64,000 nucleotides of DNA, taken from contig NZ_SMAH01000003.1 of assembly GCF_004342625.1 (NCBI RefSeq), positions 62,001 through 126,000 on the forward strand, read 5' to 3'. Under the pieces are notes generated by a model. That model made no database searches and was not told the DNA's origin. It worked only from the letters and a program-made list of their open reading frames with translations. Shown in pieces: positions 1-64,000 of the stretch (positions are counted from its first letter, which is position 1; each line of letters begins with the position of its first letter). This DNA comes from Tepidimonas ignava. GTDB lineage: Bacteria > Pseudomonadota > Gammaproteobacteria > Burkholderiales > Burkholderiaceae_C. Both the position numbers and the translations under genes were made by a program.

Positions 1-966
1 GGCCTGCTGACGCTGGAACAACAAGGCGCCGAGCGCTTTTTTGGCGAGCCGATGCTCGACATCGCCGACCTGATGCAGACCGTCGACGGGCGTGGCGTCG
101 TCAACATCCTGGCCGCCGACAAGCTGCTGACCGCGCCGCGCCTGTACGGCGCGTTTCTGCTGTGGCTGCTGTCGGAGCTGTTCGAGGCGCTGCCCGAAGT
201 GGGCGACCTGGACAAACCCAAGCTGGTGTTTTTCTTTGACGAAGCGCACCTGCTGTTCGCCGACGCGCCACCGGTGCTGCTGGAGCGCATCGAACTGGTC
301 GTGCGGCTGATTCGCTCCAAGGGCGTGGGGGTGTACTTTGTGACGCAAAACCCGCTGGACGTGCCCGACAGCATCCTGGGCCAACTGGGCAACCGCATCC
401 AGCACGCCCTGCGTGCCTACACACCGCGCGACCAAAAAGCCGTCAAGGCCACCGCGCAAACGATGCGACCCAAGCCAGGGCTCGACCTGGAGCGCGCCAT
501 CACCGAACTGGGCGTCGGCGAGGCGTTGGTCAGCCTGCTCGACGCCAAAGGCCGCCCCAGCGAAACCGAGCGCGCCTGGGTGTTGCCGCCGGCCAGCCGG
601 CTGGGCCCCATCACCCCTGAGGAGCGTGCGGCGCTGCTGCGCGGCTCGCTCGTGGCCGGGGTGTACGAGCAAGCGGTGGACCGCGAAAGCGCCTACGAAC
701 GGCTGCGCGCCGCCCACGCCGGCGGCGCGGGGGCGGCTGGCGCCGCGTCCGCAACCGCGGCGCCCACCGTCACGGCAGGCACCGGCTTGGGTGGCCTGGT
801 CGGTGAGCTGCTGTTGGGCCGTACCGGGCCGCGCGGTGGTCAGACCGACGGTTTGGTGCAGACGGTGGTCAAGACGGCGGTACGGCAGGTCGGCGCCCAG
901 CTCGGACGTGAACTGGTGCGCGGGCTGTTGGGTGGCCTGGTGGGTGGCAGCAGCCGACGCCGTTGA
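1..966 (+). CDS. HerA-like (DUF853/YjgR) ATPase, C-terminal part
   Basis: The reading frame is open from base 1, so the gene starts before the window; 321 residues are visible. It is the C-terminal half of a P-loop ATPase of the HerA-like helicase family (DUF853, YjgR type). Visible marks are a Walker B strand ending in DEAH (fragment residues 80-83), a following sensor-like segment with VTQNP, and the family tail after the ATPase core. The Walker A motif must lie upstream. The last 60 residues are Gly/Ala-rich with a [15 protein letters not shown]-like repetitive tail, which is common in this family. The cellular role of YjgR proteins is poorly known; helicase activity is inferred from homology only. 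Confidence 0.85.
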
Positions 967-1021
967 CCCGGCCTGGCGGCGTTGCGGGTAATTCCGAGCC
1001 CCCTGCGCCGCGGACGGCGCC

Positions 1022-1027
1022 TATACT
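1022..1027 (+). promoter_or_regulatory. -10-like box upstream of the PAS-GGDEF-EAL gene
   Basis: The hexamer TATACT matches the sigma70 -10 consensus in five of six positions and lies 29 bases before the chosen ATG at 1057. No convincing -35 is visible at normal spacing, so this is a candidate only. Confidence 0.35.
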
Positions 1028-1056
1028 GCAACCACCATGAAGCGGCCTGCCACACC

Positions 1057-3705
1057 ATGCTGATTGCGTTTGCCCTGCTCGGGTGGGCCTGCGCCGCTGC
1101 GGCAGGCTGGGCGTGGTGGCGCGCCCACGATCGGCAGCGCCGCACCCAGGGGCTGCTGGACGACGAGCGCCAGCGTTTTTCCGAGCTGCTGGACCGGCTC
1201 GACATCGCGCATTGGCGCCGCAACCTCGACAGCGGCGAGCTGTGGTGGTCGGCGGTGTTTCGGCGCATGCACGGCATCGGCCCCGAGGAGGCCGCCGCCC
1301 GGGAAAACGCCCTGCGCCACCTGGTCCCCGACGACCGCGCCCGCGTCAACCAGGAACTGGAGCAAGCCTACCAACGCGGCCAGGGCGAAACGCACTACCG
1401 CGTGCGCCAACCCGACGGCCGCGTCACGCACCACCTGCTGCGCATCACCGTCACGCGCGACCCCGCCAGCGGCCAACGCATCGCCTACGGCATCAACATC
1501 GACATCACCGAGCGCGTGCGGCTGGAAGAGGCCCTGCGCCAGCGCAGCGCGTACCTGGAAGCGATCGTGCACAACCTGCCGATGGGTCTGAGCGTGTTCG
1601 ACCGCGACCTCAAACTGCGGGTGTGGAACGCCGAATTTGGCCGTGTGCTGGAGCTGCCCGCCGAGCTGCTGCGCGAGGGGGTGGACTTTGGCGACCTGAT
1701 CCGGGTACCGGCCAGCCGGGGCGAGTACGGACCGGTGGACGTCGAGCAAGCCGTGGCTGAGCGGCGCGCGCTGGCGCTGCGCTTCGAGCCGCACCGCCTT
1801 GAGCGCACCCGCCCCAACGGGCGCACCCACCTCGTCATCGGCGAGCCGATCCATGTCGATGGCGAGTTGCTGGGCTTTGTCACGACCTACACCGACATCA
1901 CCGACGAGCAACGCCAACGCCTGCGGCTGGAGCGCACCGTGGACGTGCTGCAAACCCTGGTGGCCAACATCCCGGTCGGCGTGTCGATGGTCGATGGCGA
2001 ACTCAAGGTCCAGGTGTGGAACGAGCTTCTGGTGGAGCTGCTGGACCTGCCGCGCGCGCTGCTGGCGCGCGAGGGCGTCACGTTGAGCGATGTGCTGCGC
2101 TACAACGTGGAGCGTGGCGAGTACGGCCCCACCGACGACCCCGAGGGCATGCTGCGCGCGCTGACCGAGCGGGCGCTGCGCTTCGAGCCGCACCACTTCG
2201 AGCGCGTGCGCCCCAACGGCCGCGTGCTGGAGGTGCGCGGCCAGCCGCTGCGCACCGGCGGCTTCGTGACGGTCTACACCGACATCACCGAACGCCGCCG
2301 CGCCCAGGCCGAAATCGAGCGTCTGGCGCGCACCGACACGCTCACCGGCCTGGCCAACCGCACGGCGTGGCTGGAGCAGCTGCACCAGGCCTTGGCCGCC
2401 CGGGCGCGTCGCGGGGGCCAGCTGGCGGTGCTGTTCATCGATCTGGACCGCTTCAAGCCGGTCAACGACTCGCTGGGCCACGCCGCCGGTGACGCCGTGC
2501 TGCAACAAACCGCGCAGCGCTTGCGCCAACGGCTGCGCCAGAGTGACCTCATCGGGCGCCTGGGTGGCGATGAGTTCGTCGTCACGCTGCCGGATCTGGA
2601 CGACGACAGCCAGGCCGCCCGCGTGGCCATGCAGCTGCTGCAGGCACTCACCGAACCGTTCGAGGTTGCGGTGGGGGAGGCCGCCGCGCCCCAGCGGGTG
2701 TACCTCAGCCCCTCCATCGGCATCGCACTGGCGCCCCGGGACGCCGACACGGCCGCCGAGCTGCTGCGCCTGGCTGACCTCGCGATGTACAGCGCCAAGA
2801 CCGACGGCGGCGCCAGTTGGCGTTACTACGAACCCGCGATGAACGACGCCGTGCTGCGCCGCATTGAGCTGGAAACCCGGCTGCGCGACGCCATCCGCAT
2901 CGGCGCGCTGGAGCTGCACTACCAACCCATCCACGCGCTGCGTGACGGCCTGCCGCTGCTGGGCTTCGAGGCCCTGGTGCGCTGGCCCCAGCCGGACGGC
3001 ACGCTGCTGCCCCCGGCGCAGTTCATCCCGTTGGCCGAGAGTTCGGCCGAATTGATCGATGCGCTGGGCGCCTGGGTGTGCGCCACCGCGCTGCACCACC
3101 TCACGTTGTGGCGGCGCGACCACCCTGGCCTGACGCTGAGCGTCAACCTGTCGGCACGGCAGTTCGACCGCGTGGGCTTGGCCGACCGCGTCATCGGTGT
3201 CGTGGCCGCCAGCCGCGGCGAAAGCGACGACGGCCAGGTACCGCTGCAGGGTCTGGAATTTGAAATCACCGAAGGCGCGATGATGCGCGATCCGCAACGC
3301 ACGCACGAGGAGCTGATGCGGCTGCGTGAGGCCGGGGCCACGATCGCGATCGACGATTTCGGCACCGGGTACTCGTCGCTGGCGTACCTGAAGCAACTGC
3401 CCATCGACCGGCTCAAGATCGACCGCACGTTCGTGCGCGACCTGGACCGCGACGCCGACGACGCTGCCATCGTGCTGGCGGCGGTGGAGCTGGCGCATCG
3501 CTTGGGGCGTGCCGCCGTGGCCGAAGGCGTCGAGCGCCCCACCCAGTTGCACGCCTTGCGCGCGATGGGCTGCGACGCCGTGCAAGGTTACGGGCTGGCC
3601 CAACCGATGCCGGCGCGCCAGGTGCCCGCCTACCTGCGTGGCGTCGCCGCCGGTGAGCACCTGCGCTGGCTTCAGCCCACCGGCAGCCCCAGCGCGGCGG
3701 CGTAA
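1057..3705 (+). CDS. PAS-PAS-PAS-GGDEF-EAL c-di-GMP turnover protein
   Basis: Predicted inner-membrane c-di-GMP enzyme of 882 residues. An N-terminal hydrophobic segment (about residues 2-24) is followed by a PAS domain and two closely similar PAS-like repeats (about 165-285 and 290-405), then GGDEF and EAL domains. The GGDEF site is intact (residues 503-507) and is preceded at five residues by an RQSD inhibitory-site motif. The EAL motif (near 638), DDFGTGYSS and the AEGVE motif are also present, so both synthesis and hydrolysis are chemically possible; the net direction cannot be told. I chose the ATG at 1057 over the TTG at 982 because it directly begins the membrane segment. The 3' end overlaps the convergent sbcB gene by 34 bases. 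Confidence 0.9.
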   Translation: MLIAFALLGWACAAAAGWAWWRAHDRQRRTQGLLDDERQRFSELLDRLDIAHWRRNLDSGELWWSAVFRRMHGIGPEEAAARENALRHLVPDDRARVNQELEQAYQRGQGETHYRVRQPDGRVTHHLLRITVTRDPASGQRIAYGINIDITERVRLEEALRQRSAYLEAIVHNLPMGLSVFDRDLKLRVWNAEFGRVLELPAELLREGVDFGDLIRVPASRGEYGPVDVEQAVAERRALALRFEPHRLERTRPNGRTHLVIGEPIHVDGELLGFVTTYTDITDEQRQRLRLERTVDVLQTLVANIPVGVSMVDGELKVQVWNELLVELLDLPRALLAREGVTLSDVLRYNVERGEYGPTDDPEGMLRALTERALRFEPHHFERVRPNGRVLEVRGQPLRTGGFVTVYTDITERRRAQAEIERLARTDTLTGLANRTAWLEQLHQALAARARRGGQLAVLFIDLDRFKPVNDSLGHAAGDAVLQQTAQRLRQRLRQSDLIGRLGGDEFVVTLPDLDDDSQAARVAMQLLQALTEPFEVAVGEAAAPQRVYLSPSIGIALAPRDADTAAELLRLADLAMYSAKTDGGASWRYYEPAMNDAVLRRIELETRLRDAIRIGALELHYQPIHALRDGLPLLGFEALVRWPQPDGTLLPPAQFIPLAESSAELIDALGAWVCATALHHLTLWRRDHPGLTLSVNLSARQFDRVGLADRVIGVVAASRGESDDGQVPLQGLEFEITEGAMMRDPQRTHEELMRLREAGATIAIDDFGTGYSSLAYLKQLPIDRLKIDRTFVRDLDRDADDAAIVLAAVELAHRLGRAAVAEGVERPTQLHALRAMGCDAVQGYGLAQPMPARQVPAYLRGVAAGEHLRWLQPTGSPSAAA

Positions 3706-5138
3706 TCCCACAGCGCCTGCACCACACCCAGCGCGGCCGCGTCGCCACGGGCGCGGGCCTCGGCGTGCGCCTGCAGCAGTTGCTGGCGTCGGGTCTGCCA
3801 CGGGGTGGCACCGCCCGCCCCGTCCAGCAGGCGCGCACGGCAGTTCGCCTGCCAGCGCGCGCGCTCGTCAGCGTCCAGCGTGTCCGGGTGGTTGCGGGCG
3901 CGAAAGCGAAACACGAGCTCGCCCAGGCGCGCGTCGTCAAAGCCCATCTCGCGCCATGCCGGCTCCCTCGGGTCCAGCGCCCGCAGCCGCGCCAGCCGCC
4001 GCCGGTCGGCGTCGCCGACGAAGCCGTCGTACAGCGCCGCGTCCACATCCGGCTCGGGCCGTGCGGTCGGCGTGGCGTAGACCTCGGCCCACAGGCCGCT
4101 CAGGTCGGGCAACTGCACGATGCGCTGCGCGTTGCGCTCGATGACGCCCCAGTCCACGCCCCAACGCTCGGCCACAGGCCCACGCACCACCTGCAGCTGC
4201 CCCAGCACAAACGGCGCGCGGTTGAGGTGCACGCTCTTGATCGGCAGGCGCGTCACCCCGGCGGGCAAATCCTGCGCGCGCACGAACAAGCGCGCGCGCA
4301 CCTCGTCGGCGCGCAAATCGGCCAGCTCGCGCGGGTCGTGCGCCAAATCCCAGGCGATGATTTCGTTGCGGTTGCGCGGGTGCTGCGCCAGCGGCCACAT
4401 CACCGCCCAAAAGCCCCGCGCCGCGCCCAACATACCCGACACATGCACGAACGGCCGCGCCTGCGCCGCCAGCCGCGGCAAGCCCAGCTCCTGCATCACG
4501 CGCTCGCGCCGCCGCAGCCCCAAGGCAAACTCGAACAAGCGTGGCTGGCGCGCACGCAGCAGCCGCGCCAGCGCGATGGTGGCGCGCACGTCCGACAGCG
4601 CGTCGTGCGCCTGGGTGTGCGTGAGCCCATTGGCGGCGCTCAAATGCTCCAGCCGCAGGCTCACCTGCCCGTCGTCGCCGCGCGGCCACTCGATGCCCTC
4701 GGGCCGCAGCGCCCACGCGGCGCGCATCACGTCGAGCAAATCCCAGCGGCTGCAGCCGTCGCGCCACTCGCGCCCATAGGGGTCGAGCAGGTTGCGCCAC
4801 AGCAGGTGGCGCGTGAATTCGTCGTCGAAGCGGATCGAGTTGTAGCCGACGCCGATCGTGCCGGGCTGCGACAGCTCCGCATGGATGCGCTCGGCGAACA
4901 CGCGCTCCGGCCAACCATGGCGCTGACAGTGCTGCGGTGTGATGCCGGTCAGCACGCAACTCTGGGGGTCGGGAAAGAAGTCCGGCGTCGGCTGGCAGTA
5001 CGCCACCAGCGGCTCGCCGATTTCGCGCAGCTCGGCGTCGGTGCGCACCCCGGCAAACTGCGCCGGCCGGTCCACGCGCGCGTCGCGGCCAAAGGTCTCG
5101 TAGTCGTGCCAGTAAAACGTCGTGTGGTCCGGGCTCAT
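3672..5138 (-). CDS. sbcB: Exodeoxyribonuclease I (ExoI)
   Basis: Single-strand-specific 3'-5' exonuclease of the DEDDh family, 488 residues, close to the E. coli enzyme in length. The first acidic motif is DYETFG with D12 and E14; YNSIRFDDEF carries the second and HDALSDVRA the His/Asp motif of the DEDDh active site. The exonuclease domain occupies roughly the first 200 residues, followed by the SH3-like and C-terminal helical domains that bind SSB in the family. It acts in mismatch repair and recombination end trimming. The ATG at 5138 is chosen because the product starts right before the first strand of the fold. A TACGAT hexamer lies eight bases upstream. Confidence 0.95.
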   Translation of the reverse strand: MSPDHTTFYWHDYETFGRDARVDRPAQFAGVRTDAELREIGEPLVAYCQPTPDFFPDPQSCVLTGITPQHCQRHGWPERVFAERIHAELSQPGTIGVGYNSIRFDDEFTRHLLWRNLLDPYGREWRDGCSRWDLLDVMRAAWALRPEGIEWPRGDDGQVSLRLEHLSAANGLTHTQAHDALSDVRATIALARLLRARQPRLFEFALGLRRRERVMQELGLPRLAAQARPFVHVSGMLGAARGFWAVMWPLAQHPRNRNEIIAWDLAHDPRELADLRADEVRARLFVRAQDLPAGVTRLPIKSVHLNRAPFVLGQLQVVRGPVAERWGVDWGVIERNAQRIVQLPDLSGLWAEVYATPTARPEPDVDAALYDGFVGDADRRRLARLRALDPREPAWREMGFDDARLGELVFRFRARNHPDTLDADERARWQANCRARLLDGAGGATPWQTRRQQLLQAHAEARARGDAAALGVVQALWDYAAALGLPVG

Positions 5139-5146
5139 CGGTGCGC

Positions 5147-5152
5147 ATCGTA
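5147..5152 (-). promoter_or_regulatory. -10-like hexamer before sbcB
   Basis: On the minus strand TACGAT is separated by eight bases (GCGCACCG) from the sbcB ATG. A transcript starting from it would have almost no leader. No clear -35 was seen. Confidence 0.3.
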
Positions 5153-5193
5153 ACCGCTGGGCGCCTGGGCGCCCGCGGGCACCGCGGCGGTGC

Positions 5194-5199
5194 TACAGT
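5194..5199 (+). promoter_or_regulatory. -10-like hexamer six bases before ogt start
   Basis: TACAGT is followed by CACTGC and then the ATG at 5206. The spacing is what a leaderless transcript would show, and no Shine-Dalgarno sequence is present upstream of the ATG. Confidence 0.45.
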
Positions 5200-5205
5200 C
5201 ACTGC

Positions 5206-5727
5206 ATGCGCCCCACCCTACCCTCCGACCTGACGGTGACGACCTTGCCCACGCCGTGGGGGCGGGCCCTGGCGGCCGCCAGCGCCCAGGGCCTGCACGC
5301 GCTGTGGCTGGGCGACGACGACGCGGCGTTGCTAACGTTGTGGCGCCGCGCCTGGGGTCACCCGGCGCCGCTGGGTGTGCTGCCCACCGCGTGGCAGGCG
5401 GTTTTGCGCGAGGTGCTGGCCCACCCGGGCACCCCGTGCCCGCTGCCGCTGGCACCCCAGGGCAGCCCCTTCCAGCAACGTGTCTGGGCGGCGCTGCACA
5501 CCATCGCGCCGGGCCAAACCCTCAGCTACGGGGCGCTGGCGGCGCGCCTGGGCATGCCCAACGCCGCACGCGCCGTGGCCAGCGCCTGCGCGCGCAACCC
5601 GTTGGCCGTCGTCATCCCCTGCCACCGCGTGGTGGGCGCCGACGGACGGCTGAGCGGCTACCGCTGGGGGTTGGCGCGCAAGCGCGCCCTGTTGCAGGCC
5701 GAAGCCGCCAGCGCCCGGCCCACCTAA
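5206..5727 (+). CDS. ogt: Methylated-DNA-[protein]-cysteine S-methyltransferase
   Basis: Suicide repair protein that moves the alkyl group from O6-alkylguanine (and O4-alkylthymine) to its own cysteine. The product is 173 residues, typical for the single-domain Ogt/MGMT form. The active-site motif VIPCHRV is present with the acceptor Cys at 139, and the helix-turn-helix segment (ALAARLGMPNAARAVASAC) precedes it. There is no Ada-type N-terminal domain, so induction by methylphosphotriester sensing is not expected from this protein. The ATG at 5206 is preferred over in-frame upstream codons because the fold starts here. It converges on clpA with a 73-base gap. Confidence 0.93.
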   Translation: MRPTLPSDLTVTTLPTPWGRALAAASAQGLHALWLGDDDAALLTLWRRAWGHPAPLGVLPTAWQAVLREVLAHPGTPCPLPLAPQGSPFQQRVWAALHTIAPGQTLSYGALAARLGMPNAARAVASACARNPLAVVIPCHRVVGADGRLSGYRWGLARKRALLQAEAASARPT

Positions 5728-5762
5728 CACGACCGCCCCGCGCGCCGTGCGCGGGCGGCATC

Positions 5763-5777
5763 GGTGCCGCTGGCACC
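5763..5777. terminator. Possible hairpin between ogt and clpA
   Basis: GGTGCC and GGCACC form a 6-bp stem with a three-base loop in the gap between two convergent genes. There is no T-run on either strand, so it is at best a weak terminator. Confidence 0.25.
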
Positions 5778-5800
5778 CCGGCCACGCCGGAGGCACCAGG

Positions 5801-8143
5801 TCAGTCCGCGGTGGCTTCCTCGGGCTCGGCCGGCTCGGCCTTGCGGTCTTTCTTGGGCAGCGGTTGGATGTCGAGCTTGACCTGCGGCTCGCCGCCGTCG
5901 GCCGGGGTTTCGATGTCCACCGTCAGGCGCCCGCCGTCCACCAGGCGGCCAAAGAGCAGCTCGTCGGCCAGCGCACGGCGGATCGTGTCCTGGATGAGCC
6001 GCTGCATCGGGCGCGCGCCCATCAGGGGGTCGAAGCCCTTCTTGGCCAGGTGCTTGCGCAGCGCGTCGGTGAAGGTGACCTCCACCTTCTTCTCGGCCAA
6101 CTGCTGCTCCAGCTGCAGCAGGAATTTGTCCACCACGCGCAAAATGACCTGCTCGTCCAGCGGCTTGAAGCTCACGATGGCATCGAGCCGGTTGCGGAAC
6201 TCCGGCGTGAACAGGCGCTTGATGTCGGCCATCTCGTCGCCCGCTTGCCGCTGCGTGGTGAAGCCGATGGTGGACTTTTGCATCGTCTCGGCGCCGGCGT
6301 TGGTCGTCATGATGATGATGACGTTGCGGAAGTCCGCCTTGCGCCCGTTGTTGTCGGTCAGCGTGCCGTGGTCCATCACCTGCAGCAGCACGTTGAAGAT
6401 GTCCGGGTGCGCCTTTTCGATTTCATCGAGCAGCAGCACGCAGTGCGGCTTCTTGGTGATGGCCTCGGTCAACAGGCCGCCCTGGTCAAAGCCGACGTAC
6501 CCCGGCGGCGCGCCGATCAGGCGGCTGACCGCGTGGCGCTCCATGTACTCCGACATGTCGAAGCGCACGAGTTCGATGCCAAGGATGTAGGCCAGCTGCT
6601 TGGCCGCCTCGGTCTTGCCCACGCCCGTCGGACCGCTGAACAAGAACGCCCCGATGGGCTTGTCCGGCTTGCCCAGGCCCGAGCGCGCCATCTTGACCGC
6701 CGACGCCAGCAGCTCCAGCGCCTTGTCTTGCCCGAACACCACCGCCTTGAGGTCGCGCTCCAGGTTTTGCAGCTTGCTGCGGTCGTCGCTGGAGACGCTG
6801 GCCGGCGGGATGCGCGCGATCTTGGCCACGATCTCCTCGATCTCGGCCTTGCCAATGGTCTTTTTGCGCTTGGACGGCGGCGCCACCCGCTGCGCCGCGC
6901 CGGCTTCGTCGATGACGTCGATGGCCTTGTCGGGCAGGTGACGGTCGTTGATGTACTTGGCCGACAGCTCCGCCGCCGCTTGCAGCGCCGCGGTGGCGTA
7001 CTTGACGCCGTGGTGCTCCTCGAAGCGGGACTTGAGCCCCTTGAGGATTTCCACCGTTTGCTCCACGGTCGGCTCGACGACGTCGATTTTCTGGAAGCGC
7101 CGCGACAGCGCGGCGTCTTTCTCGAAAATCCCGCGGTACTCGGTGAAGGTGGTGGCGCCGATGCACTTGAGCTGGCCGCTTGAGAGCGCCGGCTTGAGCA
7201 GGTTGGACGCATCCAACGTGCCGCCCGACGCCGCGCCCGCGCCGATCAGCGTGTGGATCTCGTCGATGAACAAAATGGCGCCGGGACGGTCCTTGAGCGC
7301 CTTGAGCACGCCTTTGAGGCGCTGCTCGAAGTCACCCCGGTATTTGGTGCCGGCCAGCAACGCCCCCATGTCCAGCGCGTACACGGTGGCGTCGGCCAGC
7401 ACCTCGGGCACGTCCTTTTGCACGATGCGCCAGGCCAGCCCTTCGGCGATGGCGGTTTTGCCCACGCCCGCTTCGCCCACCAGCAGGGGGTTGTTTTTGC
7501 GCCGGCGGCACAGCACCTGGATGACGCGCTCGACCTCGGCCTCGCGCCCGATCAGCGGGTCGATGCGCCCTTCGCGCGCGGCCTGGTTGAGGTTTTGCGT
7601 GAACTGCTCCAGCACCGAGGCCTTTTCGTTGCCACGCGCGCCTTCGCTGGCGCCGGCTTCGTCGGCCTCGGGCCCGTCGTTGGCCTTGGCCGGCTCGGGC
7701 GTGTCACCCTTGCGGATGCCGTGCGCGATGTAGTTGACCACGTCCAGCCGCGTGATGCCCTGCTGGTGCAGGTAGTACACGGCGTGCGAATCCTTCTCGC
7801 CAAAGATGGCCACCAGCACGTTGGCGCCGGTCACTTCCTTTTTGCCGTTGCCGGTGGACTGCACGTGCATGATGGCACGCTGGATCACGCGCTGAAAGCC
7901 CAGCGTGGGCTGCGTGTCCACCTCGTCGGTGCCGGCGACGATGGGGGTGTTGTCCTTGATGAAGGTGGTGAGCTGCTTGCGCAACTCCTCGATGTTGGCG
8001 TTGCACGCGCGCAGCACCTCGGCGGCGCTCGGGTTGTCCAACAGCGCCAGCAGCAGGTGCTCGACGGTGATGAACTCGTGCCGCTGCTGCCGCGCCTCGA
8101 CAAAGGCCATGTGGAGGCTGACTTCAAGTTCCTGGGCAATCAT
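5801..8143 (-). CDS. clpA: ATP-dependent Clp protease ATP-binding subunit ClpA
   Basis: AAA+ unfoldase that feeds substrates to the ClpP peptidase in the cytoplasm. The 780-residue product has the Clp N domain (about 1-140), AAA-1 with Walker A GEAGVGKTAIAEG, AAA-2 with GPTGVGKTEAAKQ, a C-terminal D2-small domain, and an IGF loop that fits the ClpP-binding tripeptide. The start was set at 8143 (MIAQELEV), which has a good AGGAAG Shine-Dalgarno and matches the usual ClpA beginning; the frame remains open 32 codons further upstream. It lies 85 bases downstream of clpS in the same direction, the usual clpS-clpA pairing. The C-terminus is acidic and proline-rich. Confidence 0.97.
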   Translation of the reverse strand: MIAQELEVSLHMAFVEARQQRHEFITVEHLLLALLDNPSAAEVLRACNANIEELRKQLTTFIKDNTPIVAGTDEVDTQPTLGFQRVIQRAIMHVQSTGNGKKEVTGANVLVAIFGEKDSHAVYYLHQQGITRLDVVNYIAHGIRKGDTPEPAKANDGPEADEAGASEGARGNEKASVLEQFTQNLNQAAREGRIDPLIGREAEVERVIQVLCRRRKNNPLLVGEAGVGKTAIAEGLAWRIVQKDVPEVLADATVYALDMGALLAGTKYRGDFEQRLKGVLKALKDRPGAILFIDEIHTLIGAGAASGGTLDASNLLKPALSSGQLKCIGATTFTEYRGIFEKDAALSRRFQKIDVVEPTVEQTVEILKGLKSRFEEHHGVKYATAALQAAAELSAKYINDRHLPDKAIDVIDEAGAAQRVAPPSKRKKTIGKAEIEEIVAKIARIPPASVSSDDRSKLQNLERDLKAVVFGQDKALELLASAVKMARSGLGKPDKPIGAFLFSGPTGVGKTEAAKQLAYILGIELVRFDMSEYMERHAVSRLIGAPPGYVGFDQGGLLTEAITKKPHCVLLLDEIEKAHPDIFNVLLQVMDHGTLTDNNGRKADFRNVIIIMTTNAGAETMQKSTIGFTTQRQAGDEMADIKRLFTPEFRNRLDAIVSFKPLDEQVILRVVDKFLLQLEQQLAEKKVEVTFTDALRKHLAKKGFDPLMGARPMQRLIQDTIRRALADELLFGRLVDGGRLTVDIETPADGGEPQVKLDIQPLPKKDRKAEPAEPEEATAD

Positions 8144-8228
8144 GGGGCACTTCCTTCGACTGACGATGCTGCGGCCATCCTGACACACCGCGTGCGCCGG
8201 GTATGGTCCGATAAATGGGGCGTTGCGC

Positions 8229-8579
8229 TCATGTTTCAACCGGCTCCGCGATGCATTGCAACGGGTGGCCGGCGGCGCGCGCCGCCTGGGTCACCTGCTC
8301 GACCTTGGTCGTGGCCACGTCGTGCGAGTACACCCCGCAGACCCCGCGCCCGTGCACGTGCACCTTCAGCATGATCTGCGTGGCCGTCTCGCGGTCTTTG
8401 TGAAAAAACTCTTGCAACACCTGCACGACAAACTCCATCGGCGTGAAGTCGTCGTTGAGCAGCACCACCTGGTACAGCCGCGGCGGTGGCACGCGCTGGC
8501 GACGCCGTTCCACCACCACCGCTTCGCCGCCACCCGGCAGCTGCGGGGTCAGGTCGGGTTGCTTGGGTGTCGTGGCCAT
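8229..8579 (-). CDS. clpS: ATP-dependent Clp protease adaptor ClpS
   Basis: Small adaptor (116 residues) that binds the ClpA N domain and delivers N-degron substrates. The conserved core is visible: [14 protein letters not shown], the [15 protein letters not shown] helix and the [11 protein letters not shown] segment. The N-terminal extension is flexible and Pro/Gly-rich, as in the family. I chose the ATG at 8579; a TTG five codons upstream is an alternative. No Shine-Dalgarno is seen; instead a CAGAAT hexamer ends exactly six bases before the ATG. Confidence 0.95.
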
Positions 8580-8585
8580 GTGCAC

Positions 8586-8591
8586 ATTCTG
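8586..8591 (-). promoter_or_regulatory. -10-like hexamer six bases before clpS
   Basis: On the minus strand CAGAAT (four matches to TATAAT) is followed by GTGCAC and the clpS ATG. It fits the leaderless pattern seen at other genes in the window, but the match is weaker. Confidence 0.3.
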
Positions 8592-8738
8592 CAATAAATC
8601 GCCGCGCCTTTCACGTCGGAGGGTATGTCCGCTGGTCGCCCTCTACGGGGCACCACCTGGTGCAGGTTGGGTATCATGCCGCCGACCATCGGCGACCCCA
8701 TCGCCGTGGATCCCTTGCCAAGCAGAGGAGAACGGTTC

Positions 8739-10976
8739 ATGTCACCATCAACGTCGGCCAACCTGGGTACGTTGCCTGCGCCCCATCAAGCTGTGGTACC
8801 TTGGCGCCACCGCATCGGCGTCCAAGTCGCCCTGCTGCTGGCGGTAGCCGGGCTGATCCTCGTCATCGGTTTGGTCTGGTTCAGCGTCAGCATGTACCGC
8901 GACGAGCGGCAAGCACGCCTGGACGAGCTGGGCGAACGTATTGCCACGGTGGCCGCCGTCATCGAGCAGGTGGACGAATCCGGCAAGCGCAATGCGCAGC
9001 GCCTGTACGCCGAATTCGAGCAACTGGTGCCCAGCGTGGCGCTGTCGTGGTCGGAGGTGGATGGCAAGCGCACCCTCACCCTGTACGGGCAAGCGTTGGC
9101 AGGCGACTTCACGATGGTGGACCTGTTCGCGCAGCGCAGCGGCGGCGTGGCCACCATCTTCGAACGCGAAGGCGACGATTTCCGGCGCATCACCACCAGC
9201 CTGACCAAGGAAGACGGCAGCCGCGCGGTGGGCACGCTGCTGGGCAAGGACCACCCCGCCTACGCCGCCATGATGGCCGGCACCCGCTACGTCGGCCGCG
9301 CGGTGCTGTTCGGACGCAGCTACATGACGGTGTACCAGCCCATCAAGATCGACGGCCAGGTGGCCGGCATCCTGTTCGTGGGTTACGACCTCAACAACGA
9401 GCTGGGCGTACTGACCCGGCTGCTCAAGGCCATCAACCGGGATCGGCTGATCTTTGCCGCGTTGGATATCTCGCAGGGTGCGCGGGCAGGCCAATGGTAC
9501 GGGCGTGACCTGCCCAAACTTGGCGCGGACGACGCGCTGCTGCAGCGGTTGCGCGAAGCCACCCAACAGGGCCAAACCGACGGCGTGCTGGAGGTGGCCG
9601 ACCTTCAGGGGCTTGAAGGGTCAGGGCCGGTCAATCTGGTGTGGCGGCACTTCCCAGCCTGGCACTGGGTGGTGCTGGCCGCCGAGCGGGATGCCGAGAC
9701 AACCCGCGCATCGCGTGACGACATGCTTCATTTGTGGAGCCTGGTGGCGTTCAGCGGGGCGGTGGTGGCCGTGCTGTTGGCCTGGTTTGTGCGCACACGG
9801 CTGATGCGCCCGCTGCACAGCGTGGTGGCCGCCCTGGGCGCGTTGGCGCAGGGGCGGCTGTCGGTGGCCATACCGGCAGGGGGCCGCGACGAGTTTGGCG
9901 TTCTGATGCGGGCCACGGAGGCGATGCGCCGCACCTGGCTGGACGTGGTGCAGCGCGTGCACCAGGCCAGCACGGGGGTGGCCAACGGCGCCATCGAGAT
10001 CGCGCAAGGCAATCAGGATCTGTCCGAGCGCACCGAGCGCGCTGCGGCCAGCCTGGAGCAAACCACCGCCAGCCTGGCCAGCCTGACCGACGCCGTGCGC
10101 CAGGGTGCCGACACCGCGCGCACGGCCAACCAACTGGCGATGCAGGCCGCCGAAAGCGCGCGCACCGGCGGACACGAGGTGCAGCAGGCCGTGGCCTCGA
10201 TGCAGGCCATTGAGGCCAGCAGCCAGCGCATCGCCGACATCACCAGCGTCATCGACAGCATCGCGTTCCAGACCAACATCCTGGCGCTCAACGCCGCCGT
10301 CGAAGCCGCCCGCGCCGGCGAAGCGGGCCGGGGCTTTGCCGTCGTGGCCGGCGAGGTGCGCAGCCTGGCCCAGCGCAGCGCCGAAGCGGCGCGGCAAATC
10401 AAAGCATTGATCGAAGAAAGCGTGACCGCCGTGCGCAACGGCAGCCAGCAGGTGCAGCATTCCGGCGCCACCATCGCCGAGGTCGTGCAGTCCATCCAAC
10501 GCGTGGCCGACCTGATCGGCGAGGTCAGCGCCTCCACCGCCGAACAAAGCGACAACATCGCCCAGGTCAACGCCGCCATGGGCCAACTCGACCAGATGAC
10601 CCAGCAAAACGCCGCGCTGGTCGAGCAAGCCTCGGCCGCCGCGGCCAGCTTGCAGCAGCAGGCGCAAGCCCTGCTGCAAGCCTTGCAAGCGTTCGACGTC
10701 GCCGCGCAGGCGGCCTCCGCCGCGCTGCCGATGGCCGGAGCCGGTCCAGCCACATCGTCGCCCCCGGCGCCCTCCCACACCTCGGCCCCGGCGCCCAAGC
10801 CAGCAGCGTCGAAACCCCTGCGGCTGGTGCAGCCCGCGCCGCGCCACCACGGCGCCCCTTCGAGCGCGCCAGCCTCACCGACGCCCTCCGCACAACCCTC
10901 GACGCCGCCCGCGCGCTCGGCGCCGGGGGGCCAACCGTCGGCCAACGCCAGCGACGACGACTGGGAAACCTTCTGA
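8739..10976 (+). CDS. Methyl-accepting chemotaxis protein with periplasmic Cache domain
   Basis: Transmembrane chemoreceptor of 745 residues. Order: TM1 (about 28-50), a large periplasmic region resembling Cache_3-Cache_2, TM2 (about 331-352), HAMP, then the cytoplasmic signalling domain with the conserved hairpin tip around [19 protein letters not shown]. The tail is a long Ala/Pro/Ser-rich linker ending in DDWETF, which matches the C-terminal pentapeptide that tethers CheR/CheB in other receptors. The ATG at 8739 has a strong AGAGGAG at 8724-8730 and is preferred over the longer frame from 8625. No chemotaxis operon is adjacent, so it is a stand-alone receptor; the ligand is unknown. Confidence 0.93.
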
Positions 10977-11020
10977 CGGGGCACAGCCGCCGGGGCACCC
11001 CAACGCCCCACCAACGAGCA

Positions 11021-11048
11021 AGGGCTGGCGGGTTGCCCCGCCAGCCCT
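11021..11048. terminator. Hairpin between convergent mcp and icd genes
   Basis: A perfect 12-bp stem (AGGGCTGGCGGG pairing with CCCGCCAGCCCT) with a TTGC loop lies midway between the two stop codons. The T-run is poor on both strands, but the stability and position fit a shared bidirectional terminator. Confidence 0.6.
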
Positions 11049-11105
11049 GGTTGTGGGATCAGCGCCGCCACAGCCCGCGGGGCGAAGCCCCGCCGCGGCC
11101 TGGGC

Positions 11106-12359
<1,254 letters not shown>

Positions 12360-12466
12360 GGGGACAGGGTCTCCGAGGGTCTGCTGCGGGCCACCGCGGC
12401 TCTTGGCCACGGTGGAGGTATGCCAAAATTCTAGCGACAAAACCGTTACGAACCTGACAGCTTGCC

Positions 12467-12967
12467 ATGCCTCGCGCAACCCCCTCGTCGTCGTGGCGCC
12501 GCGTGCAGCGCCGTGGCTTGGTCGCCGCTGCGGCCGCCTGGGCGGTGGCGAGCGCGTGCGCGCAGGGTGTGGCCGAGGCCCCTCAGCGCGATTTGCCGCG
12601 CGTGACGCTGCGCGCTGGCATGCACCTGATCCACGCGCAAGTGGCCGCCACGCACGCGCAACGCGCCACCGGCCTGATGTGGCGGCGCGAGCTCGGCCCC
12701 AACGAAGGCATGCTGTTTGTGTTCGAGGCGCCGGCGGTGCAGTGCTTCTGGATGAAAAACACCTACGTGCCCTTGACGGCCGCCTTCGTCGCCGACGATG
12801 GCCGCATCGTCAACCTGGCCGACATGCGCCCGCTGGACGAAACCAGCCACTGCTCCAACGAGCCGGTGCGCTACGTGCTGGAAATGGCGCAGGGTTGGTT
12901 CCGCCAGCGCGGCATCGGGCCCGGCTTTCGGCTGGCCGGGCCGCCGTTTCAGGCGCCGCAGCGCTGA
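12467..12967 (+). CDS. DUF192 family exported protein
   Basis: Product of 166 residues with an N-terminal basic and Ala-rich signal sequence (about 1-32, with a likely cut after ACAQG), followed by one DUF192 domain. The family signature is visible: [21 protein letters not shown], then [10 protein letters not shown] and a VLEMAQGWF helix near the end. DUF192 proteins are small periplasmic or secreted proteins of unknown function; no enzymatic role can be given. It is divergent from icd with a 107-base gap that must hold both promoters, and convergent to sodB. Confidence 0.9.
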
Positions 12968-12992
12968 CGGCGCGGCGCCCAAGCCTTGCGGG

Positions 12993-13583
12993 TCACCCCG
13001 CGAAATTGGCCTGCACAAACTCCCAGTTGACCAGTTTGTCGAGGAAGGTTTCGACAAACTTTTGCCGCAGGTTGCGGTAGTCGATGTAGTAGGCGTGCTC
13101 CCACACGTCCACGGTCAGCAGCGGCTTGTCGCCGGTGGTCAGCGGCGTGCCGGCCGCGCCCATGTTGACGATGTCCAGGCTGCCATCGGGCTTTTGGACC
13201 AGCCACGTCCAGCCGGACCCGAAGTTGCCCACGGCGCTCTTGACAAACGCCTCGCGGAACGCGGCGTAGCTGCCCCATTTGGCGCGGATGGCGTCGGCCA
13301 ACGCGCCGGTGGGCTCACCACCGCCGTTGGGCTTCATGCAGTTCCAGAAGAACGTGTGGTTCCAGACCTGCGCGGCGTTGTTGTAGATCGGGCCGGGGTT
13401 GGGCGCCTTGCGAACGATGTCCTCCAGCGACATCGATTCGAACTCGGTGCCCTTTTGCAGGTTGTTGAGGTTGACCACGTAGGCGTTGTGGTGCTTGCCG
13501 TGGTGGTACTCCAGCGTTTCCTTGGAGTAGTACGGCTCCAGCGCGTCGATGGCAAACGGCAGCGGCGGCAGTGTGTGTTCCAT
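12993..13583 (-). CDS. sodB: Superoxide dismutase, Fe/Mn family
   Basis: Cytoplasmic enzyme that dismutates superoxide. The 196-residue product has the standard N-terminal helical hairpin with metal ligand His in HHGKHHNAYV, the second His in WNHTFFW, and the C-terminal DVWEHAYYIDYRN motif carrying the Asp and His ligands. Iron rather than manganese is inferred from resemblance to SodB; the sequence alone cannot settle it. The start at 13583 (MEHTLPPLP) has a GAGGAACG Shine-Dalgarno; the open frame 25 codons upstream is leader. A GTTAC inverted repeat lies in the leader near the presumed transcription start. Confidence 0.96.
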   Translation of the reverse strand: MEHTLPPLPFAIDALEPYYSKETLEYHHGKHHNAYVVNLNNLQKGTEFESMSLEDIVRKAPNPGPIYNNAAQVWNHTFFWNCMKPNGGGEPTGALADAIRAKWGSYAAFREAFVKSAVGNFGSGWTWLVQKPDGSLDIVNMGAAGTPLTTGDKPLLTVDVWEHAYYIDYRNLRQKFVETFLDKLVNWEFVQANFAG

Positions 13584-13604
13584 GGTCGTTCCTCGCTCGT
13601 GACG

Positions 13605-13620
13605 GTTACAAAAGGGTAAC
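13605..13620. promoter_or_regulatory. GTTAC-N6-GTAAC inverted repeat in sodB leader
   Basis: GTTAC (13605-13609) and GTAAC (13616-13620) are separated by AAAAGG. The repeat sits between the sodB -10 candidate and its ribosome binding site, where an operator could block transcription. The binding protein is unknown. Confidence 0.35.
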
Positions 13621-13628
13621 GGGCAAAC

Positions 13629-13634
13629 ATTGTA
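13629..13634 (-). promoter_or_regulatory. sodB -10 candidate
   Basis: TACAAT on the minus strand lies 45 bases upstream of the sodB ATG. It matches the -10 consensus in five of six positions. The -35 region is not obvious. Confidence 0.4.
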
Positions 13635-13673
13635 GGCAAGGCCGGCGAGTCCACGCACCCCGTGGGGCCACGC

Positions 13674-15053
13674 TCAGGGCGCGTCGGCAGCGCCATCCAC
13701 GTGCTGCTCCACCCGCGCCGCCAGCGCCCCGCGCGCCAGCCGCACGCGCACCCGCGCCCCCAGCGGGGCCTGGGTTGCGTCCAGCAGCACGCGGCCGTCC
13801 GGTCCGGTGACCAGCGCATAACCCCGCTGCAACACCCGCTGCGGGTCCAGCAGCGCCAGTTGCGCCTGCCAGCGCTGCAGCCGCTGGGTGTGTTGGTGCA
13901 GCAGCGCGTCCACGGCGCGGGGCAGGCGCCGCTGCTGCGCCAGCCATTGCTGGCGCGCCACCGCCAGGCGCGTCGCCGGCAACGCGGGCAGCCGCGCCGC
14001 CGAGGTGCGCAAGCGTTCGTGCTGCCGTTGCAGCGCACGCTGCACGGCACGCTGGGCGCGGTGCTGCACCGCCTGCAGCCACTGGCGCTGTTGCGCCAGC
14101 CGCTGCGACGGCCGCCCGATGCGCAGCGCCAAGCGGTCCACACGCTGCGCCTGGGTGTCCAGATGGCGGCGCACCGCGTCGCGCAAGCGCTCACGCTGCT
14201 GCGCCCAGCGTTGCAGCAGGTCGGCGCGCGCCGGCGCGCACAGCTCGGCCGCGGCGGTGGGCGTCGGCGCACGCACGTCGGCGGCAAAGTCGGCCAGCGT
14301 CACGTCGGTCTCGTGCCCCACACCGCACACCACCGGCATCGGCGCGCGCACGATGGTGCGCACCAACTCGGGGTCGTTGAAGGCCCACAGGTCTTCCAAC
14401 GAGCCACCCCCACGCACCAGCAGCACCACCTGCGGGGCGCCGCAGGCCACAAAATCGGCGTAGGCGCGCTGCAGCGCCGCGCACAGTTGCGCCGGCGCCT
14501 GGGGCCCCTGCACCGCAGCCGGGTACAGGCGCACCGGCAGGTGCGGCGCACGGCGCGCCAGCGTGGTGGCGACGTCGCGCAAGGCGGCCGCGTCCAGCGA
14601 CGTGACCACGCCCAGGCTTTCCGGGTACGGCGGCAGTGGACGCTTGCGCGCGCTGTCGAACAACCCTTCGGCCGCCAGCGCCGCCTTCAGGCGCACAAAC
14701 TGTTCGTACAAAGCGCCTTGCCCGGCCAGCTGCACCCGCTCGACGATGAGCTGCAAATCCCCGCGCGGCGCGTACACGTCGAGCCGCCCCAGCAGGCGCA
14801 CGCGCAAACCGTCGCGCAGCGTCACGGCGCTGGCCTGCGCGACGCGCCGAAACAGCGCGCAGCGCAGTTGGCCCTGCTCGTCTTTGAGCGTGAAATACAC
14901 GTGCCCGCTGCTGGCTTGCGTGCAGCCGGCCACCTCCCCTTCGACCTGGACGGGGTTGAAGCGCGCCCGCAGCGCGTCGGCCAGCGCGGCCACCAGCGCA
15001 CCGACCGTCCACACCGGCGCGTCGGCGGGGTCCGTGTAGGTCGAAAGCGGCAT
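13674..15053 (-). CDS. xseA: Exodeoxyribonuclease VII large subunit
   Basis: Catalytic subunit of ExoVII, which degrades single-stranded DNA to oligonucleotides in both directions. The 459-residue product begins with the OB-fold N-domain (WTVGALVAALADALRARF, VEGEV), followed by the catalytic core containing GVVTS, RGGGSLEDLW, DEFTVLQ-like GHETDVTLADF, then a long Arg/Gln-rich coiled coil (about 290-400) and a short C-terminal segment with GYALV. The ATG at 15053 is chosen; a GTG four codons upstream is possible. The small subunit xseB is not in the window. The start region is divergent from exbB. Confidence 0.95.
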   Translation of the reverse strand: MPLSTYTDPADAPVWTVGALVAALADALRARFNPVQVEGEVAGCTQASSGHVYFTLKDEQGQLRCALFRRVAQASAVTLRDGLRVRLLGRLDVYAPRGDLQLIVERVQLAGQGALYEQFVRLKAALAAEGLFDSARKRPLPPYPESLGVVTSLDAAALRDVATTLARRAPHLPVRLYPAAVQGPQAPAQLCAALQRAYADFVACGAPQVVLLVRGGGSLEDLWAFNDPELVRTIVRAPMPVVCGVGHETDVTLADFAADVRAPTPTAAAELCAPARADLLQRWAQQRERLRDAVRRHLDTQAQRVDRLALRIGRPSQRLAQQRQWLQAVQHRAQRAVQRALQRQHERLRTSAARLPALPATRLAVARQQWLAQQRRLPRAVDALLHQHTQRLQRWQAQLALLDPQRVLQRGYALVTGPDGRVLLDATQAPLGARVRVRLARGALAARVEQHVDGAADAP

Positions 15054-15119
15054 GGTCGAGGTCACATCAACGCGGGCGGTGCCGTGGCCCGATGAACACG
15101 CACGGCAGCAGGTGTCGGT

Positions 15120-15125
15120 GATAAT
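15120..15125 (+). promoter_or_regulatory. exbB operon -10 candidate
   Basis: GATAAT preceded by TG in an extended -10-like arrangement (GGTGATAAT) lies about 46 bases before the exbB TTG start. No good -35 was seen. It would drive the exbB-exbD-lpxK-kdsB run. Confidence 0.4.
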
Positions 15126-15165
15126 GCGCCACCGTCACTCCCCGCACGTGGAGAGGAGGATAGCG

Positions 15166-15801
15166 TTGCTGTCGATCATACAGGCCGCCGGTTGGCCCAT
15201 CGGGTTTTTGATCGCGTGCTCGGTCATAGGGCTGGCGCTGATTCTGGAGCGCGCCTGGAGCCTGCGGCGCGCGCGCGTCGCCCCCGCGGGCTTGCTGGAC
15301 GAGGCCATCACCGCGTCGCGCCACGGCGTGCCGCCGCTCAACGTCATCGAGCAGCTTGCCCAGCACTCGCTGCTGGGCGAGGTGCTGGCCGCGGGCCTGC
15401 TGGCGCTGCACCACCACCCACAGGCCACGCAAGCCGAGCTGCGCGCCGCGCTGGAAGGCGCCGGCCGCCGCGCCGCGGCCCGCCTGCAGCGCTACCTCGG
15501 CGCGCTGGCCACGGTGGCCTCGGCCGCGCCGTTGTTGGGTCTGCTGGGCACGGTCATCGGCATGATTGAAATTTTTGGCTCGCAAGCCGGCCCGGGCGGT
15601 TTGCTGCCCGGTGGCGGCAACCCGGCGCAACTGGCGCACGGCATCTCGGTGGCGCTGTACAACACCGCCTTTGGTCTGATCATCGCGGTGCCGGCGCTCA
15701 TTTTTTGGCGCATCTACCGTGCGCGCGCCGACGCGCTGCTGCTGGAGCTGGAGCTGGCCGCCGAGCGCTTCGTGCACCACCTGCTGACGCTGCGCCGCTG
15801 A
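15166..15801 (+). CDS. exbB: MotA/TolQ/ExbB proton channel family protein
   Basis: Inner-membrane partner of ExbD that energises an outer-membrane or envelope process with the proton gradient. The 211-residue product has three predicted membrane segments: near the N-terminus (about 9-29), and two around 110-195 with the conserved TVASAAPLLGLLGTVIGMI and ISVALYNTAFGLIIAVPAL helices. The start decision is unusual: TTG at 15166 follows a perfect AGGAGG (15154-15159) with six bases between, and it yields the family's usual start LLSIIQAAGWPI; no ATG fits as well. exbD follows after 31 bases. No tonB is present in the window, so whether it serves TonB-type uptake or a Tol-like role is open. Confidence 0.9.
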   Translation: MLSIIQAAGWPIGFLIACSVIGLALILERAWSLRRARVAPAGLLDEAITASRHGVPPLNVIEQLAQHSLLGEVLAAGLLALHHHPQATQAELRAALEGAGRRAAARLQRYLGALATVASAAPLLGLLGTVIGMIEIFGSQAGPGGLLPGGGNPAQLAHGISVALYNTAFGLIIAVPALIFWRIYRARADALLLELELAAERFVHHLLTLRR

Positions 15802-15832
15802 GCAACCCGACCCGCCCTCCGGGAGTGCCACG

Positions 15833-16249
15833 ATGAACTTTCGCCACGGGGAACGCGACGAGCCGGAGATCAACCTGATCCCGTTCATCGACGTGCTGCT
15901 GGTGATCCTCATCTTTTTGATGTTGACCACCACCTTCAGCCAGGCCACGGCGCTGCAGGTCAACCTGCCGCAGGCCGACGCTGAGCCGCCCCCCCAGGTA
16001 CGCCGTGAAATCACCGTGGCCGTGGCCGCCGACGGGCGCGTGGCGGTGCAAGACAACGTGCTGCCCGAGCGCAGCGTGGCCGCGCTGGTGGCGGCGCTGC
16101 GCCGCGCGGCCGAAGCGACGCCTGAGCCGCTGCTGGTCATCCAGGCCGACGCCGCCGCCACCCACCAGGCCGTGGTGGACGTGCTGGACGCGGCGCGGCA
16201 AGCGGGCTTGGTGCAGATCACGTTTGCCACCCAGCGCAGCGGGCCGTGA
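15833..16249 (+). CDS. exbD: ExbD/TolR family biopolymer transport protein
   Basis: Single-pass inner-membrane protein of 138 residues that works with ExbB. It has a short cytoplasmic N-terminus, one membrane helix (about 17-37) carrying the essential Asp in FIDVLLVILIFLMLTTTF, and a periplasmic domain typical of ExbD/TolR. The start ATG at 15833 has a CGGGAG-type ribosome site. Its stop codon overlaps the lpxK start in TGATG, suggesting translational coupling. The ExbB/ExbD pair before lpxK is a known arrangement in betaproteobacteria, so an envelope role linked to lipid A is possible but not shown. Confidence 0.92.
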   Translation: MNFRHGERDEPEINLIPFIDVLLVILIFLMLTTTFSQATALQVNLPQADAEPPPQVRREITVAVAADGRVAVQDNVLPERSVAALVAALRRAAEATPEPLLVIQADAAATHQAVVDVLDAARQAGLVQITFATQRSGP

Positions 16250-17319
16250 TGGCGGCCATCGATTGGACGCGGCTGTGGCAGCGCCGCACGGCTGCGGCGG
16301 TGGGCTTGTACCCGCTGGCGCTGCTGTACGCGGCGCTGCTGGGGGTGCGGCGCGGGCTATGGCGCCTCGGATGGCGGCGGCCGTGGCGCGCGCCGGTGCC
16401 GGTGTTGGTGGTGGGCAATGTCGTCGCCGGCGGCGCTGGCAAAACCCCCACGACCGCGGCGCTGGTGCAACACCTGCGTCGGCGCGGCCGCCACCCCGGT
16501 ATCGTGGCGCGCGGCTACGGTGCGCCCGCGGCCGACGGCAGCGCGCGGCTGGTGGCCGACGACCCCGACCCGGCGCGTTGCGGCGACGAGCCGGTGCTGC
16601 TGGCGCGCGCCACCGGCGTGCCGGTCGCGGTGGGGCGCGACCGCGTGGCCGCGGTGCGGCGGTTGCTGCAGCGCCACCCGGAGGTGGACATCGTCGTGGC
16701 CGACGACGGCTTGCAACACTGGCGCCTGGCCGCCGACGCGGCGCTGGTGGTGTTCGACGCACGGGACGTGGGCAACGGCTGGCTGCTGCCCGCCGGGCCG
16801 TTGCGCGAACCGTGGCCGCTGCGCCGCGCGCCCGCGCCCACCGTGTGGGTGCTGCGCACCGAGCCGGCCAGCCATCCCCCGGCGGCGCACCCCTACCCCG
16901 AATTCGCCGCCCAGCGGCGGCTGGCGCCTGAAACGGTGGCGCTGGATGGCACGCGTCGACCGATGGCGCATTGGCGCAGCACGCCCGAAGCGATCGGGGC
17001 GCTGGCGGGCATCGCCCGCCCCGCGGCGTTTTTCGCGGCGTTGCAGGCGCAGGGCGTGCCGCTGGCGGCCACCGTGCCACTGGCGGACCACGCCCCGACC
17101 GCGCAGTTGCGCGCGGCCTTGCACGCCGCGGTGACCGCGGGCGGGCCGCGCCAGTGGCTGTGCACCGAAAAAGACGCCATCAAACTGCGCCCCGCCGACC
17201 TGCCCGAGGGCGTCGGCGTATGGGCCGTGCCGCTGGAGGTGGTCCCCTCGGCCGCATGGCTCGACGCCCTCGACGCCTGGCTGGCCACGGCGGGCCAACC
17301 GCGCCCGCGCGCGCTATGA
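16249..17319 (+). CDS. lpxK: Tetraacyldisaccharide 4'-kinase
   Basis: Inner-membrane-associated kinase that phosphorylates the 4' position of the lipid A disaccharide precursor. The 356-residue product has an N-terminal hydrophobic helix ([16 protein letters not shown]) and a P-loop [15 protein letters not shown], then ARGYG and the DDGLQHW motif characteristic of LpxK. The start ATG at 16249 overlaps the exbD stop by one base; a GTG directly before it is possible. Its own stop overlaps an ATG of the downstream small gene (ATGATG), so the run is tightly coupled. Confidence 0.95.
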
Positions 17320-17327
17320 TGCCGAAC

Positions 17328-17552
17328 ATGGACCCCAAGCTGCTTGAGCTGCTGGTGTGCCCCGTGACCAAGGGCCCGCTGGTGTACGCGCGCGAAACCG
17401 GCGAACTCGTCTCGCGCGGCGCGCGCCTGGCCTACCCTATCCGCGACGGCATCCCCATCCTGCTGGAAAACGAAGCCCGCGCGCTGGACGAAGCCGAATT
17501 GGATCGCCTCGCCCCGCCGCGCCCCAGCGCACCGCCCGCTGCCAGCGCATGA
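17328..17552 (+). CDS. Trm112 family small protein (UPF0434, YcaR-like)
   Basis: Product of 74 residues from the ATG at 17328, beginning [18 protein letters not shown] as in the family. The domain resembles Trm112, a zinc-ribbon-like fold, but only one Cys is visible in this copy, so metal binding is unlikely. The upstream ATGs at 17316 and 17319 overlap the lpxK stop and would add three or four residues. The lpxK-ycaR-kdsB order is the same as in Escherichia coli. Function is unknown. Its stop overlaps the kdsB start in ATGA. Confidence 0.88.
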
Positions 17553-18346
17553 CGCCGCCGCCCTTTCACGCCCTGATCCCGGCACGGCGTGCCTCCACCC
17601 GCCTGCCCGACAAGCCACTGGCCGACATCGGCGGCGCCCCCATGGTCGTGCGCGTGGCCGAACGCGCACGCGCCAGTGGCGCGCTCAGTTGCACCGTCGC
17701 CACCGACGACGCCGCCATCGTTGAAGCCTGCACCCGCGCCGGCGTCGATGCGCTGCTGACCCGCCCCGACCACCCCAGCGGCAGCGACCGCCTGGCCGAA
17801 GCGGTGGCGCGGCTGGGCCTGCCCGACGACGCGATCGTCGTCAACGTCCAAGGCGATGAGCCGCTCATCGACCCTGCGCTGTTGCAAGCCGTGGCGCAGC
17901 GGTTGCATGACCGTCCGGACTGCGCGATGGCCACCGCCGCGCACCCGCTGAGCGACGCGGCCGAGTTGTTCAACCCCAACGTGGTCAAGGTCGTGCTGGA
18001 CGCGCGCGAGACGGCGCTGCTGTTCAGCCGCGCCCCCATCCCCTGGTGGCGCGATGCGCCGCGCCACGACGACGCGTTGGACCTGTGCGCTTGGCCCGCC
18101 GGGTTGCGTCCGCTGCGCCACATCGGGCTGTACGCCTACCGGGCCGGGTTTTTGCGCACCTTCCCGACCCTGCCGCCGGCGCCGCTGGAGCAGTGCGAAG
18201 CGCTGGAGCAGCTGCGTGTGCTGTGGCACGGCCAGCGCATCGCGGTGCACATCACACCCGAAGCCCCTGGCCCCGGGGTGGACACCCCCGACGACCTGGC
18301 CCGCGTGCGTGCCTTGTGGGCGGCGCGGCACGCGGCGCGCCGATAA
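17549..18346 (+). CDS. kdsB: 3-deoxy-manno-octulosonate cytidylyltransferase
   Basis: Cytoplasmic enzyme that activates KDO as CMP-KDO for the lipopolysaccharide core. The 265-residue product carries the nucleotidyltransferase signature [16 protein letters not shown] at the N-terminus, the [10 protein letters not shown] metal-binding segment and the [12 protein letters not shown] stretch. The ATG at 17549 overlaps the upstream stop (ATGA). It closes the coupled lpxK-Trm112-kdsB block, so KDO activation and lipid A phosphorylation are co-expressed. Confidence 0.96.
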
Positions 18347-18395
18347 CCCCGGCCGGTATGGCGGCCGCTGTAAGCCTGTGTCGGGCAGCGCATGC

Positions 18396-18401
18396 TATTC
18401 T
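18396..18401 (+). promoter_or_regulatory. adk extended -10 candidate
   Basis: TATTCT preceded by TGC forms an extended -10 (TGCTATTCT) in the 143-base gap between kdsB and adk. It implies a leader of about 80 bases. No convincing -35 is present. Confidence 0.45.
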
Positions 18402-18432
18402 TGCGCGCTGGCGGCCAGCGCACCCAGCCTGA

Positions 18433-20174
<1,742 letters not shown>

Positions 20175-20178
20175 GCGG

Positions 20179-21687
20179 TCAGCCCTCCGCGCGCTCGCGC
20201 TCGCGCAGCGTGCGGCGCAGCATGCCCCACACGCTCCACAGGAACAGCGCCGCCCCCACCGCCAAAAAACCTGCGCTGATGGGCCGCTCGATGAAAATGG
20301 CCGCATCGCCCCGCGACAGCAGCAGCGCGCGGCGCAGGTTTTCTTCCATCAGCGGCCCCAGCACAAAGCCCAGCATCAGCGGCGCCGCTTCAAACCGCAG
20401 CACCGCCAACAGGTAGCCCACCGCCCCGATGGCCGCCACCATGTAAATGTCAAAGACGTTGTTGTTGACGCTGTAGGTGCCCAGCGCGATGAACACCAAA
20501 ATCGCCGGGTACAGCACGTGGTACGGAATGCGCAAAATCGCCACCCACATGCCCACCAGCGGCAAGTTGAGGATGACGAGCAGGATGTTGCCGATGGCAA
20601 AACTGACGATCAGCCCCCAAAAGAGATCGGGCTGGTTGCTCATCAGCAGCGGCCCGGGCTGGATGCCGTGGATGATGAGCGCGCCCAGCATCAGCGCCAT
20701 CACCGCATCGCCCGGGATGCCCAGCGACAGCGTGGGCACGAACGCCGTTTGCGCCGCGGCGTTGTTGGCCGCCTCCGGCGCCGCCACGCCCTCAATGGCG
20801 CCACGGCCAAACCGGCTGGGCTCTTTGGCCATGCGCTTTTCCACCGCGTAGGCCATGAACGAGGCGATCGACGCCCCCGTGCCTGGCAACGCCCCAAAAA
20901 ACGACCCGATGCCGGTGCCGCGCAACATCGGCAGCCACGAGCGGCGCCAGTCCTCGCCGGTGGGCAGCATGTCACGCAGGCGGATCGAGCCGGTCATGTG
21001 CCCTTCGCGCGGCTGGTTGACCGAGCCCACCACCTCGGCAATGCCAAACAGCCCCATGGCCAGCGCCACGATGTTGATGCCGTCCATGAGCTCAGGCACG
21101 TCGAAGTGAAAGCGCGCCACGCCCGAGTTGACGTCCGTGCCCACGGTACCCAGCAGCAGCCCCAGCACCACCATCGCCAAACCCTTGATCGGCGATCCCG
21201 AGGCCAACGTCGAAGCCGCCAGCAGCCCCAGCGCCATCATGGCAAAGTACTCCGCCGGGCCAAACTTCAGGCCCACCTCGGCAATGGCAGGGGCAAAACC
21301 GGCCAGGATCGCCACGCCCAACATCGAGCCGATGAAGGAAGCGATGGTCGTCATGAACAGCGCCACCCCGGCGCGCCCCTGCTTGGCCATCTGGTAGCCG
21401 TCCAAGCAGGTCACGGCCGACGAAGGCGTGCCGGGCAGGTTGAGCAGGATCGACGCGGTGGAGCCGCCGTACTGCGCCCCGTAGTACACCCCCGCCAGCA
21501 TGATGATGGCCGCCGTGGGCGGGATGTGGTACGTGACCGGCAACAGCAGCGAGATGGTGGCCATCGCACCAATGCCCGGCAGCACGCCGATGAGCGTGCC
21601 GATGAACACACCGATGAAGCAGTACAGCAGCATCATCGGCTGCAGGGCCTGCTGCAGCCCGTAGAGCAGTCCTTGTACGACGTCCAT
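20179..21687 (-). CDS. tctA: Tripartite tricarboxylate transporter, large permease TctA
   Basis: Large membrane subunit of a TTT-family secondary transporter. The 502-residue product is highly hydrophobic with about twelve predicted membrane segments and the TctA signatures GVLPGIGAMATISLLLP and YGAQYGGSTASILLN near the N-terminus, with the repeated GTGASIASFMAYAVEKR in the second half. The start at 21687 (MDVVQGLLYGL) lies two bases after the tctB stop; the frame continues upstream but overlaps tctB. The substrate is unknown; TTT systems carry citrate, other dicarboxylates or aromatic acids. Confidence 0.94.
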   Translation of the reverse strand: MDVVQGLLYGLQQALQPMMLLYCFIGVFIGTLIGVLPGIGAMATISLLLPVTYHIPPTAAIIMLAGVYYGAQYGGSTASILLNLPGTPSSAVTCLDGYQMAKQGRAGVALFMTTIASFIGSMLGVAILAGFAPAIAEVGLKFGPAEYFAMMALGLLAASTLASGSPIKGLAMVVLGLLLGTVGTDVNSGVARFHFDVPELMDGINIVALAMGLFGIAEVVGSVNQPREGHMTGSIRLRDMLPTGEDWRRSWLPMLRGTGIGSFFGALPGTGASIASFMAYAVEKRMAKEPSRFGRGAIEGVAAPEAANNAAAQTAFVPTLSLGIPGDAVMALMLGALIIHGIQPGPLLMSNQPDLFWGLIVSFAIGNILLVILNLPLVGMWVAILRIPYHVLYPAILVFIALGTYSVNNNVFDIYMVAAIGAVGYLLAVLRFEAAPLMLGFVLGPLMEENLRRALLLSRGDAAIFIERPISAGFLAVGAALFLWSVWGMLRRTLRERERAEG

Positions 21688-21689
21688 GA

Positions 21690-22136
21690 TCAGGCGCTCC
21701 AGGGCCACGTGGGCAACACCATGCCCAAGCCCGCGATAAAGATCAACCACGCCAACGCAGCGATCACCCCCGCCGTCAGCAGCCGCGTGCGCCAGCGGTA
21801 GCGGGCATCGGCCAACGAGGCCAGCAGCACCGCCGCCACCGTGGCCAGCACCAACCCGGCCGGTTTGAGCAACAGCCCGAACACCACCAGCGACCCCAGC
21901 ACCGCCACGGCGGCCCGCCCCGCCAGCACGATCGGCTCACCCCCCCGCAACAGCGCCGGCAGCGCAATCAGCACCCCCAGCGCGGCCAGCAGCCAGCCCA
22001 GCGCCACCGGGAAAAACCCTGGCCCCATGTTGCGCAGCTCACCCAGCTCGTAGTGCTGCTGCGCGTACAGCGCCGCCCCCGCACCCACGGCCACCATCAG
22101 GGCGCCGCCCAGCACATCGCGTACGTCTCGTTTCAT
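21690..22136 (-). CDS. tctB: Tripartite tricarboxylate transporter, small subunit TctB
   Basis: Small membrane subunit of the TTT transporter, 148 residues, with four predicted membrane helices. The family feature ELGELRNMGPGFFPVALGWLL in the first periplasmic/second helix region is clear. The start ATG at 22136 lies four bases downstream of the tctC stop. It belongs to the tctC-tctB-tctA-asparaginase run. Confidence 0.92.
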   Translation of the reverse strand: MKRDVRDVLGGALMVAVGAGAALYAQQHYELGELRNMGPGFFPVALGWLLAALGVLIALPALLRGGEPIVLAGRAAVAVLGSLVVFGLLLKPAGLVLATVAAVLLASLADARYRWRTRLLTAGVIAALAWLIFIAGLGMVLPTWPWSA

Positions 22137-22140
22137 CCAC

Positions 22141-23133
22141 TCACCCCACGCGCAGGTTCAGGCGCTCGATCACCTCACGCATGCGCGCGGTGTCGCTGGC
22201 GATGCGACGCGCCAACCCTTCCGGACTCGTCCCCACGACCTGCCACCCCTGCTGAAACAGCTTGGCCCGGATGTCGGGCTGCCGAACCACGTCCACCAGC
22301 GCATTGGCCACTCGGGCCACGTGGGCTGCGGCCATGGCGCGCGGTGCGGCCACGGCGTTCCACACCTCCAGCTCAACGTCGGGCAAGCCCACCTCGGCCA
22401 GTGAGGGCACGTGCGGCGCCAGTGGGCTGCGCCCGCCACTGGTCACCGCAACCGCCTGCAGCCTGCCCGTCTCGGCCTGCTGCAGGGCCAGGCCCGGCGG
22501 CAACAAGGCCAAGTGCACTTCGCCGCGCAGCATCGCCTGGATGACCTGTGGGTTGCCAGGGAACGGTACGTGCACCGCGCGCCAGCCGGCACGGCTTTGC
22601 AACAGCTCCATTCCCAAATGCGCCAACGTCCCCACGCCGGGCGAGCCATAGTTCCAGCGATCACCGGCCTGCTGCGCCGCCGCCCACACCGCCGCGCCGC
22701 GCGCCTGCACCTGGGGTCCGGCACACAGCACCAACGGGGCTTTGACCAGCAGGCTCACGGGGGCCAGGTCGGTGTGCGGGTCGTAGGGCGTGGCGGGGTT
22801 GAGCAGTTTGGCCACGGTCAGGTTGCCGTTGATCATCAGCCCCAACGTGTGGCCATCGGTGGCGCGCGCGACCGCATCGGCGGCGATGTTGCCGGCGGCG
22901 CCGGGCCGGTTGTCCACCACCACCGGTTGCCCCAGGCGGGCGGCCAGGGGCTCAGCCAGGGTACGCGCGGTGGTGTCGGGCGACGACCCCGGTGGGAAGC
23001 CCACCACCAGCCGCAGGGGGCGCTGCGGCCAGGCGGTCACACCCCCGCCTTGCGCCACGGCCCATGGTGACAACGCGCCACCGGCCGCCCCCAACACAAG
23101 GCTGCGCCGCGTCAATCCCTTGCCAACGTTCAT
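22141..23133 (-). CDS. tctC: Bug family (TctC) periplasmic solute-binding protein
   Basis: Periplasmic receptor of the TTT transporter, 330 residues. The N-terminus has a twin-arginine-like signal (LTRRSLVLGAAGGALSPWAVAQG), cut predicted after AVAQ. The Bug signature is visible: PQRPLRLVVGFPPGSSPDTTAR, VVVDNRPGAAGNIAAD, and YGSPGVGTLAHL. The start at 23133 has a GAGGAGA ribosome site; the frame is open 27 codons upstream. Bug proteins bind carboxylates or amides; the specific ligand cannot be told. It is the first gene of the operon and lies downstream of the tRNA-Ser terminator. Confidence 0.93.
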   Translation of the reverse strand: MNVGKGLTRRSLVLGAAGGALSPWAVAQGGGVTAWPQRPLRLVVGFPPGSSPDTTARTLAEPLAARLGQPVVVDNRPGAAGNIAADAVARATDGHTLGLMINGNLTVAKLLNPATPYDPHTDLAPVSLLVKAPLVLCAGPQVQARGAAVWAAAQQAGDRWNYGSPGVGTLAHLGMELLQSRAGWRAVHVPFPGNPQVIQAMLRGEVHLALLPPGLALQQAETGRLQAVAVTSGGRSPLAPHVPSLAEVGLPDVELEVWNAVAAPRAMAAAHVARVANALVDVVRQPDIRAKLFQQGWQVVGTSPEGLARRIASDTARMREVIERLNLRVG

Positions 23134-23187
23134 CGATCGCGTCTCCTCGTCATCTGCGCATGTCACGCGCACCAACCCGCACGTGAG

Positions 23188-23204
23188 GGGCGATGATAGC
23201 GCCC
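23188..23204. promoter_or_regulatory. GGGCG-N7-CGCCC inverted repeat around tctC -10 candidate
   Basis: On the minus strand a TATCAT hexamer lies between the two arms, about 60 bases upstream of tctC. The repeat may be an operator at the promoter of the transporter operon; no regulator is adjacent. Confidence 0.3.
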
Positions 23205-23210
23205 ATAACG

Positions 23211-23244
23211 ACAAAACCCCGCGCGCGTCACGGCGGGCGGGGTT
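23211..23244 (-). terminator. Rho-independent terminator of tRNA-Ser
   Basis: On the minus strand AACCCCGC and GCGGGGTT form an 8-bp stem, and the downstream arm runs into TTTTGTCG. It begins four bases after the tRNA 3' end and separates it from tctC. Confidence 0.75.
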
Positions 23245-23247
23245 GGC

Positions 23248-23341
23248 TGGCGGAGTGAGAGGGATTCGAACCCTCGATACGGGTTTTAGCCCGTATACTC
23301 CCTTAGCAGGGGAGCACCTTCGGCCTCTCGGTCATCACTCC
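23248..23341 (-). tRNA. tRNA-Ser (GCT)
   Basis: A 94-base class II tRNA with CCA encoded. The acceptor stem GGAGTGA pairs with TCACTCC, the T arm contains GGTTCGAATCC, the anticodon GCT is at 23305-23307, and a long variable arm (TACGGGCTAAAACCCGTA) marks serine. It lies 57 bases downstream of lysC. Confidence 0.97.
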
Positions 23342-23352
23342 GAAGAGCCGCC

Positions 23353-23358
23353 ATTATG
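23353..23358 (-). promoter_or_regulatory. tRNA-Ser -10 candidate
   Basis: CATAAT on the minus strand lies 11 bases upstream of the tRNA 5' end, the usual distance for a tRNA promoter. A clear -35 is not visible, so read-through from lysC may also contribute. Confidence 0.4.
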
Positions 23359-23398
23359 CCCGAAGTTGGGGGGCGCTGGGCGGCTCGGGGCGAAAAAT

Positions 23399-24682
23399 TT
23401 ACGCGCCTTGCAGGGTGTCTTCGGGCTGGTCGAGGTCGAACTCGCGGTGCAGCGCGCGCACGGCCAGCTCCATGTACTTCTCGTCGATGACGACCGAGAT
23501 CTTGATCTCGGAGGTGGAGATCATCTGGATGTTGATGCCCTCTGCGGCCAGGCAGCGGAACATGCGGCTGGCCACGCCGACGTGGCTGCGCATGCCGATG
23601 CCCACGACGCTGACCTTGCAGATGCGCGCGTCACCGACGACATCGCTGGCGCCCAGCGCCGGCACCACCTGCGTGCGCAGCACGTCCAGCGCGCGCGCCA
23701 GGTCGTTGCGGTGCACGGTGAAGCTGAAGTCGGTGCGCCCGTCTTTGCCGACGTTTTGGATGATGACGTCGACGTCGATGTTGGCGTCGGCCACCGCGCC
23801 CAGGATTTGCGCGGCGATGCCGGGTTTGTCGGGCACGCCCAGCACCGAGACCTTGGCTTCGTCGCGGTTGAAGGCGATGCCGGAGACGACGGCTTGTTCC
23901 ATGGGTTGGCCTTCCTCAAAGGTGATCAGGGTACCGCTGCGGGCTTCTTCCTCGATGGGGATGTCCCACGGCGTGAAGCTGGACAGCACGCGCATCGGAA
24001 CACGGTATTTGCCGGCAAACTCCACGGAGCGGATTTGCAGCACCTTGGAGCCCATGCTGGCCATTTCCAGCATCTCTTCGAAGCTGATGCGCTGCAGGCG
24101 GCGCGCTTCGGGCACGACGCGCGGGTCGGTGGTGTACACACCGTCGACGTCGGTGTAGATGAGGCATTCGTCGGCCTTGATGGCGGCGGCCACCGCCACG
24201 GCGGAGGTGTCGGAGCCCCCACGCCCCAGCGTGGTGACGTTGCCATGCGCGTCCACGCCCTGAAAGCCGGTGATGATGACGACTTTGCCGGCGGCCAGGT
24301 CGGCGCGGATGCGCTGGTCGTCGATCGATTCGATACGGGCTTTGGTGAAGGCGCTGTTGGTGCGGATGGGCACCTGCCAGCCGCAGTACGACACGGCGTC
24401 GATGCCTTCGGCCTGCAGCGCGATGGCCAGCAGGCCCACCGAAACCTGTTCACCGGTGGCCGCGAGTTGGTCGAGCTCGCGGTAGTACGCGGGGCCGGGC
24501 TTTTCGGGGGCGACTTCCTTGGCCAGGCCGAGCAGACGGTTGGTCTCGCCGCTCATGGCGCTGGGCACCACCACCATTTGGTGGCCGGCCCGCACCCATT
24601 TGGCGACCCGCTTGGCCACGTTGCGAATGCGCTCCGTGGACCCCATGCTGGTGCCGCCGTATTTGTGAACGATCAGTGCCAT
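23399..24682 (-). CDS. lysC: Aspartate kinase
   Basis: First enzyme of the aspartate family pathway (lysine, threonine, methionine, diaminopimelate). The 427-residue product has the kinase domain with MALIVHKYGGTSMG at the start and GRGGSDTSAVA, followed by two ACT domains in the C-terminal half (around SVLGVPDKPGIAAQIL and VSVVGIGMRSHVGVA) that bind the feedback inhibitor. The start ATG at 24682 is the family start; the frame extends 13 codons upstream. No Shine-Dalgarno is evident, and TAGATT lies five bases upstream. It is divergent from the DUF2905 gene across 60 bases. Confidence 0.96.
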   Translation of the reverse strand: MALIVHKYGGTSMGSTERIRNVAKRVAKWVRAGHQMVVVPSAMSGETNRLLGLAKEVAPEKPGPAYYRELDQLAATGEQVSVGLLAIALQAEGIDAVSYCGWQVPIRTNSAFTKARIESIDDQRIRADLAAGKVVIITGFQGVDAHGNVTTLGRGGSDTSAVAVAAAIKADECLIYTDVDGVYTTDPRVVPEARRLQRISFEEMLEMASMGSKVLQIRSVEFAGKYRVPMRVLSSFTPWDIPIEEEARSGTLITFEEGQPMEQAVVSGIAFNRDEAKVSVLGVPDKPGIAAQILGAVADANIDVDVIIQNVGKDGRTDFSFTVHRNDLARALDVLRTQVVPALGASDVVGDARICKVSVVGIGMRSHVGVASRMFRCLAAEGINIQMISTSEIKISVVIDEKYMELAVRALHREFDLDQPEDTLQGA

Positions 24683-24687
24683 GGATG

Positions 24688-24693
24688 AATCTA
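24688..24693 (-). promoter_or_regulatory. -10-like hexamer just before lysC
   Basis: TAGATT on the minus strand is five bases from the lysC ATG. The close spacing suggests a leaderless or nearly leaderless mRNA, although the spacing is one base shorter than at the best cases in the window. Confidence 0.3.
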
Positions 24694-24742
24694 CAGGAAT
24701 GGCCCGCGCGGATGCGGGCAAACCCGAACATTATAGGTGGCC

Positions 24743-24943
24743 ATGCAGCGCTTTCTGATCGTTCTCGGGACCCTGCTGCTGCTCGCGGGGCTGTTGTGGC
24801 CGTGGTTGAGCCGCTTGCCCTGGGGCCGGCTGCCAGGCGACATCGCCATCGAGCGCGAAGGGTTCAGCTTTTACTTGCCGCTGGGCACGAGCCTGGTGGT
24901 GTCGGTGCTGCTGTCGTTGCTGCTGTGGTGGTGGCGCCGCTAG
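24743..24943 (+). CDS. DUF2905 family small membrane protein
   Basis: A 66-residue protein with two membrane helices (about 4-21 and 44-62) separated by the family motif [21 protein letters not shown]. It ends in three tryptophans and two arginines. Function is unknown. The ATG at 24743 is preferred over the GTG two codons earlier. The last 80 bases overlap the 3' end of the convergent tilS gene. It interrupts the otherwise minus-strand tilS-lysC pair. Confidence 0.85.
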   Translation: MQRFLIVLGTLLLLAGLLWPWLSRLPWGRLPGDIAIEREGFSFYLPLGTSLVVSVLLSLLLWWWRR

Positions 24944-25952
24944 CGTTGTCCGGCCGCCAGCGCAGCACGGGGCCGTCGCGCCGCACGGTGCCGGCGCCCA
25001 GCCGCAGCTCGATGCGCTGGCCGCGCGTGCGGGCGGCTTGAATTTGCTGCGCCAGGGCCTGCCACTGCGCGTCGCTGGCCTGCGCGCCGTGGCGCTGGCG
25101 CAGCCACAGGCGCAGCGCGTTGACGGCGCGCGGCGGCGGCAGCGCGCGCAGCGCGGCCAGTTGCGGGGGGTCGCCGATGCGGGCAAGGTCCTCCGCGGCG
25201 AGCTGCTGCAGCAGCGCCTGCGCCTGCGCCGCGTGGCGCGCGCTGCGCGCGAAGGTGGCCGGCGCGTGTGGAAACGCCTGCAGCAGGGCCGGCAGCACCT
25301 GCAAGCGCAAGCGGTTGCGGGTGGGGTGGGGATCGGCGTTGGTGGGGTCTTCCACCCACGGCACGCCGGCTTGCGCCAGTTGCGCGCGCAGCGCTTGGGG
25401 GTCGGCTGCCAGCAGCGGGCGGCCAAAGGTCACGCCATCGCGCTCGAAGCGCTCGGGCATCGCCGCCAACCCCGGCAGGCCAGCGCCACGGGTGAGGGCC
25501 AACAGCACCGTCTCCAACTGGTCCAGCGCGTGGTGGGCCAGCAGCACCGCCGCCCCGCACGCTTGGGCCTGTTGCGCCAGCGCCGCGTAGCGCGCCGCGC
25601 GCGCCGCTTCCTCGGGGCTGCGGCCGGGGGTCAGCACCACCTGCACACGCTGCACCTGCAGCGGTACGCCCCAGGCGGCGCAACAGGCCTGCGCGTGGTC
25701 GGCAAAGGCATCGGCCGCGGCTTGCAGGCCATGGTGCACGTGCACCGCGCGCACCCGCTGGGGCCAGCGCTGCGCCACGGCCAGCAGCAACGCGGTGGAA
25801 TCCGCCCCGCCGCTGTAGGCCACCAGCAGGGGGGCGTGGCCGCGCGCCACGTCGGGGTGGCGCAGGGCCCAGGCGTCGAGCGCGTGCAGCGCGGCTTCAG
25901 GCGCGCGCGGCCTTGGTGTCGGTGTAGCGCCCGAAGGACTGCAGCCGTGCAT
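24864..25952 (-). CDS. tilS: tRNA(Ile)-lysidine synthase
   Basis: Modifies C34 of the minor tRNA-Ile (CAU) to lysidine so that it reads AUA. The N-terminal PP-loop motif is [15 protein letters not shown] (about 44-58), followed by VHVHHGLQ and the [17 protein letters not shown] segment typical of TilS. The product is 362 residues, somewhat shorter than the E. coli enzyme. The final 25-30 residues (Thr/Ala/Pro-rich) have no family character and read through the antisense of the DUF2905 gene. The ATG at 25952 makes a 56-base overlap with accA; a later start is possible because the extra N-terminal residues are not conserved. Confidence 0.9.
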
Positions 25953-26874
25953 GGCGCCGCTCGATCAGTTCGGCCGGCTCCAGGTCGGCCACCTGCCGCA
26001 GCGCCTCGGCCAGCGCGCGTTTGAGCAGCGCGGCCATCTGTTGGGGATCGCGGTGCGCGCCGCCGACCGGCTCGTTGACGATTTTGTCGATCAGCCCCAG
26101 CGCCTTGAGGCGGTGCGCGGTGATGCCCAGCGCCTCGGCCGCCTCGGGCGCTTTGTCGGCCGTCTTCCACAGGATGGAGGCGCAGCCCTCGGGGCTGATG
26201 ACCGAGTACACGGCGTACTGCAACATCAGCACCTGGTCGGCCACGGCGATGGCCAGCGCCCCACCCGAGCCACCCTCGCCGATGATGGTGCTGATGATGG
26301 GCACTTCGAGTTGCGCCATCTCGAAGATGTTGCGGCCGATGGCCTCGGACTGGTTGCGCTCCTCGGCGTCGATGCCGGGGTAGGCGCCGGGCGTGTCGAC
26401 AAAGGTGAACACGGGCAGGCGGAATTTTTCCGCCAGCTTCATCGCCCGCAGCGCTTTGCGGTAGCCCTCAGGCTTGGTCATGCCGAAGTTGCGCAGCGCG
26501 CGCTCTTTGGTGTCGCGACCCTTTTGGTGGCCGACGACGACGCACGGCTGGCCGTTGAAGCGTGCCAACCCGGTGACGATGCTGAGGTCGTCCGCAAAGT
26601 GGCGGTCACCGTGCAGCTCGGTCCAGTGCGTGAAGATGGCGCGCACGTAGTCCAGCGTGTACGGCCGGTCGCTGTGGCGGGCGATTTTGGTCACCTGCCA
26701 CGGGGTGAGCTTGGCGTAAATGTCTTTGGTGAGCTGTAGGCTCTTTTGGCTCAGGCGCTCGATTTCGTCCGAGATGTCCACCGCGGACTCGTTTTGGACG
26801 TAGCGCAGCTCTTCGATCTTGGCTTCGAGTTCGGCGATGGGCTGCTCGAAGTCGAGAAAGTTGCGTTTGGCCAC
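25897..26874 (-). CDS. accA: Acetyl-CoA carboxylase carboxyltransferase subunit alpha
   Basis: Alpha half of the carboxyltransferase that makes malonyl-CoA for fatty acid synthesis; it pairs with AccD, which is not in the window. The 325-residue product starts [20 protein letters not shown] with an N-terminal coiled region, then the crotonase fold with [25 protein letters not shown] and [15 protein letters not shown]. It lies between the glycosylase gene and tilS in the same direction, a usual order in Burkholderiales. Confidence 0.97.
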
Positions 26875-26958
26875 TTCGGTCGCTCCTTGGGGCCGCTTGG
26901 GCAGCCCGTTGCAGGGTGGCGCGGGCGCGGCGTGCGGGCCGCCGCCAGCGCGCGGTCG

Positions 26959-27654
26959 TCAATAGGCCACCGGGATCGGATCCAGCGACCGCCAAATATA
27001 CCAAGTCGCCACGCTGCGGTACGGCGCCCAGGCGGCGGCGACTTCACGCGCGTCGCTGCGGCTGACCGGCTCGCCCGAGAAGTAGCACCGGCTGATGCCA
27101 CGCAGCAGCCCCAGGTCGTCCAGCGGCAGCACGTCGGGGCGCAGCAGGTGGAACATCAAAAACATCTCAGCCGTCCAGCGGCCGATGCCACGGATGGCCA
27201 CCAGCTCACGGATGATGGCTTCGTCGTCCATCGCGTGCCAGGCCTGCGGATCGATGCGGCCGTCATCGAAGTGGCGCGCCAGGTCCAGCAGGTACTCGAC
27301 CTTGCGCGCGCTCAGGCCCGCCGCGCGCAGCGCGTCAGGGCCGGCGGCCAGCACCGCCGCGGGCGTGAGGGTTTCGACGCGCTGCAGCGTGGCCAACAGG
27401 CGATCCCACACGGCCTGCGCCGCTTTGACCGATATCTGCTGCCCCACCACGCTGCGCGCCAGCGTGGTGAACGGGTCACCACGCGACTGCAGGCAGGCTT
27501 GCCCGTGCTGGGGGATCAGGCGCGCCATCACGCGGTCGCGTGCGCACAGGTGCTGGCAGGCGTCGGCCCAGTACGCGGGCACCAAGCCTTCGCCGGCCGC
27601 CACGGCGTGCGCAGGCGCGACGCAGGCGCCGTCGGGGGCACGGCGTGCGTTCAT
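26959..27654 (-). CDS. DNA-3-methyladenine glycosylase II family protein
   Basis: Base-excision repair glycosylase of the HhH-GPD superfamily, 231 residues, AlkA-like but without the N-terminal AlkA domain. The helix-hairpin-helix is in [15 protein letters not shown] and the catalytic Asp follows in [21 protein letters not shown] is the conserved first helix. It probably removes alkylated purines. The start ATG at 27654 overlaps the cysS stop (ATGA), indicating coupled translation. Confidence 0.9.
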
Positions 27655-29027
27655 GCGCGCTCCCAGGTGGTGCCGCCAGGTCCGTCTTTGAGCACGATGC
27701 CCGCGGCGGCCAGCTCGGCGCGGATGCGGTCGGCGCGGGCGTAATCGCGCGCCGCCTTGGCCGCCGCCCGCTCGGCGATGCGGGCTTGGATGGTGGCTTC
27801 GTCCAACCCCACCCCGGCGCGCAGGTAGGCTTGCGGGTCTTGCTGCAGCAGGCCCAGCACGCCGCCCAGCGCACGCAGCACGCCGCTCAGGCGCGCGTCC
27901 CGGGTGCGGTTGACCTCGGCGGCCAGCTCGAACAGCACAGCCACCGCCTCCGGCGTGCCAAAGTCCTCGTCCAACGCCGCCTTGAAGCGCGCCGTCCAGG
28001 GGTCGCCCCAGTCGATGGTCGCCGGCGCCTGCGCGGGCACCGCGGCCAGCGCGGTGTACAGGCGCTTGAGCGCGGCGCGCGCATCGTCCAGGTGCTGGTC
28101 GCTGTAGTTGAGCGGGCTGCGGTAGTGCGCGCGCACGATGAAAAAACGCACCGTTTCGGCGTCGTAGCGCTGCAGCACCTCGCGGATGGTGAAAAAGTTG
28201 CCCAGGCTTTTGGACATCTTTTCGCCATCGACGCGCACAAAGCCGTTGTGCATCCAGATCTGCGCCAGCGGCTTGCCCGTGGCGCCTTCGCTTTGCGCGA
28301 TTTCGTTTTCGTGGTGGGGAAACTGCAGGTCGGCGCCGCCGCCGTGGATGTCGAAGCTCTCGCCCAGCAGCGCGCAGCTCATCGCCGAGCACTCGATGTG
28401 CCAGCCCGGGCGCCCGCGCCCGTAGGGGCTGTCCCACTGCGCCTCGGCGGGCTCGTCGGGCTTGGCCGCCTTCCACAGCACAAAGTCCAGCGGGTCGCGC
28501 TTGGTGCTGTCGACCTGCACACGCTCGCCGGCGCGCAGCTCATCGAGGCTCTTGCCCGACAGCTTGCCGTAGCCAGCAAAGGCGCGCACCGCGTAGTTGA
28601 CGTCGCCGTCGTCGCTGCGGTAGGCCAGCCCCTTGGCCTGCAGGCGCTCGATCAGGCTCAGCATCTGCGGCACGTAGTCGGTGGCGCGCGGCTCGTGCGT
28701 GGGCCGCTCGATGCCCAGCGCATCGGCGTCCGCGTGCAGCGCGGCGATCATGCGGTCGGTCAGGCCACGGATGGTCTCGCCGTTGGCCAGCGCGCGCGCG
28801 ATGATCTTGTCGTCGATGTCGGTGATGTTGCGCACGTAGGTGACGCGGTAGCCGCTGGCCTTGAGCCAGCGCTGCACGACGTCGAACGCCACCATCGAGC
28901 GTGCGTGGCCAAGGTGGCACAGGTCGTACACCGTCATGCCGCAGACGTACATGCGCACGTGGCCGGGTTCGAGGGGCACGAGCGGGTCAAGGCGTCGGGT
29001 GAGCGAGTTGTATATGCGCAGGGTCAT
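27651..29027 (-). CDS. cysS: Cysteinyl-tRNA synthetase
   Basis: Class Ia aminoacyl-tRNA synthetase of 458 residues. The N-terminal zinc-site and HIGH region reads [16 protein letters not shown], and KMSKS is in [12 protein letters not shown]. The zinc ligand region [10 protein letters not shown] and the C-terminal DALR-type helical domain are present. The start at 29027 ([12 protein letters not shown]) is the normal family start; the open frame continues far upstream as antisense to the TPR gene and is not used. It heads the minus-strand run cysS-glycosylase-accA-tilS. Confidence 0.97.
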
Positions 29028-29063
29028 GGCAACGGCGCCGCAGCGCCTGGGTGGCGGCGGCTC

Positions 29064-29069
29064 TACAAT
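29064..29069 (+). promoter_or_regulatory. -10 candidate for the TPR-cyclophilin-lpxH run
   Basis: TACAAT lies 39 bases before the ATG of the TPR protein in the divergent gap with cysS. It matches the consensus in five of six positions. No -35 was recognised. Confidence 0.4.
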
Positions 29070-29108
29070 CGGTTGAAGGCGCGTATTGTGCACCGCCCCG
29101 AACCGTTC

Positions 29109-29657
29109 ATGATGCTGTTTCCCTGCCCCTTTGACCGCTCGCGCGGTGTGCGCGCGCTGCTGGCCGCCGTGGCCTTGGCCGTGCCGCTGGCGGCTGCCGC
29201 GCAAGGCAGTGCCCCTTACGCCGAGGTGCAACGTCGGCTGGCGGCGGGCGACGTGGTCCTGGCGCGCCAGGCGCTGGACGGCTGGCTGCGCGAGCACCCC
29301 AACGACGTCCAGGCGCGGCTGCTGCTGGGCGTCACCCAGGCCGCGGCGGGCGACAGCGCCGGCGCCCAAGCCACCTACGAGCAGTTGACGCGCGAGCACC
29401 CCGAGCTGCCCGAGCCGTACAACAATCTGGCGGTGCTGCACGCCGCTGCGGGCCGGCTGGCCGAGGCGCGCGCGGCGCTGGAGGCGGCGCTGCGCCACCA
29501 CCCCGACTACGCCACCGCGCACCGCAACCTGGGCGACGTGTACGCGCAACTGGCGCTGGGCCATTGGCAGCGCGCGCTGGCGCTGCAGCCTGACCAGGCC
29601 GATCTGCGCCAGCGTGAGCAGGCGCTGCGCCAACTGTTCGCCCCCCTGGCCCGTTGA
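29109..29657 (+). CDS. Exported tetratricopeptide repeat protein
   Basis: Product of 182 residues with a signal peptide (about 1-33, [17 protein letters not shown]) and at least three TPR-like helical repeats ([69 protein letters not shown]). TPR domains bind other proteins; the partner is unknown. Position next to the cyclophilin gene suggests a periplasmic folding or assembly role, which is inference. ATG codons at 29109 and 29112 are both possible. The next gene starts 13 bases after its stop. Confidence 0.88.
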
Positions 29658-29670
29658 ACCCGTCCGTCCC

Positions 29671-30324
29671 ATGCCAACCCAGCCACTTCGGACCTCCGTG
29701 CGTCGGCGCTTGCTGGGCGCGCTGTGGGCCGCCTCGGTTTGGCCGCTGGCGGCGCAACCCTCCCCCACCCCGCGCGCGGCCGCACCCGCCCGCGCCCAAC
29801 CTGGAGCACGTTCCGTGAACCCTCAAGTCGAACTGCACATCGCCGGCCGTGGCGTCATCACGCTGGAGCTGGATGCCGCCAAGGCCCCCAAAACGGTGGA
29901 AAACTTTCTGGCCTACGTGCGCGATGGCCACTACGACGGCACGATCTTCCACCGCGTCATCGATGGCTTCATGATCCAGGGCGGTGGCTTCGAGCCCGGC
30001 ATGAAGCAAAAACCCACGCGCGCCCCGATCGAAAACGAAGCCGCCAACGGCCTCAAAAACGACCGCTACACCATCGCCATGGCGCGCACGCAGGCACCGC
30101 ACTCGGCCACGGCGCAGTTTTTCATCAACGTCGCGGACAACGACTTCCTCAACCACACCGCGCCCACGCTGCAAGGCTGGGGTTACGCGGTGTTTGGCCG
30201 TGTCATCAAGGGCACCGAAGTGGTGGATGCGATCCGCCAGGTGCGCACGGGGCGGCGCGGCTTCCATGACGACGTGCCGCTGGACGACGTCGTCATCACC
30301 AAGGCGGTGATCGTCCAGCCGTGA
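29671..30324 (+). CDS. Peptidyl-prolyl cis-trans isomerase (cyclophilin) with signal peptide and internal start
   Basis: Cyclophilin of 217 residues. The first 45 residues look like an export signal with a basic head ([20 protein letters not shown]) and a Pro/Ala-rich linker. The cyclophilin core follows, with [15 protein letters not shown] and the [12 protein letters not shown] segment. The core resembles cytosolic PpiB more than PpiA. An in-frame GTG at 29815 has GGAG eight bases upstream and would give a 169-residue protein, the normal length of PpiB. One gene may therefore make both an exported and a cytosolic form. It sits between the TPR gene and lpxH. Confidence 0.9.
29803..29817 (+). 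promoter_or_regulatory. Internal ribosome binding site and GTG start in the cyclophilin gene
   Basis: GGAG (29803-29806) is followed after eight bases by an in-frame GTG (29815). Initiation here would skip the signal peptide and produce a PpiB-length cytosolic protein. Confidence 0.4.
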
Positions 30325-31157
30325 CGCGCGCCGACGCAGGGGCCATGGTTGCGGGTTCGCTCGGCGCGCCGATGCTGGCTGCCGTGCCATGGCCACCGGG
30401 GGCGCGGCGGCTCGATTGTGTGTCCGATGTGCACCTGCACGCGAACGACCCGGCCACCGCCGCCGCGTTTGTGGGGCACCTGCGCAGCGCGCCGTTCGAC
30501 GCCCTGTGCATCCTGGGCGACCTGTTCGAGGTCTGGGTCGGGGACGATTTGCTGCACGGTGACGATGCCGAGGCGGCGCTGGCGCGCGACGTGGCCGCGG
30601 CGCTGCGCGCGGTGGCGCAGCGCCGCCCCGTGTACCTGATGCACGGCAACCGCGATTTTTTGCTTGGCCGCGCCTTTGTCGAGGCCAGCGGTGCCACGCT
30701 GCTGGCCGACCCCTGCGTGCTGGACACCGGCGGCTGGCGCTGGCTGCTGGCCCACGGCGACGCGTGGTGCGTGCACGATGCTGACTACCAGCGCTTTCGC
30801 GCCCAGGCGCGCAGCGCCGCGTGGCAAGCCGACTTTGCCGCCCGGCCGCTGGCCGAGCGGCAGGCGCTGGCGCGCGCGCTGCGTGCACAAAGCCGCGTGT
30901 ACCAGGCCCAGCGCATCCACACGGGCATGGTGGACACCGGCGACGTGGATCCCGCCGCGGTCGAGGCGGCGCGCCAGCAGCATCAAGCCGACGGCGTCAT
31001 CCACGGCCACACGCACCGCCCGGCGGCGCACCGGCTGCCCGGTGGCGCACCCCGGCTGGTGCTCAGCGACTGGGACGTGGGCGCCCGGCCGCCGCGCCTG
31101 CAGGTGCTGCAACTGGGCCCCGCCGGGGCCTGGCGCGTGGCGCCGGCCGGCGCTTGA
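30321..31157 (+). CDS. lpxH: UDP-2,3-diacylglucosamine diphosphatase
   Basis: Calcineurin-like metallophosphatase that makes lipid X in lipid A synthesis, peripheral to the inner membrane. The 278-residue product has the metal motifs [28 protein letters not shown] and GHTHRPAAH, diagnostic of LpxH. The start is set at GTG 30321 because it overlaps the cyclophilin stop (GTGA); an ATG at 30345 is an equally possible start since the first 25 residues are not conserved. With lpxK and kdsB also in the window, three lipid A/KDO genes lie within 16 kb but in separate units. Confidence 0.93.
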
Positions 31158-31183
31158 GCGCCCGCCGTACCGTGGAGGTGGCG

Positions 31184-32110
31184 ATGCCCAACGCACTGCG
31201 CCGCTGGTGGCAACGCGCCTGGCGCCGCTGGCGTGCGCGCCGCGGCGACCCCGAGGCCATCCCGACGACGCTGTGGCAACGGGTGCTGCAGGGGTTGCCG
31301 TGGCTGCAGCTGCTCAGCGCTGACGAGCAGCGGCGGCTGCGCGGGCTGTGCGCCGCGTTTTTGGCGCGCAAGCGCTTCAGCGGCGCGCATGGCTTCGTGG
31401 TCGATGACCACAAGGCGCTGCTGGTGGCCGCGCAGGCGTGCCTGCCGCTGCTGTACCGTGGCCACGCCGCGTTGGGCTGGTACGACGGCTTCGTCGGCAT
31501 CGTGCTGCACCCGCACGAGGTGCGTGCCCCGCGCCGCGTCACCGACGACGTCGGTGTGGTGCACGAGTACGACGAAGCGCTGGCGGGCGAGGCGATGCAA
31601 GGCGGCCCGATCGTGCTGGCCTGGCCACGCGTGCTGGGCCATGCGCACAGCCAGGGCGTCGGCCATAACCTGGTGATCCACGAATTCGCCCACGCCATCG
31701 ACATGCGTGGCAAGCCCTTGGGCCAACCGGCCGATGGCCTCCCACCCCTGCCTGCCGGCCTGCTGGGGTTGCCGGCCACGCAAGCGGCGCGGCTGTGGCA
31801 CGACACGCTGCATGCCGCGCTGCGTCAGCACCGCCGCCGCGTCACGCTGCACGAGCACTTTGCCGGCCCCGCGCCGTGGCTGGATGCCTATGGCGCCACG
31901 TCGGCGGCGGAGTTTTTCGCCGTCTCGTGCGAAGCGTACTGGGTCGACCGCGCACGGCTGGCGGCGCAGCACCCCCGCTGGACCGCACTGCTCGATGCGT
32001 TTTTCGGCCACCCGCAGGCCCCGACCAGCGCCACGGCGCTGCCGGCGGCGGACGACGACCTGGGCGGCGACGGGCCGCCCCCTGCGGTCAACGACGCAGC
32101 AGCACCTTGA
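31184..32110 (+). CDS. mtfA: Zinc-dependent peptidase, MtfA family
   Basis: Cytosolic metallopeptidase family known in E. coli for titrating the glucose repressor Mlc. The 308-residue product has the zinc-binding motif HEFAH (166-170) within LVIHEFAHAID, and a downstream AAEFFAVSCEAYW segment with the third-ligand Glu. The start ATG at 31184 is preceded by GTGGAGGTG. No Mlc homologue is in the window, so the regulatory partner is unknown. The Pro/Ala-rich tail overlaps the convergent DUF349 gene by 23 bases. Confidence 0.92.
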   Translation: MPNALRRWWQRAWRRWRARRGDPEAIPTTLWQRVLQGLPWLQLLSADEQRRLRGLCAAFLARKRFSGAHGFVVDDHKALLVAAQACLPLLYRGHAALGWYDGFVGIVLHPHEVRAPRRVTDDVGVVHEYDEALAGEAMQGGPIVLAWPRVLGHAHSQGVGHNLVIHEFAHAIDMRGKPLGQPADGLPPLPAGLLGLPATQAARLWHDTLHAALRQHRRRVTLHEHFAGPAPWLDAYGATSAAEFFAVSCEAYWVDRARLAAQHPRWTALLDAFFGHPQAPTSATALPAADDDLGGDGPPPAVNDAAAP

Positions 32111-34619
32111 GCACGGCTTGCAGCCGCTGCTGGCGCGCCGGCGTGGCCGCGCTGGCCAGCACGCGCGCAACGTCTTGCGGCCAGGTTTCAGCGGGCCCCG
32201 GCTCGTGGCGGCGTGTCAGCAGTTGCAACTGCAACTGGCGGCGCGCCGGCAGGTGCTCGGCGGGCGTGGGCAGGTCGGCCGCGATTTCCAGACGCAGCAG
32301 CGCCTCGTCGGCCGCCGCGTCGTCCACCGCCGGCGCCGCCTCCACGGCCTGCACCCAACGCCCCCGTGCCGCCGCCGCGCTGCGGCCCAGTTGGGCGGCG
32401 CTGGGCACGGCCTGCGGCTGGCGCTGCTGCCACGCCTGCAGCAGCGCCGTCACGGCTTCGCCGTGGGCACGGGCGGCCAGCTCGCGCAGCCGCGCTTCGG
32501 CGCGCTCCAGCGCTTGCCGCTGCGCACGGAACGCCGCGTCCCCCAGGCGCGGCCGCACGCTCGGTCGCTCGCCCGCTGGCGCGCGGCCCGCTGCGGCACG
32601 CGGGCTGGGGCGCACGTCCCGCGCCGGGGCCGCGGCAGGCGCGGCCACGCCGGGCCGGTCGTCGCCACGGCGCGCCACCAGCGGCCGGGTTGCGGCGTCG
32701 CTCGGCGCCGGCGCGGGCGCCGCCTCGGCCGGCGCCGCCGCCTGCCCCGCCGGCGCTGGGGCAGGCTCGGCGGCCCCCAAGGCCGCTTCGCGCAGCGCCG
32801 CCATGGCGGCCCGGATGGCCTGCGCGTCGTCTTGCGCGCAAGCCTCCTCCAGCGCGCGGGCCGCTTGCAGCACCGCGGCGTCCACGGCGCTCAGGGCCGC
32901 TTGCGCTTGCTCACGCTCGGCGCTGCGACGCGCAAACGCGGCGTCGATCGGGGCGCGGAAGGCCTCCCACAGCTTTTGCTCTTTGCGCCGCTCCAGCGGC
33001 ACGCGCTGCGCCTCGGCCTGCCAGCGCTGTTGCAGCTCGCGCACAGCATCGAGCCTCACCCGCGGCTGCTCAGCCAGGGCTTGCGCCTCGGCGATCATCG
33101 CTTGGCGGCGCTGCACGCTGTCGGCCTGTGCCGCCTCCAGCCGGGCGTGGGCCGCGGTCATCGCCTCTTTCCACGCCGCCTGCAGCTCGGCGTACGCCTT
33201 TTCGCTGACGTGGCCAGCTTGCCGCCAGCGCTCGGCCAAGGCATGCAGCTCGCGCAGTTGGGCTTTCCAGTCTTCGTCCTCGGCGTGGGCCGCGGTCCAC
33301 GCCCGCACTTCGTCGATCAGGGCCAAGCGCGCCTGGCGGGCCGCTTCGTGCTGCGCCTTGAGGCTGTCGCGCCAGGCCTGCAGCGCCTCGTGCGCGCGGT
33401 TGCAGGCGGCATCGAAGCGTTTCCACAACGTCTGGTTGGGTGGCACGCCGCCCTGGTCGACCTGCTTCCATTGCTCGCGCAACGCGCGGATGGCGTCGGC
33501 CAGCGCCTTGCCGGCCGGGCGGCTGGCGCCGTCGCCTTGCGTCAAGGCCTCGGCCTTGGCGATCAACTCCTCGCGCAACTGGTCGGCGCGCCAACGCGCC
33601 CAGTCTTCCAGCTCCTTGGCTTTGGCCAAGGCCGCCTGCGCACGCGCGTCCACCTCGGGCCCGGCATGACGGCCGTGCAGCTTGTGCAGGTGGCGCAGTT
33701 CGCCCGCCAGACGCACCATGGCTTTGGTGTGGCCTTCGGCCAGCTCGCGCTCCAGCGCTTCCAGCGTGGGCAGCAGCGCAGCCTGGGCCACCGCCTGCAC
33801 CGCCTTGGGCACGGCGACGGCGCCTGCCGCCTCCGGCGCCGCGGCGACCTCCTGGCCGCGCAGGGTGCGGATTTCGTCGTCCCACAGCGGCACGCCGGGC
33901 AGCGCGGCTTGCGCATCGTCGCGCGCGCGGCGCGCCTGCGCCAAGGCGGCGTCGAACGCCTGCCATACGGCCTGCACCTGCTCGCGCGTGGCTTGCAGTT
34001 GCGCGGCATGGCGCGGCTCCAGATCGCCCCAGGCGGGCGCCGCGACCAGCGCCTCGGCCCGCTCGCGCCACTGGGCGACGTCGCGCGCCAAGGCCTCGTG
34101 GGCGGCCTCGGCGTCGGCGATCGGGCGGGTGGACAGCATGTCGATGCGTTGCACGAGCAGCCCCGCCGCTTCACGCTCGACGTGCACCCGGTGGGTGAGA
34201 TCTTCGATGGCGGCGATGCGCTCGGCCAGGCGCTGGCGCAGGCTGGCCAGGGGTTCGCGCGACAGCGGGGCGCCGGCCTTGGCGGCGTCGCGCTGCCACG
34301 CCAGCGCGTCGGCCATATTGAAGTGGGTTTGCGCCAGCAGCGCCTCGGCCCGCGCGGCCCACTGGGCGGCGGCTTCGTCCTGCGCGCGCTGGCGCTTGTG
34401 TTCTTCCAGCCGCTCCTTGACGATCTTGGCTGCGCCTTTGTCGCGCGTGGCCAGCTCGCGGTACACGGCGCGCACGGTCTCGATCGGCGGCTGGCCCTCC
34501 AGCCAGGCGCGCAAGCGGGCAGCCCGCTCGCCCGAGGTGGGTGCGCTGAACGCACCCCCGGTCAGGGCGTCGAGTTCGGCAACGGTCGGTTGGGGCACGG
34601 ACAGGACGGTGGTGTTCAC
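32088..34619 (-). CDS. DUF349 domain-containing coiled-coil protein
   Basis: Large soluble, mostly helical protein (843 residues from the GTG at 34619) rich in Ala, Arg, Glu and Gln, with repeated DUF349 segments such as LREQWKQVDQGGVPP...LWKRFDAACNRA and LAERWRQAGHVS. A low-complexity Ala/Pro linker lies around 590-660. The N-terminal region LDALTGGAFSAPTSGERAARLR is a family feature in betaproteobacteria. The start is uncertain: no ATG and no good ribosome site exist, and the frame is open well upstream. Function is unknown. Confidence 0.82.
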   Translation of the reverse strand: MNTTVLSVPQPTVAELDALTGGAFSAPTSGERAARLRAWLEGQPPIETVRAVYRELATRDKGAAKIVKERLEEHKRQRAQDEAAAQWAARAEALLAQTHFNMADALAWQRDAAKAGAPLSREPLASLRQRLAERIAAIEDLTHRVHVEREAAGLLVQRIDMLSTRPIADAEAAHEALARDVAQWRERAEALVAAPAWGDLEPRHAAQLQATREQVQAVWQAFDAALAQARRARDDAQAALPGVPLWDDEIRTLRGQEVAAAPEAAGAVAVPKAVQAVAQAALLPTLEALERELAEGHTKAMVRLAGELRHLHKLHGRHAGPEVDARAQAALAKAKELEDWARWRADQLREELIAKAEALTQGDGASRPAGKALADAIRALREQWKQVDQGGVPPNQTLWKRFDAACNRAHEALQAWRDSLKAQHEAARQARLALIDEVRAWTAAHAEDEDWKAQLRELHALAERWRQAGHVSEKAYAELQAAWKEAMTAAHARLEAAQADSVQRRQAMIAEAQALAEQPRVRLDAVRELQQRWQAEAQRVPLERRKEQKLWEAFRAPIDAAFARRSAEREQAQAALSAVDAAVLQAARALEEACAQDDAQAIRAAMAALREAALGAAEPAPAPAGQAAAPAEAAPAPAPSDAATRPLVARRGDDRPGVAAPAAAPARDVRPSPRAAAGRAPAGERPSVRPRLGDAAFRAQRQALERAEARLRELAARAHGEAVTALLQAWQQRQPQAVPSAAQLGRSAAAARGRWVQAVEAAPAVDDAAADEALLRLEIAADLPTPAEHLPARRQLQLQLLTRRHEPGPAETWPQDVARVLASAATPARQQRLQAVLKVLLRR

Positions 34620-34717
34620 GGCAGCGGCAACAAGGCGGCGGCCATCGGGGCCGCGCACGGGGTCATCGGGGGCGCCAGCACCGCACGGCGCCAGCGGGCA
34701 CAAGCCCTTATTGTCGC

Positions 34718-35416
34718 TCAGCCCGCCCACAGGTCCAGCGGAGGGTCGTGCACGACGGCTTTGAGGACGTCGCTGCGCGACACGAAGCCCACCAGCGCGC
34801 CGGCCATGTCCACCACCGGCACGCCGGGCAAGCCGGTGTGCAGCAACAGCAACGCCAGCCGGCGCAGCAGGGTGTCGGGCTCCACCGCCGGCACCGGCGA
34901 CACCATCACGACGCTGACCGGCTGCGCCAACAGCGCCCGCCAGACGATGGCGCTGTCGTGCAGCCGCGGCAGCCGCTCGGGGCGCAACAGTTCGGCGCGG
35001 GTCAACAAACCCACCAGTTGCCCTTGGGCGTCCAGCACCGGGGCCTGCCCCAGCCCCAGGTCGATGAGGCGCTGCCACGCTTGCTCGACGCTGTCGCCGG
35101 CGCGCACGGTCACCACCTCGGGCGTCATGACGTCGGCCACGCGCTGCAGGGGCTGGCGCTGCGGTGACGGACGCTGCACCTCGCCGTACGCTTGCACGGC
35201 GACCGCAGCGTTGCGCGACAGTGGCTCGCCGGGCACGCCGGCCGCGCTGGGCGCGTGCGCCGCGTAGGGATCCCAGCCGCTGTCGGCGAAGTCGGGCCGG
35301 TCGGTTTCAACCTTGAGCGCGCGCGCACGCGTGCTGCGCAGCGTCGGCAGCACGCGCCGCGCCTCCTCGATCGGGCCACGGTACATCAACCCCGAGGTGC
35401 CATAAACCGCCAGCAT
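34718..35416 (-). CDS. CBS-domain pair protein
   Basis: Product of 232 residues. The first 90 residues are unrecognised; the rest is a tandem pair of CBS domains (about 98-150 with VADVMTPEVVTVRAGDS, and 165-225 with VSVVMVSPVPAVEPD and GFVSRSDVLKAVV). CBS pairs bind adenine nucleotides and often regulate a partner; there is no attached enzyme domain. The start at 35416 (MLAVYGTSGLMYRG) follows GGAGGG. It lies 56 bases downstream of hemW in the same direction. Confidence 0.9.
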   Translation of the reverse strand: MLAVYGTSGLMYRGPIEEARRVLPTLRSTRARALKVETDRPDFADSGWDPYAAHAPSAAGVPGEPLSRNAAVAVQAYGEVQRPSPQRQPLQRVADVMTPEVVTVRAGDSVEQAWQRLIDLGLGQAPVLDAQGQLVGLLTRAELLRPERLPRLHDSAIVWRALLAQPVSVVMVSPVPAVEPDTLLRRLALLLLHTGLPGVPVVDMAGALVGFVSRSDVLKAVVHDPPLDLWAG

Positions 35417-35472
35417 CGCCGTGCCCTCCACGGTGTGCAGGCGCCGGCCGCGCGGGCCACCCTAAGCCGCCA

Positions 35473-36672
35473 TCAACCCGGCAAAAACAGCGCCTGCAGG
35501 TCACTCAACCAGTCGAAGCCGCGCGGCGTCGGGGCGACCCAGCCGTCGTCGCCGACGCTGAGCCAGCCGCGCGCCACCGCAGCGTCGATGGTCGTCGATA
35601 CCGCGGTTATCGGCAAGCCCGTGCGTTCACTGAACAGCCGCAGCGTAAAACCTTCGCGCAAGCGCAACGCGTTGAGCATGAACTCGAACGGCAGGTCGGA
35701 GGCGGCCACCTCGTGCTGCTGCGCCACCGGCTGCCCCTGCAGCGCCTGGTCCATGTAACGGGCCGGGTCGCGCCAGCGCACCTGGCGCACGATGCGCTGG
35801 GCAAAGCTGAGCTTGCCGTGCGCCCCGGCGCCGATGCCCAGGTAGTCGCCGAACTGCCAGTAGTTGAGGTTGTGGCGGCAGCGGTGCCCGCGCTTGGCGT
35901 AGGCCGACACTTCGTAGCGCTGCATGCCCGCCGCCGCCGTGCGCTCGGTGATGAGGTCCAGCATCGCGTACGCGGTGTCGTCGTCCGGCAGCGGCGGCGG
36001 GTGTTTGGCGAACCAGGTGTTGGGCTCGATGGTCAGGTGGTACACCGACAGGTGGGGCGGCTGCAACGCCAACGCCTGGTCCACGTCGCGCGCAAGATCT
36101 TGCACGGTCTGTCCCGGCAGCGCGTACATCAGGTCGATGTTGAACGTCTCGAAATGACGCGCGGCCTCCTGCACGGCGGCGCGGGCCTGCGCCGCGTCGT
36201 GCACGCGGCCGATGGCCGCCAGGCGCTGGTCGTCAAAACTTTGCACGCCGACGCTCAGCCGCGTCACGCCGGCGTCGCGGTACGCGGCAAAGCGCTGGCG
36301 CTCGAACGTGCCGGGGTTGGCTTCGAGGGTGATTTCGGCCCCCGGCGCCAGCGGCAGGCGGGCGCGCACCTCGCTGAGGAGCTGCCCCACGACGTCAGGG
36401 TCGAACAAGCTGGGCGTGCCGCCGCCGATGAAGACGCTGACCACGGGGCGCCCCCACACCAGCGGCACGCTGGCGTCGAGGTCGGCCAGCAGCGCGCGCA
36501 GGTAGCGTTGTTGGGGCAGCGTTGCGGTGCCCTCCCACGCATGGGAGTTGAAGTCACAGTACGGGCACTTGCGCAGGCACCACGGCAGGTGGATGTACAG
36601 CGCCAGCGGCGGCAGGTGGGGCAGCCTGATGTCCCCCGGGCGCTGCCAGTGGATGGCGGCGTCGGCGTTCAT
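35473..36672 (-). CDS. hemW: Radical SAM heme chaperone HemW
   Basis: Radical SAM protein of 399 residues, related to coproporphyrinogen dehydrogenase HemN but of the HemW type, a heme-binding chaperone. The 4Fe-4S motif CLRKCPYC has the CX3CX2C spacing of the family, followed by FIGGGTPSL, EANPGT and SVGVQSF. The C-terminal wing domain is present. The start ATG at 36672 overlaps the rdgB stop (ATGA). HemW genes are frequently mis-annotated as hemN; the rdgB neighbourhood supports HemW. Confidence 0.94.
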   Translation of the reverse strand: MNADAAIHWQRPGDIRLPHLPPLALYIHLPWCLRKCPYCDFNSHAWEGTATLPQQRYLRALLADLDASVPLVWGRPVVSVFIGGGTPSLFDPDVVGQLLSEVRARLPLAPGAEITLEANPGTFERQRFAAYRDAGVTRLSVGVQSFDDQRLAAIGRVHDAAQARAAVQEAARHFETFNIDLMYALPGQTVQDLARDVDQALALQPPHLSVYHLTIEPNTWFAKHPPPLPDDDTAYAMLDLITERTAAAGMQRYEVSAYAKRGHRCRHNLNYWQFGDYLGIGAGAHGKLSFAQRIVRQVRWRDPARYMDQALQGQPVAQQHEVAASDLPFEFMLNALRLREGFTLRLFSERTGLPITAVSTTIDAAVARGWLSVGDDGWVAPTPRGFDWLSDLQALFLPG

Positions 36673-37298
36673 GGGGTTGGCCACCACTGCTGCCGCAGCA
36701 GCGCCAGCATGACCGCCGCCGCGCGCCCCCGGTGGCTGTGGGTGTTTTTGACCTCGGGCGGCAGTTGGGCAAAGGTGCCGCCCAACGCCGGGATGTACAT
36801 CACCGGGTCGAAGCCAAAGCCGCCCTCGCCCACCGGAGCCTCGGTGATCAAGCCTTCGACCCGACCGTTGGCGATGAGGGGTTCGGGATCGTGCGGGTCG
36901 CGCAGCGCCACCAGGGTGCTGACCATCGCGGCACGCCGGTCCTGCACCCCTTGCATCGCTTCCAGCAGCGCGCGCACGTTGTTGGCATCGCTTTTGGGGT
37001 AGCCGAACTGCGTGCAGTAGTAGGCCGTGTCCACACCCGGGCGCCCACCAAAGGCGGCCACGCACAGCCCGGCGTCGTCGGCCAGCGCGGGCAGCCCGCT
37101 GGCGGCGGCCGCGTGGCGCGCCTTGGCCAGCGCGTTTTCGACAAAGGTTCGATGCGGCTCGGCGGCCTCTGGGATGCCCAGGCTGCCCTGGGTCACGAGC
37201 TCGACCCCCAGCGGCGCCAACATCGCCTGCAGTTCGGCCAGCTTGCCGGGGTTGTTGGACGCCAGCACCAGCCGGCGCGGGGGGGCAGCCAGGGTCAT
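36669..37298 (-). CDS. rdgB: RdgB/HAM1 family dITP/XTP pyrophosphatase
   Basis: House-cleaning enzyme that hydrolyses dITP, ITP and XTP to monophosphates. The 209-residue product shows [14 protein letters not shown] at the N-terminus, [22 protein letters not shown], and [10 protein letters not shown], all standard family motifs. Stop and start codons overlap on both sides (ATGA with rph upstream and with hemW downstream), so kinase-rph-rdgB-hemW is one coupled unit. Confidence 0.96.
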
Positions 37299-38071
37299 GC
37301 CCCGCCCCCAAACGACACGCCGTCCAGCGCCGCGCGCTGCAACGTGATGAGCTGCTGGATGCCGTGCTCAGCCAGCGCCAGCATCGCGTCCAGCGCCGCC
37401 CGGTTGAAGGGCGCGCCCTCGGCCGTGCCTTGCACCTCGACGAACTGGCCCGCGCCGGTCATCACCACGTTCATGTCGGTCTCGCACGCCGAGTCTTCGA
37501 CATAGTCCAGGTCCAGCACCGCGCGCCCCTGCACGATGCCCACCGACACCGCCGCCACCGGCGCCGTGATGGGGTTGCGCGCGAGTTTGCCTTCGGCCAG
37601 CAGTTGGTGCACGGCGTCGTGCGCGGCCACCCAGGCCCCGGTGATGGCGGCGGTGCGCGTGCCGCCGTCGGCTTGCAGCACGTCGCAGTCCAGCGTGATG
37701 GTGCGCTCGCCCAGCGCGCCCAGGTCGAACACCGCGCGCAGCGAGCGGCCGATCAGGCGCTGGATTTCCTGCGTGCGCCCGCTTTGCTTGCCACGCGCGG
37801 CCTCGCGGTCGCTGCGGGTGTGGGTGGCGCGGGGCAGCATGCCATATTCGGCGGTGACCCAGCCTTGGCCGCTGCCCTTTTGGTGCGGCGGAACCTTGTC
37901 CTCGACGCTGGCGGTGCACAGCACGCGCGTGCGTCCAAACTCGATCAGCACCGAGCCTTCGGCGTGCACGGTGTAGCCGCGCGTGATGCGCACCGGGCGC
38001 AGTTGGTCGGGCGCGCGCCCGTCGTGACGCGCAGCGAGGTTGGGGGTGGGTGTGGCAGCGACCATCGTCAT
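37295..38071 (-). CDS. rph: Ribonuclease PH
   Basis: Phosphorolytic 3'-5' exoribonuclease that trims tRNA 3' ends, 258 residues. Core motifs are [49 protein letters not shown] and [12 protein letters not shown]. The start ATG at 38071 overlaps the kinase stop; a second ATG two codons later is possible. The N-terminal extension of about 20 residues before [11 protein letters not shown] is longer than in E. coli. Confidence 0.96.
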
Positions 38072-39078
38072 ACGGTAGGGGTTGCGGTGGAAGTTGGGGC
38101 GCCGGCGTGGCTCGGAGGGCGGTCCGCGCGGGTGCGCCAACGCGCCCACCAGGGCGGCGGTGCCGGCGGGGCGGCTTCGTCTTCGTCCTCGCGCGCCAGC
38201 TCGCGCTGCAGCGCGTACACCGACTGCGGGCGCGACGCCGGATCCAGCATCATGCACCAGCGCACGGCTTCACGCAGGTTATCCGAATACACGCCCTGCA
38301 AGCGCGCCAGCGGCCCCAGCAGGCGCTCGCGCTGCTGGCGCGTGGGCGCATCCGGGGGCGGGTAGCCTACCATGCACGAGTACAGACACGCGCCGATGGC
38401 GTACAGGTCGGTCCACGGCCCCAGCGCGCCGTGCGGTCCGCGCTGGTACATCTCCGGCGCGGCAAAACCCGGTGTGTACATCGGGCGCACGTAGTCGCCC
38501 TCGTGCTGCAACGCTTCGCGCGCCGCGCCGAAGTCGATCAACACCGCGCGGTCGTCGTCGGTGATGAGGATGTTGGCCGGCTTGATGTCCAGATGCAGCA
38601 GCCCGTGCTGGTGCACGATGCGCAAGCCACGCAACACCTCGTCGAACAAGGCGCGGATCGTGCCTTCCTGCAGCACGTGGCGCAACTGGCGTTCGCGCGC
38701 CACGACGATGTAGTCCTGCAACGACGCGCCTTGCAGGTACTCCATCACCAGGTACACGGTGTCGTTGGCGTGGAAAAAATGCTGCACGCCCACCACGGCC
38801 GGGTGGGCGATTTGCGCCAGCGCGCGCGCCTCCTCAAAAAAGCCGCGCAGCCCCAAACGGTACAACGCCTGTTTGTCGGGCCGTACCTGCGGCAGCCGCT
38901 CGCCCGGGGCGCGCGTGCACAACGCCGTGGGCAGGTATTCCTTGATGGCCACGGGGGACCCGCTGGCGTCGCGCGCCAGGTACACCAACCCGAAGCCGCC
39001 GCTGGCCAGCACCCGCACGATACGGTAGCCGCCCACCAGCGTGTCGGCGGGCAACGGGGCCGGCCTGGTCTTTGACAT
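38068..39078 (-). CDS. Serine/threonine protein kinase
   Basis: Hanks-type kinase of 336 residues without a membrane segment. The glycine loop is GGFGLVYLA, the ATP lysine is in VAIKEYLP, and the catalytic loop reads [10 protein letters not shown] followed by IDFGAAR and a TPGFAAPE activation segment. HLD replaces the usual HRD, so activation-loop phosphorylation may not be needed in the normal way. The C-terminal 35 residues are Pro/Arg-rich. It is the first gene of the kinase-rph-rdgB-hemW unit. No PP2C-type phosphatase gene is present between it and yicC or elsewhere in the window. Targets are unknown. Confidence 0.9.
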
Positions 39079-39156
39079 AATCGCTCGATTCCCCGGTCAG
39101 GGCGCGCCGCACGGCCCTCACCTGCACCGGATCCCTGGTCTTGTCTTGCAACGCTC

Positions 39157-40053
39157 ATGGCAGTTTACAGCATGACCGGCTACGCGGCCCTGACGGGTGC
39201 CGTCGAGGCCGAATCCGGTACGGCAGCCGCCGCAGCGCTGCGCGTCGAAGTGCGCGCCGTCAATGGCCGTTTTTTGGACCTGACGCTGCGCCTGCCCGAC
39301 GAGTTGCGCGCGGCTGAGCCGGCGCTGCGCGAGAGCGTGTCGGCGCGGGTGCGGCGCGGCAAGCTGGAGGTGCGCGTCAGCTTCGACGCCACCGACGGAA
39401 CCGCGGTGCGCGTGCCCAGCGCCGCCGAGTTGCAGCGCCTGGCCACGGCCCAGGAGCAGGTGCGCGCCTGGCTGCCCCAAGCCACCCCGTTGAGCGTGGC
39501 CGAAGTGCTGCAGTGGGCGCAGCGCGGCGCGAGCCTGCCACCGAACACAGCCGACGCGCTGCTGGCGCTGGTGCGGCGTGCGCTGGACGAGCTCCAGGCG
39601 GCGCGCGCCCGCGAGGGCGAGCGCCTGGCCTTGATGTTGCATGATCGCGTGCATCGGTTGCGCACCCTGGCGGCGCAGGCCGAACCGCTGGTGCCGCAAG
39701 CCGTGGCGCAGCAGCGCGAGCGCTACCTGCAACGCCTGCACGAAGCGCTGGCCGACGCGCGCGTCGATGCGGCCACGATGCAAGAACGTGCCCTGGCCGA
39801 AGCCGCCGCCTACGCGCTGCGCATCGATGTGGCCGAGGAACTGACCCGCCTGCGCTCGCACCTGGACGAGATCGAGCGGTTGCTGCACCAAGGGGGCGAA
39901 GTGGGCAAGCGGCTCGACTTTCTGATCCAGGAGCTGCACCGCGAGGCCAACACGCTGGGCTCCAAAGCCGCCAACCTGGAGCTGACGCGCCTGAGCGTGG
40001 ACATGAAGGTGCTGATCGAACAAATGCGCGAGCAGGTGCAAAACCTCGAGTGA
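39157..40053 (+). CDS. yicC: YicC family endoribonuclease-like protein
   Basis: Product of 298 residues starting [10 protein letters not shown], the typical YicC N-terminus, with the [18 protein letters not shown] segment, and the C-terminal domain containing [17 protein letters not shown] and [22 protein letters not shown]. YicC proteins have been linked to small-RNA turnover as endoribonucleases; that activity is inferred from the family. It is divergent from the protein kinase gene across 78 bases, and gmk follows directly, the common yicC-gmk order. Confidence 0.94.
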
Positions 40054-40061
40054 GTGTCGAC

Positions 40062-40691
40062 ATGCAGCAACCCGGCAACCTGTTCGTCATCGCCGCCCCC
40101 AGCGGGGCGGGCAAGTCCAGCCTGGTCAAAGCGCTGCTGGAGGTGGACGCCCAGCTCAAGCTGTCGATCTCACACACCACGCGCGCGCCACGCGGACAAG
40201 AGGTGCACGGGCGCGAGTACTACTTCGTCAGCGACGCCGAGTTCGATCGCATGATCGCCGAGGGCGCCTTCATCGAGTGGGCGCAGGTGCACGGACGGCG
40301 CTACGGCACCTCGCGCCAGGCCATCGAGGCGCGCGTCGCTGCCGGTGAGGACATCGTGCTGGAGATCGACTACCAAGGTGCGCTGCAAATCCGGCGCCAG
40401 TTCCCGGCGGCGGTGCTGATCTTCATTCTGCCCCCCAGTTGGGACGAACTGCGCGCGCGGCTGCAACGGCGCGGCGAAGACAGCCCCGACGTCATTGAGC
40501 TGCGGCTGCGCAACGCTGCGCAGGAAATGGCGCACGTCGACGCCTTCGACTTCGTTATAATCAACGAAGTCTTTGAGCGCGCGCTGTTCGATCTGAAAAC
40601 GATCACCCACTCGCAGCGTCTGCGCGTGGCCGCGCAGCGCCGCAGCCGCGCCGACGTGTTTGCCGCGCTCGGCCTCACCCCCAACCCTTGA
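40062..40691 (+). CDS. gmk: Guanylate kinase
   Basis: Converts GMP to GDP. The 209-residue product has the P-loop [10 protein letters not shown], then [19 protein letters not shown] and [11 protein letters not shown]. The ATG at 40062 gives the family start ([14 protein letters not shown]); a GTG at 40050 overlapping the yicC stop would add four residues. It forms a coupled yicC-gmk-rpoZ unit. GDP made here is also a precursor for the (p)ppGpp enzyme encoded downstream. Confidence 0.96.
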
Positions 40692-40712
40692 CCGCACCAT
40701 CCGGAGGTTTCC

Positions 40713-40916
40713 ATGGCACGCATCACCGTCGAAGATTGCCTGGAAAAAATCCCCAACCGCTTCCAACTCGTGCTGGCCGCCACCTACCGCGCCCGCATGC
40801 TCAGCCAGGGCCATGCGCCCAAGGTCGAGACGCGCAACAAGCCGGCCGTCACCGCGCTGCGCGAGATCGCGGCCGGCCTGGTCGGGCTGGAAATGCTGCG
40901 CAAGGTCCCGGTCTGA
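40713..40916 (+). CDS. rpoZ: DNA-directed RNA polymerase omega subunit
   Basis: Small subunit (67 residues) that helps assemble RNA polymerase and contributes to the ppGpp site. It starts [20 protein letters not shown] and continues with AATYRARML and [11 protein letters not shown], all family features. CGGAGG lies just upstream of the ATG. A strong terminator follows 24 bases after the stop. Confidence 0.97.
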
Positions 40917-40939
40917 CGGCCATCATGGCCATCGCCGCG

Positions 40940-40965
40940 AGGCACCCCCGTCGGGTGCCTTTTTT
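40940..40965 (+). terminator. Rho-independent terminator after rpoZ
   Basis: AGGCACCC and GGGTGCCT form an 8-bp stem with a five-base loop, followed by TTTTTT. It ends 15 bases before the start of the (p)ppGpp enzyme gene. Confidence 0.85.
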
Positions 40966-40968
40966 GTT

Positions 40969-40974
40969 TACAGT
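40969..40974 (+). promoter_or_regulatory. -10-like hexamer six bases before the (p)ppGpp enzyme start
   Basis: TACAGT lies between the T-run of the rpoZ terminator and the GTG at 40981, with six bases (ACGGGG) between. It would give a leaderless transcript and re-start transcription after the terminator. The -35 position falls in the terminator stem. Confidence 0.45.
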
Positions 40975-40980
40975 ACGGGG

Positions 40981-43266
<2,286 letters not shown>

Positions 43267-43284
43267 ACGCCCGACCGTGGGCGG

Positions 43285-43845
43285 TCAGGTGGGGGCCGGG
43301 TAGCTGACGCGCACCACCTCCAACGTTTGCACGCCGGCGGGCGTGTGCAAGCGCACCTCGTCCCCCTCGCGTGCCTTCAGCAGCGCTTGCGCCACCGGCG
43401 ACACCCAACTGATCTGCCCCTGGGCGCTGTCGGCCTCGTCGATGCCGAGGATCGTGACCGTTTCTTCACTGCCGTCGGGACGCGCGTAGGTGACGGTGGC
43501 CCCGAAAAAGACCTGATCCTTGCCGTGGTGCACGCTGGGGTCCACCACCTCGGCGATCTGCAGCCGTTTGGTCAAAAACCGAATGCGCCGGTCGATTTCG
43601 CGCAGGCGCTTTTTGCCATACAGGTAGTCGCCGTTTTCCGAGCGGTCGCCGTTGCTGGCCGCCCAGGCCACCGTCTCGACCACGCGCGGGCGTTCCTCGT
43701 CCAGCAGCCACTTGAGTTCGTCGCGCAGGCGCGCGTAGCCCTGCGGCGTGATGTAGTTCTTGCCGCCAGCCGGCAGACGCGGCTGCGCGGTCAGGTCTTC
43801 GTCCTCGTCGTCGCGATCGCTTTCGCGTGTGAATGCCTTGCTCAT
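43285..43845 (-). CDS. greB: Transcription elongation factor GreB
   Basis: Secondary-channel factor that stimulates transcript cleavage in backtracked RNA polymerase. The 186-residue product has the N-terminal coiled coil (YITPQGYARLRDELKWLL through RRIRFLTKRLQIAEVVDP) and the C-terminal FKBP-like domain (GATVTYARPDGSEETVTILG). The acidic tip residues lie in GDRSENGDYLYGKKRLREID, with the SENGDY motif typical of Gre factors. The KRL and YLYGKK pattern marks GreB. The ATG at 43845 is used; a GTG two codons upstream exists. The N-terminal 25 residues are acidic and unlike E. coli. Confidence 0.95.
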   Translation of the reverse strand: MSKAFTRESDRDDEDEDLTAQPRLPAGGKNYITPQGYARLRDELKWLLDEERPRVVETVAWAASNGDRSENGDYLYGKKRLREIDRRIRFLTKRLQIAEVVDPSVHHGKDQVFFGATVTYARPDGSEETVTILGIDEADSAQGQISWVSPVAQALLKAREGDEVRLHTPAGVQTLEVVRVSYPAPT

Positions 43846-43951
43846 GGTCACCCATGCAGTCGTTGGTCGGTCGCGCCACAGCGCTCACATCCCCCACACC
43901 CCCACGGTGCGGTTCCCCACCCGCTCGGTGCGCGGCGCGATCAGCACGCGT

Positions 43952-45085
43952 TCATGCCGTTGGCGATGGTGCCTGAACATCACGTCCAAGCACCTGCTCG
44001 ATCAACCGTGCGTAGATCCGGTTGGCTGCACGCATCTGGGGTCGCAGCGCCACCAAGCCGGCGTCCTCCACGTACTCGACGTCGTCGATGCTGGGTAGGG
44101 GGTCCCACAGTGCTTGGCCACCGGCCAGCAGCGGGGCAATGACGCGGTGCACGCGCGGCTCGCGCAGCTTGTCGGTGAGCTGGTCCAGGTGCGTGGCGCG
44201 ACTCTGGATGAGCCGCTCGCGCGCAGCCCAGTAGTGCGCCAGCGTCACGGGCAGCGCACGGTTGCGCCTCAGCTCTTTGTTTTCCCACGTGCATTCGTGC
44301 CCAAGCGCATTGACCAGCCACGGCTGCCCCTGGGTGTCTTGCCACAGCTCGGGCCAGATGGCCTCGTCAAACACCTGGCCCGTGGCCTCGGTGTGCTGCC
44401 GCCACAGCGCCACCGTCTCCTCACGGCTGAAGTTGCCCAGCCGCAGCGACTTGGCCTTGATGTTGAAGGCGCTGCCGCCCGTGATGATGTCGCCGCCGCC
44501 GCTGTGGATGCGGTAGTCGCGCACATCGCGCACGCCGCACAGCACCACCGTTTGCGGAAACGCCTGCGGGCGCTGCGCGTAGCCGGCGCGGATTTGCCTC
44601 AGCAGAGAGATGAGCGTGTCGCCCACCAGCGCGTCCACTTCATCCAGCAGCAGCACCGCCGGGTGGGCGGGGTCCAGTTGGCTCCAGTGCGCCAGCAGGC
44701 GTGAGAGTTTTTCTTCGGCTTCAACGGTGCGCCCCTCGCCACGCAGCAGCCAGTCGTCCAACCGGGTGTCACCCAGGTACACCTGGGCGCTGCGGGCAAT
44801 GGCGCTGCAAGCGGCCGTGATGCCGCGCTCAACGTTGCCGCGTGCGGCCTGCGCGGTTTCGATGTTGGCGTACAGTGCCCGGTACCGGCCTTGGGCGTTG
44901 AGGTGCGCCATCAGCGCCAGCAGCACGGTGGTTTTGCCCGTTTGGCGCGGCGCGTGCAGCACGAAGTAGCGCTGCGCTTCGATCAGCGCTTCGATCTCTT
45001 GTACATCCACCCGCGCCAGCGGGTCGAGCAGGTAGTGCAGCTCCGGCTTGCTGGGGCCGGCGGTGTTGAACTGCTTGTCGGCCAT
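43952..45085 (-). CDS. AAA-like domain ATPase of unknown function
   Basis: Product of 377 residues with Walker A APRQTGKTTVLLALM (about 46-60) and Walker B AVLLLDEVDAL, followed by a sensor-like VVLCGVRDVRDYR. The C-terminal 200 residues (HTEATGQVFDEAIWP, LVNALGHE) resemble the AAA-like domain family found as isolated genes in many bacteria, some of which carry a nuclease domain; none is visible here. Role unknown. It is alone between greB and recC and is not part of the conserved blocks on either side, so it may have been gained. TACACT lies six bases before the ATG and there is no Shine-Dalgarno. Confidence 0.85.
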   Translation of the reverse strand: MADKQFNTAGPSKPELHYLLDPLARVDVQEIEALIEAQRYFVLHAPRQTGKTTVLLALMAHLNAQGRYRALYANIETAQAARGNVERGITAACSAIARSAQVYLGDTRLDDWLLRGEGRTVEAEEKLSRLLAHWSQLDPAHPAVLLLDEVDALVGDTLISLLRQIRAGYAQRPQAFPQTVVLCGVRDVRDYRIHSGGGDIITGGSAFNIKAKSLRLGNFSREETVALWRQHTEATGQVFDEAIWPELWQDTQGQPWLVNALGHECTWENKELRRNRALPVTLAHYWAARERLIQSRATHLDQLTDKLREPRVHRVIAPLLAGGQALWDPLPSIDDVEYVEDAGLVALRPQMRAANRIYARLIEQVLGRDVQAPSPTA

Positions 45086-45091
45086 GGACGC

Positions 45092-45097
45092 AGTGTA
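45092..45097 (-). promoter_or_regulatory. -10-like hexamer six bases before the AAA ATPase start
   Basis: TACACT on the minus strand is followed by GCGTCC and the ATG at 45085. It is another case of exact leaderless spacing. Confidence 0.45.
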
Positions 45098-45133
45098 GCG
45101 CGTGGGGCTGAGCCTCGTGGCGGACGGTTTTGC

Positions 45134-45139
45134 TACATT
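45134..45139 (+). promoter_or_regulatory. recCBD operon extended -10 candidate
   Basis: TACATT preceded by TGC (TGCTACATT) lies 28 bases before the recC ATG in the 82-base divergent gap. No clear -35 is visible. Confidence 0.4.
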
Positions 45140-45167
45140 TGCCGCGCTGTCACCTCCGCGCCCCGCC

Positions 45168-48100
45168 ATGCCTGCCTTGCACGTCCACCTGTCCCACCGC
45201 CCGGAGCGGTTGCTGGCTTTGGCCACCCGCCACGCGCTGGCCCCGCAGCTGGATGTGGACCCGCTCGCGCCCCGCGTTTGGCTGGTGCCCAGCCACGGCA
45301 TCGCGCAGTGGGTGCAGCAAAGCATCGCCCAGCACCACGGCGTGTGCGCGGGGCATGACATGCGCTTGCCCGCGCAGTGGCTGTGGCAGCTGTACCGTAG
45401 CGTGCTCGGGCACGACGCGGTGCCGGACGAAGCGCCGCTGGACCGCGGACCGCTGCGCTGGCGTCTGTGGCGGCTGCTGCCCACGCTGGCCAGCCAGCCC
45501 GACGCCGACCGCTACGCCCCGTTGCTGACCTACCTAGGCCAAGGCGACCTGCACCGGCGGGCGCAGTTGGCGTGGCGCATCGCCGACCTGTTCGACCAGT
45601 ACCAAATCTACCGCGCCGATTGGCTGGACGACTGGGCGCGGGGGCTGGATCGGCTGCGCGACGCCGAGGGCCGTGTGCGCGAGGTGCCGCACGACGAGCG
45701 CTGGCAGCCTGCGCTGTGGCGGCTGTTGCGCGCCGATGCGCTGGCCGAGGGCCACCGTTGGCCCAGCCGCAGCGAGCTGCATGCGGCGTTCGTCCAACGG
45801 GCCCGCACCCTGCCTGCCGCGCCGGGCGTGCCGCCGCGCTTGACGGTGTTTGGCCTCAGCGCCATCACCCCGGACGTGTTGCAAGCGTTGCGCCTGTGCG
45901 CCCGCTGGTGCGACGTGGCGATGTTCATCGTCAACCCGAGCCTGACCGACTGGTTCGATCGCGTCGGTGCGCAAGCCGGGCACCCCCTGCTGGCGGCCTG
46001 GGGGCGGCAGGGGCGGGATTGCATCGCCGGGCTGCACCAGCTGGCCGACGCGGCCCCGGATGGCGACCCCGAAGTCCGGTTGCACGAACACTTCGATGAC
46101 GGCACCGCGGCGGACCGCGCGCCCGCGCACCTTCTGGCGCAGTTGCAGGACGACATCCTGCACGGCCGTGCCGAGGGCGAATCGAGCTGGCCCGCGGTGG
46201 ACCCGCAGCGCGACGGCTCGCTGCGCATGCACATTGGGCACACGCCGTTGCGCGAGGTGGAAGTGCTGCACGACCAGGTGCTGGCCGCGTTGCAGCGCGA
46301 CCCCACGCTGCAACCGCGCGACATCGCGGTTTTTGTGCCCGACGTGCCCACCTACGCACCGTTTGTGCACGCGGTGTGGGGCAGCCTCCCGCCGCACGAC
46401 CCGCGCCATGTGCCGTACACGGTGAGCGACACGGGCGACCCCGAAGCCCAGCGCCTGCACGAACTGGTGCGCGCCCTGCTGCAGCTGGACCAGGCGCGCT
46501 GGCAAGGCAGCCAGGTGCTGGATTGGCTGGACGTGCCCGCACTGGCGCACGCCTTCGACCTGCAGCCCGACGAGGTCGAGACCCTGGCGCGCTGGCGCGA
46601 GCGCGCCGGCATCCGCTGGGCGTTGGACGCCGAACACAAACAGCACCTGGGTCTGACCCAACCCACCGACCCGCAGGCCGAACGCCTGACTTGGCGGGAC
46701 GGATTGCAGCGGCTGTGGTTGGGCTACGCCATCGGCGACGACGAGGCCGTGTGGGCTGACCGGGCGCTGCCCGCGCGGGGGGTGGCGGTGCTGCAAGCGC
46801 CGCTGCTGGCCAAGCTGCAGGCGCTGGTCGATGCGCTGGACGCCTGGCAGCGCACGCTGCGGCAGCCCGCCCCGGCCAACGCCTGGCACCAGCGTCTGCA
46901 CGGCATGCTCGACAGCCTGCTGGCGCCCACCAGCGACGCCGAGCGCCGCACCGTGGGTGACCTGCGCAGCGCGCTGGACCGCTGGGCGCAACACGCCGCG
47001 GCCGCGGGCGACGACCCCATCCCCGCCGCCGTGGTGGCCGATGCCTGGCTGGCCCTGGCCGCCCCCGCGGCCGTGGGGCAGCGCTTCCTGGCGGGTGGGG
47101 TGACGTTCGCCACCTTGATGCCGATGCGCTCGGTGCCGTTTCGGCGCGTGTACCTGTTGGGCATGCACGATGGCGCCTACCCCCGGCGTGACACCCACGA
47201 TGCGCATGACCTGATGGCCGCCCTGCCGCGCCCCGGCGACCGCCTGCGCCGATACGAAGACCACTACCTTTTCTTGGAGGCCGTGCTGGCCGCACGGGAG
47301 CATCTGAGCATCAGTTGGGTGGGGCGCAGCCCCGTGGACGACACCCCGGCGCAACCCTCGCTGCTGGTGACGCAGCTGCGGGATCATTTGCGGCGCCACT
47401 GGCGGCTGGTGGGCCACACCCCTGGAGATACCGCCAACCATGATGCGCTGCTGAATGCGCTCACCACCCAACACGCGCTGCAGCCGTTCGCGCCTGCCAA
47501 CTATGCCTCGACGCCCCCCGCCGACCCCGCGCCACCGCTGGACGCGCAACGCTTCAGCTACGCCGCGCACTGGCTGGCATCCCCCCCTGCCGCGGCGGGG
47601 GTGGCGCCGGCGTGGGAACGTCCCGCCCAGGTCAACCTGGGGATGCTGGCCGATCTGCTGCACGACCCGGTGCGGGGTTGGACGCAACAGCGGCTGCGCA
47701 TCGGCCTGCCGGACGAGGAGCCGGACACCGACCTCGACACCGAACCGTTCGAGCCTGACGGGCTGCAGCGCTGGCGCGCCGAGCTGACGTGGGTGCAGGC
47801 CGCGGTCCGAGCCTGCATGCAAGGAGCCACGCAGCAAGACATCCAACACGCGGCCCTCGACGCCTGGCGCCGCGCCCAGTGGAGCGGCCTGTGGCCGCTG
47901 GGTGCAGCGGGCGAACACCAACGGCGCGATGCTGACGAACGCTTGCAGCGTTTGGTGCAGCACGTCCAGGGCTTCTTGACAACCTTCCCCCAGCCCTGCG
48001 ACGCGCGCCCGCGGCTGCGCACCGTGGTCGAGATCCCGTCGTCGGCGCCGATACCGTTCGACGCGGTGTTGCCCGCCGTGCGCCGCAGCGACGATGGCCG

Positions 48101-48665
48101 CTACGCCCGGCTGGTCGTGCAGGGCAGCCGCCTGCTCGACAGCAAAAGCCTCAACAGCAAGCGGTGGCGGCTGGCCGCCCTGTGGCGCGTGTGGGTGGAG
48201 CACGTCGCGCTGCAGCTGGCGCTGGGCGCCACCGCCACCTGCGTGGTCTCGCCGATGGGCAACGCGTGGCTTCGCCCGGTGGACACCACGCTGGCGCGCG
48301 ACGTCTGGCAATCCCTGTGGGAAGCCTGGACCACCGGCCTGGGACCCCAACCGCTGCCGCTGCCGCGCCACGCCGCCGCGGCGTACTTTCAGGCGCTGCG
48401 CAGCACATCCGAACCCGACACGGACGCGCGGCTGCGCGCTTGGGACCAAGCCCGCGAAGCGTACGAAGACAGGGGCCATGGTCTGGCGCGCGATGCCCTG
48501 TGGCGGCGCCACTACCCCACGTTCGAAGCGCTGGCCGGCCCGCGCGAGGCGCACGACGACCGCCCCTTTGCCCGATGGACCGAGCGCATCGTGCAACCGC
48601 TGCGCGCCCACGTGGCCAGCAGCCTCGACACCCCCACGGACGGAGACCCGCCCGATGACGCCTGA
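45168..48665 (+). CDS. recC: Exodeoxyribonuclease V gamma subunit (RecC)
   Basis: Chi-recognising subunit of RecBCD. The 1165-residue product has the family start MPALHVHLSHRPERL, the WLVPSHGIAQWVQQSIA and MRLPAQWLWQLY segments, and the degenerate helicase and nuclease-like domains that RecC uses as a scaffold and Chi scanner. No catalytic Walker A is expected or seen. The ATG at 45168 is chosen from homology; an upstream in-frame start at 45102 is unlikely. The 3' end overlaps recB by 11 bases. Confidence 0.95.
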   Translation: MPALHVHLSHRPERLLALATRHALAPQLDVDPLAPRVWLVPSHGIAQWVQQSIAQHHGVCAGHDMRLPAQWLWQLYRSVLGHDAVPDEAPLDRGPLRWRLWRLLPTLASQPDADRYAPLLTYLGQGDLHRRAQLAWRIADLFDQYQIYRADWLDDWARGLDRLRDAEGRVREVPHDERWQPALWRLLRADALAEGHRWPSRSELHAAFVQRARTLPAAPGVPPRLTVFGLSAITPDVLQALRLCARWCDVAMFIVNPSLTDWFDRVGAQAGHPLLAAWGRQGRDCIAGLHQLADAAPDGDPEVRLHEHFDDGTAADRAPAHLLAQLQDDILHGRAEGESSWPAVDPQRDGSLRMHIGHTPLREVEVLHDQVLAALQRDPTLQPRDIAVFVPDVPTYAPFVHAVWGSLPPHDPRHVPYTVSDTGDPEAQRLHELVRALLQLDQARWQGSQVLDWLDVPALAHAFDLQPDEVETLARWRERAGIRWALDAEHKQHLGLTQPTDPQAERLTWRDGLQRLWLGYAIGDDEAVWADRALPARGVAVLQAPLLAKLQALVDALDAWQRTLRQPAPANAWHQRLHGMLDSLLAPTSDAERRTVGDLRSALDRWAQHAAAAGDDPIPAAVVADAWLALAAPAAVGQRFLAGGVTFATLMPMRSVPFRRVYLLGMHDGAYPRRDTHDAHDLMAALPRPGDRLRRYEDHYLFLEAVLAAREHLSISWVGRSPVDDTPAQPSLLVTQLRDHLRRHWRLVGHTPGDTANHDALLNALTTQHALQPFAPANYASTPPADPAPPLDAQRFSYAAHWLASPPAAAGVAPAWERPAQVNLGMLADLLHDPVRGWTQQRLRIGLPDEEPDTDLDTEPFEPDGLQRWRAELTWVQAAVRACMQGATQQDIQHAALDAWRRAQWSGLWPLGAAGEHQRRDADERLQRLVQHVQGFLTTFPQPCDARPRLRTVVEIPSSAPIPFDAVLPAVRRSDDGRYARLVVQGSRLLDSKSLNSKRWRLAALWRVWVEHVALQLALGATATCVVSPMGNAWLRPVDTTLARDVWQSLWEAWTTGLGPQPLPLPRHAAAAYFQALRSTSEPDTDARLRAWDQAREAYEDRGHGLARDALWRRHYPTFEALAGPREAHDDRPFARWTERIVQPLRAHVASSLDTPTDGDPPDDA

Positions 48666-51600
48666 GCCCCGCGACCTGGACGCGCTGGCGCTGCCGCTGC
48701 AGGGCAGCCACCTGATCGAAGCCAGCGCGGGCAGCGGCAAGACATGGAACATCGCGCTGCTGTACGTGCGGCTGGTGCTGGGCGCTGCCCCCGGCCAGCC
48801 GGGCTTGCCGCCGCTGGACGCACGCCGCATCCTGGTGGTCACCTACACCGACGCCGCCACCCAGGAGCTGCGCAGCCGCATCCACACCCGCCTGCGGCAA
48901 GCGGTGCAGGTCATGCAAGGCGCGCCCAACACGGCCAGCGACGACACCGCGGCGCTGGCCGCCCTGCGTGCGCTGCGCGAGCACTACCCGGCGGCCCAAT
49001 GGCCGGCCCTGGCCGCGCGCCTCGACGCGGCCGCGCAGGCCCTGGACGAGGCCCCGATCAGCACCATCCACGGTTGGTGCCAACGCATCCTGCGCGAACA
49101 CGCCTTGCTCAGCGGCGAGCCGTTCGCCTTGGAGGTGCTGACCGACACCGCCGCGCTGCTGCAACAGTGCGCGCAGGATTGGTGGCGCGTGCACGTGCAG
49201 CCCCTGCCAACCGAACTGGCCAGCGCGGTCCTGGCGTCCTACCCCCACCCGCGGGCGGTGCTGGACGCTGTCAAACCTCTGCTGGAACACGCCGCGTCGT
49301 GGGCCGCGGCGCTGCCCGGCGGCGCCGACACGCCCCTGCCCACGCTGCTGCAGCAGGCCCAAGCCCAGCGCCGCGCGGCCCTGCAGGCCCTCAAAGCGCC
49401 GCTGCACGCTTGGGCAGACGAAGCCGACAAGGTGCTGACGGCACACGCGTTGCTCGCCCGCCTGGGACGTCCGGCCGACGTGCGCGGCTGGCTCGACAAG
49501 CTGCGGCGCTGGTCGGCAGAGCCCGACGATGCCCGCCTCCCACTGACCCACACCGCCCGCCAACGCCTGACCCTGGCACACCTGCAGCAGACCGAAGGCA
49601 CGTTGCCGCCCGAGGCCGAGAACCTGGACCTGTGGCGCGCGCTGCGCCACCTCGAGCAGGCCCTGCGCAGCCTGCCCGACGTGGCCGGCGCCGTGGTCCG
49701 CCACGCCGCCGCCTGGATCGACCAGCGCATGCGCGCCCAGCTGCGCCAGCAGCAGAGCCTGACCTACGACGAAATGCTGCGCCGCGTCGACGAAGCGTTG
49801 AGCGGCCCCCATGGGCCGGCCTTGGCGGCGCGCCTGCGCCAGCGTCAACCGGCGGCCCTGGTGGACGAGTTTCAGGACACCGATCCGCGCCAGTGGCGCA
49901 TCCTGCGCGCCATCTACCAGCCTGAGCGCGCTGCGCCCGACACCGCGCTGCTGCTGATCGGCGACCCTAAGCAGGCCATCTACGCCTTTCGCCACGCCGA
50001 CATCCACAGCTACCTGCAAGCGCGCCGCGCCTGCGGGCCGCGCGTGTGGCGGCTGGGCACCAACCACCGCAGCAGCGAAGCCATGGTGCGGGCCGTCAAC
50101 GCCCTGTTCGCGCACGCCGAACACCAATCGCCCGACGGGGCCTTCGGGTTCGGTGGCGGTGGCACCGGGCAGGTGCCTTTCGTCCCGGTGCAGCCGCGCG
50201 GCCTGGCGCTGCGCTGGTGCGAAGGCGGACGCGACAACGCCCCAGCGCTGACGCTGGCCCTGCCCCCGTCAGGCGACGCGGCGCCCCATGACACCCTGGC
50301 CCAGGCCTGCGCCGCCACCGTGGCGCGCTGGCTGGCCGACCCGCGCACCGGTCTTGTTGACGCCGAGGGGCGCCTGCACCGCTTGCAGCCGAGCCAAATC
50401 GCCATCCTCGTCAACGAGCGCGAGGAGGCCCAACGCATCGGCCGTGCGTTGCGCCACCACGGGCTGCCCAGCGCCTACCGCTCGGAGCGCGCGCCGGTGT
50501 GGACCACGCCCCAAGCCGAGGACTTGGCGCTGTGGCTGCAAGCGTGCGCCCGTCCGCACGACCGCGACGCCGTGGCGCACGCGCTGCTGGCGGCCAGCAC
50601 CGGCCTGGACACCGCCGAGGTGCACGCCCTGTTGGCCGACGAGCAGGGGTGGGAGCAAACGCTGCAACGCTTCGCGCACTACCACGCGCTGTGGCTGCGC
50701 CACGGGGTGTTGGCCGCCGTGCGCCAACTGATGATCGACCACGCGGTGCCCGCGCGCTTGCTGCGCCGCGCCGGCGACGCGGGCAGCGGTCGCCGTGCGC
50801 TGGTCAACCTGCTGCACCTGGCCGAGTGGCTGCAAGCGCGTGCCCCGCGCGAGGGGGTGCGAGGTATCCAAACCACCCTGACGCTGCTGCAACAAGCCCG
50901 CCGCGGGCTGCTGGGCGGGCAGGACGACGACGCCAGCGCCCCGCAGGTGCGGCTTGAGAGCGACGGCGGCGCCATCACGCTGATCACGGTGCACAAGGCC
51001 AAGGGACTGGAGTTTGACGTCGTGCTGCTGCCCTTCGGGGTGCGCCCGCGACCGCTGGCCGCCCCCAAAAGCCACCAACTCGGTGTGGTGCGCTGGCACG
51101 ACGCCGAAGGTCACCTGCACGTCACCCTCAGCGACGAAGGCGACGCATGGAGCCACGCACTGCAACGCGGCGAGCACGAGCGCCAGTTGGAAGACGTGCG
51201 CAAACTGTACGTGGCGCTGACCCGTGCGCGCCACGCCACCTGGGCGGGCATCCCGCTGGACGACGTGTTTGGCGTCAGCGCCTGGGCGCAGGTGCTGGGT
51301 TTGCCCGGCCACCACCCGGGCGAACAGGGCGTCGAGGCCATCACCCAAGCGCTGCAACGGTTGAGCGACGGCAGCGGCGGCACCATCGCGTGGCGCCCCA
51401 CAGAGGCGCTGCGCCACGCCCCGACGGCCCGGCCGCAGGACGCCGCCCCCCCGCCGCCGGCCTACCCCCACCAGGCCCGCGCGCGCGCCACCCCCACGTG
51501 GTGGATCGCCAGCTACACCGCCCTCACCCGCGCCGCCGCCGACCCCGGCCCACCGCCGGAGGCCGCCGCCGACCACCACGCGGGTGACGACGACCCCACG

Positions 51601-52410
51601 CCGGACAGCCCCCCCGCGGCGCCCGCCGGCCACGCCGTCGGCACGCCTGACCCCTGGCACCGCTGGCCCCGCGGCGCCCAGGCCGGCGTGGTGCTGCACG
51701 CGCTGCTGCAGCACTGCGCCGAACAACGCTGGGCCCCGGCCGCCAACGACGCCGCCACCCTGCAGCCCATCGCGCAGCGGCTGCTGGCCCAGCACGGTTG
51801 GCCCGCTGATCGACAGACCATCGACGCCGCCGACCTCGCCGTCTGGGCCGTGCGCATCGTGCAACGGCCGCTGCCGTTGCCCGGCGCCGCGCCCGTGGCG
51901 CTGGCGCAGCTCGAGCGAGCCTGGCCCGAGGTGGGGTTCTGGCTGCCGATCGACGCCACCGTCCCTGCGGACACGCTGGATCGGCGCATCGCCCAGCACG
52001 TGCTGCCGGGCCAACCGCGCCCGGCCCTGAGCGGCCCGGTGCTGCACGGCATGCTCAAAGGCTACATCGACCTGGTGTTTGCCCATGACGGACGCTACTG
52101 GGTGTTGGACCACAAATCCAACGCGCTGGGCGACACCGACGACGCCTACCACCCCGCCGCGGTGCAGGCCGAGGTGCTGCGCCAACGCTACGACGTGCAA
52201 GCCGTGCTGTACCTGCTGGCCCTGCACCGGCTGCTGCGCCAGCGGCTGCCCGGCTACAACCCCGCGCGGCACCTGGGCGGCGCGCTGTGTGCCTTTTGGC
52301 GCGGCGTGGACCACCCCAGCGCGGGCGTGTGGTGCGCCCCAACGCCCGTGGCGTTGCTCGACGAGCTCGACGCCTTGCTGCAAGCGCCTGCGGAGACCAC
52401 GACGGCATGA
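48655..52410 (+). CDS. recB: Exodeoxyribonuclease V beta subunit (RecB)
   Basis: Helicase-nuclease subunit of RecBCD, 1251 residues. The superfamily 1 helicase has Walker A ASAGSGKTWNIALLY (about 24-38), TYTDAATQELRSRI, Walker B ALVDEFQDTDP, and KAKGLEFDVVLLP. The C-terminal nuclease domain ends with YIDLVFAHDGRYWVLDHKSN, in which DHKS is the catalytic D-x-K motif (usually DYKS). The start overlaps recC by 11 bases and the stop overlaps recD in ATGA. The complex processes double-strand breaks and degrades unmarked linear DNA. Confidence 0.96.
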   Translation: MTPEPRDLDALALPLQGSHLIEASAGSGKTWNIALLYVRLVLGAAPGQPGLPPLDARRILVVTYTDAATQELRSRIHTRLRQAVQVMQGAPNTASDDTAALAALRALREHYPAAQWPALAARLDAAAQALDEAPISTIHGWCQRILREHALLSGEPFALEVLTDTAALLQQCAQDWWRVHVQPLPTELASAVLASYPHPRAVLDAVKPLLEHAASWAAALPGGADTPLPTLLQQAQAQRRAALQALKAPLHAWADEADKVLTAHALLARLGRPADVRGWLDKLRRWSAEPDDARLPLTHTARQRLTLAHLQQTEGTLPPEAENLDLWRALRHLEQALRSLPDVAGAVVRHAAAWIDQRMRAQLRQQQSLTYDEMLRRVDEALSGPHGPALAARLRQRQPAALVDEFQDTDPRQWRILRAIYQPERAAPDTALLLIGDPKQAIYAFRHADIHSYLQARRACGPRVWRLGTNHRSSEAMVRAVNALFAHAEHQSPDGAFGFGGGGTGQVPFVPVQPRGLALRWCEGGRDNAPALTLALPPSGDAAPHDTLAQACAATVARWLADPRTGLVDAEGRLHRLQPSQIAILVNEREEAQRIGRALRHHGLPSAYRSERAPVWTTPQAEDLALWLQACARPHDRDAVAHALLAASTGLDTAEVHALLADEQGWEQTLQRFAHYHALWLRHGVLAAVRQLMIDHAVPARLLRRAGDAGSGRRALVNLLHLAEWLQARAPREGVRGIQTTLTLLQQARRGLLGGQDDDASAPQVRLESDGGAITLITVHKAKGLEFDVVLLPFGVRPRPLAAPKSHQLGVVRWHDAEGHLHVTLSDEGDAWSHALQRGEHERQLEDVRKLYVALTRARHATWAGIPLDDVFGVSAWAQVLGLPGHHPGEQGVEAITQALQRLSDGSGGTIAWRPTEALRHAPTARPQDAAPPPPAYPHQARARATPTWWIASYTALTRAAADPGPPPEAAADHHAGDDDPTPDSPPAAPAGHAVGTPDPWHRWPRGAQAGVVLHALLQHCAEQRWAPAANDAATLQPIAQRLLAQHGWPADRQTIDAADLAVWAVRIVQRPLPLPGAAPVALAQLERAWPEVGFWLPIDATVPADTLDRRIAQHVLPGQPRPALSGPVLHGMLKGYIDLVFAHDGRYWVLDHKSNALGDTDDAYHPAAVQAEVLRQRYDVQAVLYLLALHRLLRQRLPGYNPARHLGGALCAFWRGVDHPSAGVWCAPTPVALLDELDALLQAPAETTTA

Positions 52411-54326
52411 CGCCCCCCGCCACCGACACCCTGGACGCCTTGCTGCAGCGCGGCCTGGCCAGTGGCGAGCTGCGCGCCGCCGACGTCGCCTTTGCCCGCA
52501 TGGCGCAGCGCCTGTGCCCGGATGCCCCGCTGGCCACCTGCCTGGCCAGCGCGGTGGTGAGCCGCCACGCCGCCGACGGCCACATCGCGTGGCCGATCGA
52601 CAGCACGGCGGCGACCGGCGGTCCGTGCCGTGCGTGGCTGCAACGCCTCCTCGCGCACGCCCCCCACGCCGCCGACCACCCCCACTGGCTGGGCGACGGC
52701 AGCGCAGCCACGCCGCTGGTGCGCCACGGTCCCCGGCTGTACCTGTGGCGCCACTGGCAGCGCGAACAGGCGGTGGCGCGCGCGTTGGCCGCCCGGTTGC
52801 AACCCGCCCAGGCGCCGGCGCCGAATCAGGCGCGGGCGTGGTTGGACGCCCTGTTCGGCCCCGCCGCCAACGCGCCTGATGCTGACCAACGCTGGGCCTG
52901 CGCGTGCGCGCTGCGCCAAGCGCTCACCGTCATCACCGGCGGCCCCGGCACCGGCAAAACCACCACCGTGGCGCGGCTGCTGGCCACCCTGCAAGGCCTG
53001 GCGCTGGCCCAGGGCGCGCCGCTGACCATCGCCCTGGCCGCCCCCACCGGCAAGGCCGCCGCGCGGCTGGCGGCGGCCCTGAGCCAAGCCTGGCCCTCCC
53101 TGCCCCCGGCGGGGCTGCCCGTGCCCACCGACATCCTGCGGCGCCACCTGCCCAGCACCGCCCGCACCCTGCATGCCCTGCTGGGTCAGCGCCCCGACGG
53201 GGGCGCGGCCCGCCACGGCCCCGACCAGCCATTGCCGCTGGATGTGCTGGTGATCGATGAAGCCTCGATGGTGGACCTGGAACTGCTGCACACCACCGTG
53301 CAGGCGCTGCCCCCGCAGGCGCGCCTGATCCTGCTGGGCGACCGCGACCAACTGGCCTCGGTGCAGGCGGGTGCGGTGCTGGCCGAGCTGTGCCTGCACG
53401 CCGACGCCGCGCGCTGGCGCCCCAGCACGGCGCAGGCCTTGCACGCCGCCACGGGTGTGCCGGTGCCCGCCGAATGGACCGACCCCGGCGGCGACCCGCT
53501 GGACCAGGCCGTTGTGATGCTGCGGCGCAGCCGCCGCTTCGACGCCGACAGCGGCATCGGCCGCTGGGCGCAGGCCGTGCGCCAAGGCGACGTGGACGCC
53601 GTGCGCCACCTGCTGCGCCAACCCAGCCCGGACGTCAGCGTGCACAGCAGCGCCGACGACGACCGCTGGCTGGCCACCTGGACCGCGCACGCGCACGCCC
53701 TGCTGCGGCCGCTGGCCGACGCGCTGCCCGACGCGGCCGACGTGGACGCCTGGGCGCAACAGCGTCTGGCCCAGCACGGTCGGCTGCAGGTGCTGTGCGC
53801 GCTGCGCCACGGCCCCTGGGGCGTCGAAGGCCTCAACGCCCGCCTGCAACGCCGCGCCGAGGCCACCGCGCCCACGCTGCCGCAAGGGCCGTGGGGGCCG
53901 GCCGGACAACCGTGGCTGATCACACGCAACCAACCGGCGCTGGGCGTCATGAACGGTGACCTTGGGCTGCTGCTGCCACGGCGCGCCCCCGGCGGAGGTC
54001 TGCAGTGGCGGCTGGCGCTGCCGGGCGCGCAGGCCAGCGGCGTGCAGTGGGTGCTGCCGGCCCAACTGGGGCACAAGGAGCTGGCGTGGGCCATGACGGT
54101 GCACAAGGCCCAGGGCAGCGAGTTCGACCACGTCATCCTTGTGCTGCCGCCCGACCCCGACAGCCCCTTGGCCACGCGCGAGCTGCTCTACACCGGCATC
54201 ACGCGCGCGCGCCAGCGCCTCAGCCTGGTGTTGCCCGGCGGGCCCGACACGCTGCTGGCGGCGCTGCAGCGCCGCACCGAACGCGACAGTGGCCTGCGCG
54301 ACGCCGTGCTGGCCGCGCTACCATAG
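52407..54326 (+). CDS. recD: Exodeoxyribonuclease V alpha subunit (RecD)
   Basis: Fast 5'-3' helicase subunit of RecBCD, 639 residues. Visible are Walker A ITGGPGTGKTTTVARLL, APTGKAAARLA, VIDEASMVDL (Walker B), LLGDRDQLASV, and the C-terminal MTVHKAQGSEFDHV motif. Length and order match RecD rather than the longer RecD2. ATGA overlap with recB completes the coupled recC-recB-recD operon, the same order as in many betaproteobacteria. Confidence 0.96.
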   Translation: MTPPATDTLDALLQRGLASGELRAADVAFARMAQRLCPDAPLATCLASAVVSRHAADGHIAWPIDSTAATGGPCRAWLQRLLAHAPHAADHPHWLGDGSAATPLVRHGPRLYLWRHWQREQAVARALAARLQPAQAPAPNQARAWLDALFGPAANAPDADQRWACACALRQALTVITGGPGTGKTTTVARLLATLQGLALAQGAPLTIALAAPTGKAAARLAAALSQAWPSLPPAGLPVPTDILRRHLPSTARTLHALLGQRPDGGAARHGPDQPLPLDVLVIDEASMVDLELLHTTVQALPPQARLILLGDRDQLASVQAGAVLAELCLHADAARWRPSTAQALHAATGVPVPAEWTDPGGDPLDQAVVMLRRSRRFDADSGIGRWAQAVRQGDVDAVRHLLRQPSPDVSVHSSADDDRWLATWTAHAHALLRPLADALPDAADVDAWAQQRLAQHGRLQVLCALRHGPWGVEGLNARLQRRAEATAPTLPQGPWGPAGQPWLITRNQPALGVMNGDLGLLLPRRAPGGGLQWRLALPGAQASGVQWVLPAQLGHKELAWAMTVHKAQGSEFDHVILVLPPDPDSPLATRELLYTGITRARQRLSLVLPGGPDTLLAALQRRTERDSGLRDAVLAALP

Positions 54327-54334
54327 CCAACTTT

Positions 54335-54348
54335 CGAACGATCGTTCG
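54335..54348. promoter_or_regulatory. Perfect 14-bp palindrome, operator-like
   Basis: CGAACGATCGTTCG is a perfect palindrome in the 65-base gap between recD and the alpha/beta hydrolase gene, 43 bases before the ATG. Its size and form fit a TetR-family operator. No regulator gene of that type is in the window. Confidence 0.5.
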
Positions 54349-54391
54349 CAAATGGCCGCTCTTGCGGGCGGCCTGCCTGGCTGACGCGACC

Positions 54392-55267
54392 ATGAACCCA
54401 CCCTGCATCGTCTTTTCGCACGCCAACAGCTTCCCTGCCGGCACCTACCGCGTGCTGTTCGACGACCTGCGCGCCCGCGGTTGGCGCGTCGAAGCGCTGG
54501 ACAAATTCGGCCACGACCCGCGCTACCCCGTCACCAGCAACTGGCCCCACCTGGTGCGCCAGCTGGCCGATTTCATCGCCCAGCAGGTCCGGCCCGAGGG
54601 CGAGCCGCTGTTTTTGGTCGGCCACTCGCTGGGCGGGTTTCTGAGCCTGATGTGCGCCGCGCTGCACCCGCAACTGGGCGGCAGCGCGGTGGGCGGCGTG
54701 GTCATGCTCGACTCCCCCGTGCTGGGCGGCTGGAAGGCGCGCGCGCTGGCCGCAGCCAAACACACCCGCCTGATCGGCGCCGTCTCGCCCGGGCGCATCA
54801 GCCGCAAACGGCGCAACCGCTGGGCCAGCGCCGACGAAGCGCTGCAACACTTCCGCCACAAACGCGCCTTCAGCCGTTGGGACGCGCGCGTGCTGGCCGA
54901 CTACATCGCCGCCGGCACGCACGACGAGGTCGGCCCCGACGGTCAGGTGCACCGGGTGCTCAGCTTCGACCGCGACATCGAAACGGCCATCTACGACACC
55001 TTGCCGCACCATCTGGACCGGCTGCTGCGGCGTCACCCGTTGCGCTGCCCGGTGGCGTTCGTGGGTGGCACCCACTCCGAGGAAATGCGCCGCGTGGGCC
55101 TGACGATGACGCACAAACTGTGCGGCCGCGAGCCCTCACCGCGACTGCAATTCATCGAGGGCACGCACCTGTTCCCGATGGAAAAGCCCGAAGCCACCGC
55201 GGCCGCCATCGACCGCGCGCTGCGCCACTTCATGGCGCCCAATGCACCCACCCCAGCCAACCGCTGA
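54392..55267 (+). CDS. Alpha/beta hydrolase
   Basis: Soluble enzyme of 291 residues with the alpha/beta hydrolase fold. The nucleophile elbow is GHSLGG (Ser near 78) in [14 protein letters not shown], the oxyanion region is near [10 protein letters not shown], and the catalytic His is probably in [13 protein letters not shown] near the end. The substrate is unknown; an esterase or lipase-type activity is inferred. No signal peptide is seen. It lies behind recD after an operator-like palindrome, so it is probably separately regulated. The 3' end overlaps the convergent uppP by 38 bases. Confidence 0.87.
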
Positions 55268-56060
55268 CGGCGATGAACACCCCGAAAGCAATGCGGTACC
55301 AGGCAAACGGCACAAACGTGTGGCTGGCCACGTAGCGCAGCAGCCACTTCACGCACACCCACGCCGACACGAACGACACCACCAGCCCGACGGCGAAGAA
55401 GGGCACGTCCGCCGCGCCCAGCAGCGCGCGGTGCTTGTACAGGTCGTAGGCCGCGGCCCCGAACAACATCGGGATGGCCAGAAAAAAACTGAACTCGGTG
55501 GCCGCGCGGCGCGAAAACCCCAGCGCCATCGCCCCGATGATGGTGGCGCCGGAGCGGCTCACCCCCGGAAACAGCGCCAGGCACTGGATCAGCCCCACCG
55601 CCAGCGCGTCGCGCCCACGGATGGCGTCGACATCGTCAATGCGCGGCCGCGCCCCGTGGCGCTGACGTGCCTCCACCCACAGCATCACCAGCCCGCCCAG
55701 CACGAACCCGGCCGCCACCACCCAGGCGTTGAACAGGTACGCTTTGATCGGCCCGATGAACGCAAACCCCGCCGCGGCCGCCGGCGCAAAGCCCAACGCC
55801 ACGTTGAGCGTAAAGCGTTGCGCCAGCGCATCCCGTGACAAGCCGCGCAGTGTGGCCAGCAGGCGCTGCCAGTACACCCCCACGATGGCCAGAATCGCCC
55901 CGGTCTGGATCACCACCTCGAACACCTTGGTGCGTTCATCGGGCAAATCGAGCAGCGCGGCGGCCAAAATCAGGTGTCCGGTGGACGAAACAGGCAAAAA
56001 TTCGGTCAAGCCCTCCACCACCCCCATCAGGGCGGCTTTGAGCAGCAAAGCGATATCCAT
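55230..56060 (-). CDS. uppP: Undecaprenyl-diphosphatase (UppP/BacA)
   Basis: Integral membrane phosphatase that recycles undecaprenyl pyrophosphate for cell-wall synthesis and gives bacitracin resistance. The 276-residue product has about eight membrane helices and both family motifs: [18 protein letters not shown] near the N-terminus and [11 protein letters not shown] in the middle. The ATG at 56060 is the family start ([13 protein letters not shown]). A TACACT hexamer lies 33 bases upstream. Confidence 0.96.
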
Positions 56061-56093
56061 GAGCAACGGCAAGGGCAGCCCGACAAGCCCGCT

Positions 56094-56099
56094 AGTGTA
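56094..56099 (-). promoter_or_regulatory. uppP -10 candidate
   Basis: TACACT on the minus strand lies 33 bases before the uppP ATG, just downstream of the His-rich protein gene's stop. No -35 was recognised. Confidence 0.35.
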
Positions 56100-56131
56100 G
56101 CGGCGCGGCGTGCCAGCCTACGGCGCCGTGA

Positions 56132-56527
56132 TCAGCGCCAGCCTCGACGGTCGTCGTCCCACCGGCCGTGCCCCGGGTACCCCCAGGCGGGCGGCGCGCC
56201 CCAGGCCCCCGGCACCACCACGCGTGGGCCACCATCGCGATCCCAACGGTGATGATGATGGTGGTGGTGCTTGCGGTGGCCCGGCGGCGCCCACAGCACC
56301 GGCGGCGCCACAACGGCCACCGGCGCCCCCCACACCACCGCCGGCGGTGGCGCCACCACCACGGGCGGTGCGACGACAACCGGCACCGTGTTGCCGACCC
56401 GCACGCTCACGCCCGGCTGGTGCACACCGACCGACCAGTACACGTCACCCGCGTGGGCCACGCCGACCGACCCCACCATGCCCCACCATGCCGCCACCGC
56501 GGCGCGCTTCCAACGAAGGATGTTCAT
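56132..56527 (-). CDS. Small exported His-rich protein of unknown function
   Basis: A 131-residue protein with a signal peptide (about 1-26, ending SVGVAHAG). The mature part begins DVYWSVGVHQPGVSVRVGNT, a segment shared by a family of small exported proteins in betaproteobacteria, followed by a Val/Pro/Ala-rich stretch and a run of seven histidines (56249-56269), then a Trp/Gly/Arg-rich tail. The His run could bind metal; no enzyme motif is present. The start at 56527 has a clear AGGAGAG ribosome site. It lies upstream of uppP in the same direction but with its own start signals. Confidence 0.78.
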   Translation of the reverse strand: MNILRWKRAAVAAWWGMVGSVGVAHAGDVYWSVGVHQPGVSVRVGNTVPVVVAPPVVVAPPPAVVWGAPVAVVAPPVLWAPPGHRKHHHHHHHRWDRDGGPRVVVPGAWGAPPAWGYPGHGRWDDDRRGWR

Positions 56528-56726
56528 AGCGATCTCTCCTGCCTCGCGAGCGCGAGTTTGATGATCATGCACGCCCCGTCATTGAAGCACCCCGCGCAAG
56601 CTACAGGTATCACCCAATCGTGTCGAACGTAACCGGTGGTAACGGCGGCGTGGGGCCCAGGCGCGGGGCCGCGGCGCACCGGTGGGTCAACGCGGTGGCT
56701 GCGTGCTAGACTGGTCGAACAACAAC

Positions 56727-56732
56727 CATAAT
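56727..56732 (+). promoter_or_regulatory. -10 candidate for the globin-coupled cyclase gene
   Basis: CATAAT lies eight bases before the ATG at 56741, in an AT-rich pocket unusual for this window. A near-leaderless transcript is possible; no Shine-Dalgarno is seen. Confidence 0.4.
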
Positions 56733-56740
56733 TGATATCA

Positions 56741-58162
56741 ATGGCAACACCAACACACGAGCGCCCAGGCTTCGACCCCGTGGCCGAATGGCGCGCCATC
56801 GTGGCCAACACCCCGACGGCCGTCGCGCAGCGCATCAGCGCGCTGGTGCACGACCTGGGCGACGAACTGGCCGAGGCTTTCTACGCGGAAATGCTGGCCC
56901 ACCCGAAGGCCAAGTTGTTCTTGGACGCCGACATCGTGCACCAGCGTCTGCACGCCTCGATGCGCCGTTGGCTGGGCGAGCTGTTCGCACCCCATCCCCC
57001 CGAGGCGTTGCCGGCCATCGTGGCCCACCAGCGTTATGTCGGCGAGGTGCACGCCCGCATCCAGTTGCCGATGCATCTGGTCGCGCGCGGGGCACGCTTC
57101 CTCAAAGGTCGGTTGCTCAGCCGACTGCTGCGCCGAGCGGACAACGCGCTGGATGCGGACCAGACCGAGGCGGCGCTGCGCTATGTCAACGACCTGTTCG
57201 ACTTGGCGCTGGAGTTGATGGCGGAATCGTACGTGCGTGACACCCAACGCGTCGCCCGCACGGAGGAAGCCTTTCGCTTGCACGCGCTGAGCCAAAACCT
57301 GCAGGTGGAGCGCGAGCGGCAGCGTTTTTTGCTCGCCGCCTGGGGCCAGGAGGTGTTGTTCGCGCTGCATCGCGGCGGTCAGCCGTTGGTGCTGCCAACG
57401 CTGCGCGGCTCCGAATTCGGCTTGTGGTTTCTGCACAAAGGCGCCAACCTGTTCGAGGGTGCCCCTGAAGTCGAGCTGGTGCACGCCGGCCTCGACCACA
57501 TCGACGGCACGTTGCTGCCACAGCTGCAAGCCGGGGACGCGCAACGCCAGCCGGTGTTGATCACCGAGCTGCAAACCGCGCTGGACAACCTGCAGTACCT
57601 CGTGCAAATGCTGTTCGAGCGCCACATCGAACTGGAAAGCGGCCGCGACGCGCTCACCCGGCTGCTCAACCGGCGCTTTCTTGGCCCCATCTTGGCCCGG
57701 GAAGTGCACCTGGCCCAGCAGCGCCGTATCCCGTTTGCGCTGCTGTTGCTCGACCTGGACCATTTCAAGCTCGTCAACGACCAGCACGGCCACGACGCCG
57801 GCGACGCCGTGCTGCAACAGACCGCACTGCTGCTGCTCAACCACGTGCGCGCCAGCGACTTTGTATTTCGCTACGGCGGCGAAGAGTTCCTCATCGTGCT
57901 GGTGGACGTCACGCCGGAGCAAGCGCTGCACCATGCCAACAAGCTGCGCCAGCGCGTCGCCGAACACGGGTACGAGCTGCCTGGGGGCGCCACGCTGCGC
58001 TTGACCACCAGCATCGGCGTGGCCCCTTACCAGGGCCACCCCGACTACCAGTACCTGATTCGCCAAGCCGACACCGCGTTGTACGAGGCCAAACGTGGCG
58101 GACGCAACCGGGTCGTGTTGGCCGACCGCGCGTCGGCCGGCGAACCTACAATCGGGGCATGA
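56741..58162 (+). CDS. dosC: Globin-coupled diguanylate cyclase (DosC-type oxygen sensor)
   Basis: Haem-based sensor that makes c-di-GMP, 473 residues. The first 165 residues align with the globin domain of E. coli DosC: the proximal His is probably H96 (in IVAHQRYVGEVHARI), and Y48 in AFY matches the distal Tyr of DosC. A middle domain (about 190-310, with FGLWFLHKGANLF) precedes a GGDEF domain with an intact RYGGEEF site and an RASD inhibitory site five residues upstream. There is no EAL domain. The start ATG 56741 is preferred over TTG 56732. Its stop overlaps the glnS start in ATGA. Confidence 0.88.
   Translation: MATPTHERPGFDPVAEWRAIVANTPTAVAQRISALVHDLGDELAEAFYAEMLAHPKAKLFLDADIVHQRLHASMRRWLGELFAPHPPEALPAIVAHQRYVGEVHARIQLPMHLVARGARFLKGRLLSRLLRRADNALDADQTEAALRYVNDLFDLALELMAESYVRDTQRVARTEEAFRLHALSQNLQVERERQRFLLAAWGQEVLFALHRGGQPLVLPTLRGSEFGLWFLHKGANLFEGAPEVELVHAGLDHIDGTLLPQLQAGDAQRQPVLITELQTALDNLQYLVQMLFERHIELESGRDALTRLLNRRFLGPILAREVHLAQQRRIPFALLLLDLDHFKLVNDQHGHDAGDAVLQQTALLLLNHVRASDFVFRYGGEEFLIVLVDVTPEQALHHANKLRQRVAEHGYELPGGATLRLTTSIGVAPYQGHPDYQYLIRQADTALYEAKRGGRNRVVLADRASAGEPTIGA
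58147..58152 (+). promoter_or_regulatory. -10-like hexamer six bases before glnS
   Basis: TACAAT is followed by CGGGGC and the glnS ATG. It lies inside the last codons of the upstream cyclase gene and could give a leaderless glnS mRNA independent of that gene. Confidence 0.45.
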
Positions 58163-60231
58163 GCGAGCACGCCCCGCATACCCCCGAACACCACCCCGCC
58201 TCCAGCAGCAATTTCCTGCGCCAGATCATCGAGCGCGACTTGGCCGCAGGCCGCCACCAGGGCCGCCACTGGGGCGGCAGCCCCGGCGACGCCGACCACC
58301 ACGCCCGCGGCGTGCCCGACCCGGCGCGCATCCGCACCCGCTTTCCCCCCGAGCCCAACGGCTACCTGCACATCGGGCACGCCAAAAGCATCTGGATCAA
58401 CTTCAGCCTGGCGCAGGAGTACGGTGGTGTGTGCCACCTGCGCTACGACGACACCAACCCCGAAAAGGAAGAACAGGCCTACGTCGACGCCATCGCCGAC
58501 GCCGTGCAGTGGCTGGGTTGGAGCTGGCACGCCCACGGCACCGAACACCGCTACTTCGCCAGCGACTATTTCGAGACGATGGCGCGCGCGGCCGAGTACC
58601 TGATCGAAACCGGCCACGCTTACGTGGACGAGCAAACGCCCGAGCAAATGCGCGCCAACCGTGGCACGTTGACCGAGCCGGGCATCGACAGCCCCTGGCG
58701 CGACCGCCCGGTGCAGGACAACCTGCGCCGCTGGCGCGAGATGCTGGCTGGCCAGCACCCCGACGGCGCAATGGTGCTGCGCGCCAAGATCGACATGGCC
58801 AGCCCCAACATCAACCTGCGCGACCCGACGATCTACCGCATCAAGCACGCCACGCACCACAACACCGGCGACCGCTGGTGCGTGTACCCGATGTACACCT
58901 TCGCGCACCCCATCGAGGACGCGCTGGAGCAGATCACGCACAGCATCTGCACGCTGGAGTTCGAAGACCAACGCCCGTTTTACGACTGGTTGCTGGAGCG
59001 CCTGGTGCCGCTGCTGCGCGCGCCGCACTTTGCGCGCGCCCGCCAACGCATCGAAGACCTGCGCGCCCAGGGCGTCGAAGCAGCCAAGACGTTCGCGCTG
59101 CGCTGCCACAACGCCGCGGCCAAGCTCGGCCGCAACACCGACGCCGAGCGGCGCATGGCCGCGCTGTTCGCGCGCTGGGAGCACGACCGCGACGCCGTGC
59201 TGCGCGACCTGGACGGCTTTTTCGAGCTGCTGCTGGCCGAGCTGCACCACTTCACCCCGTTGCTGGCGCAGGTGCTCACCGCCTACGAGCCCGAGCCGTT
59301 CGACCTGCCGCACCAGTACGAATTCGCGCGCCTCAACCTCACCTACGTCGTCACCAGCAAACGCAAGCTCAAGGCCTTGGTGGACGAGGGCATCGTCGCC
59401 GGCTGGGACGACCCGCGCCTGCCCACCATCGCCGGCCTGCGCCGACGCGGCTACACGCCGGAGGCGATCCGGCTGTTTTGCGAACGCACCGGCGTGAGCA
59501 AAGCCGGGGGGTGGATCGATTACGGCAACCTCGAAGTCGCGCTGCGCGACGACCTGGAAGGCCAAGCCCCGCGCGCCATGGCGGTGCTGGATCCGGTCGA
59601 ACTCGAACTCACCAACTGGGCCGAGGTGTTTGGCAGCGCCACGCACCGCGAGGCCTGCCGCGCCCCGCTGCACCCCCACCACCCCGGTTGGGGCGAGCGC
59701 CAGTTCACGCTGGGCCCGCGGCTGTGGATCGAGCGCGAGGACTTCGCTGAACAGCCGCCCAAGGGCTATTTCCGGCTGTTCCCCGGCAACAAGGTACGCC
59801 TCAAGTACGGCTACGTCGTCGAGTGCACCGGCTGCGAAAAGGACGCCCAGGGGCAAGTGACCAAGGTGCTGGCGCGCGTGATCCCCGACACCAAAAGCGG
59901 CACCCCCGGCGCCGACGCCATCAAGGTCAAAGGCACCATCACCTGGGTCGGCGTGCACGAGGCGGTGGCCGCGCAGGTGCGCCTGTACGACCGCCTGTTC
60001 ACCGACCCGCAGCCCGACGCCGGCGGTAAGGACTTCCGGGCCGTGCTCAACCCGGCCAGCCTGCGCACCGTGCGCGGGTACGTCGAGCCGACCCTGGCCA
60101 ACCTCCCCGCCGAATCGCGCTGGCAATTCGAGCGCCACGGCTACTTCTGCACCGACCGGCTCGACCACCGTCCCGAGCAGCCGGTGTTCAACCGCATCGC
60201 CACGCTCAAAGACGGCTGGGGCGGGCGCTGA
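58159..60231 (+). CDS. glnS: Glutaminyl-tRNA synthetase
   Basis: Class Ib aminoacyl-tRNA synthetase of 690 residues, longer than E. coli GlnRS (about 550) by insertions in the middle and C-terminal anticodon-binding domains. PEPNGYLHIGHAKS is the HIGH motif and VTSKRKLK the KMSKS-like motif; RYDDTNPEKEE follows the first. An insertion of about 100 residues (roughly 280-395) is helical, Arg/Ala-rich. The ATG at 58159 overlaps the cyclase stop by four bases. Confidence 0.96.
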   Translation: MSEHAPHTPEHHPASSSNFLRQIIERDLAAGRHQGRHWGGSPGDADHHARGVPDPARIRTRFPPEPNGYLHIGHAKSIWINFSLAQEYGGVCHLRYDDTNPEKEEQAYVDAIADAVQWLGWSWHAHGTEHRYFASDYFETMARAAEYLIETGHAYVDEQTPEQMRANRGTLTEPGIDSPWRDRPVQDNLRRWREMLAGQHPDGAMVLRAKIDMASPNINLRDPTIYRIKHATHHNTGDRWCVYPMYTFAHPIEDALEQITHSICTLEFEDQRPFYDWLLERLVPLLRAPHFARARQRIEDLRAQGVEAAKTFALRCHNAAAKLGRNTDAERRMAALFARWEHDRDAVLRDLDGFFELLLAELHHFTPLLAQVLTAYEPEPFDLPHQYEFARLNLTYVVTSKRKLKALVDEGIVAGWDDPRLPTIAGLRRRGYTPEAIRLFCERTGVSKAGGWIDYGNLEVALRDDLEGQAPRAMAVLDPVELELTNWAEVFGSATHREACRAPLHPHHPGWGERQFTLGPRLWIEREDFAEQPPKGYFRLFPGNKVRLKYGYVVECTGCEKDAQGQVTKVLARVIPDTKSGTPGADAIKVKGTITWVGVHEAVAAQVRLYDRLFTDPQPDAGGKDFRAVLNPASLRTVRGYVEPTLANLPAESRWQFERHGYFCTDRLDHRPEQPVFNRIATLKDGWGGR

Positions 60232-60241
60232 GCGCGCGCCG

Positions 60242-61156
60242 CTACGCCCCCCCGCCCCCGCGTGGGTGGTGGCGCGCGTGCAGCTGGCGCAGCCGCTCGC
60301 GCGCCACATGCGTGTAGATGGTGGTGGTGGCAATGTCGGCGTGCCCCAGCAACAGCTGCACCGCGCGCAGGTCGGCCCCGTGGTTGAGCAGGTGGGTGGC
60401 AAACGCGTGGCGCAGCGTGTGCGGCGACAGCGGCGCCTGGATGCCGGCCGCGCGCGCGTGGCGTTTGACCACGTGCCAAAACATCTCGCGCGTCATCGCC
60501 GCACCGTGGCGCTGCGTCACGAACAGGTCGTCACTGACGCGCCCGGCCAGCAGGGCGGGGCGCGCCTCGCCCAGGTAGCGGCGCAGCCAGTCGGCCGCCA
60601 CGTCGCCAAACGGCACCAACCGCTCCTTGGCCCCTTTGCCGGTGACGCGCAGCACCTGGTCGGCCAGGCTGAGCTCGTGCAGCCGCAGCGCGGTCAGCTC
60701 ACTGACGCGCAGGCCGCTGGCGTACATCAGCTCCAGCATCGCACGGTCGCGCAGACCCAGCGGGGTCGTCACGTCGGGCGCGGCCAGCAGGGCCTCCACC
60801 TGCGCCTCGGTCAGGGTCTTGGGCACCCGCAGCGGGGTGCGCGCCGCCAGCAGCGGCAGCGTGGGGTCGCGCTCGATCAGCCCCTCGCGCAGCGCCCAAC
60901 GGTAAAAGCGCTTGAAAGCGCTCAGGCGCCGGTTGCTGCTGGTGGCGCGGCTGCCCGGCAGGCGCGCGGCCATGTAAGCCTGCACGTCGGCCGCGTCCGC
61001 CGCCAACAAGCGCTGCCCGCGCCTGGCGAGCCAGCCGGCCAGCCCCTTGAGGTCGCTGCGGTACGCGGCCAGCGTTCGCGCGGCCAGCCCCTCCTCCAGC
61101 CACAGCGCGTCGGCCCAACGGTCCACCAGTGCATCGTCCCCGGGTATCATCGCCAT
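60242..61156 (-). CDS. xerD: Tyrosine recombinase XerD
   Basis: Site-specific recombinase that resolves chromosome dimers at dif with XerC. The 304-residue product has the N-terminal SAM-like DNA-binding domain (LAARTLAAYRSDLKGLAGWL) and the catalytic domain with Arg in GLRVSELTALR, Lys in TGKGAKERLVPFG, HxxR in SPHTLRHAFATHLL, and His...Tyr in LLGHADIATTTIYTHV. XerD rather than XerC is judged from overall resemblance. The start ATG (61154-61156) directly abuts the start of the divergent gloB gene. A second ATG two codons downstream is an alternative. Confidence 0.93.
   Translation of the reverse strand: MAMIPGDDALVDRWADALWLEEGLAARTLAAYRSDLKGLAGWLARRGQRLLAADAADVQAYMAARLPGSRATSSNRRLSAFKRFYRWALREGLIERDPTLPLLAARTPLRVPKTLTEAQVEALLAAPDVTTPLGLRDRAMLELMYASGLRVSELTALRLHELSLADQVLRVTGKGAKERLVPFGDVAADWLRRYLGEARPALLAGRVSDDLFVTQRHGAAMTREMFWHVVKRHARAAGIQAPLSPHTLRHAFATHLLNHGADLRAVQLLLGHADIATTTIYTHVARERLRQLHARHHPRGGGGA
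61145..61150 (+). promoter_or_regulatory. -10-like hexamer six bases before gloB, inside xerD
   Basis: TATCAT is followed by CGCCAT and the gloB ATG at 61157. It lies within the first codons of xerD on the other strand. Confidence 0.45.
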
Positions 61157-61957
<801 letters not shown>

Positions 61958-61990
61958 CCGGCGGCGCCGTCCCCTTGCCTTGCCCACCGA

Positions 61991-63622
61991 ATGCCGATGC
62001 TTTCACGATCCCCCTGGGCTGTGCGTTGTGCTGCGCTGACCGCCGCGCTCGTGCTGGCTGGCTGCGCCCACCGGCCCGGCGGTGCGGACCTCAGCGCTGC
62101 CGCCACGCCCACCGCGGCCATCCCTGAGCCAAAGGCGGCATCCCATGCCGCCACGCCACCCGCAGCGGCCCCCACGGCGGTGGCCATCGTCGAGCGGGTG
62201 GAGCCGCCCAGCGCCGCCGCGCCACTGCCCGAGCCCCCCGCCGTGGCCCCGGTGCAGGCCCCGCGCGACTTGTGGGAGCGCATCGAGCGCGGCTTTGCCA
62301 TGCCCGATTTGGACGACGAGCGCGTGGCGCAATGGGAACGCTGGTACGCCAGCCGCCCGGACTACCTGCAACGCATGGTGGACCGCGGCAGCAAGTACCT
62401 GTTCCACGTCGTCGAAGAACTGGAGCGGCGCCAACTGCCGGCCGAACTGGCGCTGCTGCCCTTCATCGAAAGCGCGTTCAACCCGCAGGCGGTCTCGCGC
62501 GCCAAGGCCGTCGGCATGTGGCAGTTCATGCCGGCCACCGGCAAACATTTCGACCTCAAGCAAAACGCCTTTCGCGACGACCGGCGCGACGTGCTGGCGT
62601 CCACCCGGGCGGCGCTGGACTACCTGGAGCGGCTGCACCGCATGTTTGGCGACTGGCACCTGGCCCTGGCGGCCTACAACTGGGGCGAAGGCAACGTGCA
62701 GCGCGCCATTCGACGCAACGCCGCCGCGGGGCTGCCCACCGGGTACTCCGACCTGCGCATGCCCGACGAAACCCGCCACTACGTGCCCAAGCTGCAGGCG
62801 GTCAAAAACCTGGTGCGCGCGCCGCAGCAGCACGGCGTGACACTGCCGCCGGTGGGCAACCACCCGTTTTTTGACACCGTGCGCATCGAGCGCGACCTCG
62901 ACGTGGCGCTGATCGCGCGCCTGGCGGACGTGTCCGAGGCGGACTTTCGCACCCTCAACCCCGCACACGACAAGCCCGTCATCATGGCCGCGGGCACGCC
63001 CGAGATCCTGCTGCCGTGGGACAACGCCGTGCTGTTCACCGAGCGGCTGCGGCAGCACCGTGGCTCCACCGCGAGCTGGACCGCCTGGCGCGTGCCGCGC
63101 GACATGACCGTGGCCCAGGCCGCACGCGAGCTGGACTGGTCCGAAGCCGAGCTGCGCGCGGCCAACCGCATCCCGCCGCGCATGAAGCTCAAAGCCGGCT
63201 CCACGCTGCTGGTGCCGCGCGAGGGACGGCTCGACCGCGACGTGCCGGAGCATTTGGCCGACCATGGCCAAGTGCTGCTGGCGCCCGAAGTGCCACCGCT
63301 GCGCACGGTGCGCGTGCAGGCCCGCAAGGGCGACACGCTGGCCACGCTGGCCAAGCGTCACGGTGTGAAGGTGGCGGACCTGGCGGCGTGGAATGGCCTC
63401 AAGCCGACAAGCGCGCTGCGGGCTGGCCAAGCGCTCGTCGTCCAGGTGCGAGGCAAAGCCCCCAAGCAGGGCCAGGCCACCCAAGTGGCCAAAGGCAAGG
63501 CGGCGTCCCAACGGGCGTCGGCACGCGTGGCGGCCAAGCGCGCCACGCCGGGCGCCCCCGCGCAAGGCGGCAAGCTGCAGCGGCTGGCCACGGCCCGGGC
63601 ACCGGCGGCCCACGCCCGCTGA
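61991..63622 (+). CDS. mltD: Lytic murein transglycosylase MltD-like lipoprotein with LysM domains
   Basis: Outer-membrane lipoprotein (543 residues) that cleaves glycan strands of peptidoglycan. The lipoprotein signal ends in LAGC, with the lipidated Cys near 25. After a Pro/Ala linker comes the SLT domain with catalytic Glu in LLPFIESAFNP, AVGMWQFMPATG and the AAYNWGEGNV motif. Two LysM-type segments follow (WRVPRDMTVAQAARELDWS and VQARKGDTLATLAKRHGVK), then a Lys/Ala/Arg-rich basic tail of about 60 residues that could bind envelope polyanions. It starts 33 bases after gloB. Confidence 0.92.
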   Translation: MPMLSRSPWAVRCAALTAALVLAGCAHRPGGADLSAAATPTAAIPEPKAASHAATPPAAAPTAVAIVERVEPPSAAAPLPEPPAVAPVQAPRDLWERIERGFAMPDLDDERVAQWERWYASRPDYLQRMVDRGSKYLFHVVEELERRQLPAELALLPFIESAFNPQAVSRAKAVGMWQFMPATGKHFDLKQNAFRDDRRDVLASTRAALDYLERLHRMFGDWHLALAAYNWGEGNVQRAIRRNAAAGLPTGYSDLRMPDETRHYVPKLQAVKNLVRAPQQHGVTLPPVGNHPFFDTVRIERDLDVALIARLADVSEADFRTLNPAHDKPVIMAAGTPEILLPWDNAVLFTERLRQHRGSTASWTAWRVPRDMTVAQAARELDWSEAELRAANRIPPRMKLKAGSTLLVPREGRLDRDVPEHLADHGQVLLAPEVPPLRTVRVQARKGDTLATLAKRHGVKVADLAAWNGLKPTSALRAGQALVVQVRGKAPKQGQATQVAKGKAASQRASARVAAKRATPGAPAQGGKLQRLATARAPAAHAR

Positions 63623-63686
63623 ACGGCCCGCACGGCGGCGCCCCGCGGGCGCCGCGGCCCACCGCTGAAGCCCTGCGCCACACGAC

Positions 63687-63721
63687 AAAAAGCCCCGTGC
63701 CGCCTGGAGGCGCACGGGGCT
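63687..63721 (-). terminator. Rho-independent terminator of the tRNA Gly-Cys cluster
   Basis: On the minus strand AGCCCCGTGC and GCACGGGGCT form a 10-bp stem followed by TTTTTGTCG. It begins eight bases after the tRNA-Gly 3' end and faces the convergent mltD gene. Confidence 0.8.
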
Positions 63722-63728
63722 GGATGTT

Positions 63729-63804
63729 TGGAGCGGGAAACGAGTCTCGAACTCGCGACCTCAACCTTGGCAAGGTTGCGCTCTACCAACTGAGCTATTC
63801 CCGC
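63729..63804 (-). tRNA. tRNA-Gly (GCC)
   Basis: A 76-base tRNA with CCA encoded. Acceptor GCGGGAA pairs with TTCCCGC, the D arm reads AGCTCAGTTGGTAGAGC, the anticodon GCC is at 63769-63771, and the T arm has GAGTTCGAGACTC. Confidence 0.97.
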
Positions 63805-63841
63805 CTGGTGGGCTCGGGCCGATTGCCTGAGCCGCGCATTG

Positions 63842-63915
63842 TGGAGGCGCGGGCCGGAGTCGAACCGACCTACTCGGATTTGCAATCCGGTGCATAACCG
63901 CTTTGCTACCGCGCC
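63842..63915 (-). tRNA. tRNA-Cys (GCA)
   Basis: A 74-base tRNA with CCA encoded. Acceptor GGCGCGG pairs with CCGCGCC, the anticodon GCA is at 63881-63883, and the T arm contains CGGTTCGACTCCG. It is 37 bases upstream of tRNA-Gly on the same strand. Confidence 0.97.
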
Positions 63916-63933
63916 TTGTCTGGTTCAACCCGA

Positions 63934-63953
63934 CAACCGCCGGAGGGCGGTTG
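63934..63953. repeat. Hairpin in the tRNA spacer
   Basis: CAACCGCC and GGCGGTTG form a perfect 8-bp stem with a GGAG loop between tRNA-Cys and the next tRNA. There is no T-run after it on the minus strand, so it is more likely a processing or spacer structure than a terminator. Confidence 0.4.
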
Positions 63954-63988
63954 CTGAACATGCGAACCCAGCAACCACCACGTCAACT

Positions 63989-64000
63989 TGGAGCGGGAAA
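63989..64000 (-). tRNA. Second tRNA-Gly, 3' end only
   Basis: The last 12 bases of the window (TGGAGCGGGAAA) are identical to the 3' acceptor end of the tRNA-Gly at 63729. The rest of the gene lies beyond the window, so the identity as a second tRNA-Gly(GCC) is inferred from this stretch. Confidence 0.6.

Follow-up and report, generated by a model that had tools for sequence, protein, structure and literature searches.

A terminator behind rpoZ and a separate promoter probably give spoT a leaderless mRNA in Tepidimonas and much of its family

In Tepidimonas ignava, the gene of a RelA/SpoT-family (p)ppGpp enzyme (spoT/rsh) stands behind gmk and rpoZ, and the best explanation of the region in between is an intrinsic terminator followed by a promoter of its own that would give a leaderless spoT mRNA, a reading to which we assign a probability of about 0.86 from sequence comparisons. 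According to this model, transcription of gmk-rpoZ would end at the terminator (40939-40965), a separate polymerase would recognize a vegetative-type promoter in the extended -10 manner through the box TACAGT, 6 bases before the GTG start codon, transcription would begin at G40981 or no more than one or two bases away, and ribosomes would load on the leaderless message without a Shine-Dalgarno (SD) sequence. What the sequences show is a terminator-like hairpin, the box, its nearly constant distance from the start, the missing SD, and the retention of these features in the family members sampled but not in the other families sampled. That the main sigma factor reads the box is inferred, and so are the precise 5' end, how efficiently transcription terminates, and the translation of a leaderless mRNA from the GTG. 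Positions are those of the window, the whole stretch of 64,000 nucleotides that was analyzed, and the gene order is yicC-like, gmk, rpoZ, terminator, spoT/rsh, and then greB on the opposite strand:

39157-40053, a gene that we take to be yicC-like
40050-40691, gmk
40713-40916, forward strand, rpoZ (RNA polymerase omega; TIGR00690), the last gene upstream of the terminator
40939-40961, forward strand, intrinsic terminator hairpin of 9 pairs with a loop of 5, overlapping the expected -35 position (from scan, fold, and genus conservation)
40960-40965, forward strand, T-run of the terminator (T6), ending 3 bases before the -10 box
40969-40974, forward strand, TACAGT, the -10 box (TAnAnT) of the putative spoT promoter
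40975-40980, forward strand, G-rich stretch of 6 bases from box to start, with the predicted transcription start at or next to the G of the GTG
40981-40983, forward strand, GTG start codon and predicted 5' end of the mRNA, matching the ATG or GTG of relatives at the same distance from the box
40981-43266, forward strand, spoT/rsh, RelA/SpoT-family (p)ppGpp enzyme of 761 aa (TIGR00691)
43285-43851, strand opposite to spoT, greB

In a profile search, the rpoZ product matched TIGR00690 with 65 bits (cut-off 23.6) and the spoT/rsh product matched TIGR00691 (spoT_relA) with 719 bits (cut-off 499), which makes the latter a long RSH of the RelA/SpoT family. The gene is present in all 11 Tepidimonas genomes, and the SpoT of T. 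aquatica (L006) has 98% of its residues in common with that of the window. At their other ends, spoT and greB converge with 18 bases between them (43267-43284), and a scan of 39000-44000 found no terminator-like site in this interval.

The initial annotation had placed a hairpin with a T6 tail behind rpoZ, and this was borne out: a G+C-rich hairpin with a 9-bp stem runs directly into a T-run, as in intrinsic terminators. For hairpin and tail together (40934-40969), the folding energy is -16.5 kcal/mol (z -3.03), a value that none of 200 shuffled sequences reached. Longer stretches were less outstanding (40917-40990, z -1.68, 11 of 200 shuffles as good); the fold of 40939-41040 had a z of -2.73, equaled by 2 of 200. 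The scan of 39000-44000 yielded 5 terminator-like sites, against 3.2 (sd 1.7) in shuffled sequences, a count that is unremarkable by itself, and the other four are stems of 5 pairs.

Conservation within the genus places the terminator beyond chance, because all 11 genomes keep it, the T6, the following G, and TTTACA are invariant in the 11 aligned rows, and the pairing of the stem is mostly retained while its sequence varies. Two double changes are clear: A-T instead of G-C at pair 4, shared by two close relatives within the genus, and T-A instead of C-G at pair 6, seen in one genome; changes at pairs 2 and 3 occur in a single genome, whose stem is in a shifted register, and pair 7 is broken in two genomes. 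Downstream of TTTACA, the 11 rows continue with a G-rich stretch and GTGAG; upstream of the hairpin their bases can barely be aligned. Across the genus, rpoZ stop and spoT start are 63-71 bases apart and the stem ends 2-14 bases (median 7) before the -10 box. In T. fonticaldi (L030, 2927-3015), 7 bases of the T-run between hairpin and box are duplicated (TTTTTTG twice), and the box-to-start spacing is unchanged. In the other genera of the family, a terminator was found in 59 of the 74 loci with a called box, its stem ending 11-349 bases (median 37) before the box; outside the family, 3 of 63 loci have one between rpoZ and spoT, the shuffled rates being 2.8% and 1.0%. Since 6 of 11 family loci without a called box also have a terminator, its presence alone does not prove a pairing with the box.

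The distance of 15 bases from T-run to GTG, with TACAGT in between, was confirmed as first annotated. The first T of the box (40969) lies 12 bases before the start codon (40981), the approximate distance at which TANNNT stands in TA-led leaderless genes. No -35 box lies 16-18 bases before the -10 box, and a promoter scan requiring a -35 box found none in 39000-44000; the expected -35 position at a spacing of 17 bases (40946-40951) reads CCCCGT. The initial idea of a promoter embedded in the terminator is thus nearly right, as the -35 place does fall within the hairpin, although the -10 box lies 3 bases past the T-run. In the 2.7-Mb genome, a run of T5 within 1-12 bases of TAnAnT-N6-RTG occurs at this place only (two overlapping matches), and the backward pattern gave 0 matches. 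Among the genomes compared, only this tight abutment of T-run and -10 box appears peculiar to Tepidimonas, the box-to-start arrangement being widespread in the family.

Of the genomes with a match, the comparison covered 88 of 116 from the family outside the genus, 65 of 146 from other families of the order, and, for other orders, 28 of 108 from outside the family; L131-L135 (repeats or further family members) and L002 (a relA paralogue) were excluded from the counts. A TAnAnT box 6-7 bases before an in-frame start codon is found in all 11 Tepidimonas genomes (shuffled mean 0.02), in 68 of the 88 other family genera (0.86), and in 29 of 30 named records, which overlap with the genus (0.39). 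With a gap of 5-8 bases, the family count is 72 of 88 (shuffled mean 1.63), and with the relaxed box TAnnnT at 5-8 it is 78 of 88 (7.56); a first scan at gaps of 4-10 had found the box at 87 of 99 family loci, genus included, and in 30 of 30 named records, one of them at gap 10. The spacing is sharp: gap 6 occurs in 59 of the 88 genera and gap 7 in 9, other gaps below 15 in at most 5 each, and no out-of-frame start was found at gap 6-7 (0/88). The counts at gap 15 (11) and gap 18 (7) probably reflect a second start-like codon further in. Three of the ten loci that failed the relaxed test (L048, L057, and L099) have TAnAnT at gap 9, where 5 of the 88 family loci have it; the remaining ones are L104 and six loci (L121-L126) with lower SpoT identities than any other match in the family search. 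These ten failures count against the model. Some of the missed loci have a near-variant, for example TTACCATT or TAATTT, at about the same place.

In a box-anchored profile of 87 loci, where T-12, A-11, A-9, and T-7 are fixed by the rule, G is found at -14 in 82% and at -3 in 75%, the box base at -8 is off consensus (T or G, never A), and there is no conserved -35 column. A G at -14 is the pattern of extended -10 promoters. The model is weakened by the missing -35 box, by the off-consensus base at -8, and by the Tepidimonas rows, which are without the G at -14 that most of the family has. An SD-like stretch of 4 or more bases is present at 4 of the 87 spoT starts and absent from 83. As controls, the rpoZ starts of the family loci have such a stretch in 70 of 96 cases and a TAnAnT box at gap 5-9 in 0 of 96, and the gmk starts have a box in 2 of 49.

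Misassignment of the start codon was considered and rejected, because relatives have their ATG where the window has its GTG, at a constant distance from the box; the GTG itself is kept in all 11 Tepidimonas genomes. In the family, the called start is the first in-frame ATG or GTG after rpoZ in 66 of 85 loci, the stretch from rpoZ to this start contains an in-frame stop in 60 of 85, and first codons such as MSV or MSAV recur in several genera. Internal in-frame stops (TGA, TAG, or TAA), which had been flagged in many rows of the family search, were also rejected for these loci, since the frame from the called start runs for at least 700 aa in 85 of the 86 fetched family loci that were checked; the exception, L042 (438 aa), is the same stretch as L031 and ends with its contig. 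Two labels deserve mention: L007, labeled Hydrogenophaga sp., agrees with L037 of Tepidimonas in the gap between rpoZ and spoT and is probably a mislabeled Tepidimonas, and L021, labeled Methylobacillus, agrees in this gap with L084, which belongs to the window's family.

The initial annotation had left two options, a leaderless message or regulated read-through from gmk-rpoZ; the comparison strongly supports the first, and for the second we found nothing in favor beyond gene adjacency. If spoT were expressed mainly by read-through, through attenuation or anti-termination, TACAGT would be incidental, and indeed the genes remain adjacent and in line, the gap is short in the genus, and rpoZ and spoT are co-transcribed in E. 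coli (PMC5927463) and P. aeruginosa (PMC5623667), as the initial annotation had said of many proteobacteria. However, the distance from box to start stays constant while the end of the hairpin shifts from 2-14 bases upstream of the box in the genus to 11-349 in the family, the read-through message would have no SD sequence at spoT in 83 of 87 loci, and no Rfam entry matched 40680-41100 at its gathering score, which makes this explanation highly unlikely. A stem that would sequester the start codon in a read-through RNA (GGGGGUGA with UCGCCCCC) was rejected, being by eye not present in all genomes of the genus. In folding comparisons, 77 of 87 loci have a less paired start region when the RNA is leaderless; we gave this no weight, as a longer RNA is more paired anyway and 4 of the 11 Tepidimonas rows are opposite or tied.

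A real promoter could also start transcription a few bases away, giving a leader of 1-5 bases, or inside the gene, with translation from a later codon. Transcription starts can scatter by a base or two, the five loci with a box at gap 9 fit such a shift, and many relatives align with the window SpoT only from residue 36-40 onward. Against this, the spacing peaks sharply at 6, the MSV/MSAV-like first codons recur, and the upstream stops and first in-frame start codons support the called start in most loci, so that we consider a displaced start unlikely. Finally, the conserved TAnAnT block might be the site of another binding factor rather than a -10 box, for which the missing -35 conservation could be adduced; yet G at -14, T or G at -8, the spacing, and the contrast between families are independent evidence that fits an extended -10 promoter, and a spacing tied to the start codon is needless for a binding site. 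We give this last possibility hardly any credence, and a terminator followed by a leaderless promoter remains the preferred reading.

Outside the family, the signal disappears. TAnAnT at gap 6-7, and likewise at 5-8, was found in 0 of the 65 loci from other families of the order (shuffled mean 0.8 at gap 6-7), one locus having the box at gap 4, and the relaxed TAnnnT at gap 6-7 in 2 of 65 versus a shuffled mean of 2.9, hence no signal. In other orders of the class, 1 of 28 loci has TAnAnT at gap 5-8: L204, with TACACT 5 bases before an in-frame ATG at the spoT start, by chance or convergence. In family f7, TGATAAC stands 8 bases before the spoT ATG in 2 of 5 loci (L138 and L143), perhaps an independent leaderless start. 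On a FastTree tree of 121 SpoT rows of at least 600 aa, the leaderless trait needs 4 changes versus a shuffled mean of 27; the starred branches force only 2, many forks being weakly supported and some branches long. Because the family members L123 and L124 diverge before all carriers, it is simplest to assume that the trait was gained once within the family and lost a few times. Thus, part of the Burkholderiales seems to have replaced the rpoZ-spoT co-operon by a terminator and a leaderless promoter.

We take Burkholderia cenocepacia and Cupriavidus metallidurans to belong to the same order as Tepidimonas. Leaderless mRNAs were measured in both (PMC4603805, PMC7563307), with transcriptional regulators over-represented among them: B. 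cenocepacia has TAnAAT as its -10 consensus, and its leaderless genes are immediately preceded by a TA-rich motif (PMC4603805), and in C. metallidurans, leaderless mRNAs (5' UTR under 5 nt) make up 4.67% of primary starts (PMC7563307). The words spot, relA, and rpoZ are absent from the main text of the former paper and rpoZ from that of the latter. More generally, a study of bacterial leaderless genes (Zheng et al. 2011, PMC3160421) places a TANNNT core about 12 bp ahead of the start codon. The spoT locus resembles their TA-led class in the position of the first T and in the lack of an SD sequence, but differs from that survey in being one orthologous locus, traced through 89 genera and associated with a terminator on its upstream side; the survey's main text has no match for spoT, Burkholderia, Acidovorax, or Betaproteobacteria. 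Hence spoT joins a known class; notable are the gene concerned, how deeply the arrangement is conserved, its link to a terminator, and the abutment in Tepidimonas. Among the best rows of several longer lists of literature matches, we found no paper on a leaderless spoT or on an rpoZ-terminator-spoT arrangement; a measured spoT start may already stand in the supplementary start-site tables of published maps, outside the literature search.

Within the window itself, 5 of 40 genes from a rough gene call, spoT included, have a TAnAnT box 5-8 bases before some in-frame ATG or GTG, a count that allows several candidate starts per gene and has no shuffle control. The four others, at 5206, 24682 (minus strand), 45085 (minus strand), and 58159, have the box 5-6 bases before an in-frame ATG. 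Leaderless starts may thus be common in the T. ignava genome; a leaderless relA in the same genome was rejected, since by eye the stretch inspected has no such box near a start.

The E. coli locus (gmk, rpoZ, spoT, trmH, recG) shares the gmk-rpoZ-spoT order, but there rpoZ and spoT are separated by 18 bases, with a TTG start and hardly space for a terminator. Within the joint E. coli mRNA, the spoT part decays faster than the rpoZ part, a difference that the authors of that study attribute to RpoZ likely being needed in excess of SpoT (PMC5927463). A terminator with a separate promoter would serve the same end as this differential decay, and its likely purpose is to let an abundant polymerase subunit and a scarcer enzyme be dosed independently. 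GUG works poorly as the start codon of leaderless mRNA in E. coli, although some actinobacteria use it efficiently (PMC9031893). This speaks against the leaderless model, but the GTG may also hold spoT output low.

The move of spoT, perhaps once in a large clade, into this class of mRNA may have a further meaning. A review citing its own authors' preprint states that in E. coli (p)ppGpp not only inhibits canonical translation but may also activate that of leaderless mRNA (PMC9031893), and post-termination recycling of polymerase has been seen in single-molecule work (PMC6978380). It is conceivable, if doubtful, that spoT is thereby subject to a translational self-loop, with a possible second layer in Tepidimonas in which the terminating polymerase blocks the spoT promoter or restarts on it. 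If so, a high level of (p)ppGpp would favor the translation of the spoT mRNA, and the stringent response would act back on itself. The polymerase that releases the rpoZ RNA in Tepidimonas would halt on or next to the spoT -10 box and may block the promoter, or, if it retains sigma, may restart there, tying spoT output to rpoZ traffic without read-through. The terminator-promoter composite offers a compact natural system for studying polymerase interference or hand-off. For the family, spoT offers a conserved test gene for the behavior of leaderless mRNA in starvation, and the comparison indicates that much of this family has given up the genetic link between RNA polymerase omega and the (p)ppGpp enzyme known from E. 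coli and follows another expression logic.
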